NCBI GenBank assembly: GCA_025927495.1
Contig: JAICLH010000005.1
Coordinates: forward strand, 1 to 41,419
From: Gemmatimonadaceae bacterium
GTDB lineage: Bacteria; Gemmatimonadota; Gemmatimonadetes; Gemmatimonadales; Gemmatimonadaceae
Direction: 5' to 3'
DNA: 41,419 nt
Numbering within the stretch: position 1 is the first letter of the stretch; each line of letters opens with the position of its first letter. The notes below the pieces were generated by a model that did no database searches, was not told the origin of the DNA, and was given only the letters and a program-made list of their open reading frames with translations. Shown here one piece after another: positions 1 to 41,419 of this stretch. Made by a program: the position numbers and the translations under genes.

Positions 1-56
1 ATTTCGACATCCGGAGGCAGGTGTCGCGCGCAACATCGGGACCCGCCTCACGACTC

Positions 57-99
57 ATCAGGGAATAGCTACCTACTTTGTAGGCAGTTATTCCCTGAT
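57..99. repeat. Long imperfect hairpin beyond the DoxX gene
   Basis: Two 20-base arms (57-76 and 80-99) are complementary except at two positions and are separated by a TTT loop. The hairpin begins 14 bases beyond the stop of the minus-strand DoxX-type gene. It could end that transcript, but no T-run follows on either strand, so it is not a standard intrinsic terminator. It is AT-richer than its surroundings. It might also be one copy of a dispersed palindromic repeat, but I saw no second copy in the window. Confidence 0.6.
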
Positions 100-113
100 A
101 CGCCCTCCCACAC

Positions 114-584
114 CTACCGCGCCTCGAGCGGCACCCGCGCCACTAGCATCGCGCGATACGACGCGCGATACGTGATCGCCAGGTGGAGCTCCAGCACAAA
201 CACGATCGCCGCAATGACGGCGCCCGCGGGCAGGAGGAACGCGTGGAACGCCACGATGTTCACGATCACCGGCGCCAGCAGCGCCAGCGCCAGCGGAACG
301 TAGCGGTTCACGAGCAGCAACGCGCCGGCCAGCAGCTGCGTGCCCGCGATCAGCTGCAGCATGTACCCCGTCTGCATCAACGCCACGAAGAAATCCATTG
401 CGCCTTTGGGCAGCGACCCAGGCGTAGGCTGCGGCATGAAGTTCAGGAAGCCGTTGAGCCCCGCAAAGGCGAAGGTCAAGCCGAGGAGCGAGCGTGACAC
501 AGCAGGCAGCCGGCGGACGAGAGCACGCGATACACGGCGGCTGGTCGCGACCTCGACGCGGGGGGACAGGGCGATGGCGGTCAT
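114..584 (-). CDS. DoxX-type four-helix membrane protein
   Basis: A 156-residue membrane protein. After a basic N-terminus of about 30 residues come four hydrophobic segments at roughly 31-50, 73-92, 95-113 and 116-138. The first holds the FAFAGLNGFLNFM stretch, and the segment around QLIAGTQLLAGALLL also resembles DoxX/DoxD-like proteins. Members are poorly characterised; some are tied to thiol or respiratory redox functions. No catalytic residues are evident. It lies 77 bases downstream of the glycosyltransferase on the same strand and may be cotranscribed with it. The start is the ATG at 584; MTA begins a conventional basic cytoplasmic tail. Family assignment rests on helix pattern and general resemblance. 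Confidence 0.7.
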   Translation of the reverse strand: MTAIALSPRVEVATSRRVSRALVRRLPAVSRSLLGLTFAFAGLNGFLNFMPQPTPGSLPKGAMDFFVALMQTGYMLQLIAGTQLLAGALLLVNRYVPLALALLAPVIVNIVAFHAFLLPAGAVIAAIVFVLELHLAITYRASYRAMLVARVPLEAR

Positions 585-661
585 GGCGTGCCTCCAGATT
601 CGAGTCGTGTGGTGATTGCTGCCTTCACCATCACGTCGAACGAGACAGCCTCAGATCGACA

Positions 662-1735
662 TCACTCCGAACTTGTCGCTATTCCAGATGATACAGCGGG
701 CTCGTCGGTCCGGAAGGTCCACAGGTCGTACTGCATCACGAGCCAGACGGCGAGGCACGGCACCTCTTTAAGGCCGAGGAGCGTCGAGAGTGCGAGCGAC
801 GTGCGCCACAGCGTCATCGGCGACGTCGCAAACCAGATCGCGACGCCCGTCACCGCGATCACGTACGACGGCCGCTCCGCCTGGTGGTTGAACAACACGA
901 CATACACGAGCAGCGAGCAGAGATACAATCGCAGGAAGCGTCCGTCCATCCATTCGCGCGGCCGCGCCACGAGCGGCGCGAGCAAAGCGATCGTGCCCGC
1001 GAGTTGCACCGGCCAGTTAGGCCACGACCCCGGCAGCGCGCGCGCCAACAGGCCCATCACCGACGCGCCGTGCGCCAGCGCATCGACCGACTCGACCGCG
1101 GCCCACCACCGGTACTCCTGCCGGAGCACCGCCATCGAGACCACGCCTAACGGAAGCAGCATGAGGACGACGCCGACGAGCACGAGCCGCCACGCGAACC
1201 GCCACCGCGTGCGATGCGGCAGCGCGAAGCTCACCGCCGCGAGCGGAAAAATCTTGATCGCGGTACCCAGGCCGATCGCGATCGCCGCGGCAGTGAGCCG
1301 CGACCGCTCGAGCGCGAGAAACGCGAACAGGATGAGCCCCGCCACGAGCGCGTTTGACTGCGACGCCTGCGCCGACACGAACACCTCCGGCAGCAGCACC
1401 AGCGCGGCGATCGCGGCCTCGCGCCGCGACAACACAGTGCCGACCGCCGCCAGCAACACCAACGCGTTCAACAGATCCCACGCGAGCAGCCCGATCGCCG
1501 GCGGCACGATCGCAAAGGGCGCGAAGAGCAGCGCGAACGTCGGACTGTACTTGAACAGATCGTAGCCCTGCGCCGGATCGGGCGCGTACAGATTGCGCTG
1601 CGCCAACAGATGCAGGAACGATTCGCGAAAAACGGGGAACGTCCAGTGATGATGCGGCGTGAACGTGCGCGTGTACCATGCGAACGCGGCCGCGGCCACG
1701 TACGCGACGATCAGCCACGGCATGATCGGCCGCAT
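662..1735 (-). CDS. GT87-type (DUF2029) polytopic glycosyltransferase
   Basis: An integral membrane protein of about 357 residues with many hydrophobic helices. The pattern resembles the polyprenyl-phosphate-sugar-dependent mannosyltransferases of GT87/DUF2029. Features include a short extracytoplasmic N-terminal part (FTPHHHW), DLFKYSPTFALLFAPFA after the first loop, SQSNALVAGLILFAF and GTAIKIFPL. Such enzymes move a sugar from a lipid carrier to an acceptor outside the membrane; donor and acceptor are unknown here. The frame is open upstream to 1939, but that extension overlaps csaA and lacks a hydrophobic start, so I chose the Met just before helix 1 (1735). Met codons at 1723 and 1789 are alternatives; the one at 1789 would overlap the csaA ATG back to back. 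Confidence 0.7.
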   Translation of the reverse strand: MRPIMPWLIVAYVAAAAFAWYTRTFTPHHHWTFPVFRESFLHLLAQRNLYAPDPAQGYDLFKYSPTFALLFAPFAIVPPAIGLLAWDLLNALVLLAAVGTVLSRREAAIAALVLLPEVFVSAQASQSNALVAGLILFAFLALERSRLTAAAIAIGLGTAIKIFPLAAVSFALPHRTRWRFAWRLVLVGVVLMLLPLGVVSMAVLRQEYRWWAAVESVDALAHGASVMGLLARALPGSWPNWPVQLAGTIALLAPLVARPREWMDGRFLRLYLCSLLVYVVLFNHQAERPSYVIAVTGVAIWFATSPMTLWRTSLALSTLLGLKEVPCLAVWLVMQYDLWTFRTDEPAVSSGIATSSE

Positions 1736-1787
1736 GATCGGCGTCGATGGGGTTGCCGCGACTGACGCGCGGCGCAAGCTTGTCGCC

Positions 1788-2120
1788 ATGGCAACCGTCG
1801 ATGACTTCCTCACGCTCGACATCCGCGTCGGCACCGTCGTCGCGGCCGAGCCGTTTCCAGAGGCGCGCAAACCGTCGATCAAATTGCGCGTCGACTTCGG
1901 CCCAGAGTTGGGCGTGAAGCGGTCCAGCGCCCAACTCACGGTGCACTATACACCCGAACAACTTATCGGACGACAAGTCGTCGCGGTTGTCAACTTTCCT
2001 TTGCGACGCATCGCCGGTTTCGAGAGCGAGGTGCTCGTACTAGGCGCTATGCCGACGGACCGCGACGTGATCTTGCTCGCCGTCGACCGACCAGTCGATG
2101 ACGGCACACGCATTGGGTAG
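1788..2120 (+). CDS. csaA: CsaA-type tRNA-binding-domain chaperone
   Basis: A 110-residue protein consisting of one OB-fold tRNA-binding domain, the usual size of CsaA. The start MATVDDFLTLDIRVGTV, the central KPSIKLRVDFGPELGVKRSS and the VVNFPLRRIAGFESEVLVLG segment match this family well. CsaA is a cytoplasmic homodimer reported to have chaperone and export-related activity in Bacillus; its tRNA role is less clear. The frame opens at 1659, but the family length and the conserved N-terminus put the start at the ATG at 1788. The Shine-Dalgarno sequence is weak. The gene is divergent from the glycosyltransferase. The next plus-strand terminator (2305-2336) is 185 bases downstream. Confidence 0.9.
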   Translation: MATVDDFLTLDIRVGTVVAAEPFPEARKPSIKLRVDFGPELGVKRSSAQLTVHYTPEQLIGRQVVAVVNFPLRRIAGFESEVLVLGAMPTDRDVILLAVDRPVDDGTRIG

Positions 2121-2152
2121 TGCCGTCGGGTACATATCATCCTTGACACGGA

Positions 2153-2180
2153 CTCGCGTGCGGGGTACTTGTTGAATCAT
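2153..2180 (+). promoter_or_regulatory. Candidate sigma-70 promoter of the Cys leader
   Basis: A perfect -35 box TTGACA lies at 2153-2158. After a 16-base spacer comes AATCAT (2175-2180), which matches the -10 consensus at four of six positions. Transcription would begin near 2186-2188, at or next to the ATG at 2188. The leader-peptide mRNA could therefore be leaderless. The -35 box is convincing and the -10 box is only fair. Confidence 0.45.
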
Positions 2181-2280
2181 GATGTTGATGATGACGCCGA
2201 CCCGCAGCGGTCAATGCATGTGCGCGTGTTGCCGGGCCGCCGATCGGTGGCCGGGCGGATTCGCGCGTAGTCGCTGCTGA
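2179..2280 (+). CDS. Short cysteine-rich leader peptide
   Basis: An open frame of up to 33 codons that I found by reading the gap before the rhodanese gene. It has four in-frame ATGs (2179, 2182, 2188, 2191) and ends at TGA 2278-2280. Residues 13-18, counted from 2179, read CMCACC, and a fifth Cys is the last residue. Cysteine is scarce in the surrounding proteins, so such a cluster is unusual. There is no good Shine-Dalgarno sequence; the promoter places the transcript start near 2188, so translation may be leaderless. A terminator hairpin starts 25 bases after the stop, and a sulfur operon follows. Leaderless polycysteine short ORFs are known attenuators of sulfur operons in mycobacteria. 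I infer the same role here. Confidence 0.6.
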   Translation: MMLMMTPTRSGQCMCACCRAADRWPGGFARSRC

Positions 2281-2309
2281 CGTCATCGTCGCATCGTGCG
2301 TTCCGGCCG
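2236..2309 (+). promoter_or_regulatory. Alternative RNA pairings of a putative Cys attenuator
   Basis: Three mutually exclusive pairings can be drawn. Hairpin 1:2 pairs GCCGCC (2236-2241) with GGTGGC (2246-2251) around a GATC loop. An antiterminator 2:3 pairs GGCCGG (2249-2254) with CCGGCC (2303-2308), with flanking G-U pairs. The terminator uses 2305-2315 as its left arm, so it cannot form together with 2:3. A ribosome stalled on the Cys codons at 2215-2232 would cover hairpin 1 and leave 2249 onward free. A ribosome reaching the stop codon would cover region 2. This is the logic of classical attenuation. It was derived by hand without energy calculation. Confidence 0.45.
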
Positions 2310-2336
2310 GCCGCTTGAAACAGCGGCCGGCCTTTT
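2305..2336 (+). terminator. Strong intrinsic terminator in the sulfur operon leader
   Basis: Perfect arms GGCCGGCCGC (2305-2314) and GCGGCCGGCC (2323-2332) can be extended by a T-A pair to 11 base pairs around a six-base loop. TTTT (2333-2336) follows directly. It sits 25 bases after the leader-peptide stop and 88 bases before the rhodanese start, so it would block the operon unless antitermination occurs. It could also simply end csaA transcripts. Confidence 0.85.
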
Positions 2337-2424
2337 CGTCTCCGGTGAGCCCGGCGCGCGAACCATCCGCCGCGCGCCGGCGTTCGTCACCAGGACCATT
2401 CACCTCGAGCACGAGGACCGACCC

Positions 2425-3330
2425 ATGGCCACCGCAACAGCTCCCGTAACGGCGCCGGACAAGACGATTCTCGCCAAGGGATACGTCCATCCGGAACTGC
2501 TGGTCTCCACTGATTGGCTCGCCGCCAATCTCGACAATCCGTCCATCCGCGTCATCGAAAGCGATGAGGACGTGCTGCTCTACGACATGGGCCACATTCC
2601 CAACGCGCAGAAAGTCGACTGGCATGCCGATCTCAACGATCCCATCGTGCGCGACTATGTCGATCGCGAGCATTTCCAGGAACTGCTTCGCTCGCGCGGC
2701 ATCGATGATTCCAAGACCGTGATCTTCTACGGTGACAAGAACAACTGGTGGGCGTGCTACGCCCTGTGGGTGTTCCGTCTTTTCGGCTTCGAGAACGCCC
2801 GCGTGCTGGACGGCGGCCGCGTGAAGTGGGAGCAGGAGGGACGCCGTTTGATCGCGGATGTGCCTCACTTCCAGCGAACCAACTACACGGCACCCGAGCG
2901 CAACGACGCGCCGATCCGTGCGTTCCGCGAGGAGACGCTCGAGCACGCGAAGGCGAAGCTGCCGCTCATCGACGTGCGCTCGCCCGATGAGTTCAGCGGA
3001 AAGAAGACGCACATGCCCGAGTATCCGCAGGAGGGCGTGCTGCGCGGCGGACACATCCCCGGCGCGAAGAACGTCCCGTGGGCACGCGCCGCGAATCCCG
3101 ACGGCACATTCAAGAGCGCCGACGAGCTGCGCGCCATTTACCAGAACGAAGCAGGGCTCAAGAAGGGCGACGACGTCATCGCGTACTGCCGCATTGGCGA
3201 GCGCTCGTCGCACACCTGGTTCGTGCTCACGTACCTGTTAGGCTACGACAAGGTGCGCAACTACGACGGAAGCTGGACGGAATGGGGCAACTCGGTCCGC
3301 CTGCCGATCGAGAAAGGAGCGGGCGCGTGA
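2425..3330 (+). CDS. Thiosulfate/3-mercaptopyruvate sulfurtransferase, two rhodanese domains
   Basis: A cytoplasmic rhodanese of 301 residues with two tandem domains. The N-terminal non-catalytic domain runs roughly from 15 to 150 ([23 protein letters not shown]). The C-terminal domain runs from about 170 to 295 ([25 protein letters not shown]). The active-site loop [11 protein letters not shown] carries the persulfide-forming Cys, in the form seen in actinobacterial CysA/SseA-type enzymes. It transfers sulfane sulfur from thiosulfate or mercaptopyruvate. The ATG at 2425 has GAGG about eight bases upstream; the frame is open to 2296, but that part crosses the terminator. It is the first gene of the Cys-leader operon and overlaps osmC by GTGA. 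No signal peptide is seen. Confidence 0.93.
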
Positions 3331-3773
3331 GCGAACCGAAGGCGGGCACGGCGGCGGCCGTCGTGAAGCACAAACCGAACCGCGTCGAGCTCGTATGGCA
3401 CGCGGATCACCGCTTCACGGCCGGCCGCCCCGGCGGCCCAACGCTCCCCATCGATGGCGACGGCCTAACGGCCCCCGGCCCCGTGGACGCCATGCTGTCC
3501 GCACTGGCCGGGTGCGCCGCGGTGGACGTGATCGATATTCTGGCCAAACGACGCACGCCGATCCAGGCCTTTCGCGTCGAGGTCGTAGGCACGCGCGTCG
3601 AGACCATACCGCGCCGCTTGACCCACGTGCTCCTCCGCTTCTACATCACCGCCCAAGGACTCGATCGCGAGAACGCCGAGCGCGCCGTGCAGCTGTCAGT
3701 GGAGAAATATTGCTCGGTGCGCTCGTCGCTCGACCGCGACATCCGGGTCGAGTGGGAGGTGGAGCTGCTCTAG
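3327..3773 (+). CDS. OsmC/Ohr-family protein
   Basis: A 148-residue OsmC-like protein. The two family cysteines are in [11 protein letters not shown] (about residue 67) and [12 protein letters not shown] (about residue 131). These form the peroxidatic and resolving thiol pair that reduces organic hydroperoxides; in YhfA-type relatives the role is less clear. The GTG start overlaps the rhodanese stop (GTGA) and has AAGGAG seven bases upstream, so translation is coupled. Lying between a sulfurtransferase and cysteine synthase, it may protect or process reactive sulfur species rather than act as a general stress enzyme; that is inference. Confidence 0.9.
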
Positions 3774-3783
3774 GTCCGCCGCC

Positions 3784-4725
3784 ATGTCGACGATCGTGCA
3801 TCCCACCGTCTCATCCGCCATTGGCCGCACGCCGATGGTGCGGCTCGAGCGCGTCGTCGAGCCGGACATGGCCGAAGTCTGGGTCAAAATCGAAGGCATG
3901 AATCCGGGCGGCTCGATCAAGGACCGCACTGCGTTAGGCATGGTGGTCGACGCCGAGCAGCGCGGCCTGCTGGTGCCGGGCGGCACGATCGTCGAGCCGA
4001 CCTCGGGCAACACCGGCGTGGGCCTGGCGCAGGTTGCGGCCGCACGCGGCTATCGCCTCATCCTCTGCCTTCCCGCGCAGATGAGCGAGGAGCGCAAGCG
4101 CACGCTGCTCGCGTACGGCGCCGAGTTGGTGCTCACCGATCCCGAACGGCGCATGCTCGCGGCGATCGAAGAGGCCGAGCACATCCGCGACACCACGGGC
4201 GCCTGGATGCCTAACCAGTTCTCGAACCCGGCCAACCCGCGCATCCACTACGAGACCACCGGGCCGGAGATCTGGGAGCAGATGCACGGCCGCATCGACG
4301 CGTTCGTGTACGGCTCCGGCACGGGCGGCACGATCAGCGGGGTCGGCCGGTTCCTCAAGGAGCACGACGCCACGATTCAAGTGATCACCGTCGAACCCGC
4401 GCGATCCGCTGTGTTGAGCGGCGGGACGCGCGGCGAGCATCGATTCCAGGGCATGGGTCCAGGATTCATCCCCGACAACCTGGACCGATCGGTGATCGAC
4501 CGCGTGGTTACCGCGTGGGAGGAAGACGCGTTTCCACTCGCGCGCCGCCTCGCGCGCGAGGAAGGTTTGTTCGTCGGGATGTCGAGCGGAGCGATCGCGT
4601 TCTGGGCGCTCCGCGTCGCGCGGAAGCTCGGTCCCGGAAAGCGCGTCGCGATGATCGCGCCGGACTCCGGCGCGCGCTACCTGTCCACCGCGCTGTTCAG
4701 CGAAGAGAGCGCCGCCTCGCCCTGA
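3784..4725 (+). CDS. cysK: Cysteine synthase (O-acetylserine sulfhydrylase family)
   Basis: A PLP-dependent beta-replacement enzyme of 313 residues. NPGGSIKDRTA holds the Schiff-base lysine (about residue 46), SGNTGVGLA binds the substrate carboxylate, and GSGTGGTISGVGRFL binds the PLP phosphate. GMGPGFIP and GMSSGAI are also typical of CysK. It makes cysteine from O-acetylserine and sulfide; some relatives accept thiosulfate or phosphoserine. It starts 10 bases after osmC and ends the operon. With rhodanese upstream, sulfur from thiosulfate could be fed directly to it. CysM or cystathionine beta-synthase-type activity cannot be excluded from sequence alone. Confidence 0.93.
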   Translation: MSTIVHPTVSSAIGRTPMVRLERVVEPDMAEVWVKIEGMNPGGSIKDRTALGMVVDAEQRGLLVPGGTIVEPTSGNTGVGLAQVAAARGYRLILCLPAQMSEERKRTLLAYGAELVLTDPERRMLAAIEEAEHIRDTTGAWMPNQFSNPANPRIHYETTGPEIWEQMHGRIDAFVYGSGTGGTISGVGRFLKEHDATIQVITVEPARSAVLSGGTRGEHRFQGMGPGFIPDNLDRSVIDRVVTAWEEDAFPLARRLAREEGLFVGMSSGAIAFWALRVARKLGPGKRVAMIAPDSGARYLSTALFSEESAASP

Positions 4726-4732
4726 CGGCGCC

Positions 4733-4748
4733 GCCGGTACACACCGGC
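4733..4748. terminator. Weak hairpin between convergent cysK and anti-sigma genes
   Basis: GCCGGT (4733-4738) and ACCGGC (4743-4748) pair perfectly around an ACAC loop in the 29-base gap between convergent genes. No clear T-run follows on either strand. It may serve as a bidirectional terminator, but the support is mainly positional. Confidence 0.3.
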
Positions 4749-4754
4749 CTTCCG

Positions 4755-5021
4755 TTAGACTTCGAGCCCCGCCTTACGGAGTTTGGCGAGCACCTTCCGC
4801 CGCACCATGTTCGGCGCGGGATGCTCTCGCCGCGTCGCGGCCAGCGCCTCCAGAAAGGTCCGCTCGAAGTCGAACTGGGGATAGCACTGCTTGCACTGCG
4901 CGAGATGCGCACGGATCGCGTCCATCGACTCGTCCGTGAGCTCGCCATCGAGGTAGTCCCAGAGTTGTCGAACGACATCGTAACAATCCATCGCGACCGT
5001 CTGTGTCACGGTGAGGTACAT
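4755..5021 (-). CDS. RsrA-like zinc anti-sigma factor
   Basis: An 88-residue cytoplasmic protein with the ZAS zinc-binding set: an early Cys (MDCYDV), then HLAQCKQC giving His-x3-Cys-x2-Cys. The segment WDYLDGEL between them matches RsrA-type anti-sigma factors. In that family zinc and thiols hold the sigma factor; disulfide stress ejects zinc and frees it. The ATG at 5021 follows the sigma stop by one base (TGACATG) and has GAGGTG just upstream, so it is coupled to the sigma gene. An internal Met at 4991 is possible. It has no membrane segment, which fits a cytoplasmic redox sensor. Confidence 0.85.
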   Translation of the reverse strand: MYLTVTQTVAMDCYDVVRQLWDYLDGELTDESMDAIRAHLAQCKQCYPQFDFERTFLEALAATRREHPAPNMVRRKVLAKLRKAGLEV

Positions 5022-5022
5022 G

Positions 5023-5622
5023 TCACACCTCGCACGAAGCCTGCGCGGTGAGTCCCGCGTCGCGTCCAAATATCACGAGCGCTTCCTGCAGCAATCGCCG
5101 TCCGCGGAAGAGACGCGACCGGATGGTTCCGACCGGCACGCCAAGCACGGACGCTGCTTCATTGTATGCCATTCCTTCGACATCGACGAGCACGACCGCC
5201 GACCGGAAGACCTCCGGCAATTCTCCGATCGCGCGCTCGAGCGCAGGTCCCAGATCGACTCGGCTCAGAACGTCGGCATGTTCTGCGATTGAGCCGACGC
5301 TTTCCTGCGCCGATGCCAACGCTTCGAGCTGCGCGTCATCACCGCCGTAATCCACACGACGGCGTTCTCGTTCCCGAAGTCGCAAAAAAACATTGCGACA
5401 GATGGTAAATAGCCATTTGCGGCACTCGCTGCCGGGCTCGAAGGTGTGCCACGACCGGTAGGCGCGGAGAAAAGTCTCCTGGACCACGTCGTCGGCGTCG
5501 GACTCATCGCGCGTCATGGACAGCGCGAAGCGGTACACGTCGTCGAGCCAGGGCAATGCTTCAACCTCAAAGCGTCTGGTCGCGACGCGGTCGGGCTCGG
5601 CCGAGGAAATCGTTCCGGTCAT
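5023..5622 (-). CDS. ECF sigma factor, SigR/RpoE-like
   Basis: A 199-residue ECF sigma factor. Region 2 includes YRFALSMTRDESDADDVVQETFLRAY (read at about residues 30-55, with the core DADDVVQETF). Region 4 ends with EGMAYNEAASVLGVPVGTI, a helix-turn-helix, then RSRLFRGRRLLQ. It directs RNA polymerase to stress promoters and is presumably held by the downstream zinc anti-sigma factor. The chosen ATG at 5622 has GAGG nine bases upstream. The frame is open for another 34 codons to an ATG at 5724; that extension contains CRCCC and recalls the longer unstable SigR isoform of Streptomyces. Its target promoters are unknown. Confidence 0.92.
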   Translation of the reverse strand: MTGTISSAEPDRVATRRFEVEALPWLDDVYRFALSMTRDESDADDVVQETFLRAYRSWHTFEPGSECRKWLFTICRNVFLRLRERERRRVDYGGDDAQLEALASAQESVGSIAEHADVLSRVDLGPALERAIGELPEVFRSAVVLVDVEGMAYNEAASVLGVPVGTIRSRLFRGRRLLQEALVIFGRDAGLTAQASCEV

Positions 5623-5836
5623 GAAAGGCCTCGTGTCTCCCCGCCGTGGTCGGCAGGGTTGTTGACTCCGGCAGCAACACCGACAGATGTGAGCGTATAC
5701 CCGGTTTGTTCCCAGGAGTGCCATCGAGCGGTGTTCGGATTGCGTTAAGCCCCCGGTGCCCGGGCTTCACGACCTGGAAAGCGGAGAAAGCGGACATTTT
5801 CGCTCAAGAAACCGGTGGGTGAGCCTGTAAGCCGCC

Positions 5837-5866
5837 TTGCGTGACGCGTCGATCGGGTGATATAGT
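5837..5866 (+). promoter_or_regulatory. Candidate sigma-70 promoter of pqqA
   Basis: TTGCGT (5837-5842) is followed after 18 bases by TATAGT (5861-5866), which is preceded by TGA and so forms an extended -10 element. Transcription would begin near 5873, leaving a 100-base leader before pqqA. The rest of the 350-base divergent gap between the sigma gene (5622) and pqqA (5973) holds no convincing gene; a short GC-rich inverted repeat lies near 5747-5767. Confidence 0.5.
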
Positions 5867-5972
5867 GCCGAAGTGAGGGCGCGACGGGCCTTGGCTCGCC
5901 TCTCCTCCGAAAGTGGTTCTACCGGTGCGGCCGCGCCGGCGCGAAAACTTTTCTCTCGAGAGGAACCATCCG

Positions 5973-6047
5973 ATGCGGTGGACGAAACCAGAATTCGAGG
6001 TCGTCGAAGTGACGATGGAAGTGACGGCATACGTCGCCCGGCGCTAA
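5973..6047 (+). CDS. pqqA: PQQ precursor peptide PqqA
   Basis: A 24-residue peptide, within the usual PqqA length. It starts MRWTKPEF and contains the essential Glu16 and Tyr20 in EVTAY, spaced Glu-x3-Tyr. These two residues are cross-linked by the radical-SAM enzyme PqqE and become the PQQ skeleton. AGAGGA lies eight bases before the ATG. It is the first gene of the pqq cluster, with a terminator just after its stop. The context of pqqB, pqqC and pqqD makes the identification firm. Confidence 0.95.
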   Translation: MRWTKPEFEVVEVTMEVTAYVARR

Positions 6048-6060
6048 CGAACACGAAGAG

Positions 6061-6092
6061 AAAGAGCCCGGTGATCCCGGGCTCTTTTCTTT
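6061..6092 (+). terminator. Intrinsic terminator between pqqA and pqqB
   Basis: Perfect 11-base arms (6061-6071 and 6077-6087) flank a five-base loop and run into TTTTCTTTT. It lies 13 bases after pqqA and 20 bases before pqqB. Partial termination here would give more pqqA transcript than pqqBCD transcript, which suits a substrate peptide consumed one per cofactor. No second promoter is obvious in the short gap. Confidence 0.88.
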
Positions 6093-6111
6093 TCTCCGGC
6101 TCTGTTGACGT

Positions 6112-7020
6112 GTGCACGTAACGCTTCTGGGAACCGCAGCCGGCGGCGGATTCCCACAATGGAACTGCTGGTGTCCGTCCTGCCGCACCGCGCGCGAGGC
6201 GCCTGATCGCGCGCACGCCCGCACGCAGTCGTCCGTCGCCGTGAGTGCCGACGGAGTGCGGTGGTTCCTGCTGGATGCGTCGCCCGACGTGCGCGACCAG
6301 ATCGCGACGCTGCCCACGGCGCGGACCACCGAAACGCGCCACGTGCCGATCGAGGGCATCGTGCTCACCGACGCCGAGCTCGATCACACGTTAGGCATCG
6401 AACTGTTGCGCGAGGGACGCGCGCTGCACCTGTACGCGACTGCTTCCGTGTTCGGCACGCTCGAGCGCGACTCGCGCGTGCTGCCGGTGACGCGCGCGTT
6501 CGCGTGCGTCGACGTCACGGTGCTCGAGCCGGATGGCGTGCCCGCCCCGCTCCGCTATCGCGATGGAGCGCCGAGCGGCTTGTCCGTTCAGGCGTTCGAC
6601 GTGGCGGGAGACCCGCCGCGGTTCGCGTCGCTCAACGAGCCCGGTCACACCGTGGGTCTCGTCGTCCACGATGGCGCCACCGGCGGGACGTGCGCGTTCG
6701 TCCCCGGCTGCGCCGACCTCGACGACGCCGTCGCCGCCCGACTCTCGGGCGCGGACGTTGCGCTGTTCGACGGCACGTTCTTCACCGACGACGAACCCCA
6801 GCGATTTGGCCTGGGCGACCGCACCGCGACCCAGATGGGACATGCGCCCATCGGCGGCGGCGGCACGCTCACCCGGTTCGCGGGGCTCGCCTGCCGGCAC
6901 AAGGTGTACACACACATCAACAACACCAATCTCGTCCTGCTCGAAGATTCGCTGGAGCGTCGCGCCGTCGAGCGCGCCGGCGTGGTGGTGGGACGGGATG
7001 GCATGACGTTTCAGATCTGA
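6112..7020 (+). CDS. pqqB: PQQ biosynthesis protein PqqB
   Basis: A 302-residue metallo-beta-lactamase-fold protein beginning HVTLLGTAAGGGFPQWNC. NCWCPSCR supplies the CxCxxC structural zinc site, and LTDAELDHTLGI is the PqqB form of the metal-binding loop. PqqB hydroxylates the PQQ precursor tyrosine moiety late in the pathway. The start is GTG at 6112; the conserved N-terminus leaves no room for a downstream start. It is followed three bases later by pqqC. Confidence 0.95.
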   Translation: MHVTLLGTAAGGGFPQWNCWCPSCRTAREAPDRAHARTQSSVAVSADGVRWFLLDASPDVRDQIATLPTARTTETRHVPIEGIVLTDAELDHTLGIELLREGRALHLYATASVFGTLERDSRVLPVTRAFACVDVTVLEPDGVPAPLRYRDGAPSGLSVQAFDVAGDPPRFASLNEPGHTVGLVVHDGATGGTCAFVPGCADLDDAVAARLSGADVALFDGTFFTDDEPQRFGLGDRTATQMGHAPIGGGGTLTRFAGLACRHKVYTHINNTNLVLLEDSLERRAVERAGVVVGRDGMTFQI

Positions 7021-7022
7021 AC

Positions 7023-7772
7023 ATGGCCGCTTCGTCGTTGTCCACGATCTCGGCACCGCCGCCTCCGCCCATCCCGCGGCTCGAGCGGCCGCTCACGCCT
7101 AACGAGCTGGCGGACGCGCTGCGCGCTTTCCACTCGTCGTACTACGTGGAGCACCCGTTTCATCGGATGATGCACGACGGCCAGCTCACGCGGCGCCAGC
7201 TCCAAGGCTGGGCGGCCAACCGCCTCTGCTACCAGCGGGCCGTGCCGCGCAAAGACGGCGCGATTCTGTCCAACTGCCCCGTGCCGGCCGTGCGCCGTCA
7301 GTGGATCCAGCGGCTCATCGACCACGACGGCACGCGGGAGGGTGAAGGCGGCATCGAGAAGTGGATTCAGTTAGGCGTAGGGTTGGGGCTGACGCGGGAG
7401 GAGCTGGAGGACGAGCGCCACGTGCTGCCCGGCGTGCGCTTTGCCACCGAGGCGTACGTGACGTTCTGCAAGACCAAGCCGTGGGTGGACGCGGTGGCCG
7501 CGTCGCTCACCGAACTTTTCGCGCCCGACATCATGCGACGCCGCCTCGCGTCGATGCCCACGAACTATCCGTGGATCGAGCCCGACGCCTACGCCTACTT
7601 CGAGAGCCGCCTCACGCAAGCGCCGCGTGACAGCGCCGAAGGGCTCGCGATCGTCACCGCGTACTGCACCACGGTCGAGATGCAGCAGCGTGCGTTCGAA
7701 GCGCTGCGGTTCAAGATCGAGATGCTGTGGGCGATGATCGACACGATTTATCACGCCTACCGGGACGAGTGA
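7023..7772 (+). CDS. pqqC: Pyrroloquinoline-quinone synthase PqqC
   Basis: A 249-residue cofactorless oxidase of the TENA/THI-4-like all-helical fold that closes the ring and performs the final eight-electron oxidation of PQQ. Recognisable parts are HPFHRMMHDGQLTRRQLQGW, NRLCYQRAVPRKDGAIL, IDHDGT and FESRLTQAPRD. The proline-rich first 20 residues are a variable tail. The ATG at 7023 follows the pqqB stop by two bases. It is near the family's usual length of about 250 residues. Confidence 0.96.
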   Translation: MAASSLSTISAPPPPPIPRLERPLTPNELADALRAFHSSYYVEHPFHRMMHDGQLTRRQLQGWAANRLCYQRAVPRKDGAILSNCPVPAVRRQWIQRLIDHDGTREGEGGIEKWIQLGVGLGLTREELEDERHVLPGVRFATEAYVTFCKTKPWVDAVAASLTELFAPDIMRRRLASMPTNYPWIEPDAYAYFESRLTQAPRDSAEGLAIVTAYCTTVEMQQRAFEALRFKIEMLWAMIDTIYHAYRDE

Positions 7773-7775
7773 ACC

Positions 7776-8074
7776 ATGGCGTTCAGCGGCGGCACGCGGC
7801 CCAAGCTGTGGCGGTTCGCCCGGGTCGATTTCGACCCGGTGCGGCAGCGCCGCGTGCTGCTCTATCCCGAAGGGGCGATCCTGCTCAACGACACCGCGGC
7901 CGAGATCCTCGCGCTGTGCGACGGCGACCGGACGATCGATGAGATCGCCGCCGCGTTGGGCGAGCGCTACGCGGCGGACGTGCGCGCGGACGTGCTCGAC
8001 TATCTGCATAAGTTAGGCGAGCGCGAGCTCGTCCGCGACGCTGCCGCGCCACCCTCCGTCCAGACGCCGCCGTG

Positions 8075-8075
<1 letters not shown>
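7776..8075 (+). CDS. pqqD: PqqA-binding chaperone PqqD
   Basis: A 99-residue RiPP recognition element. RRVLLYPEGAILLNDTAAEIL, quoted here only as the core LLYPEGAILLNDTA, and CDGDRTIDEIAAAL are typical of PqqD. It binds PqqA and presents it to the radical-SAM enzyme PqqE, which is not encoded nearby. It starts three bases after pqqC and overlaps the first M16 gene by one base (TGATG). The Pro-rich tail is not conserved in the family. Confidence 0.94.
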
Positions 8076-9546
<1,471 letters not shown>

Positions 9547-9550
<4 letters not shown>

Positions 9551-10920
9551 CCGCGCGCCTCGCCGCGATCGCGTGCGCGCTCGCGCTGGGCGCCTCATCG
9601 GCCGGGGGCGGTGTGGCCGCGGCTGGGGCGCGCCCACACGCGCCCCCGCCCGACACGCTCACCACGAGCTTCGACGTCTCCGGCGTGCGCGTCATCCTGC
9701 GCCGCAACGCGGCCAACGATGTCGTCGCCGTCAACCTCTACCTCCTCGGCGGCACCCGCGGCCTCACGGACTCCACCGTCGGCATCGCGCCCATGATGCT
9801 GTGGGTCTCGGAGCGCGGCACGCAGCACTACTCGCGCGAAGCCCTCCGCCTCAAGACTGCCGAGCTCGGCAGCAGCATCGTCGTCGAGCCGCAGGCCGAT
9901 TGGACAATGTTCGGCTTCCGCGGCATCCGTTCGACGTTCGACAGCACGTGGATGGTGTTTGCCGACCGGCTCATGCACCCCACGCTCGACTCCGCCGACG
10001 TCGAGCTCACCCGCGCGCAGGTCGCGAGCGGCGTCAGCGAACGCCGCGATTCGCCCGATGATTGGGTCGAGTATCTGGCCGACAGCCTCGCATTCGCCGG
10101 CACACCGTATGGCGTCTCCGCCGCCGGTACGGAGCGGTCGATCGCGTCGATATCGGCCGCTGAGCTGCGCCGGTTCCGCGATACGGCGCTGGTCACGTCG
10201 CGGATGCTCGTGGTGGTGGTGGGCAACGTCGACAGCGCGCAGGTCGCGCGCGATGTCCAGCGCACGTTAGGCACTCTGCCCGCCGGCGGCTACAAGTGGA
10301 CCGCGATACCGGCCGGCGTGGCATCGGACACGTCGGGCGACCCGGCAGTCCCGGGAACGCCGTCGCCCGTCGTACTCGAGCAGCGGTCGCTGCCCACCAA
10401 CTACATCCTTGGCTACTACAATGGTCCCGCGGCCACCAGCCCCGACTATCAGGCGCTCCGCGTGGCGACCGCCGTGTTGAGCGGCCGGCTCTTCGCCGAG
10501 GTGCGGTCGCGTCGCAACCTCACGTACGCGGTCGAAGCGCCGTTCCTCGAGCGTGCGGTGGCGGCCGGCGGTCTCTACGTGACGACCGTCTATCCCGACT
10601 CGGTGCTCACGATCATGCGCGAACAGATGCGCGAGCTGCAACACGGCCTGGTCGACACCGACAACCTGCACGTCATCGTCGCGCAGTTTCTCACCGAGTA
10701 TTTCCTGAACAACGAGACCAACGATCAGCAGGCCAACTTTCTCGCGCGCGCGCAACTCTATCGCGGCGACTGGCGCGCGGCCGACGATTTTGCCGACGAA
10801 CTGAAGCGCGTGACGCCGCAGGATGTCCAGCGCGCGGCGCGGCGCTACATGCACGACGTCAAGTTCGCGTACCTCGGCGACACGACGCACGTGTCGCGCG
10901 CGCTGCTCACGAGCTTCTGA
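9547..10920 (+). CDS. Exported M16-family partner subunit, inactive
   Basis: A 457-residue M16-like protein with a signal peptide (IACALALGASSAGG). It lacks the His-x2-Glu-His motif; the equivalent region reads APMMLWVSERGTQHYS. It keeps the C-terminal SRRNLTYAVEAPF segment with the Arg/Tyr pair of non-catalytic M16B subunits. It probably forms the clam-shell heterodimer with the preceding peptidase, whose stop it overlaps by ATGA. Its frame was verified from the ATG at 9547. Confidence 0.87.
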
Positions 10921-10966
10921 GCGCGCCGGCCGTGCGCGCGCCGCGCTTCCGTTAGGCAGCACCGCG

Positions 10967-12703
10967 ATGCCCACCGGTGCCGAGTCCGTGGTCCGCGCAC
11001 TCGAGGACGAGGATGTCCCGTTCGCGTTCGGCATCCCCGGCACCCACACCATCGAGTTGTACGATGCGCTCGCGCGGTCGTCGCGTGTCAAACCCATCCT
11101 GGTCACCGACGAGCAGAGCGCGTCCTTCATGGCCGACGGCGTCTGGCGCGCATCGGGACGCCTGGGCTGCGCCGCGCTGGTGCCGGGCGCCGGCCTCACG
11201 CACGCCTTGAGCGGCATCGCCGAAGCGTTCCTCGACACCATCCCGATGCTCGTGTTGAGCTGCGGTGTGCGGCGCGACACGGGCATGGCCTTCCAGCTTC
11301 ACGACATCGACCAGGTGGCGCTCGCGCGGCCGATCACCAAGGGCGTGCTGCAGCCGGCGCACGGTGCCGACCTCTACCGCACCGTTCGCGAGGCGTGTCG
11401 CATCGCGCGCGCCGGCGTGCCCGGCCCCGTGATGGTCGAAGTGCCGGCCGAGTTGTATCTGCTGGCGCACGAAGGCGACGCGGCACCCGCGTTGTCGTTA
11501 GGCGCTCCGCCGCCCCAGCCGCCCCCCGAGCTCGTGGAGCGCGCCGCGGCGCTGCTCGCCCGCGCGCGCCGACCGCTGCTCTACCTGGGCTTCGGCGCGC
11601 GCGGCGCCGACGTCGTCGCCCTGGCCGAGACGCTCGAGGCGCCGGTCGCGACGACGATCCACGGCAAAGGCGTGTTCCCCGAATCGCACCCGCTCGCGCT
11701 GTGGCCCGGATTCGGCGACGCCGCGCCGCCGTTCGCGCGCGCCGTGGCACACGAGTGCGACGCCACGCTTGCCATCGGATGCCGCTTCGGCGAGGTCGCG
11801 ACCGGGAGCTATGGCGCCCGGCCGCGCCGCCCGCTCATCCACGTCGACATCGGCCAGACGGCGCTCGAACGCAACGTCGACACGGACCTGGCGATCGTGT
11901 CCGATGCGGGCGCCTTCGTCGACGCGCTGCTCGCACGCCTAACGCACCGGCCGATCGACGTCGCCATGCGCGCGGCCATCCGCGACGGACACGCCGCGGT
12001 GGAGCGTGCGTGGCGCGAGAAGGCGGGCACCACCAGCGTGACGCCCAACGCGCTCCTCGACAGCCTGCAGCGCCGCTTCGGCCCGGCCACGATCTACACG
12101 GCCGATAGCGGCAACGGGACCTTCCTCGCCATGGAATGCCTGCGGCTCGAGCGCGCCGGCCACTTCCTCGCGCCCGTGGATTACTCGTGCATGGGCTACA
12201 GCATCCCCGCGGCCATCGGCGCCAAGCTCGCGCGCCCCGAGACGCCGTGCGTCGCGCTGACGGGCGACGGCGCGTTCCTCATGACGGGCCTCGAGCTCCT
12301 GACGGCGGCGAGCCACGAGGTGGCCATCGCCGTCATCGTGCTGCGCGACCACGAGCTCGCGCAGATCGCGCAGCTCCAGTCGCTTGCGTTAGGCAGAAAG
12401 AGCGCGAGCCAGCTGCCCAACTACGACCTCGAGCAGCTGTGCGGCGGCGTGGGTGTGCAGTACCTGCGGCTCGATCGCGACGTCGAGATCGCGGATGTGG
12501 TCGATCTGGCGGCCGGCATCACGGAGCGTGGCGGCCCGGTCGTCGTCGACGTCGCGATCGACTACAGCCAGAAGACGTACTTCACCAAGGGCGTCGTGAA
12601 AACGAACTTCGGACGCCTGCCGTGGGCCGATCGCCTGCGCTTCGTGCTCCGCGCACTCGGCCGCCGCGTGTCCGCCGCGCGCCGCCCGCAGCCAGTCCGT
12701 TAG
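10967..12703 (+). CDS. Acetolactate-synthase-like thiamine-diphosphate enzyme
   Basis: A 578-residue ThDP enzyme with the three-domain order of the acetolactate synthase family. TDEQSASFMADG holds the catalytic Glu, the middle domain is at about 190-330, and GDGAFLMTGLEL begins the cofactor motif. The motif normally ends in two Asn; here the position reads VLRDHEL, with Arg-Asp instead. That makes true acetolactate synthase doubtful; another 2-oxoacid decarboxylase or ligase is as likely. It lies 46 bases after the M16 pair, in the same direction, with a GTTAGGC copy in the gap. Its TAG stop lies in another copy that also provides the stop of the opposite gene. Confidence 0.75.
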   Translation: MPTGAESVVRALEDEDVPFAFGIPGTHTIELYDALARSSRVKPILVTDEQSASFMADGVWRASGRLGCAALVPGAGLTHALSGIAEAFLDTIPMLVLSCGVRRDTGMAFQLHDIDQVALARPITKGVLQPAHGADLYRTVREACRIARAGVPGPVMVEVPAELYLLAHEGDAAPALSLGAPPPQPPPELVERAAALLARARRPLLYLGFGARGADVVALAETLEAPVATTIHGKGVFPESHPLALWPGFGDAAPPFARAVAHECDATLAIGCRFGEVATGSYGARPRRPLIHVDIGQTALERNVDTDLAIVSDAGAFVDALLARLTHRPIDVAMRAAIRDGHAAVERAWREKAGTTSVTPNALLDSLQRRFGPATIYTADSGNGTFLAMECLRLERAGHFLAPVDYSCMGYSIPAAIGAKLARPETPCVALTGDGAFLMTGLELLTAASHEVAIAVIVLRDHELAQIAQLQSLALGRKSASQLPNYDLEQLCGGVGVQYLRLDRDVEIADVVDLAAGITERGGPVVVDVAIDYSQKTYFTKGVVKTNFGRLPWADRLRFVLRALGRRVSAARRPQPVR

Positions 12704-14001
12704 GCGGCCGGTCCGAACGGCTGTTCGAGCGATGGGCTCCGCGGCGTGAGCAACTCCGCGCCGTCGGCAGTGATGTGCATGTCGTCCTCGATGCGCACGC
12801 CGAACTTGCCCGGGATGTAGATGCCCGGTTCGTCGCTGAACATCATGTTGGGCTGCATCGCCATCGTGTTGCCACGCACCAGATACGGCCACTCGTGCCC
12901 ATCCATCCCCATCCCGTGGCCGAGTCGATGACCGAAATACGTGTAATCCGGACCATACCCCGCGCCGACGATCACCGTGCGCGCCGCCGCATCCACCGCC
13001 TGGCATTCGAGTCCCGGCCGCGCGGTCTGTAAGGCAGCCGTCTGCGCGCGGTACACGATGTCGAACACTTTCCGCATCTCGTCGGTCGGCCTGCCGAGCA
13101 CGAATGTTCGCGTGATGTCGGACGTGTAGCCCTCCGCCTTGCAGCCGCCGTCGATCATCACGATGGTGCCATCGCGAATCGTCTGCGGCGTGCGGGACCC
13201 GTGCGGCAGCGCCGAGTACTCGCCCACCTGCACCGTTGCCTCGCCGTCAAAACCCTGCCGTCGATGCCCCTCCGCGACCAGTGCGCTCACGTCCTGCTGC
13301 GTCATGCCTTCCTTGATCGATTGCCACGTGGCGTGATACGCGCGCAGCGTCACCGCGGCGGCGAGCCGCATGAGCGCCACCTCGTGATCCGTCTTGACCA
13401 TGCGGCATCCCGCGGTGACCGGCGTGGCGCTGGCCAGCGACATGGCCGGCAACGCGTGCGCGGCGCCATCGCTGAACACGTACCGCACGGTCTCCTCGAT
13501 GCCTAACCGGCCCGTGGCGAGGCCGCGCGACTGCAGGCCCTGCGCGACGAGCGCGTACGGACTCTCGTGCTCCTGCCACGTCATCACGTCCGTGCCTGTA
13601 TCGAGCGGACCCTCGGCCACCTGCTCCATCGCGCGCGCGCGCTCGAAAGCCGGCGTCACGAGGAACGGAGCACCGCGCACCGGGATCACGACGGCGAGCA
13701 GCCGCTCGCTCAATCCCCACTGGATGCCGGTGAAGTAGTCGAGCGACGTACCGCCCGTGAGCATCATCGCGCTCAGGTCGTTGTCGTGCATGAGTGCACG
13801 CGCATGCTCGATGCGCGCACGGCGTTCGTCCACCGTGATCGGTTGGGCTTGGTCCTTCGCCGACGTCAGCGCCGCGATCGCGGGCGGCATCGTGCCCTCT
13901 GCATTGGCCGGATCGGGACCGGTGCGGGCAATGGACCTGTGACACGCCGTACCGGCGACGGCCACAGCCGATACACCAATGAATTTCCGTCTCGACACCA
14001 T
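12700..14001 (-). CDS. Tat-exported M24 (Xaa-Pro type) metallopeptidase
   Basis: A 433-residue protein with a twin-arginine signal (VSRRKFIGVSAVAVAG) followed by AC, possibly a lipobox. The creatinase-like N-terminal domain precedes a pita-bread domain at about 195-420. Metal ligands are visible: Asp in MIDGGCKAEGYTSDITRTF, His in GHRLGHGMGMDGHE, and Glu in FSDEPGIYIPG and RIEDDMHI. Relatives are aminopeptidase P or prolidase; the substrate is unknown. The ATG at 14001 has GGAGG close upstream, and seven upstream codons are unlikely to be used. It is convergent with the ThDP gene, and the stops overlap in a GTTAGGC motif. Confidence 0.92.
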   Translation of the reverse strand: MVSRRKFIGVSAVAVAGTACHRSIARTGPDPANAEGTMPPAIAALTSAKDQAQPITVDERRARIEHARALMHDNDLSAMMLTGGTSLDYFTGIQWGLSERLLAVVIPVRGAPFLVTPAFERARAMEQVAEGPLDTGTDVMTWQEHESPYALVAQGLQSRGLATGRLGIEETVRYVFSDGAAHALPAMSLASATPVTAGCRMVKTDHEVALMRLAAAVTLRAYHATWQSIKEGMTQQDVSALVAEGHRRQGFDGEATVQVGEYSALPHGSRTPQTIRDGTIVMIDGGCKAEGYTSDITRTFVLGRPTDEMRKVFDIVYRAQTAALQTARPGLECQAVDAAARTVIVGAGYGPDYTYFGHRLGHGMGMDGHEWPYLVRGNTMAMQPNMMFSDEPGIYIPGKFGVRIEDDMHITADGAELLTPRSPSLEQPFGPAA

Positions 14002-14120
14002 GACGTCCTCCCGGAAGCACACGCCGCGGCGCGCGACCGGAGACGAAGTCCGGCGCGCGCCGCGAGACTTGCGACGCGGCCGGTAAGTTGGTGTCGGGTG
14101 CGCGCGCGCGGAAGAGCGCG

Positions 14121-14918
14121 TCAGCGCTCGTTCTCGCTCAGAATCTGGCTGAAGAGATCGAGCGCGCGCGGATCGCCGCTCTGGCCGAGCCAGAAGAGCG
14201 CTTTCCGCCGCAGCACCGGGTCCTTATTGGTACGCGCGACGCGGATGAGCATTGGCACGCTTTCGTCGCGCGGCTGCTGCGAGATCGCGAAGATCGCTTC
14301 TCCGCGCACCACTTCGTCGTCCGACTCGTCCGCCTCGCCGTGATCGGCGAACAACGTCGTTCCGTTGACGCGCGCCGCGGCGGCCTGGCCTAACCAGAAG
14401 GTCGCGCTCTCGCGCGTGTCGCGCGACTCGGCGCTGCGCGCCAGCGTGATGAGGGACGGCCAGGGCGTCGTACTGTCGGCGAGCACGACCGCCAACACTG
14501 CGTCGTCGCCCACGCGGCGCGACGGCCCGCCGGAGAGATCGAGCAGATAGCTCACGGCATCGTGCGCGGGCACGGTTCCCAGATCGTGCACGTCGGCGGC
14601 GCTGTCATTGCCGCCGATGTTCACACTCAGGCGTTCGACGGAACCGCCCGCACTGCGCAGCACTACGCGCACCGGACCCGGTGCGCACCGGCGGCGCCAC
14701 TCACCATCGGCGTCGCGCGCCGACCAGTCGCCGCGCATGACGTTGTGATCTCCGCCGGAGATCGTGCCGTGTCCGTCACCGCACACGCCGGGGCGCGACG
14801 CGAACCGGAACTGCACGCGTCCGTCACCGGCGCCGCGCACCCGCTGCGCCAGCGACTGGCCGGGGGCGCGGCCAACGCCTAACGCAAGCGCCGCGGCCAT
14901 CAGCACGCCGTATCGCAT
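14121..14918 (-). CDS. Exported HEAT-repeat protein, short
   Basis: A 265-residue protein and last gene of the sigma/HEAT operon. A signal peptide (GVLMAAALALGVG) is followed by a domain shared with the next upstream gene: LAQRVRGAGDG, RPGVCGDG and a later CAPGPVRV. The C-terminal half holds three HEAT-like repeats with the signature FWLGQ, IFAISQ and LFWLGQ at about 31-36-residue spacing. HEAT repeats form protein-binding solenoids. The ATG at 14918 follows the upstream stop by 10 bases and has GAGG. Function is unknown; I infer a periplasmic or cell-surface scaffold. Confidence 0.8.
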   Translation of the reverse strand: MRYGVLMAAALALGVGRAPGQSLAQRVRGAGDGRVQFRFASRPGVCGDGHGTISGGDHNVMRGDWSARDADGEWRRRCAPGPVRVVLRSAGGSVERLSVNIGGNDSAADVHDLGTVPAHDAVSYLLDLSGGPSRRVGDDAVLAVVLADSTTPWPSLITLARSAESRDTRESATFWLGQAAAARVNGTTLFADHGEADESDDEVVRGEAIFAISQQPRDESVPMLIRVARTNKDPVLRRKALFWLGQSGDPRALDLFSQILSENER

Positions 14919-14928
14919 CGGCCGCCTC

Positions 14929-16185
14929 TCAGTGCTCGAGGATGTCGGCGAGGAACTTCGCCACGCGCGGGTCGTTCTTCTGGCCCAGCCAGAACATCGC
15001 CTGCTTGCGCAGGTCGGGGTCGGGATCCGAGCGCGCGATGTGCATGAGCGCGTCCGTCGCCGCCGAATCGTCGCGCTGCGACAGCACGAAGATGGCTTGC
15101 CGCTGCATGGCATCGTCGTGCAGCCGGCCGTACAACGCCGCGATCTCCGATGTCGTGAGCGCCTCGCTCTGTCCCGCCCAGAAGAGCGCCTGCTTCCGTA
15201 CCTCGACGGGCCGCGCGCTGTCCGCCACGATGCCCAACAACCACGCCTTGGCATCGGCGCCGCCGTGCTGCGCCACGCCCATGAGCACGCGGTCCTGCAA
15301 CTTCTTGGTGCCTAACGCATCGAATTGGCTGCGCAGGAACGCCTGGTCGTCCGCCAACTCGTGCTGGCCGAGCACGAACACGGCCTGGCCTTTCACGTCG
15401 TCGCTCACGCCGCGATCGGTCACGAGTTGACGCAGCGTCTGGCTCGCGCGCGGATCGTCGATCTGGCCGAGCCAGAATGTTGCCTTGGCGGCGAGCCGCG
15501 GTTCGGCGCTCGACCGCGCGATCCGCGTGAGTGCCGGCACGCCCGTGCCATCGGGCAGTTGCGACAGCACGAACACGGCCTGTTCGCGCAGGCGCCGATC
15601 CTCGGTCGTGTCATCCGCGATGCGCTGCACCGGTGCGGTCACGTCGCTCTCGTCCACCTGTCCCGCCCAGAACAGCGCGTTCGTGCGCACCTCGATCGGG
15701 CGCGAACGCTCGGCGGCCAGATTCAGCAGGTCCGGCGTGACCGTCGTGGAATCCGCGAGCGCGATGGGCGTCACGGCCTCGCGCGCCACCGGCACGTCGG
15801 CGCTGCGGGCGAGCGACAGGAAGTAGTGCACCGCGTCCCCGTCGGCCACCGCGCCGAGGTCCGTTAGGCCAGTACTGGGACGATGGCGCGTGCCGACGAG
15901 CGTGTGGATGGCGTGCACCGACCCGTCGTGGACCGTGAGCCGCACGCGGACCGGTCCGGGCTCGCAATGCCAGGATTCGTCGTTGCGGGTGTCGTAATGC
16001 GACCGGAAGTTCACCGACCCTTCGCCGTCGCCGCACACGCCGGGGCGCGCGGCGAACCGGATCTCGACGTCGCCCGATGCCCCGCGCACGCGGTCCGCAA
16101 TCGACTGGGCGTGCACGGTGGACACGGTGGCCAGGACGCCCACCGCGGCGCACGCCGAGCGCGTCACTCGATCAAATGGAGTCAT
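14929..16185 (-). CDS. Exported HEAT-repeat protein, long
   Basis: A 418-residue protein with signal peptide (CAAVGVLATVSTVHAQ). The N-terminal domain at about 28-150 contains RPGVCGDGEG and CEPGPVRVRL, as in the shorter downstream paralogue. Eight HEAT-like units follow, marked in order by LFWAGQ, VFVLSQ, TFWLGQ, VFVLGQ, LMGVAQ, LFWAGQ, IFVLSQ and MFWLGQ. The last units correspond in order to those of the upstream TPR/HEAT protein, which suggests duplication. Its start overlaps the end of that gene by 14 bases. No catalytic residues are seen. Confidence 0.8.
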   Translation of the reverse strand: MTPFDRVTRSACAAVGVLATVSTVHAQSIADRVRGASGDVEIRFAARPGVCGDGEGSVNFRSHYDTRNDESWHCEPGPVRVRLTVHDGSVHAIHTLVGTRHRPSTGLTDLGAVADGDAVHYFLSLARSADVPVAREAVTPIALADSTTVTPDLLNLAAERSRPIEVRTNALFWAGQVDESDVTAPVQRIADDTTEDRRLREQAVFVLSQLPDGTGVPALTRIARSSAEPRLAAKATFWLGQIDDPRASQTLRQLVTDRGVSDDVKGQAVFVLGQHELADDQAFLRSQFDALGTKKLQDRVLMGVAQHGGADAKAWLLGIVADSARPVEVRKQALFWAGQSEALTTSEIAALYGRLHDDAMQRQAIFVLSQRDDSAATDALMHIARSDPDPDLRKQAMFWLGQKNDPRVAKFLADILEH

Positions 16186-17551
16186 TGTTGATCAGCTCCT
16201 CGAGAAGTTTGCGGACGCGCGGATCATCCCGCTGGCCTAACCAGAAGATCGCCTTCTTGCGCAATTCGATGTTGCGGTCGTGCCGCGCGATGTCGATGAG
16301 CTTGTCCGTGGCCTCGCGCTCGTCGCGCTGCGAGAGCGCGAAGATCACCTGCTCCTTGAGCGCCCCATCGGTCATCCGGTCGTACATGGACGCCAGGTCG
16401 GCGATCGGCACGCCGCCCTGGCCTGCCCAGAACAACGCCTTCTTGCGGACCTCGACGTCCTGATGCGCATCCTCGGCGACGCCTAACAGCCAGCGGCGGT
16501 TGCCCGGATCGTCGCTCTGCGCCATCGACTGGATCACTTGCTCCTGCAGCTCGGCTTTGTCGAGCTTGGGGAACACGTCGCGCAAATACGTGAAGTCGGA
16601 CGGCTCGCCTCGGTAGTGGCCGAGCGCGAAGATCGCGCGCGACTTGATGTCATCGGATGTGTTGGGCGCCGTGATGAGATCACGCAGGATTCTGCCCGCG
16701 CGGTCGCCGCCGTGCTGCGACAGCGCGAAGATCGCCTTATCCTGCAGATTCTCGTCTTTGCTGGACATGAGAATCGAATCGAGGAGCGCGACCGACCGCT
16801 CTCCCGATACCTGCCCGAGCCAGAACACGGCCGATTCGCGAACATCAGTCGATGGGTCGCTGCGCGCGACGCTCAACAGAATGTCGGCGCTCTCGGTGTC
16901 TTCCTTTTGCGCAACGATGAAGACCGCCTTCTTGCGCAGCGCTTCGGAGCACGCGTCGCGGCGCGCGAGCACTTTGCGCAATACGGGCAGGGCTTCCTGC
17001 GCATCCATCTGCATCAGCGCGTTGAGCGCGGCCACGCGCATGTCGTCGTCATCGCTCGGACAGCCTCTGGTCGCGCTATCGGCGCCCGCCGCGACGTGCA
17101 TGCCGGCGCGCGGGTCGCCGCGGCGCGCCAGCTCGCCGTTGATCCGTGTCGTCAGCGCCGCGGCGTCGCCGTGCGTGGCGGCGGACGGATACTTGCTCCG
17201 TTGGGCATCGAGCGCATCGAGTGCGGAATGCAGGTCGCCGGATCCGCCGCGCCGGTAGAGCGCAAACGCCTGCCAGTAGAGCGCATCGCCGGCGTAACGC
17301 GAGCTCGGATAGTCGTCCGCGATCCGGCCGAAGAGGGTCGCCGCGCGGCGGTAGTCGCCGTCGTTCAGGGCTTTCCGCGCCACGCGATAGAGCGAGTCCG
17401 CGGAATCGCCGGGAAACATCGCGGCGGGAGGTTGCGTGGCGAATGGTTGCGCCGGCGTCGGCGCGATGGCCGCTACGTTAGGCATCGAAGCGATGCCGTG
17501 CGGCGCGCCCATCAGCATCAAGAACGACATCACCATCAAGAAGGTCGGCAT
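16172..17551 (-). CDS. Exported TPR plus HEAT-repeat protein
   Basis: A 459-residue protein. The first 30 residues are a hydrophobic signal segment (FLMVMSFLMLMG). Residues about 50-135 form TPR-like repeats: SLYRVARKALNDGDYRRA and ATLFGRIADDYPSSRYAG, as in YbgF-like cell-envelope proteins. An Asp-rich spot (SDDDDMR) separates these from eight or nine HEAT-like units with VFIVAQ, VFWLGQ, IFALSQ, IFALGH, QSMAQ, LFWAGQ, IFALSQ and IFWLGQ. It is probably a periplasmic adaptor. It is the first HEAT gene after the anti-sigma gene (11-base gap) and overlaps the next. Confidence 0.8.
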   Translation of the reverse strand: MPTFLMVMSFLMLMGAPHGIASMPNVAAIAPTPAQPFATQPPAAMFPGDSADSLYRVARKALNDGDYRRAATLFGRIADDYPSSRYAGDALYWQAFALYRRGGSGDLHSALDALDAQRSKYPSAATHGDAAALTTRINGELARRGDPRAGMHVAAGADSATRGCPSDDDDMRVAALNALMQMDAQEALPVLRKVLARRDACSEALRKKAVFIVAQKEDTESADILLSVARSDPSTDVRESAVFWLGQVSGERSVALLDSILMSSKDENLQDKAIFALSQHGGDRAGRILRDLITAPNTSDDIKSRAIFALGHYRGEPSDFTYLRDVFPKLDKAELQEQVIQSMAQSDDPGNRRWLLGVAEDAHQDVEVRKKALFWAGQGGVPIADLASMYDRMTDGALKEQVIFALSQRDEREATDKLIDIARHDRNIELRKKAIFWLGQRDDPRVRKLLEELINNDSI

Positions 17552-17562
17552 CGAGCGTCTCC

Positions 17563-18291
17563 TCAGGAGCCGGAAGCGAGTGCGGCGCTCCCTGGAGGCG
17601 TCGCATCGCGCAATCGGGTCATCATGTTTTGGCTGCGGACCGCCTGTTCGATGATCTCGAACTCATCGGACCGCGAGTCAGGCTGGGACTTGAGCTGCGC
17701 GATCTGTGCGAGCACCACTTCCAGATCGCTCAGCAGTTTGCGCGTGCGCGGATCGCGCGCACGGGGGGAATCGAGCAGGAGCCGCGTCGTCGTGAGCAGG
17801 TCGCCGGCCCACGTCCCAATCTGCGGGTCGATGTTGCCGTTCGCGGACTCCGTGTTGAACGTGGTCAACAGCGCTTCGGCGCGCCCCAAGTGATCGGCGG
17901 CGGCCGCGTCGAAGGTGAGCGAGCCGGCAGCGTTGGAAGCCGGCGGACGGGCCGCCGCGACGACGGGCGCGGCCGGCCTCACGGGCGTTCGTGTGGACGC
18001 ACCCGGCGCGGCCGTCGCGGACGGTGCCACCGCCACGGTCGGCGCCGGCAGCGCGCTCGGCGCGCCTTTCCCGCTTTCCATCCACGTGCCGAGCGCGATG
18101 CCTAACAGAAGCGTGGCGGCGAGGGCCGACGCGGTGACCCACCACCGGCCCCGCTGCGTCGGCGCCACGAGCCGGCGCACACGGCGCTCGGCTTCGATCC
18201 GCGTCCACATGTCCTCGCGCGGCGTGGCCGGCGGCTCGTGGTACGAGCGCGCCGCCCGCTGCAGGAATTCGTCGAACTTGTCGTCGCTCAT
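17563..18291 (-). CDS. Transmembrane anti-sigma-like protein
   Basis: A 242-residue protein. A cytoplasmic N-terminal part of about 45 residues (DEFLQRAARSYHEPP, EDMWTRIEAERR) resembles anti-sigma N-termini. One membrane helix follows (VTASALAATLLLGIALGTW), then an Ala/Pro-rich stretch and a helical outer domain to the C-terminus. It has no zinc motif. The ATG at 18291 overlaps the sigma stop (ATGA). It is inferred to hold the ECF factor until an envelope signal arrives. The three HEAT proteins encoded after it are candidates for sensing that signal or for being regulated by it. A start at 18300 is possible but has poor ribosome-site spacing. Confidence 0.75.
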   Translation of the reverse strand: MSDDKFDEFLQRAARSYHEPPATPREDMWTRIEAERRVRRLVAPTQRGRWWVTASALAATLLLGIALGTWMESGKGAPSALPAPTVAVAPSATAAPGASTRTPVRPAAPVVAAARPPASNAAGSLTFDAAAADHLGRAEALLTTFNTESANGNIDPQIGTWAGDLLTTTRLLLDSPRARDPRTRKLLSDLEVVLAQIAQLKSQPDSRSDEFEIIEQAVRSQNMMTRLRDATPPGSAALASGS

Positions 18292-18830
18292 GCGGTCCAT
18301 TCTCCTGCAAAGTCCGACAGCGCTTCACGCAGCCTGGCGCGCGCCCGCGAGAGCTGCGCCTTGGACGTCCCCGGCTGAATGCCTAACGCGGTGCCGATTT
18401 CCTCGTGCGTGTACCCTTCCACATCGTGCATCACGAACACCGCGCGGAACCCCGGCGCCAGCGCGTCGATCGCCGCCGCGAGCCGCTGCTTCAAGTCCGG
18501 CTCCGCCCGCCGCCCCGTCCACCCGTGGTCGCGCGCCTCGTCCAGATCCGCTTCACGCGTCCGGAACCGCTTCACCTTGCGCAGGCCGTTCATCGACACC
18601 GAGAGCGCGATCGTGTGCAGCCACGTCCCGAAGCTCGAATCGCCCCGGAAGTCGCCTAACCGGGCGAACGCGCGGATGAACGTCTCCTGCGTGAAGTCCT
18701 GCGCCAGATCGTCGCTCCCCGCCAACCGGTACGCGAGTCGATAGACGCGGTCGACGTGCGCGTCGTACAACGCGCGCTCGGCCGCGGGATCGCCGGCTCG
18801 GGCTCTGGTTAGCAGATCCGTTTCGTCCAC
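18288..18830 (-). CDS. ECF sigma factor heading the HEAT-repeat operon
   Basis: A 180-residue ECF sigma factor. Region 2 includes LAQDFTQETFIRAFARL, and SFGTWLHTIALSVSMNGLRK follows. Region 4 includes HDVEGYTHEEIGTALGIQ, then GTSKAQLSRARARLREAL. The GTG at 18830 has GAGG four bases upstream. The frame continues to a GTG at 18893, but a candidate ECF promoter (18914-18889) would start transcripts after that codon. It is overlapped by the anti-sigma gene and belongs to a five-gene operon. A region downstream of region 4 is absent, so it is a minimal ECF. Confidence 0.92.
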   Translation of the reverse strand: MDETDLLTRARAGDPAAERALYDAHVDRVYRLAYRLAGSDDLAQDFTQETFIRAFARLGDFRGDSSFGTWLHTIALSVSMNGLRKVKRFRTREADLDEARDHGWTGRRAEPDLKQRLAAAIDALAPGFRAVFVMHDVEGYTHEEIGTALGIQPGTSKAQLSRARARLREALSDFAGEWTA

Positions 18831-18888
18831 CGAACCTCGGTCGCAACGTCGTGGGCGAAAGCGATCCCACGTACTGACTTGTCCTTGG

Positions 18889-18914
18889 GACACGACGTGC
18901 TACGGAAGGGTTGC
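18889..18914 (-). promoter_or_regulatory. Candidate ECF-type autoregulatory promoter
   Basis: On the minus strand GCAACC (18914-18909) is followed after 16 bases by TGTC (18892-18889). This matches the general ECF pattern of an AAC-containing -35 box and a GTC-containing -10 box. It lies 59 bases before the GTG at 18830, a normal leader length. Short motifs of this type arise by chance in GC-rich DNA, so support is modest. Confidence 0.3.
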
Positions 18915-18948
18915 GTGCCGCGCCGGCCGGGTGCTCCCGCGCCGGCTG

Positions 18949-20751
18949 TCAGACTTCCTGCATGAGCTCCCGCTCATACGCGCCGAGCACGTCCGCACGG
19001 CTCAGCATGCCCACGATTCGGGGATGGGATTCACTCATTACTACCGGGATCACGTCGATCGCCCGTGCGTTCATTTTGCGCAACGCGTCGGCGAGAGAAT
19101 CGGACGGCAGCACGATCTCTGTCGGAGCGGCCAGATCCGCGGCGAGCACGACGCCCGCGAGGACACCGCGATCCAACATCGCCTGGCGCAACCCCTCGTA
19201 GGTGATCACGCCAAGCAGGATGTCGTCGATGTCGACCACCGGCAGCGTCGGATACCTCGTGCGCCCTGCCGCGGCGATCACGTCGGCCAACGTGTCGGAC
19301 GGCCGCACGACGATCGGGTGCGTCTCGAGCGCTTCCGCCGTACGGATGCGGTGCATGAGCGCGCGGTCGGCGCCGTGTGCGAGATGCTCGCCCCGGCGCT
19401 CGAGCCACCCATCGTACAGCCCGTAGGGCGCGCACTTGCGGGCCACGGCGAACGCAATCACGGAGACGAGCATCAACGGCGGCACGAGCTGATAGTCGTT
19501 GGTCATCTCGAACACCATGAAAATGGCGGTGAGGGGCGCGCGGTTGGCGCCGGCGACGAGCCCCGCCATGCCGACGAGTGCCCACGCTTCCGGATGCAAC
19601 CCGAAGTTGGGGAACCCGAGGTGCGCGATGCGCCCGATGGCGCCGCCCAACGCCGCGCCGATGAACAGCGTGGGCGTGAACACGCCGCCCGATCCACCCG
19701 AGCCCAGCGTCACGGCAGTGGCCACCGACTTCGCGAGCGCGATGCCTAACAAGAAGTACCATGCGATCCCGCCGAAGACCGGCGTCGGAATGGCGAGGTG
19801 CCCGTTGCCTACGAGCAGGCCGCCCGACGCGTAGACGATGAGTCCGACGATCAATCCACCCAGGATCGGTCGCACCCATCGCGGGCCCCGCGCGCGCCCA
19901 AACGCCGTCGCCGTCGCGAAAAAGGTCCGCGTGTAGAGCGCGGACCAGAGGCCGCACACGACGCCTAACAGAGGATAGAAGAGCACGATCGCCAACGGCC
20001 GGATCGTACCGTACGCCGGGATGTGGAACGCCGGATGCGAGCCGAGGAAGGGTCGCACGGTGAGCGCGCCGGTCACCGACGCCACGACCACGGGACTGAA
20101 CGCCCCGATGGAGAACGAACCGAGCACTTCCTCGAGCGCGAAAAACGCGCCGGCGAACGGCGCGTTGAACGCGGCAGCGATGCCCGCGCCGGCCCCACAG
20201 CCGACGAGAATCTTGAGCCGCCGTTGCTGGAAGCGAAGTCCCTGCCCGATGAACGAGCCGATGCCGGCGCCCAACACCGCCGTCGGCCCTTCGCTACCCG
20301 CCGAGCCGCCGGAGCCTAACGTCACCGCCGATGCCAGCAAGCGCACCAGGATCGGCCGCCACTGCAGCACACCGCCCCGCTTCGCCACCGAGAGCTGGAC
20401 GTCGGACACGTTCTGTCCCTCGGGAATCCGGCGCACCAGCGCCCACGCCGCCCAGAGACCCAACGCCGTGAGCACCGGCCGATACGCCACGTGCGTCCTC
20501 ACGTGCAACCGCGTGCCGATCATGACGATGAAGAGATCGTATGCCGCGTCGATCAGGTGGTAGAACCCCACCACGCCTAACCCGGCGCCGACGCCGATGA
20601 GCAGCGCGAACCCCATCAGCAGGGCGCCCTCGTCCCAATCGCTGCGCGCGAACAGCGTCACGACGCGCGCCCACGGCGTTTCGAGACGCGACAACAGCGC
20701 CTCGCGCAAGTGGAGCGGCCGTCCCCGATCCGTCCTCGTCTTCGTGGTCAC
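18949..20751 (-). CDS. ClC chloride channel/transporter with CBS domains
   Basis: A 600-residue membrane protein. The ClC core at about 30-440 has the anion-site sequences GSGGSAGSEGPTAVLG (with the gating Glu) and GSGGSGGVFTPTLFIGA, plus FALEEVLGSFS, where the second Glu matches the proton-path position of exchangers. This favours H+/Cl- antiport, though function cannot be fixed from this alone. A pair of CBS domains lies at about 475-600 (HPIVVRPSDTLADVI and EIVLPSDSLADALRKM), probably nucleotide-regulated. The GTG at 20751 overlaps the rsgA stop (GTGA), so an upstream extension in this frame is not expected. Confidence 0.93.
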   Translation of the reverse strand: MTTKTRTDRGRPLHLREALLSRLETPWARVVTLFARSDWDEGALLMGFALLIGVGAGLGVVGFYHLIDAAYDLFIVMIGTRLHVRTHVAYRPVLTALGLWAAWALVRRIPEGQNVSDVQLSVAKRGGVLQWRPILVRLLASAVTLGSGGSAGSEGPTAVLGAGIGSFIGQGLRFQQRRLKILVGCGAGAGIAAAFNAPFAGAFFALEEVLGSFSIGAFSPVVVASVTGALTVRPFLGSHPAFHIPAYGTIRPLAIVLFYPLLGVVCGLWSALYTRTFFATATAFGRARGPRWVRPILGGLIVGLIVYASGGLLVGNGHLAIPTPVFGGIAWYFLLGIALAKSVATAVTLGSGGSGGVFTPTLFIGAALGGAIGRIAHLGFPNFGLHPEAWALVGMAGLVAGANRAPLTAIFMVFEMTNDYQLVPPLMLVSVIAFAVARKCAPYGLYDGWLERRGEHLAHGADRALMHRIRTAEALETHPIVVRPSDTLADVIAAAGRTRYPTLPVVDIDDILLGVITYEGLRQAMLDRGVLAGVVLAADLAAPTEIVLPSDSLADALRKMNARAIDVIPVVMSESHPRIVGMLSRADVLGAYERELMQEV

Positions 20752-21656
20752 CAGTCGGGAACCGTGGCTTCGAGCTCCGTCATCAGGTGGCGATAACTCT
20801 CGTATCGCTGCGACGTCACCGCCCCGGCCTCGACCGCCGACCGTACTGCGCACCCCGGCTCGTCGTGATGCCGGCAGTCGCGAAACCGGCAGTCGGCAAC
20901 GAATCGGCGAAACTCCGGAAAGCAGCGATCCAGCTCCCGTGGTGCGACGTTCCACACACCCACTTCGCGCAGCCCCGGCGTGTCCATCACGTAGCCCCCA
21001 TCCGGCAGCGGATGCATCGTCGCACCGACGGTGGTATGTCGACCCTTGTCCACCGAGCGGCTGATCTCACCCACGCGCAGCGACAAACCCGGATACATCG
21101 CGTTGAGCAGCGACGACTTGCCGACACCCGATGGCCCGGTGAGCGCGGAGACGCGCCCGCGCAGCACGTCGTGCAGCGCGTCGAACCCCCCTCGCTGCGG
21201 GACGCTGGTCCCGTGCACGGGGTACCCCGCCTCGGCGTACGACGCGAACGCGGCGCGGACGTCGCCCGCCACGAGGTCCGCTTTGTTGATCACAATGCGT
21301 GCCGGCACGTCGTTCGCCGCGGCGATCACGAGAAACCGGTCGAGCATTCTTGCGTTAGGCGTCGGGTGCGCGGCCGCCAATACCACTACGACCTGGTCGA
21401 CGTTGGCCGCCACGACGCGCTCGCCGTGGGCGCCGCCGGGCGCGCGCCGCGTCAGGCGGGAGCGGCGCGGCAGGATGTCGGCGATCGCCCACGTCCCGTC
21501 GCGCGCGTCGCGCTCGAGCTCCACCTCGTCGCCCACCACCAGCTTGAGCGACTCGGCCTGTTTGAGCCGCCCGCGCAACGTGACGTCGTGCTCGGCGCCG
21601 GCCGCATCGCGCGCCCGCCAGACGCCGCCCGTGCCGCGCAGCACCACCGCCTTCAC
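20748..21656 (-). CDS. rsgA: Ribosome small-subunit GTPase RsgA
   Basis: A 302-residue circularly permuted GTPase. After an OB-fold (about 1-70) the G motifs come in the order NKADLV (G4), GPSGVGKSSLLN (G1) and DTPGLRE (G3). The C-terminal zinc finger contains CRFRDCRHHDEPGC. RsgA helps late 30S subunit maturation and checks the decoding site. The frame opens upstream at 21704, but GTG at 21656 has GGAG about six bases before it and starts 17 bases after the upstream stop. It is coupled by GTGA to the ClC gene, a pairing with no obvious shared function. Confidence 0.94.
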   Translation of the reverse strand: MKAVVLRGTGGVWRARDAAGAEHDVTLRGRLKQAESLKLVVGDEVELERDARDGTWAIADILPRRSRLTRRAPGGAHGERVVAANVDQVVVVLAAAHPTPNARMLDRFLVIAAANDVPARIVINKADLVAGDVRAAFASYAEAGYPVHGTSVPQRGGFDALHDVLRGRVSALTGPSGVGKSSLLNAMYPGLSLRVGEISRSVDKGRHTTVGATMHPLPDGGYVMDTPGLREVGVWNVAPRELDRCFPEFRRFVADCRFRDCRHHDEPGCAVRSAVEAGAVTSQRYESYRHLMTELEATVPDW

Positions 21657-21672
21657 GGAGGCTCCGGCGCGC

Positions 21673-22002
21673 TCACTCGCCGTCCTCGTCCCGCATCGCG
21701 TCAAACCACCGCCGGTCTGCGTTAGGCAGCCGCTCGGCGATCAGGGCGTCGAGCAGCGTGCGCACGCGTTCGAGCGGCAGCGCCCCCACGCGCGCCCGCG
21801 CGTCCTCCTCGGTGCGCGACCGCTCGAGAAAATCGGTTTCCAGGTGGCCGCTCACCCGCGGCTCGCCGGCGCTCCACTGCACGAACAACAGGTACGCCCC
21901 CACCGGCGCGTCCGGATCACCAGTCTCGTCGGTCTCGATCGACACGCTGTAGGACCGGCCGTCGCGCCCTTCGAACGCCGCCGGGCGCGCGTGCACCGCC
22001 AT
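21673..22002 (-). CDS. Small uncharacterised protein
   Basis: A protein of about 109 residues that I cannot assign. It starts MAVHARPAAFEGRDG, has a beta-rich middle (YLLFVQWSAGEPRVSGHL) and a helical end (RVRTLLDALIAERL). It is acidic and soluble, without signal peptide or Cys. The frame extends upstream to a GTG at 22062, adding 20 residues without a better ribosome site. It lies just upstream of rsgA in the same direction and is probably cotranscribed. Codon use matches its neighbours and one GTTAGGC copy lies inside it. Confidence 0.7.
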   Translation of the reverse strand: MAVHARPAAFEGRDGRSYSVSIETDETGDPDAPVGAYLLFVQWSAGEPRVSGHLETDFLERSRTEEDARARVGALPLERVRTLLDALIAERLPNADRRWFDAMRDEDGE

Positions 22003-22089
22003 GTAGCCGCCGAGCGTCCGCTCGTCACCCTTCGAGTGATCGGGAGGTAGGAATCTACCCACGGTGCATCCGCGGCCGCGCCGGTCGCA

Positions 22090-23025
22090 TCAATGGCGCC
22101 CGGCAACCAGCTCGCGCACCATGTTGCCCGTGATGAAGGCGACGTTCGCCGGACGCTCCGCCAGGCGCCGCATCAGATACGGGTACCACTGCGTGCCGAA
22201 CGGCACGTAGACCCGCATGTTGAACCCCTCGCGGACGATCTGATCCTGCAGGTCGCGCCTAACGCCGTACAGCATTTGAAACTCGAATCGCGCGGGCGCG
22301 ATGTTCTGCGCGCGAACGAATCGCTTCGCGTGCGCCAGAATCGCCGGATCGTGGGTCGCAATACCAGGGTAGTTGCCGTCGAGCAGCAGCTGCTGCATGC
22401 ACGTCACGTAATTCGCGTCTACGTCGCGCTTCTCCGGGAACGCGACCGTCGCCGGCTCGTTGTACGCGCCTTTGCACAACCGCACGCGGCACTTGAGCTG
22501 GATGGCGCGCTCGACGTCGACCTTCGTCCGATACAGGTAGCTCTGCAAGACAATGCCGACATGCTCCGGAAAGCTCGGATACAGCCGGTCCTCGAACAGC
22601 CGCAACGTGCGCTCCGTGTAATCGCTGCCCTCCATGTCCAACCGCACGAATGTCCGATAGCCCCGCGCGCGCTCGAGTATCTGCTGCATGATGTCGACGC
22701 ACAGCTCCTCGCTGATGTCGAGTCCCATCTGTGTGAGCTTGACCGACACGTTCGCATCGAGTCCGGCCTCGTGGATCCGATCGAGCATCTGCAGGTACGA
22801 CCGGCTCGCCGCACGCGCCTCCGCTTCGTTGGTCACGCTCTCGCCTAACAGATCGAGCGACACGCGGATCTTGCGCGCGTTGAGCTGGCGCACCGCCGCC
22901 AGCGCCGAGTCCAGCGTCTCGCCCGCGACGAATCGCGAGGCGAATCGCTTGGCCATGCCGTTGTGACGAACGAAGTGGAACAGCCGCGGTTGGTTCGACA
23001 GATAGAGGAAGGTTCGACGCAGCAT
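22090..23025 (-). CDS. Proline dehydrogenase (monofunctional)
   Basis: A 311-residue FAD enzyme of the PutA/PRODH TIM-barrel family. It oxidises proline to pyrroline-5-carboxylate. Diagnostic parts are SVKLTQMGLD, VRLDMEGSDYTERTL, RLCKGAYNEP and QWYPYLMRRLAERPAN near the C-terminus. It lacks the DNA-binding and aldehyde dehydrogenase domains of long PutA, as in Bacillus or Thermus monofunctional enzymes. No P5C dehydrogenase gene is nearby. The frame is open upstream, but the start MLRRTFLYLSN fits the family. The gene stands 97 bases after fadJ on the same strand. Confidence 0.93.
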   Translation of the reverse strand: MLRRTFLYLSNQPRLFHFVRHNGMAKRFASRFVAGETLDSALAAVRQLNARKIRVSLDLLGESVTNEAEARAASRSYLQMLDRIHEAGLDANVSVKLTQMGLDISEELCVDIMQQILERARGYRTFVRLDMEGSDYTERTLRLFEDRLYPSFPEHVGIVLQSYLYRTKVDVERAIQLKCRVRLCKGAYNEPATVAFPEKRDVDANYVTCMQQLLLDGNYPGIATHDPAILAHAKRFVRAQNIAPARFEFQMLYGVRRDLQDQIVREGFNMRVYVPFGTQWYPYLMRRLAERPANVAFITGNMVRELVAGRH

Positions 23026-23122
23026 GTCGTCTGGTGATCGGGGACGGAGAATACCGCTCGGTGAACGCGCTACGGATGCTTGGCGGCGCATAAGCTGGTC
23101 CTCGCGTTCGTCGGTGGTCCGG

Positions 23123-25291
23123 TCAATCGAGCCAGCGTCCGCCGCCCTGCGCCGCGCGGTCGTGCAGAATGCGAGCCGGCTCGAAGCGCGGCGCGAATCG
23201 CCCGTGGTACACCTCGAGCTGCCGCACGATGTGCGCGATGCCCACCGCATCCACGTATCGGAACGGCCCGCCGCGGAATGGAGGAAACCCGATGCCGAAG
23301 ACGGCGCCCACGTCGCCGTCGCGCGCCGAGCGAAGAATTCCTTCCTCGAGGCACCGGGCCGCCTCGTTCACCATGGCCAGCACGCATCGCTGTTGCATCT
23401 CGAGCACGGGAATCTCGGTGCGGTTCACACCCGTCGGCAACAACGTGTAGACCGTTTCGTCCACACCGGTCTTCTTGCCGCCGGGACCGTCGTAGCGATA
23501 AAAGCCGCTGCCGCCTTTTCTGCCCAACCGACCCGATGCCACCACGCGCGACAACGACTGGGAGGGAGTGAGCCGGTCGCCGAACGCATCGCGCAGGACG
23601 GTCGCGACTTTGGCGCCTACGTCGAGCCCGACCTCATCCATGAGCGTGATCGGCCCAACGGGAAATCCGAAGTCGACCAGCGCCCGATCGAGCGCTTCGA
23701 TCGACACACCTTCGTCCAACAGATATCCGGCCTCGTTGAGAAACGCGGCCAGCGTGCGCGTCGTATAGAATCCCGGCCCGTCGTTCACGACGATCACGTG
23801 CTTGCCGAGCTTCTTGCCGAACGCTACGGCGGTGGACGTCGCCACCGCCGCGGTGCGCGGCGTCACGATCACTTCGAGCAACGGCATCTTGTGCACCGGC
23901 GAGAAGAAGTGCATGCCGAGCACTTGCTCCGGTCGCTTCGACACTTCCGCGATGCGCGAGATCGGAATCGTGCTTGTGTTCGACGCGTAAATCGCATCGC
24001 TCGGCATCACCTGCTCGGCCTCTCGCAGGACGCGGTGCTTGAGATCGATGTCTTCGAACACCGCCTCGATCACCAGGTCGCAACTCGAGAAACCGGAGTA
24101 GTCGGTTGTCCCGCCCACGAGCGACATCTGATCGTCGAACTGCCGTCGTGTGATCTGCTTTTTCTGGACCCGCTCGGCGAGCACGTCGTTCACCGCTCTG
24201 AGTCCTTTGGCCACGCGAGCGTAATCGGCATCCTTGAGCCGCACGATGGTGCCTTGCAGCGCCGCCACGGATGCGATGCCGGAGCCCATGAACCCGGCGC
24301 CCAAGATGCCTAACTTGTGCACGGGCAGCGGCGCCACCGGCACCGGCGTCCCGGGATCCTTCTTGAGCGCGGTGGTCGCGAAGAAGAGGTACACCAGCTG
24401 GCGCGACACGTCGGTCACCGCCATGTCGCCGAACAACCGCGCTTCTTCGGCGTAGCCGCGGTCGGGGCCGTGCTCGTAGCCCGCGCGAACGGCATCGATG
24501 GCGGCGATCGGCGCCGGATAATTGCCCATCGTCTTCGCGAGCACACCGGCCCGCGCGCGCGAGAACACCAGGCGCCGGCCTAACGGATTGTCCTCGAGCA
24601 CCGCCCCCGCGAGCCCGCGCGACGCGCTGCCGCGCGACCGCGCCATCTTGCCTTCCGCGAGTTGACGCGCCCGATCGACGGCGATGTCGCGAAGGATGGA
24701 CGGGTGTACCATTTCATCCACCAGGCCTAACTGGAGCGCCTTCTTGGCGCGCACGTTGCGGCCGGTGAGGATCATGTCCAACGCCGCACGCAGGCCGATC
24801 AGCCGCGGCAATCGTTGCGTACCGCCCGCGCCGGGGAAAATCCCGAGCTGCACCTCCGGCGCCGCCAACACGCTCTTGGGATGATCCGTCACGATGCGGT
24901 AGGAGCACGCGATCGCCGCCTCGAGTCCGCCGCCCAGACATGCGCCGTGTATCGCAGCCACAACCGGGACACGCAGATGCTCGAGGCGGCTCATCAACGC
25001 TTGTCCGCGCCGGCTCAGCTCCTCGCCATCCTGCGCGCTGTGCAGTGACGTGAACTGCTCGATATCCGCCCCGGCAATGAAATTCTCCGGCTTACCGGAG
25101 ATGACCACGATGGCACGGATCGCCGCGTCGCGATCGACGCGATCGAAGAACGACGCGAATTCCGCGACGACACTTGCGTCGAGCACGTTCACCGACGCAT
25201 CGGACACGTCGAGCGTCGCGATCGCGATGCCGTTCTGGATGTCGACCGAAAGCGCGGTCGCCGCCTGCACCGCGTCCGTCGCGGCGCTCAC
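23123..25291 (-). CDS. fadJ: Fatty-acid oxidation multifunctional protein FadJ-like
   Basis: A 722-residue fusion. The enoyl-CoA hydratase domain at about 1-200 has GADIEQF, HGACLGGGLEAAIAC and FPGAGGTQRLPRLIG. The 3-hydroxyacyl-CoA dehydrogenase domain from about 310 has the NAD loop GILGAGFMGSGIA, HFFSPVHKMPLLEVI and NDGPGFYTTR. Together they catalyse hydration and oxidation of acyl-CoA in beta-oxidation. The GTG at 25291 overlaps the thiolase stop (GTGA); a longer open frame upstream is a shadow of the thiolase gene. The order thiolase then FadJ matches a fadIJ operon. Confidence 0.95.
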   Translation of the reverse strand: MSAATDAVQAATALSVDIQNGIAIATLDVSDASVNVLDASVVAEFASFFDRVDRDAAIRAIVVISGKPENFIAGADIEQFTSLHSAQDGEELSRRGQALMSRLEHLRVPVVAAIHGACLGGGLEAAIACSYRIVTDHPKSVLAAPEVQLGIFPGAGGTQRLPRLIGLRAALDMILTGRNVRAKKALQLGLVDEMVHPSILRDIAVDRARQLAEGKMARSRGSASRGLAGAVLEDNPLGRRLVFSRARAGVLAKTMGNYPAPIAAIDAVRAGYEHGPDRGYAEEARLFGDMAVTDVSRQLVYLFFATTALKKDPGTPVPVAPLPVHKLGILGAGFMGSGIASVAALQGTIVRLKDADYARVAKGLRAVNDVLAERVQKKQITRRQFDDQMSLVGGTTDYSGFSSCDLVIEAVFEDIDLKHRVLREAEQVMPSDAIYASNTSTIPISRIAEVSKRPEQVLGMHFFSPVHKMPLLEVIVTPRTAAVATSTAVAFGKKLGKHVIVVNDGPGFYTTRTLAAFLNEAGYLLDEGVSIEALDRALVDFGFPVGPITLMDEVGLDVGAKVATVLRDAFGDRLTPSQSLSRVVASGRLGRKGGSGFYRYDGPGGKKTGVDETVYTLLPTGVNRTEIPVLEMQQRCVLAMVNEAARCLEEGILRSARDGDVGAVFGIGFPPFRGGPFRYVDAVGIAHIVRQLEVYHGRFAPRFEPARILHDRAAQGGGRWLD

Positions 25292-26589
25292 GCCGCGTTC
25301 TCCAGCACCATCGCGAACCCCATCCCGCCCGCCGCACACACGGTCATCAACCCGAACTGTCCACCGCGCCGCTTGAGCTCGTGAGCCAGCGTGGTCGTGA
25401 TCCGCGCGCCCGTGGCGCCAAAGGGATGCCCGATCGCAATCGATCCGCCCATCACGTTGAGCCGCGACCGGTCCACCTCGCCCATCGGCTGCGACAACCC
25501 CGCGCGCTCCGCCCACGCCGTGCTCTCGAAGCCCTGCAGGTTGGACAGCACCTGCGCCGCGAACGCTTCGTGCATCTCCACGAGGTCGATGCTGGCCAAC
25601 GTTAGGCCAGCACGCTCGAGCGCCTTGGGCGCCGCGAACACCGGTGCCTGCAGCAGTTGTTCGCCCGGATCGAGCGCCGCGTACGCGTACGACCGCAGAT
25701 AGGCAAGCGGCGCCATGCCTAACGCACGCGCCTTGTCCTCGCTCATCAGAATCACCGCCGCGCCGCCATCCGTCAGCGGCGACGAGTTCCCCGCCGTCAC
25801 CGACCCGTACCGGCGGTCGAACACCGGCTTGAGCGCGGCCAGCTGCTCCAGGCTCGTATCCGTGCGAACGCCGTTGTCGCTCGTCGCCCACGTCTCATAC
25901 GCCGGCGGCACGTACAGCGGCATGATCTCCGACGTCAGACGACCGTCCTGCGTGCCCGCCGACGCCAACCGGTGCGACCGCAGCGCGAACTGATCCTGCT
26001 CCTCGCGCGCAATGTGGTTGAGCTTGGCCATCTTCTCCGCCGATTGGCCCATCGTCTCGCCGGTCGACGGTTCCGCGATCGCCGGAGTGATCGGGACCAG
26101 ATCGCGCGGACGCACGCGCGAGAAGGCGCCGATTCGCCCGCCCAACGATTTGGCTTTACTCGCGCTCACGAGCACGTCCGAAAATCGGCGCGAATGGAGA
26201 ATCGGAACGTTCGACAACGATTCGGCGCCCCCGGCAATGGCCACGTCCGCGTGACCGAGCACGATCTGGTCCGCCGCATCGGTGATGGCCTGGTTCGCCG
26301 AAGCACACGCCCGACTCACCGTGAACGCCGGGATGTCCTTCGGCATCATCGGAAGCAGCGCAACCTCCCGAGCGATGTTCGGCGCGAGCACCGACGGCAC
26401 GACCGTTCCGAATACAATGATGTCGATTTCGCGCGGATCGAGCGTCGTCCGCTCGAGCAGCTCCGCCACCACCGCGCGGCCGAGGTCTTGCGCGCTCATC
26501 GGCTTGAGGACCGTACCCGACTTGGCGAACGGCGTACGCAAACCGGCCACGAGTGCCACGCGCCGGCCGTTGCGTCCATAGCTTTCCAT
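25288..26589 (-). CDS. fadI: 3-ketoacyl-CoA thiolase FadI-like
   Basis: A 433-residue thiolase, close to the length of E. coli FadI. The acyl-accepting Cys is in SRACASANQA, the His in GHPFGATGAR, and the second active-site Cys in CAAGGMGFAM. NEAF-type His is in EMHEAFAAQ. It cleaves 3-ketoacyl-CoA to acetyl-CoA, working with the FadJ-like protein. The ATG at 26589 begins MESYGRNGRRVALV, a normal start for this subfamily. A GTGA overlap couples it to fadJ. Confidence 0.95.
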   Translation of the reverse strand: MESYGRNGRRVALVAGLRTPFAKSGTVLKPMSAQDLGRAVVAELLERTTLDPREIDIIVFGTVVPSVLAPNIAREVALLPMMPKDIPAFTVSRACASANQAITDAADQIVLGHADVAIAGGAESLSNVPILHSRRFSDVLVSASKAKSLGGRIGAFSRVRPRDLVPITPAIAEPSTGETMGQSAEKMAKLNHIAREEQDQFALRSHRLASAGTQDGRLTSEIMPLYVPPAYETWATSDNGVRTDTSLEQLAALKPVFDRRYGSVTAGNSSPLTDGGAAVILMSEDKARALGMAPLAYLRSYAYAALDPGEQLLQAPVFAAPKALERAGLTLASIDLVEMHEAFAAQVLSNLQGFESTAWAERAGLSQPMGEVDRSRLNVMGGSIAIGHPFGATGARITTTLAHELKRRGGQFGLMTVCAAGGMGFAMVLENAA

Positions 26590-26684
26590 GGCGGAAACTT
26601 AGGCCCGTGGATTGCCACGCGCCATTCGGCCCGGCACGCCACGGTCTCGCCGCCGCGGCGGTTTCACCCGTATCGTCCTTGCGT

Positions 26685-27257
26685 TCACCGTCCCGCCATG
26701 ACCTCCTTCATCGCCATGGCTTGCGCAACGTACCGCTCACCAGCGTCATCCCGCACCAGCCCCTCCCGATGTTCGAGAATCGCCAGCGGCGCGAGCAGCG
26801 CGGGCAGCTCGTCGCGCCGCAACAGATGCGCATCAGTCGTCGGACCGCGGCCCAACGATCGTTGGGCAACGGTGAACGTCTCGATGATCGCGGTACCGCC
26901 AGGGCGCAGCAACGACGGCAGCGTGGTGAACAGATCGCGATCGAGAAAGTTCACGCACACTATCGCATCGATGGATTCACCGCGAAGCGGCAGCATCGAT
27001 GCGTCGGCCGTAATCGCGAGCAGCGCCGCTGCCGCGCGCGCATCGGCCACCGCCGCTGCCACGATATCGATCGCAATCACGCGACGCCCCGCGCGTGCCA
27101 GCGGCACGGCATGACGGCCCCGTCCGGCAGCCAGGTCGACGATCACATCTCGCGCGCTGAGGCCGAGCGCGCGCGACACCACCCACGCCGATGGTGCGCC
27201 GAGCGGCCCACCGAGTGCCGCACGGTGTCGCGACTCCCAGTCCTCGCGATCGGTCAT
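26685..27257 (-). CDS. Class I SAM-dependent methyltransferase
   Basis: A 190-residue methyltransferase. Motif I is VIVDLAAGRGRHAVPLA, the acidic end of strand two is RVIAIDI, and motif IV-like VCVNFLDRDLF precedes LLRPGGTAIIETF. These place it with TehB/UbiE-like small-molecule methyltransferases; the substrate is unknown. FNFLDR-like residues at the active site are common in uncharacterised members. The ATG at 27257 is 23 bases from the divergent glpD start, so the two genes share a very short promoter region. It precedes fadI by 95 bases. Confidence 0.87.
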   Translation of the reverse strand: MTDREDWESRHRAALGGPLGAPSAWVVSRALGLSARDVIVDLAAGRGRHAVPLARAGRRVIAIDIVAAAVADARAAAALLAITADASMLPLRGESIDAIVCVNFLDRDLFTTLPSLLRPGGTAIIETFTVAQRSLGRGPTTDAHLLRRDELPALLAPLAILEHREGLVRDDAGERYVAQAMAMKEVMAGR

Positions 27258-27280
27258 CGGTCGACGATGCGGCCAACGCG

Positions 27281-28930
27281 ATGACGCGACCGCCCCGCCC
27301 CGCGTTCGGCGTCGCCCAACGGCCAGCGTGCATTGCCGCGCTCGAGCGCGACACGTTCGACGTTCTCGTAATCGGCGGTGGCATCGTCGGCGCCGGCGTC
27401 GCGCGCGACGCCGCGATGCGCGGCTTGCGCGTTTCGCTCGTCGAGCAAACCGACTTCGCGAGCGGCACGTCGAGCCGTTCGTCGCGTCTCGTGCACGGCG
27501 GCCTCCGATATCTCGAGAACGGTCAATTGCACCTCGTGTTCGAGGCGAGCCAGGAACGACGCACGCTCATGCGCATCGCACCGCACATCGTACGACCGCT
27601 GCAATTCCTCTGGCCGGTGTTCGACGGCGCGCGCATCCCGACGTGGAAATTGCGCGCGGCGCTCACGGTGTACGATGCGCTCGCCTTGTTTCGCAACGTG
27701 GCGCCGCACCATGCGCTGAGCGCGGCGGCGGTCTCGACGCTCGAGCCCGCGCTGCGCCGGCCCGGCTTGCGCGGCGGCGCGACGTATTTCGATGCGGCCA
27801 CGGACGATGCTCGTCTCACCCTCCTCAACGCGCGAGCCGCGCACGACGCGGGCGCCGTCGTGGCGAGCCGCGTGCGCGTGGACGGGCTGCTGCTCGACTC
27901 GCGCGTCGTGCGCGGTGCGCGCGCGTACGACGCGGTCGAGAACCGGTCGTTCGACATCGCCGCACGCGCCGTCGTCAACGCCACCGGTCCCTGGAGCGAC
28001 GTCATCCGCCGGTTCGCCGAGCCTAACGCAACGGCGTCGGTACGCGGCACGAAAGGCGTCCACGTCGCGCTGCCCGCCGAGCGCGTCGGAAACGCCGGCG
28101 CACTCACGCTCTTGTCGCCGATCGACGGACGCGTGTTTTTCGTGCTCCCGTCGGGCGCGACCACGATCGTCGGCACAACCGACACCGACTACAATGGCGA
28201 CGCGGAGGCGGTGTGCGCCACTCGCGACGACGTTGCCTACCTCCTCCGGTCGGTCGACGCATACTTCCCGGCCGCGCGCCTCGCACCCGAGGACGTGATC
28301 GCCGCGTGGGCGGGCATCCGCCCGCTCATCGGCGGCGACCCACGCCATCCCGATGCGCTGTCGCGCGAGCACGCCGTGACCACCACGGCGCCGGGCCTCA
28401 TCACGGTGTCCGGCGGGAAGCTCACCACGTATCGCCTGATGGCGCGCGACACGGTCGATGCCGTTCAACGAATGCTCGGCCAACCGGTGCGCGAGGCACC
28501 CACGGGTGCCGTGCGGCTCCCCGGTGGCGACGTCGCCGTCGATGCCCAACGGGAGGCCGCCGGACGGCGCACCGGTTCGCACGTTCTGGCTGCGCACCTC
28601 GTGCACCGCTACGGCAGCGAATGGGCGGACGTCTGGTCGCTCGCCGAATCGGACGGCGCGCTCGCGCTCCCGCTGTCGCCGCCGCTGCCGTACATCCACG
28701 CCGAGGTGGCGTGGGCCATCACCCGTGAGATGGCGCTCTCGTTAGGCGACGTGTTGATGCGCCGCGTGCCGCTGGCCTGGCAGCTCGCGGACCACGGCGT
28801 GACACTCGCGTCCGCGATCGCACGGTCCTATGGATGGACGGCCGCCGACGTCGCGGAGTACGCGCGCGACGCGGCAACGGTGTACGGGCCCGCGGCCCGT
28901 CCCCTGATCACGCCTTCACGTGAATCGTAA
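27281..28930 (+). CDS. glpD: Aerobic glycerol-3-phosphate dehydrogenase GlpD
   Basis: A 549-residue membrane-associated flavoenzyme. The FAD-binding DVLVIGGGIVGAGVARDAA begins near residue 28. GTSSRSSRLVHGGLRYLE and FVLPSGATTIVGTTDTDY are highly conserved in GlpD, and SGGKLTTYRLMARD precedes the C-terminal cap domain. It oxidises glycerol-3-phosphate to dihydroxyacetone phosphate and passes electrons to quinone. The ATG at 27281 was chosen because the upstream frame overlaps the divergent methyltransferase. The end overlaps the convergent greA by 23 bases. Confidence 0.93.
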   Translation: MTRPPRPAFGVAQRPACIAALERDTFDVLVIGGGIVGAGVARDAAMRGLRVSLVEQTDFASGTSSRSSRLVHGGLRYLENGQLHLVFEASQERRTLMRIAPHIVRPLQFLWPVFDGARIPTWKLRAALTVYDALALFRNVAPHHALSAAAVSTLEPALRRPGLRGGATYFDAATDDARLTLLNARAAHDAGAVVASRVRVDGLLLDSRVVRGARAYDAVENRSFDIAARAVVNATGPWSDVIRRFAEPNATASVRGTKGVHVALPAERVGNAGALTLLSPIDGRVFFVLPSGATTIVGTTDTDYNGDAEAVCATRDDVAYLLRSVDAYFPAARLAPEDVIAAWAGIRPLIGGDPRHPDALSREHAVTTTAPGLITVSGGKLTTYRLMARDTVDAVQRMLGQPVREAPTGAVRLPGGDVAVDAQREAAGRRTGSHVLAAHLVHRYGSEWADVWSLAESDGALALPLSPPLPYIHAEVAWAITREMALSLGDVLMRRVPLAWQLADHGVTLASAIARSYGWTAADVAEYARDAATVYGPAARPLITPSRES

Positions 28931-29378
28931 ACAGCTCGATGATCTCCAGGTGACGCGTCGTCGCGGGGAGCTTGAGCACCGCCACCTCGCCCACGGCCTT
29001 CCCGACCAGCGCGCGGCCGATGGGCGATGTCATCGTCACGTGGCCATCCTCGAACTCCACCGCATCGCCGAACACCAGATGATAGACCTCGAGCACACCG
29101 CTCTTCACATCTTTCACGGTGACGCGCGACCCCAATCCCACACGATCGGTCGGAATCTGTGCGATGTCGATCTGCGACAACTTGCTCAGCCGCTGGCGCA
29201 GCTGGCCTAACCGAGCCTGCACGAACTGCTGCCGCTCCAGCGCCGCTTTGTACTCGCTGTTCTCCCGCAGGTCGCCAAGTTCCACGGCTTTCCGAATCTC
29301 CTGGGGCAGCACGACGTTCAGCTCGTGCTGCAGCCGGTCGACCTCGGCTTGCAGCTTCTGTTTCAGTTCCTCGATCAT
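28908..29378 (-). CDS. greA: Transcription elongation factor GreA
   Basis: A 156-residue GreA. The N-terminal coiled coil (about 1-75) contains GDLRENSEYKAALERQQF, whose acidic tip residues trigger transcript cleavage by RNA polymerase. The C-terminal FKBP-like domain contains VFGDAVEFEDGHVTMTSPIGRAL, seen in part as SPIGRALVGKAVGE. It rescues backtracked polymerase. The ATG at 29378 gives the family length; a TTG at 29396 is a poorer choice. It is convergent with glpD, and the last 23 bases overlap. Confidence 0.94.
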   Translation of the reverse strand: MIEELKQKLQAEVDRLQHELNVVLPQEIRKAVELGDLRENSEYKAALERQQFVQARLGQLRQRLSKLSQIDIAQIPTDRVGLGSRVTVKDVKSGVLEVYHLVFGDAVEFEDGHVTMTSPIGRALVGKAVGEVAVLKLPATTRHLEIIELFTIHVKA

Positions 29379-29669
29379 CGATTCATCACGGCGCAAAAAG
29401 TGGAGCGCCCGGCCTCCGGGAAGGGAGCCGGGCGATTGCGGGCGAGCGTGCCTGGGACCCTCTCTCTACGAAGCGATTGGTGCCGATCCGCGCAGCGCGC
29501 GTGTGAGCGCATTGCCATGCGCCCGCGCCGCCCGCGCAAATCCCCGCACTCGTGCTCCGGAAAGAGGACTCATAGTTCCATAGTAGACGACAAACGCGGC
29601 GGTGTCTACCCTGAGACGAGGCGATACGAGCGGCGTAGAACAGCGCCGTTCGTTGCAGTCGAGGCGACA

Positions 29670-30479
29670 ATGACACTTCGAATCCAGTCTCATGGCGACG
29701 TGACACAGGTACTCATGTCGAGTGCCGTCGGACGGTCGATCGGATACGACGTGAGCGCGTATCTCGTGCGCGGCGTGCTCGTCGACCTCGGGTTTCCGTT
29801 GGTCACACGGGCGCTCGGCAGGTATCTGACGCGCGCGCGGCCCGATGGCATTCTGATCACACATCACCACGAAGATCACGGCGGCAACGCCGAGCTTGCC
29901 GCGCGCATGGGAATTCCGATCGGCGCGTCCGACGCAACGCTCGCATTGCTGCAGGAACCGGGACGCCTCCCCTTCCATCGCCGATTCATCTGGGGAAACC
30001 CGACGCCGCTGCACACGCCGATCACGCGCTTCGCGAGCGACGCATTGCGTCTCGTGTCGACGCCCGGCCACGCGCCGGATCACCACATCGTCTGGGACGC
30101 CGAGCGCGAAACCATCTTCGGCGGCGATCTGTTCCTCGGCGTGAAGGTGCGCGCCGCACACCCCGACGAGCGACCGCGCGAGCTCGCGCGCAGCTTGCGG
30201 CACGCAGCCGCGCTCCGGCCGCGCCGCTTCTTCGACGCGCACCGCGGCCCGGTGCGAGAGCCGGTGTCAGCGCTGCTGGCCAAGGCCGAGTGGCTCGACG
30301 ACACCATTGGCGCCATCGAGCATCGCATTGCGGAGGGCTGGTCGGACCGCGCGATTGCGCGCGCCGTCCTCGGCCGCGAGGCCCTGACGTATTACGTGTC
30401 GCGCGGCGCGATGTCGCGCGTGACCCTCGTCGCGCGCGTGCGCGACGAAGGCCGCCTAACAAGTGTGCCGGGTGCCTAA
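29670..30479 (+). CDS. Metallo-beta-lactamase-fold hydrolase
   Basis: A 269-residue MBL-fold protein. The metal motif is ITHHHEDHGGN (His-x-His-x-Asp-His), with STPGHAPDHHIVW, FGGDLFLG and a late FDAHRGPV giving the other ligands. The C-terminal helical part (EHRIAEGWSDRAIARAVLG) resembles the extra winged-helix domain of LACTB2-like or glyoxalase-type members. The substrate is unknown. GAGG lies five bases before the ATG at 29670. Its TAA stop is formed by a GCCTAAC copy at 30474-30480. The 291-base gap upstream, towards greA, holds only short imperfect inverted repeats. Confidence 0.87.
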   Translation: MTLRIQSHGDVTQVLMSSAVGRSIGYDVSAYLVRGVLVDLGFPLVTRALGRYLTRARPDGILITHHHEDHGGNAELAARMGIPIGASDATLALLQEPGRLPFHRRFIWGNPTPLHTPITRFASDALRLVSTPGHAPDHHIVWDAERETIFGGDLFLGVKVRAAHPDERPRELARSLRHAAALRPRRFFDAHRGPVREPVSALLAKAEWLDDTIGAIEHRIAEGWSDRAIARAVLGREALTYYVSRGAMSRVTLVARVRDEGRLTSVPGA

Positions 30480-30853
30480 CGGTCACCCCCGGCGCGCCAT
30501 CGCACCGGGCTCCGATCCGACTCGCGCGCCGCACGCCTCCACGCGCTCTTGCCCGAACCAAATCCGTGTGACGCCTACCGCCGTCTAAAGTCCCGGACAC
30601 GCAGCCCGAAACTCGCGGTAGGCGCTACCGCTGGCCCACAAAGATCTCTGCGCAGCGAATCCTGAAAAAATTGTGCGGTTCGCAACGTCGGGAATGCCCG
30701 GCCGGCCCCGGCCGAACAGCGCAACCGTATTGTACGACGCGTGTTGAGAACAGTGCGCCATCCAGCACGACCTTCGCTACTGGATGAACCGAGCCGCAAG
30801 GCACCTGTGTTCGGGAAGGCAAAAATTTCCGCTGCATCGCCATCCGAGGAAGC
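30480..30853 (+). other. 374-base gap before the pilin operon
   Basis: I see no convincing gene in this gap; a minus-strand open frame across it is a compositional shadow that overlaps the pilin gene. It contains an inverted-repeat cluster (30572-30631), a run of six A near 30665-30670, GC-rich palindromic sequence around 30697-30714 and an AT-rich TATTGT at 30728. A promoter for the pilin operon is expected here, but I could not pick one with confidence. Confidence 0.5.
30572..30631. repeat. Three-arm inverted-repeat cluster with exclusive pairings
   Basis: Arm A, CGCCTACCGC (30572-30581), is fully complementary to arm B, GCGGTAGGCG (30615-30624), across 33 bases. The first seven bases of arm B (30615-30621) are also complementary to arm C, CTACCGC (30625-30631), with a GCG loop. 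A:B and B:C cannot form together. This could be an RNA switch in the leader of the pilin operon, or a protein-binding palindrome. No T-run follows either hairpin. Confidence 0.5.
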
Positions 30854-31300
30854 ATGCAAGGTCACCGCCGCGCGTTCACTCTGATCGAGCTGATCATCGT
30901 CACCATCTTTGTGGGCGTGGGGGCACTGCTCGCCCTGCCCAAGTTCGTGACGATCGTCAATCACGCCCGGGCGAACAAAGCGCAAAGCCAGATCGCAGCC
31001 GACATGGAGCTCGCGACCGCGTTGGCCCAGCGGGAGCAGCGTCCGACGCGCCTGTCGTTCGACTCCGTGGCGCTGACATATCAGATCGCCGATCGGTCGA
31101 ACGGTGCCGTCTACCTGAAACGGAGCATGGATGCGAAGTCCGAGTATCGGCTGAGCGCACTCAGCGCCCATCCGTCGCAGCTGGACTTCTTCCCGACCGG
31201 CGTCACGGCCGGAGCCGAAACCGTCTGGGTCGCGATGCCGAGCTATACGCGATCTGTCGCGATCACGAGCGCCGGTCAAGTCCGCATGGGGAACCCCTGA
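30854..31300 (+). CDS. GspH/FimT-type minor pseudopilin
   Basis: A 148-residue prepilin-like protein. The class III signal is HRRAFTLIELIIV: cleavage before Phe, with Glu at +5, then a hydrophobic helix. The rest is a small beta-rich head. The C-terminus reads SAGQVRMGN, close to the GR-x-R tail reported as DNA-binding in some FimT proteins, but not identical. FimT/GspH proteins prime pilus or pseudopilus assembly; some bind DNA during uptake. GAGG lies five bases before the ATG. The stop overlaps the next ATG by one base (TGATG). Confidence 0.87.
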   Translation: MQGHRRAFTLIELIIVTIFVGVGALLALPKFVTIVNHARANKAQSQIAADMELATALAQREQRPTRLSFDSVALTYQIADRSNGAVYLKRSMDAKSEYRLSALSAHPSQLDFFPTGVTAGAETVWVAMPSYTRSVAITSAGQVRMGNP

Positions 31301-31728
31301 TGCGCCACACGCCTAACGGAATGGCGCGTTCGCGCGCCGGGTTTTCGCTGGCCGAAATCATGGTCGGCATGACGCTCCTCGCGATTCTCGTTTCGTCGCT
31401 CGCCGGCCTGACGTTTCACGTCTCGCGCCGGATGATCGAAGTCTCGCGCGGCACCGGCCTCAACGCCGCCGTGTCGCGTGACGTGAACCGCTTCTCGGTC
31501 CTGCCGTACGACTCCCTCGCGGCGCACGCCGGATGCGACTCGATCACGGCCGCGACCGAACAATTCGCGCAGTGCGTCACGGTGACGACGCCGAGCACGA
31601 ACACGCACCGCGTCACGATCGTCACCACGCCGCTCGTTCGCGCATACGCCTCCAAAACACCGGTTCCGGACACGGTCGTGATCGACCGGACGAAGAACGC
31701 CGGCACGAACCCGCTGAACTCGCCATGA
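31300..31728 (+). CDS. PilV-like minor pilin
   Basis: A 142-residue prepilin. SRAGFSLAEIMVGMTLLAIL gives a Gly-Phe cleavage site with Glu at +5 and the hydrophobic spine helix. The head is short with two Cys (GCDS and QCVT) that may form a disulfide. PilV/GspI-type proteins sit at the tip of the pilus-priming complex. It overlaps both neighbours (TGATG upstream and ATGA downstream), so the four pilin genes are translationally coupled. Confidence 0.85.
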   Translation: MRHTPNGMARSRAGFSLAEIMVGMTLLAILVSSLAGLTFHVSRRMIEVSRGTGLNAAVSRDVNRFSVLPYDSLAAHAGCDSITAATEQFAQCVTVTTPSTNTHRVTIVTTPLVRAYASKTPVPDTVVIDRTKNAGTNPLNSP

Positions 31729-32567
31729 TCAATCGCCTAACGGACAGACGACGCGGCGTGACGCTCGTCGAGCTCCTCGTCTCGCTGGTGATCATGGCGA
31801 TCATCGGCACCGCGCTCACGCGCATGACGATGTCGCAAGCGCGCTTCTTCAGCCAGTTCGCCGCCAAGCGCGGCGCGCGCTCGGCGACCCGCGGCGCGAT
31901 GGGGATGATGCTCGCCGACTTGCGCATGGTCGATCCGACGTCCGGCATCGAGTTGGCGTCGTCGACGTCGATTCAGGTGAAAGCGCCCTACGCGTTCGGC
32001 ATCGCCTGTCACACCACCGGCACCACTACGTACATCAGTCTGTTCCCGACCGACTCGGCGATGTACGCCGGCGCGACATTCAGCGGCTACGCGTGGCGCG
32101 ACTCGACGAGCGGGAACTACGTGTACGACACCGTGGCGACCGTCGCCGCGGGCACGACGAGCAACTGCACGCCGGACAGCGTTACCGTGCTAACGGGCCG
32201 CGCCAGGGTCGTCGCCGTGACGTCGTCGTTAGCCGCGCCGCCCATTGGCGCGCCGGTGTTCCTCTACCAAAAGCTGCGCTATTCGATTGCCGCCTCGTCC
32301 GCCGTGCCGGGATCGCTTGGCATCTGGCGCACCGTGGTGGCGACAAATGCAACCGAGGAAGTCGTCGCGCCGTTCAAGAATCCATCGAGCTTTCGATTCT
32401 ACGTGCTGAACCGCGACACGGCTCAGACGCCTGTTCCAACACTCAACCAAATTCGCGGGTTCGAGATCTCGCTCACCGGGGCGAGTCAGAACAACATCGA
32501 GGGACGCACCTCGGGCGATTCGGAACAGGTCACCACCGCTGTCTTCCTGAAAAACCGACCAGACTGA
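31725..32567 (+). CDS. PilW-like minor pilin
   Basis: A 280-residue prepilin. RRGVTLVELLVSLVIMAIIG carries the cleavage site Gly-Val and Glu at +5. The long head has two Cys (ACHTT and NCTPD), typical of PilW/GspJ-type proteins that join the tip complex. It overlaps the PilV-like gene by ATGA and precedes the PilX-like gene by 11 bases. A GCCTAAC copy lies within its first ten codons. Confidence 0.85.
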   Translation: MINRLTDRRRGVTLVELLVSLVIMAIIGTALTRMTMSQARFFSQFAAKRGARSATRGAMGMMLADLRMVDPTSGIELASSTSIQVKAPYAFGIACHTTGTTTYISLFPTDSAMYAGATFSGYAWRDSTSGNYVYDTVATVAAGTTSNCTPDSVTVLTGRARVVAVTSSLAAPPIGAPVFLYQKLRYSIAASSAVPGSLGIWRTVVATNATEEVVAPFKNPSSFRFYVLNRDTAQTPVPTLNQIRGFEISLTGASQNNIEGRTSGDSEQVTTAVFLKNRPD

Positions 32568-32578
32568 GAGCGCGTACC

Positions 32579-33661
32579 GTGACCATTCGACTCGTCGCCC
32601 GCAGGGGTTTCACGATCCCGATGACGCTGCTGTTCAGCACCATCATGGTGCTGACACTCGCGGCGTCGTTCACCCTCATCTCGACCGAGCGGCACGTCAA
32701 CGACGGCTATCACGAGCGCGCGGAAGCGTACGCGATCGCGGAAGGCGCGTTGCAGACGTATCTCACCAACCGCTCGTCATACGGCCACAGCGGAATGCCG
32801 GCTGCGACACCCGAGTCGGTGCGCATCACGATGTCGCATGGGTATGCGGATGTCGTGCTGCAGCGCATGCGGCCTCCGATCGGCAGCGCGCCCGGCGTGT
32901 ACCTCATCAGATCGCGCGGCACGAGCACGATCTCGCACGTGTGGACGCCCGGGCTCGCCCAACACACCGTGGCGGAAGTCGCCACGTGGCAGCCGGGCAG
33001 CATGACGGCGACAGGCGCGTGGACGAGCCTTACCGGGCTCACCAAGAACGGCTCGAGCGGCACCCTCACCGGCGTGAATCAGTGCGCCGGCGGACCGAAT
33101 GTCCCTGGCGTAGCCGTGCCCTCGTCGCCCGGCTATAGCCAGAACGGCGGCAAAACAGTGCCGACGGGATCGCCGCCGGTCGACAGCATGGGCACGCAGA
33201 CGCAAATGTCGAACTCCGTGAAGATCGACTGGAACGGCATCGTCAATCAGAACGCGATCACGCCTACCGTTAGTATGCCGGGCGGCACGTGGCCGTCGTT
33301 TGCCGATACGAGCTATTGGCCGGTGATCATGGCGACCGGCGACTTCTCGCTTCCGAGCAGCGGTCGCGGCCTGCTCATCGTGACGGGGAACCTGACGATC
33401 AGCGGCAGCACGAGCTGGAACGGCGTCATTCTCACGGGTGGAAACCTGACCTCGAACGGGAGCAACACCGTCGACGGTGCGATCGTGTCCGGCCTCAACG
33501 TGAAGATTCTGCCGCAGGCGCAATGGCCGTCCACCGGAGCGATAGGCAACGGTACCAAAACGTTCGCCTACAACTCCTGCTACGTCACGCGCGCGTTGTC
33601 CGGCCTGGGCTCGCTCAAGCCGCTGCAAAACTCGTGGTTGGACAACTGGTCCAACTACTGA
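32579..33661 (+). CDS. PilX/GspK-like minor pilin
   Basis: A 360-residue prepilin-like protein starting at GTG 32579 (GAGAG upstream). RRGFTIPMTLLFSTIM has the Gly-Phe cleavage site but lacks Glu at +5, as is usual for the tip subunit GspK/PilX. The following helix and HERAEAYAIAEGAL resemble the PilX N-terminus. The remainder is Gly/Ser/Asn-rich and looks like an extended beta fold (ISGSTSWNGVILTGGNLTS), unlike compact pilin heads. It ends the operon. It might act as an adhesin-like tip; that is inference. Confidence 0.8.
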   Translation: MTIRLVARRGFTIPMTLLFSTIMVLTLAASFTLISTERHVNDGYHERAEAYAIAEGALQTYLTNRSSYGHSGMPAATPESVRITMSHGYADVVLQRMRPPIGSAPGVYLIRSRGTSTISHVWTPGLAQHTVAEVATWQPGSMTATGAWTSLTGLTKNGSSGTLTGVNQCAGGPNVPGVAVPSSPGYSQNGGKTVPTGSPPVDSMGTQTQMSNSVKIDWNGIVNQNAITPTVSMPGGTWPSFADTSYWPVIMATGDFSLPSSGRGLLIVTGNLTISGSTSWNGVILTGGNLTSNGSNTVDGAIVSGLNVKILPQAQWPSTGAIGNGTKTFAYNSCYVTRALSGLGSLKPLQNSWLDNWSNY

Positions 33662-33675
33662 CGATGATGTGGGGC

Positions 33676-33704
33676 GCCGGCCAGCTGCCTAACGCCGGGC
33701 CGGC
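33676..33704. repeat. Inverted repeat between convergent pilX-like and DHS-like genes
   Basis: GCCGGCC (33676-33682) and GGCCGGC (33698-33704) pair around a 15-base loop that contains a GCCTAAC copy. The hairpin covers the 27-base gap between convergent genes and the last codons of the minus-strand gene. It may act as a bidirectional terminator, but there is no T-run. Confidence 0.3.
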
Positions 33705-34915
33705 TTGACCCCCGACGCCGCCCGCGCTTCTCGCATGAGCGCTTCGATCATGTCGCCGCGCCGCTCGAACAGACGTTTGAGCCGGCGCGGCTTTCGTTTG
33801 GCCAGGGCGTACGATGTGAGGAGCGGCAGCGCGATCGTCGAATCGGTGTAGCACACCACGGCGTCCGGCAGCCGGTCCGGGTCGATCTTGCCCCAGCTCA
33901 CCGCTTCGGCCGGCGTCGCCCCCGACAATCCGCCCGTATCGGGACGCGCATCGGTCACTTGCAGGAAGTAGTCGTGGCCTTTCTCGTCGATGCCCAACAC
34001 TTCCTGAATCTGGGGCTCGGTCTGCAGCATGAAGTTCTTGGGGCTGCCGCCGCCCATGATCATCACCGCGCTCTTGCCGCCGCCGCGCTTCGCGGCCAGC
34101 ACGATCGACGCCGTCTCGTTCACGTCGAGATTCGGATCGATGACCAACGCGTTGCCCTCGAGCGCCAACGCGGCCACGTTCATGCCGATCGACGAGTCGC
34201 CCGGCGACGACGTGAAGATCGGCACCGCCGCCGCGTACGCCGCGGACAGCAGCGACCGCTGGCCCAAGCCTAACGCATTCTCCCGTTCGCGCACGTAGCG
34301 GCCGCACAACCAGTGGAATTCGGCGCTCGACATGGGGCGCTGGAACTCCGGGCTCCGCATGATCTGGCGAAAGAACGCATCGGTCGACAACAGCACGTCG
34401 TAATCGAAGAAGATGTCGTAGATGCGCACGACGCCTTCCTCGCGCAGCACCACGTCGCTCTCCTGCGCGTTCCCGCGGTGCATCGACAATCCCAACCCGT
34501 AGTGCGTGTCGTGATAGAGGTTGGCGCCGGTGGAGATGATCCAGTCCACGAATCCCGCTTCGATGAGCGGGATGAGCGCCGCCAGGCCCAACCCCGCGGG
34601 CGTGAGCGCGCCGGTGAGCGTCAGGCCAACGGTCACGTCACGCTCGAGCATCTTCTCGGTGAACAACCGCGCCGCCTCGCGCAATCGGCCGGCGTTGTAC
34701 GCGAGGAAAGTCTCGTCGATCAGTTGCGACACGCTCTCCGTGCCGTCGATGCGCCGCGGATCGATCCGCTGGCCACGCAGGAAGCGGCTCGTCTCGCGCG
34801 CGACGTGCGCCGTGCGGCTGCGCTCGCGCTCTTCGGCCTCGCGCTTCTGTGCCGCCTTGGGTGCCGCCGCGGTCGGTCCGCGGCGCGCCGCACCGCCCTT
34901 CTTCGATTTCGCCAT
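33689..34915 (-). CDS. Deoxyhypusine-synthase-family protein
   Basis: A 408-residue protein of the deoxyhypusine synthase fold. [36 protein letters not shown] and [15 protein letters not shown] are all recognisable; the Lys in GGGSPKNF is the catalytic enamine lysine. Eukaryotes and archaea use this enzyme to modify eIF5A; bacteria lack that target, and several bacterial members make homospermidine. A polyamine role is thus most likely. The first 45 residues are a Lys/Ala-rich tail. Its TAG stop lies in a GCCTAAC copy. Confidence 0.88.
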
Positions 34916-34963
34916 CGCCCGCCGCCTAACGATAAACGTGGATCGCGCCGCGCCCCGTGGCGC

Positions 34964-35917
34964 TCACTTCTGCGTGGACAACCGCGCCTCGTACGCGTCG
35001 ATCACGGCCTTCGCCGCTTCGGCCGGATCGTCCGTCAGCAGCATCAGCTCCAGGTCGCCGGGCGAAATCTTTTGTTCTTGCAAGACGCGCGCGTGCAACC
35101 ACCGGATCAGTCCCGCCCAGTAGTGCCGGCCGAACATCACGACCGGGAAATGATAGATCTTGCCCGTCTGAATGAGCGTCAGTGCCTCGAACAACTCGTC
35201 TAACGTGCCGAAGCCGCCCGGAAAAATGATGAAGGCGGACGAATACTTGATGAACATCGTCTTCCGCACGAAGAAGTAACGGAAGTTGATCAGCGTGTCG
35301 ACGTATGGATTTGCGCCCTGCTCGAACGGCAGCTCGATGTTGCACCCGATCGACGGCCCGCCACCCAAACGTGCGCCTTTATTCCCGGCTTCCATGATAC
35401 CGGGTCCGGCGCCGGTCATGATCGTGAAACCCGCTTCGGACAGCAGCCGCGAGGTTTCCAGCGCTGCCGCATATTGCGGGTCATCCGGACCAACGCGCGC
35501 CGAACCAAACACCGTGACGGCCTTCTCCACGGTCGCGAGCGTGTCGAAGCCTTCGATGAACTCGGACATGATGCGCAGCAATCGCCAGGGATCGGTGCGC
35601 GTGAAATCGCCCGATGGCTGACGCGATCCGCTCGCGCGCAGCAGCTTCTCATCTTCGGTGATGAGCGGCGGGACGTAGTCGCGTATGGACTGGTCGATCG
35701 GTCGCTCGTCGACGATCTTGACCGCGCCCGCGTGCCTGCCACGCTCTACCTGTGACGGCGGGACCCGGCCCGCCTTGAGGTGACCTTCTTCCGTCCGCTC
35801 CCGCAGCCCTTCACGCGCTCCTTGTTCGGCCTCGGCCCTCTGCCGTACACCGGCTTTCTTTCCCGATGCCGTCACCACGGCATTGCGCTTCTTTCGAGGT
35901 TTGGATCGTGAGGCCAT
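34964..35917 (-). CDS. LOG-family (TIGR00730) Rossmann-fold protein
   Basis: A 317-residue protein. A basic N-terminal extension of about 125 residues precedes the LOG domain: VFGSARVGPDD, MTGAGPGIMEAGN, FVRKTMFIKYSSAF and FPGGFGTLDELFEAL. PGG-x-GT-x3-E is the family motif, which binds nucleoside monophosphate and releases the base, as in cytokinin-activating enzymes. The bacterial role is usually nucleotide turnover; old lysine decarboxylase labels are wrong. The ATG at 35917 precedes MASRSKPRKKR. It lies 48 bases upstream of the DHS-like gene, same strand. Confidence 0.88.
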   Translation of the reverse strand: MASRSKPRKKRNAVVTASGKKAGVRQRAEAEQGAREGLRERTEEGHLKAGRVPPSQVERGRHAGAVKIVDERPIDQSIRDYVPPLITEDEKLLRASGSRQPSGDFTRTDPWRLLRIMSEFIEGFDTLATVEKAVTVFGSARVGPDDPQYAAALETSRLLSEAGFTIMTGAGPGIMEAGNKGARLGGGPSIGCNIELPFEQGANPYVDTLINFRYFFVRKTMFIKYSSAFIIFPGGFGTLDELFEALTLIQTGKIYHFPVVMFGRHYWAGLIRWLHARVLQEQKISPGDLELMLLTDDPAEAAKAVIDAYEARLSTQK

Positions 35918-35972
35918 GTGTGAGCGGAAAGAGAGAGTCAAAGCTAGTCCGCGGTTTCGCGCGTCGGGAGGG

Positions 35973-37415
35973 ATGTGCGACGCTCCCACTCACTCGGTAC
36001 TCGACGGCTCCCGATTGCCGCTCGTATTGATTCTGCTCGACGGTGCTCGCGCCGATGTCTTCGACGCGCCGTTCGCCCGCGGCGAGCTCGGCCATCTCGC
36101 GCAGCTCCGGTCCGAAGGCGGTCTGCACACCATCACGACCGTGTTCCCATCCGTCACCGGACCCGCGTACGCGCCATTCCTCACTGGACGCTACCCTGGC
36201 CCGGCGGGGCTTCCCGGTCTCCGCTGGTACGACCGCGCGCACACGCGATGCCGTCTGCCGCCGCACTGCCGCAGCTACCTCGGCGCCGAGATGCGACACA
36301 TGGACCGCGATCTCGACCGCGATGCGCGCACCGTGTTCGAGCTCGCGCCGTCGCGCTTCACCGCGATGAGCATGATTGCGCGCGGCGCGCGCGGACGATC
36401 GCAGATGGGACGCAATCCTCGACTCCTCTGGCATCTGGCGCGCACACACTGGCGCGGCGACGCTCGCGCCTGGTTCGCGATCGACGACCTCGCGGTCCGC
36501 GCCGCGCGAGCGCGCATCGCCGAGCACGAGCCCGCGGTGAGCTTCGTGGCGCTGCTCGCGTTGGACAAATGCTCGCACGCTTCGGGACATGCGTCGCCCG
36601 ATGCGCAGCGCGCGGTGGTTGCGTTAGACGAGTGCGTCGGCGCCCTGCGGGCGGATCTCGAGCGTGCGGGAACCTGGGATCGCACGCACCTGTGGATCGC
36701 GAGCGATCACGGACACTCGCCGGTGTCGGCGCACGACGATCTGGCGGGCGCGATCCGCGACGCCGGCCATCGCGTGATCGCGCATCCGTGGGTCTTCACG
36801 CCGCGCGCCGACGTGGCGGTAATGGTGAGCGGCAACGCCATGGCGCACGTGTATCTCGATCCGGCCGAACGCGATCGGCGGTGGTGGCCCGCGCTGCGCG
36901 ATCGTTGGGCATCGTTCGCGGACAGACTCGTCGAGCGCGACGCGATCGATCTCGCCATCCTGCCGCACGGCGTGAATCGGGTGGAAGTTCGCGCGCGTTC
37001 ACGCGGGGCGGCGTTCATCGAGCGCCAACGAAATCGCCTGGCGTATCGCCCCGACACCGGCGATCCGCTCGGGCTCGGCGAGCTACCGCCGCTCGACGCC
37101 GTCGAGTGCCACGAGGCCGCGCTTCCGGGGTCGTACCCCGATGCGTTAGTCCAAATCGCGTCCCTTGCCGCCGCGCCGCGGTCCGGCGACATCATCGTAT
37201 CCGCCGCGCACGGCTGGGATCTGCGCGCACGTTACGAGCCGATCCCGCACGTGAGCACGCACGGCGCGCTGATCCGCGAGCACATGCTCGTGCCCCTGCT
37301 CACCAATCGTCCGTTAGGCAATCGGCCGCGCCGGACCGCGGATGTGATGCCGTCGGCCCTCCGCCTGTTGGGCATTCCGGCGCCGGGCATCCTGGACGGC
37401 CGCAGTTTCGTGTAA
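35973..37415 (+). CDS. Alkaline-phosphatase-superfamily phosphodiesterase/pyrophosphatase
   Basis: A 480-residue enzyme of the type I phosphodiesterase/nucleotide pyrophosphatase family. LVLILLDGARADVFD carries the first metal Asp, TTVFPSVTGPAYAPFLTG the nucleophile Thr/Ser region, IASDHGHSPVS the Asp-His pair, and HVSTHGALI the late His. No signal peptide is seen, so it may be cytoplasmic. The start is uncertain: an in-frame ATG at 35916 would overlap the LOG-gene start codon on the other strand. The ATG at 35973 begins nearer the conserved domain. The substrate is unknown. Confidence 0.82.
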   Translation: MCDAPTHSVLDGSRLPLVLILLDGARADVFDAPFARGELGHLAQLRSEGGLHTITTVFPSVTGPAYAPFLTGRYPGPAGLPGLRWYDRAHTRCRLPPHCRSYLGAEMRHMDRDLDRDARTVFELAPSRFTAMSMIARGARGRSQMGRNPRLLWHLARTHWRGDARAWFAIDDLAVRAARARIAEHEPAVSFVALLALDKCSHASGHASPDAQRAVVALDECVGALRADLERAGTWDRTHLWIASDHGHSPVSAHDDLAGAIRDAGHRVIAHPWVFTPRADVAVMVSGNAMAHVYLDPAERDRRWWPALRDRWASFADRLVERDAIDLAILPHGVNRVEVRARSRGAAFIERQRNRLAYRPDTGDPLGLGELPPLDAVECHEAALPGSYPDALVQIASLAAAPRSGDIIVSAAHGWDLRARYEPIPHVSTHGALIREHMLVPLLTNRPLGNRPRRTADVMPSALRLLGIPAPGILDGRSFV

Positions 37416-37417
37416 CG

Positions 37418-37672
37418 TCAGGCAGGAGGACGGCCGGACCGCCGCACCAGCGGCGGAATCGAGAGGAGCGCCCACGCGACCTCGAGCAGGATGAATCCCC
37501 ACCGACGATCGAGGATGGCGATCCATGCCAGCAGCGCCGAGCCGACGAAGTTGAGGAGATTGAACCATCGGTCTTCGCGGTGGAGCAGCCCGCGCTGCAG
37601 CGCGGCATATGCAATGAGGACCAGGACGGCCCCGCTCAGCGACACGACTTGATACGCCAGTTGAGAGAGCAC
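37418..37672 (-). CDS. Small CBU_0592-like membrane protein
   Basis: An 84-residue membrane protein with three hydrophobic segments (VVSLSGAVLVLIAYAALQRG, about 8-27; NFVGSALLAWIAIL, about 41-55; GFILLEVAWALLSIPPL, about 59-75). The pattern, with DRWFNLLNFVG in the middle, is like the CBU_0592 family of unknown function. The start is GTG at 37672 with GAGG upstream. It is convergent with the phosphodiesterase gene, with two bases between the stops. Confidence 0.7.
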   Translation of the reverse strand: MLSQLAYQVVSLSGAVLVLIAYAALQRGLLHREDRWFNLLNFVGSALLAWIAILDRRWGFILLEVAWALLSIPPLVRRSGRPPA

Positions 37673-37730
37673 GAGCTCCTCGTGAAATTGAAGGTGAGTT
37701 GCCGATCATACCCGGTCGCCGGAGAGGCCG

Positions 37731-38009
37731 CTGACGACAAACGATAGCCGGTCCACGACGCGCTCCTGGTCGCGCCTCGTCGTCACGCTGGCCGCGCGCG
37801 CCGTCGCACGGCCACCCGTCGCACTCGATCTTCTGCGCGTCGCGTGGCGGTTCAGGCGGCGCGAATGGTACACGCGCCCGCCGTTTCTGCCGATTCCATC
37901 GCGCGACTACGTCCTGTGGCGCATGTACACGGCGTACGGCGACTACGACGCCGTTCCACCGGCGGAGGATGTCATCCGATACGCGCGCTGGGTAGGGACG
38001 CCGCCGTGA
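37731..38009 (+). CDS. Small protein before queG, apparent CTG start
   Basis: A 92-residue frame found by reading upstream of queG; it has no in-frame ATG, GTG or TTG between the preceding stop (37695) and its conserved-looking part. The CTG at 37731 has GGAG six bases upstream and is the best start. Its second half reads RREWYTRPPFLPIPSRDYVL, then MYTAYGDYDAVPP and RYARWVG: aromatic- and Arg-rich and protein-like. Its TGA overlaps the queG GTG (GTGA), the coupling used throughout this window. Function is unknown. Confidence 0.55.
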   Translation: MTTNDSRSTTRSWSRLVVTLAARAVARPPVALDLLRVAWRFRRREWYTRPPFLPIPSRDYVLWRMYTAYGDYDAVPPAEDVIRYARWVGTPP

Positions 38010-39142
38010 CCACGGCGCACGCGCTGTCGCTCGAGCACCGGATCAAAGCGCAGGCATACGGCCTCGGTTTCGACCTCGCCGGCATTGCTCCGTTAGGCAT
38101 CGCGGATTCCGCCGAAGCATTCGACGACTGGGTCGCACGCGGCTACGCGGGCGACATGACGTACCTCGAGCGCCGCGCCGAGGTGCGGCGCGATTCGCGC
38201 CGGCCCGTCCCTGGCGCGACGTGCGCGGTGGTGGTCGGCCTCGACTACGGCGGACGCGAGCCGCCCGGCCCCGTCGCACGCTACGCCCGCGGCGACGACT
38301 ACCACGACGTGATGCTCGACAAGCTCCGCACACTGCACGCGTGGATCGCGTCGCAGGTCGGACGCGATGTGCCGGGCAAAGCCTACGTCGACACCGGCCC
38401 CGTGCTCGAGCGCGACCTCGCCCGCCGCGCCGGACTCGGATGGTTAGGCAAGAACACGATGTTGCTCAACCCCAAGATCGGCTCGTACGTCTTCCTCGGC
38501 TCGCTCTTTCTCGCGCTCGACCTCACACCCGACGCCCCCTTCGAGAACGACCACTGCGGCCGCTGCACACGCTGTCTCGACGCGTGCCCAACGCATGCGT
38601 TCGTCGCCCCACATGTGCTCGACGCGCGGCAGTGCATCTCGTACCTCACCATCGAGCTGCGGGGAGCAATTCCAGACGCTCTGCGCCCGCTGGTCGGCGA
38701 CCTCCTCTACGGATGCGACGTCTGCCAGGAAGTCTGTCCGTGGAACCAGAAGTTCGCTCGGCAGTTGCGCGAAGCAGCCTTCACACCACGCGAGATGCTC
38801 GTTGAGCGGAACGCAAGGGACTTAGCGCTCGCCGTGTTGGGCCTTTCGCGGGAGGAGTTCTCGACCGCGTTCGCCGGCTCACCAATGAAGCGCCCCAAAC
38901 TCCGAGGCCTCAAGCGCAATGCCGCCGCGGTGCTCGGCAACTCGGGCAACCAGACGGACGTGCCCGTACTCGCCGCCAGCTTGTCCGATCCCGAGCCTTT
39001 GGTGCGGAGTCATGCGGCTTGGGCGCTTGGACGCATCCGGTCGGCCTCCAGCTTGGCGGCGTTGCGAGACCGCTTGGCCCTCGAGGATGACGCCGAGGTC
39101 GCGGACGAACTGCGAGTCGCGATCGAAGCCTCGGTGACCTGA
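38006..39142 (+). CDS. queG: Epoxyqueuosine reductase QueG
   Basis: A 378-residue cobalamin- and iron-sulfur-dependent reductase that performs the last step of queuosine synthesis in tRNA. The N-terminal half binds cobalamin (YVDTGPVLERDLARRAGLGW, seen in part as GPVLERDLA). Two 4Fe-4S motifs are CGRCTRCLDACP and GCDVCQEVCPWN. The C-terminal HEAT-like region (SDPEPLVRSHAAWALGRI) is usual in QueG. The GTG at 38006 overlaps the upstream small gene. No other queuosine genes are in the window. Confidence 0.95.
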   Translation: MTTAHALSLEHRIKAQAYGLGFDLAGIAPLGIADSAEAFDDWVARGYAGDMTYLERRAEVRRDSRRPVPGATCAVVVGLDYGGREPPGPVARYARGDDYHDVMLDKLRTLHAWIASQVGRDVPGKAYVDTGPVLERDLARRAGLGWLGKNTMLLNPKIGSYVFLGSLFLALDLTPDAPFENDHCGRCTRCLDACPTHAFVAPHVLDARQCISYLTIELRGAIPDALRPLVGDLLYGCDVCQEVCPWNQKFARQLREAAFTPREMLVERNARDLALAVLGLSREEFSTAFAGSPMKRPKLRGLKRNAAAVLGNSGNQTDVPVLAASLSDPEPLVRSHAAWALGRIRSASSLAALRDRLALEDDAEVADELRVAIEASVT

Positions 39143-39189
39143 CCGGTCGCGAGCTCGAGCGCGAGGGCGCTTTCAGAATAGTACGGCGT

Positions 39190-39795
39190 TCAATGCTGGA
39201 GCTCAGGGAGGCGACGTCCAAGGAACTCCTCCACCGGCTGCGTCCCCATCGACATGTGCCCCATGAGGTTGACCGCTTGGGCGTTCTTGAGCGCCGCGTC
39301 GGCGGGCACGCCGCGGTCGGCAATGAGATAGGCCGCCCACAAATGGCTCGCCCGCCATGCGATCGTGCAATGGAGCAGGAGTTTCCCCTTCGTGTGTGCC
39401 ATCGCGTCGGCGAACTTCTTCACGGTCTCCGGTGAAAACGGATACTCGGCGTTTCCGCGCACCGGAAGGTAGACGTATTCCATCCCGAGCTGCTTGACCA
39501 GCGCCGCTTCGTCGAACCCCACACGCTTCATTTCTTCCGGTGTGCGGAGGTTCACGACGGTGGTGACGCCCTTGTCATGCAGCTCTCGGAGTCCGAGCTC
39601 AGTGGGCTGTCCGGCGAGGTAGATGTCGTCGCCCACTCGCGAGAACGCCGCCTCGAAGCGACCGGTCGTGTCGAGTGACACGGGAGCGGGAACGACCGAG
39701 AGCTGGCCCGGTGCGATGAGCCGCTGCGCGTATGCGGGAGTGGATCCGCCCGCAGCCACGGCCAGGAAAACGGCGAGGATCGACGATCTGCGCAT
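39190..39795 (-). CDS. Exported DUF442-type dual-specificity phosphatase
   Basis: A 201-residue protein with a signal peptide (SSILAVFLAVAAGG, then AYAQ). The phosphatase-like core has IYLAGQPTELGLRELHDKGV, VVNLRTPEEM and the active-site loop HCTIAWRAS, a Cys-x5-Arg nucleophile loop. Secreted members of this group have unclear substrates. The ATG at 39795 has AGGAG seven bases upstream, better than the Met codons at 39813 and 39858. It is convergent with queG, with a 47-base gap and no clear terminator. The 238-base gap on its other side holds nothing I can identify. Confidence 0.82.
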   Translation of the reverse strand: MRRSSILAVFLAVAAGGSTPAYAQRLIAPGQLSVVPAPVSLDTTGRFEAAFSRVGDDIYLAGQPTELGLRELHDKGVTTVVNLRTPEEMKRVGFDEAALVKQLGMEYVYLPVRGNAEYPFSPETVKKFADAMAHTKGKLLLHCTIAWRASHLWAAYLIADRGVPADAALKNAQAVNLMGHMSMGTQPVEEFLGRRLPELQH

Positions 39796-40033
39796 CGGGC
39801 TCTCCTGCGTCATTGCGACGCGGTGACGATGCGTTTCATCGTATGCAGCGCGGCTCACGTCAGCCAGGACGAATATCCGACGTTTTCGGACTTCATACCT
39901 TCTTCGGACCTCATCAGCTCGTTCCGCGTTCGGTTCCGTATGGAAGTCGTCGGAGTTGATTGGCGACGCCGGCTCTGATGTCGTCTGGCGACCAGCGCCA
40001 AAAGCGGTACCTTATGCCCAGCGAGGCCACCCA

Positions 40034-41419
40034 ATGGCGCAAGCTCGGAAAGCTCCCCGCCCCCCCGAAGGCAACACGGCTGGCCTTGCTCGGCGCCAGT
40101 CCGCATTGCTGAGACTGAGCGCATCCATCGCCTCCGCGCAGACCGAAGCGGAAGTGTGTCGCGCGGTCGTCGATGGCCTTCACGACGAAGCCATCGGCTA
40201 CGACTTCATCGGCGTGTTTCTGCTCGACGCCGCTACCGACGAGCGTGTGTTAGGCGCGTCCGTCGGCTGGGACGACATTCCGCACGGCATGCGGATTCCC
40301 CGCGGCCAGGGCCTGAGCGCGAGGCCCTTGCTCGATGGTGCGGTGCACTATACACCGGACGTGACGCTCGAGTCCGAGTACGTCGCGGGACTGGGGAGCG
40401 GTTCCGAAATCGATGTGCCGCTGCGCGCCGGGGGCGACGTCCTCGGCGTGCTCGTCGTCGAGAGTCGCGACCCGGATGCGTTCGGGCCTGTCGACCGCGA
40501 GATCCTCACAGCGTCGGCGCAGCACGCGGGGATCGCGCTCGCGCGCATCCGTTTGATCGATGAGCAGCGACGTCTCGCCGCCGCCGAGCGACGTCGTGCC
40601 GACGAGCGCCAGGCGCTCCTCGACAACATCACCGATCTCTCGGGCAGTCTCGAGCTGTCGCGCTTGCTCGATGCCGTGCTCACGCGCGCCGTCACACTGC
40701 TTGGAGCGGCGGGCGGCGAGCTGGCCACATACGATGATCAGACCGGCGAACTGGTGGTCGCGGCGAATCACAACATGACGGAGGATTCCCGCGGCACGCA
40801 CCTCAAGGTCAACGAAGGTGCAATGGGGCTCGTCGTGACGACCGGCGAGCAGATGATGATTCCCGACTATCAAACGTGGTCGGGGCGTTCGCCGCAGTAC
40901 GCGCGCATCGACGCGCGCGCGGTCGTCGTCTCGCCGCTGCTCATGGGACGTCGCGCCGTCGGCGCGATCAACGTATGGCACGAGGACCCGTCCCTCACGT
41001 TCGCCGAGGCCGATTGCCGCTTGCTCTCCTTGTTCGGCCAGCAGGCCGCGATCGCGCTCGAAAACGCGCGCTTGTTCGCCGCCGCCCAACGGGAGCGCGA
41101 GTACTTCGAGGTGCTGGTGCGCAACTGTCCGGTCGCCATCGTCGTGCTCGACGTCAATCACCACGTGCTCTCGTGCAATCCGGCGTTCGAGCAGATGTAC
41201 GGCTATGCCCAACGGGAAGTCGTGGGCGCAAACCTCGATGATCTCATCACGACGGCGGAGACGCGCAGCCAGGCGGTGTCGTATACGGTGCAAGCGGCGC
41301 AGTCGCGCACCGTGCAGGGCATCGGCCAGCGGCGACGGAAAGACGGCACCATGGTGGACGTCGAAGTGCTCGCCGTTCCGGTGATCGTCGACGGCGTTCG
41401 CACGGGCATGATGGGGTTG
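40034..41419 (+). CDS. GAF-GAF-PAS signalling protein, cut by the window edge
   Basis: At least 462 residues, open to the right edge; no stop is reached. The ATG at 40034 has GAGG eight bases upstream. A first GAF domain lies at about 35-175 (GYDFIGVFLLDA, DVLGVLVVESRDP, HAGIALARIRL). A coiled linker follows, then a second GAF at about 200-350 (GAAGGELATYDD, GAINVWHEDPS, QQAAIALENARLF). A PAS domain starts near 360 (VAIVVLDVNHHVLSCNPAFEQMYGY, in part NPAFEQMYGY). The missing part is probably a histidine kinase or GGDEF output, which cannot be known from this window. Confidence 0.85.
   Translation, partial: MAQARKAPRPPEGNTAGLARRQSALLRLSASIASAQTEAEVCRAVVDGLHDEAIGYDFIGVFLLDAATDERVLGASVGWDDIPHGMRIPRGQGLSARPLLDGAVHYTPDVTLESEYVAGLGSGSEIDVPLRAGGDVLGVLVVESRDPDAFGPVDREILTASAQHAGIALARIRLIDEQRRLAAAERRRADERQALLDNITDLSGSLELSRLLDAVLTRAVTLLGAAGGELATYDDQTGELVVAANHNMTEDSRGTHLKVNEGAMGLVVTTGEQMMIPDYQTWSGRSPQYARIDARAVVVSPLLMGRRAVGAINVWHEDPSLTFAEADCRLLSLFGQQAAIALENARLFAAAQREREYFEVLVRNCPVAIVVLDVNHHVLSCNPAFEQMYGYAQREVVGANLDDLITTAETRSQAVSYTVQAAQSRTVQGIGQRRRKDGTMVDVEVLAVPVIVDGVRTGMMGL

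Follow-up and report, generated by a model that had tools for sequence, protein, structure and literature searches.

The leader upstream of the rhodanese-OsmC-CysK operon in this Gemmatimonadaceae DNA is very probably a cysteine-responsive, ribosome-mediated transcription attenuator. The window is the whole stretch of 41,419 nucleotides that was analysed, and the features described in it lie on its forward strand. The first gene of the operon (2425–3330) encodes a two-domain rhodanese of the thiosulfate/3-mercaptopyruvate sulfurtransferase (TST) family, which matches the Pfam Rhodanese profile in two stretches (1.6e-34) and the NCBIfam mercaptopyruvate sulfurtransferase profile below its cut-off (3.6e-34). 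It overlaps by 4 bases the second gene (3327–3773), which encodes an OsmC-family protein (Pfam OsmC, 4.9e-17), and the third gene (3784–4725) encodes the cysteine synthase CysK (NCBIfam TIGR01139 cysK, 432.6 bits, above the cut-off). These profile matches bear out the three sulfur genes named in an earlier sequence-only reading of this DNA, whose attenuator interpretation is well supported by the present analysis, with the cysteine response and the transcript start as predictions. The leader sits between the rhodanese gene and a csaA-like gene directly 5' of it. As a whole it folds 6 standard deviations better than shuffled sequences, and the window gave no matches at curated score to Rfam families (T-box, SAM, and other riboswitches). 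Putative pqqB-, pqqC-, and pqqD-like genes from the list of ORFs lie further along the window (6112–8075). In four loci from another Gemmatimonadota family (L160, L178, L189, and L198) an IscU/NifU-like scaffold gene follows the rhodanese gene instead of OsmC and CysK. The putatively controlled genes fit cysteine control: they comprise TST with CysK here and, in relatives, TST with partner genes that we take, by eye and from sequence, to be IscU/NifU-like or SufE-like.

The promoter (2143–2171) comprises the -35 hexamer TTGACA (2143–2148), which had been noticed before, a 17-nt spacer, and the -10-like hexamer TACTTG (2166–2171), although a strict sigma-70 scan (at least four of six matches per hexamer and T at -10 position 6) does not list it. 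The distance from TACTTG to the ATG at 2179 is 7 nt, and there is no Shine-Dalgarno sequence before this ATG. In the five same-genus loci (the window and L082–L085) the hexamers are near-identical, and the 7-nt distance from the -10 element to the ATG is found in every one. The transcript start is predicted at or adjoining the ATG, so that initiation on the leader would be leaderless. Promoters of the leaderless type are over-represented in this genome, with 19 matches to the pattern as compared with 3 in the reversed control. Further promoters of this type in the genome (L208, L226, L215, and L221) precede genes that resemble citrate synthase (two genes), pyrE, and BioF/KBL. Leaderlessness is not universal among the leaders: five loci (L104, L141, L152, L111, and L113) have a Cys leader and a terminator with another promoter or promoter distance, and L104 and L152 have a short 5' leader in place of the leaderless start.

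The leader-peptide ORF (2179–2280, predicted to be leaderless) has 33 codons, reading MMLMMTPTRSGQCMCACCRAADRWPGGFARSRC, and the stop codon TGA at 2278–2280. Four putatively regulatory Cys codons, at 2215, 2221, 2227, and 2230, make up the sequence CMCACC (2215–2232), and a fifth, at 2275, is directly 5' of the TGA, as the sequence-only reading had described. The ORF continues for 48 nt past the cluster, and in most leaders the last cluster Cys is 45–57 nt from the stop. The ORF is kept in L082–L085, and its design recurs in 20 further loci. All five same-genus loci have the Cys cluster, which reads CACC, CMCACCC, CMCACC, and CPCSMVCMMCC in L082–L085. Across these peptides a cluster is retained, neighbouring residues vary, and the N-terminal part varies freely.

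Three RNA helices can be drawn in the leader. The intrinsic terminator (2305–2340) is an 11-bp GC hairpin (2305–2332) followed by TTTTCGTC, with the TTTT run that had been pointed out earlier; no other terminator-like site in positions 1–5400 is as strong. Two compensatory double changes occur in it among the five same-genus sequences, and all of its alignment cells are paired. Hairpin 1:2 was located from the letters at 2236–2251; the hairpin exists, but it is larger, extending over 2232–2255 with a core of 2235–2241 paired with 2246–2252, and it pairs the antiterminator arm away. It is paired in 97.8% of cells, and the changes in it are one-sided but neutral for pairing (C-G to U-G and G-U to A-U). 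The antiterminator arm of region 2 (2244–2259) lies around GGTGGCCGGGCGGA, within Trp-Pro-Gly-Gly codons, and its partner in region 3 (2302–2318) overlaps the 5' arm of the terminator. Here too the pairing originally proposed, 2249–2254 with 2303–2308, is real but extends well past 6 bp. GGTGGCCGGGCGGA, whose complement lies in the terminator, is invariant at every codon position in all five same-genus loci, in a block of 14 nt. The antiterminator has an energy of -28.6 kcal/mol and a z score of -3.05 relative to shuffled arms in the window, and z scores of -3.3 to -3.8 in three same-genus loci (L082, L083, and L085). L084 gave a different score, since an additional Cys codon within region 1 shifted the tested edge. 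Over 19 loci, which include related and thus not fully independent ones, the combined Fisher p value is ~1e-6. The antiterminator is paired in 94.7% of cells and is mostly invariant within the genus; therefore covariation, which the sequence-only reading had proposed to test in both pairings, lends it little independent support. The 5' end of the leader (2179–2196) is strongly complementary to the post-stop segment 2281–2297 in the window and could mask the start codon. This pairing was rejected as a general element, with z near 0 in most loci and a combined p of 0.007 that comes from a few.

From this arrangement we infer how the switch would operate. RNA polymerase would start at the leader ATG, and a ribosome would initiate there without a Shine-Dalgarno sequence. 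When charged tRNA-Cys is scarce, the ribosome would stall at CMCACC and cover the 5' arm of hairpin 1:2; segment 2244–2259, now free, would pair with 2302–2318 once this had been transcribed, the terminator would not form, and the operon would be read through. With ample cysteine, the ribosome would reach the stop codon, region 2 would be paired or covered, the 2305–2332 terminator would form, and transcription would stop. When folding was limited to the window RNA that a ribosome would leave free, at the point where region 3 has just been synthesised, region 3 was expected to form 9.6 pairs with upstream RNA if the ribosome was on a Cys codon and 2.6 if it was at the stop, and the direction is the same in most loci. 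Part of this contrast is trivial because less RNA is free with the ribosome at the stop, and the shuffle test is better evidence. At equilibrium the full leader of the window still favours the terminator with a stalled ribosome (8.7–10.8 of its 11 pairs), and therefore the switch must depend on co-transcriptional order. Such a dependence is normal for classical attenuators.

Conservation in relatives had been set beforehand as a check on the attenuator interpretation, which came through it. In the five-genome same-genus sample, the four relatives that have the operon (L082–L085, rhodanese 85–95% identical) all keep the promoter, the leader frame with its Cys codons and spacing, the stop, the terminator, the antiterminator, and the operon. 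More widely, 207 loci with a homologous rhodanese gene were searched, in the region upstream of that gene, for a joint pattern of TTGAC, 16–19 nt, TA----, 5–8 nt, a start codon, and an ORF of 8–50 amino acids. The pattern was found in 25, in all of which the ORF has at least two Cys codons, and was absent from the reverse complements (0/207), further-upstream regions (0/196), and intragenic regions (0/207) used as controls. Roughly one homologous rhodanese locus in ten, and no more, has a version of the leaderless type. An automatic search placed a U-tailed hairpin 16–41 nt past the stop in 21 of the 25 leaders, and in the remaining four (L025, L106, L160, and L161) a GC hairpin is visible by eye, but its U tract is weaker. 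A scan for Cys clusters without the promoter barely exceeded its controls (17 as compared with 11 and 7). Cys clusters alone are not rare, and therefore the evidence is their combination with the promoter and with conservation. On the rhodanese tree the leader-bearing loci are clustered, with 10 changes as compared with 23.8 after shuffling; at least 6 changes are forced, which implies repeated gain or loss of the element. The close neighbours L112, L157, L169, and L144 have no leader or terminator in the upstream stretch. Other Gemmatimonadota families also have the architecture, and it is sporadic in Chloroflexota, where such a leader is present in only 3 of 30 rhodanese loci (L227 and L288–L316), namely L302, L303, and L227 (the same locus as L014). 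In L302 and L303 the leaders before the rhodanese gene end in RCICIRRGR, with an extended structured region and a run of T. Among about 30 Mycobacteriales TST loci, a convincing Cys leader was found only in L251 and L256, both without a terminator.

A ribosome stalled in the Cys tract might instead expose the ribosome-binding site of the rhodanese gene, as in mycobacteria, with the GC hairpin incidental. There, a like uORF before a like gene is described as translation attenuation in PMC13236596 and PMC9031893, and in the window the rhodanese Shine-Dalgarno region is able to fold locally. However, this local stem (CTCG/CGAG) is lost in L085, a U-tailed hairpin with compensatory changes stands 3' of the ORF in nearly all leaders, and the conserved arm of the leader pairs with the terminator hairpin; we consider control at the ribosome-binding site very unlikely. 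Less likely again is an attenuation that is based on translation but in which Rho or the redox state, rather than charged tRNA-Cys, does the sensing. Rho-dependent control has been proposed for mycobacterial Cys leaders, where terminators are lacking (PMC1262725), and redox has been raised as a possible signal (PMC4633059), but the leader in the window has an intrinsic terminator and an antiterminator, and therefore Rho is not needed.

The transcription attenuator proposed here has apparent counterparts before other genes. In relatives, sulfite/nitrite-reductase-like genes at four loci are preceded by a Cys leader and a terminator, the leaders reading MMHSAHLAMCCC... (L317), ...NCCCPKTC... (L319), and ...GCCCCCREC... 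(L321) or containing 12 Cys (L323). A scan of 60 relatives for the CC-leader pattern gave mostly chance matches, at about control numbers, and one true match, before sulfite reductase. The genome of the window itself has a Tyr leader of the leaderless type (MIRALRTPSYRYYYVPRPTGRERRRVRG, SYRYYYVP) and a terminator before a gene that we take, from its sequence, to encode phenylalanine-4-hydroxylase, the enzyme that makes tyrosine; the promoter and start codon of this leader (L224/L326) are at G000:C294:962–1000 on the minus strand. The Tyr leader is kept in three same-genus genomes, and YYY-type leaders are found in L331, L333, L334, and L335. Its antiterminator arm CCACGGG pairs with the terminator arm GGCCCGTGG, and this pairing is conserved in relatives; in L334 both sides have changed jointly, to CACACGGG with CCGTGTT. 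That codons and pathway appear to match in a second, independent operon of this genome offers strong indirect support for the mechanism. The least likely of the alternatives is that the promoter is constitutive, the ORF encodes a small protein rich in Cys (a peptide for metals or redox), and the terminator serves only to end the csaA transcript: a csaA-like gene does lie directly upstream and CMCACC-type motifs can bind metals, but Cys is all that the peptides have in common, what is invariant is a stretch of nucleotides that complements the terminator, leaders of this design also occur before sulfite reductase (with Cys) and phenylalanine hydroxylase (with Tyr), and the promoter is located between csaA and the terminator.

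On balance we favour the view that the attenuator of the window belongs to a Gemmatimonadota-wide, ribosome-sensed regulon that would combine leaderless leaders with intrinsic terminators and would respond through Cys codons (sulfurtransferase and sulfite reductase) and Tyr codons (phenylalanine hydroxylase). Its Cys part would be the transcription-level counterpart of the mycobacterial polycysteine system, through common descent or convergence. Operons that respond to cysteine and to tyrosine are predicted in this large, little-studied phylum of soil, and the leader allows a direct test of a switch in which the sensing ribosome would initiate on leaderless mRNA. A literature search on leader-peptide attenuation in Gemmatimonadota found no paper, and a cysteine leader attenuator is apparently undescribed in this phylum.

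Several known systems share parts of this design. In Actinobacteria, Cys leader peptides have been predicted from short ORFs that contain runs of Cys and stand 5' of cys or cbs genes (PMC1262725), to which L251 and L256 before TST correspond; unlike for the leader described here, no conserved terminator was found for them by the authors, and there is none in L251 or L256. The trpL attenuator RNA of Sinorhizobium meliloti is leaderless and runs from the ATG of the leader ORF to the terminator at its end (PMC7298713), as is predicted for the start here, but it senses tryptophan, encodes a 14-aa peptide, and belongs to Alphaproteobacteria, so that no sequence relation is expected. With the trp, his, and leu attenuators the leader shares a 1:2 hairpin and the spacing to the stall and stop positions, as well as a leader ORF with codons of the pathway (CMCACC before an operon with CysK), an intrinsic terminator between this ORF and the first gene, and a mutually exclusive antiterminator that a stalled ribosome would free; the last is present as a structure, and the kinetic switch is assumed. 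It differs from them in the amino acid sensed, which would be cysteine, and in a start predicted to lack a ribosome-binding site.

The closest known system is the mycobacterial leaderless polycysteine uORF. Canestrari et al. (2020; doi 10.1111/mmi.14498) reportedly showed cysteine-responsive attenuation by leaderless polycysteine short ORFs in mycobacteria. A mycobacterial uORF before cysA2 has been noted (PMC4633059), and the polycysteine uORFs are cited as translation attenuation in PMC13236596 and PMC9031893. Both systems have a uORF with Cys codons, leaderless in mycobacteria and predicted to be so here, before sulfur operons, including a homologous sulfurtransferase gene, and several such operons within one lineage; here the leaders precede TST-OsmC-CysK and, in relatives, sulfite reductase. 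The mycobacterial parallel drawn in the sequence-only reading is right in kind, but the mechanism probably differs. The mycobacterial system is described as translation control at the ribosome-binding site, with no conserved terminator and with Cys runs near the stop, whereas the leaders described here, in a different phylum, have a conserved intrinsic terminator and antiterminator and a Cys cluster about 50 nt before the stop, with one terminal Cys in the genus. The attenuator would extend cysteine sensing by leaderless uORFs beyond Actinobacteria to another phylum, with a different output, the termination of transcription.
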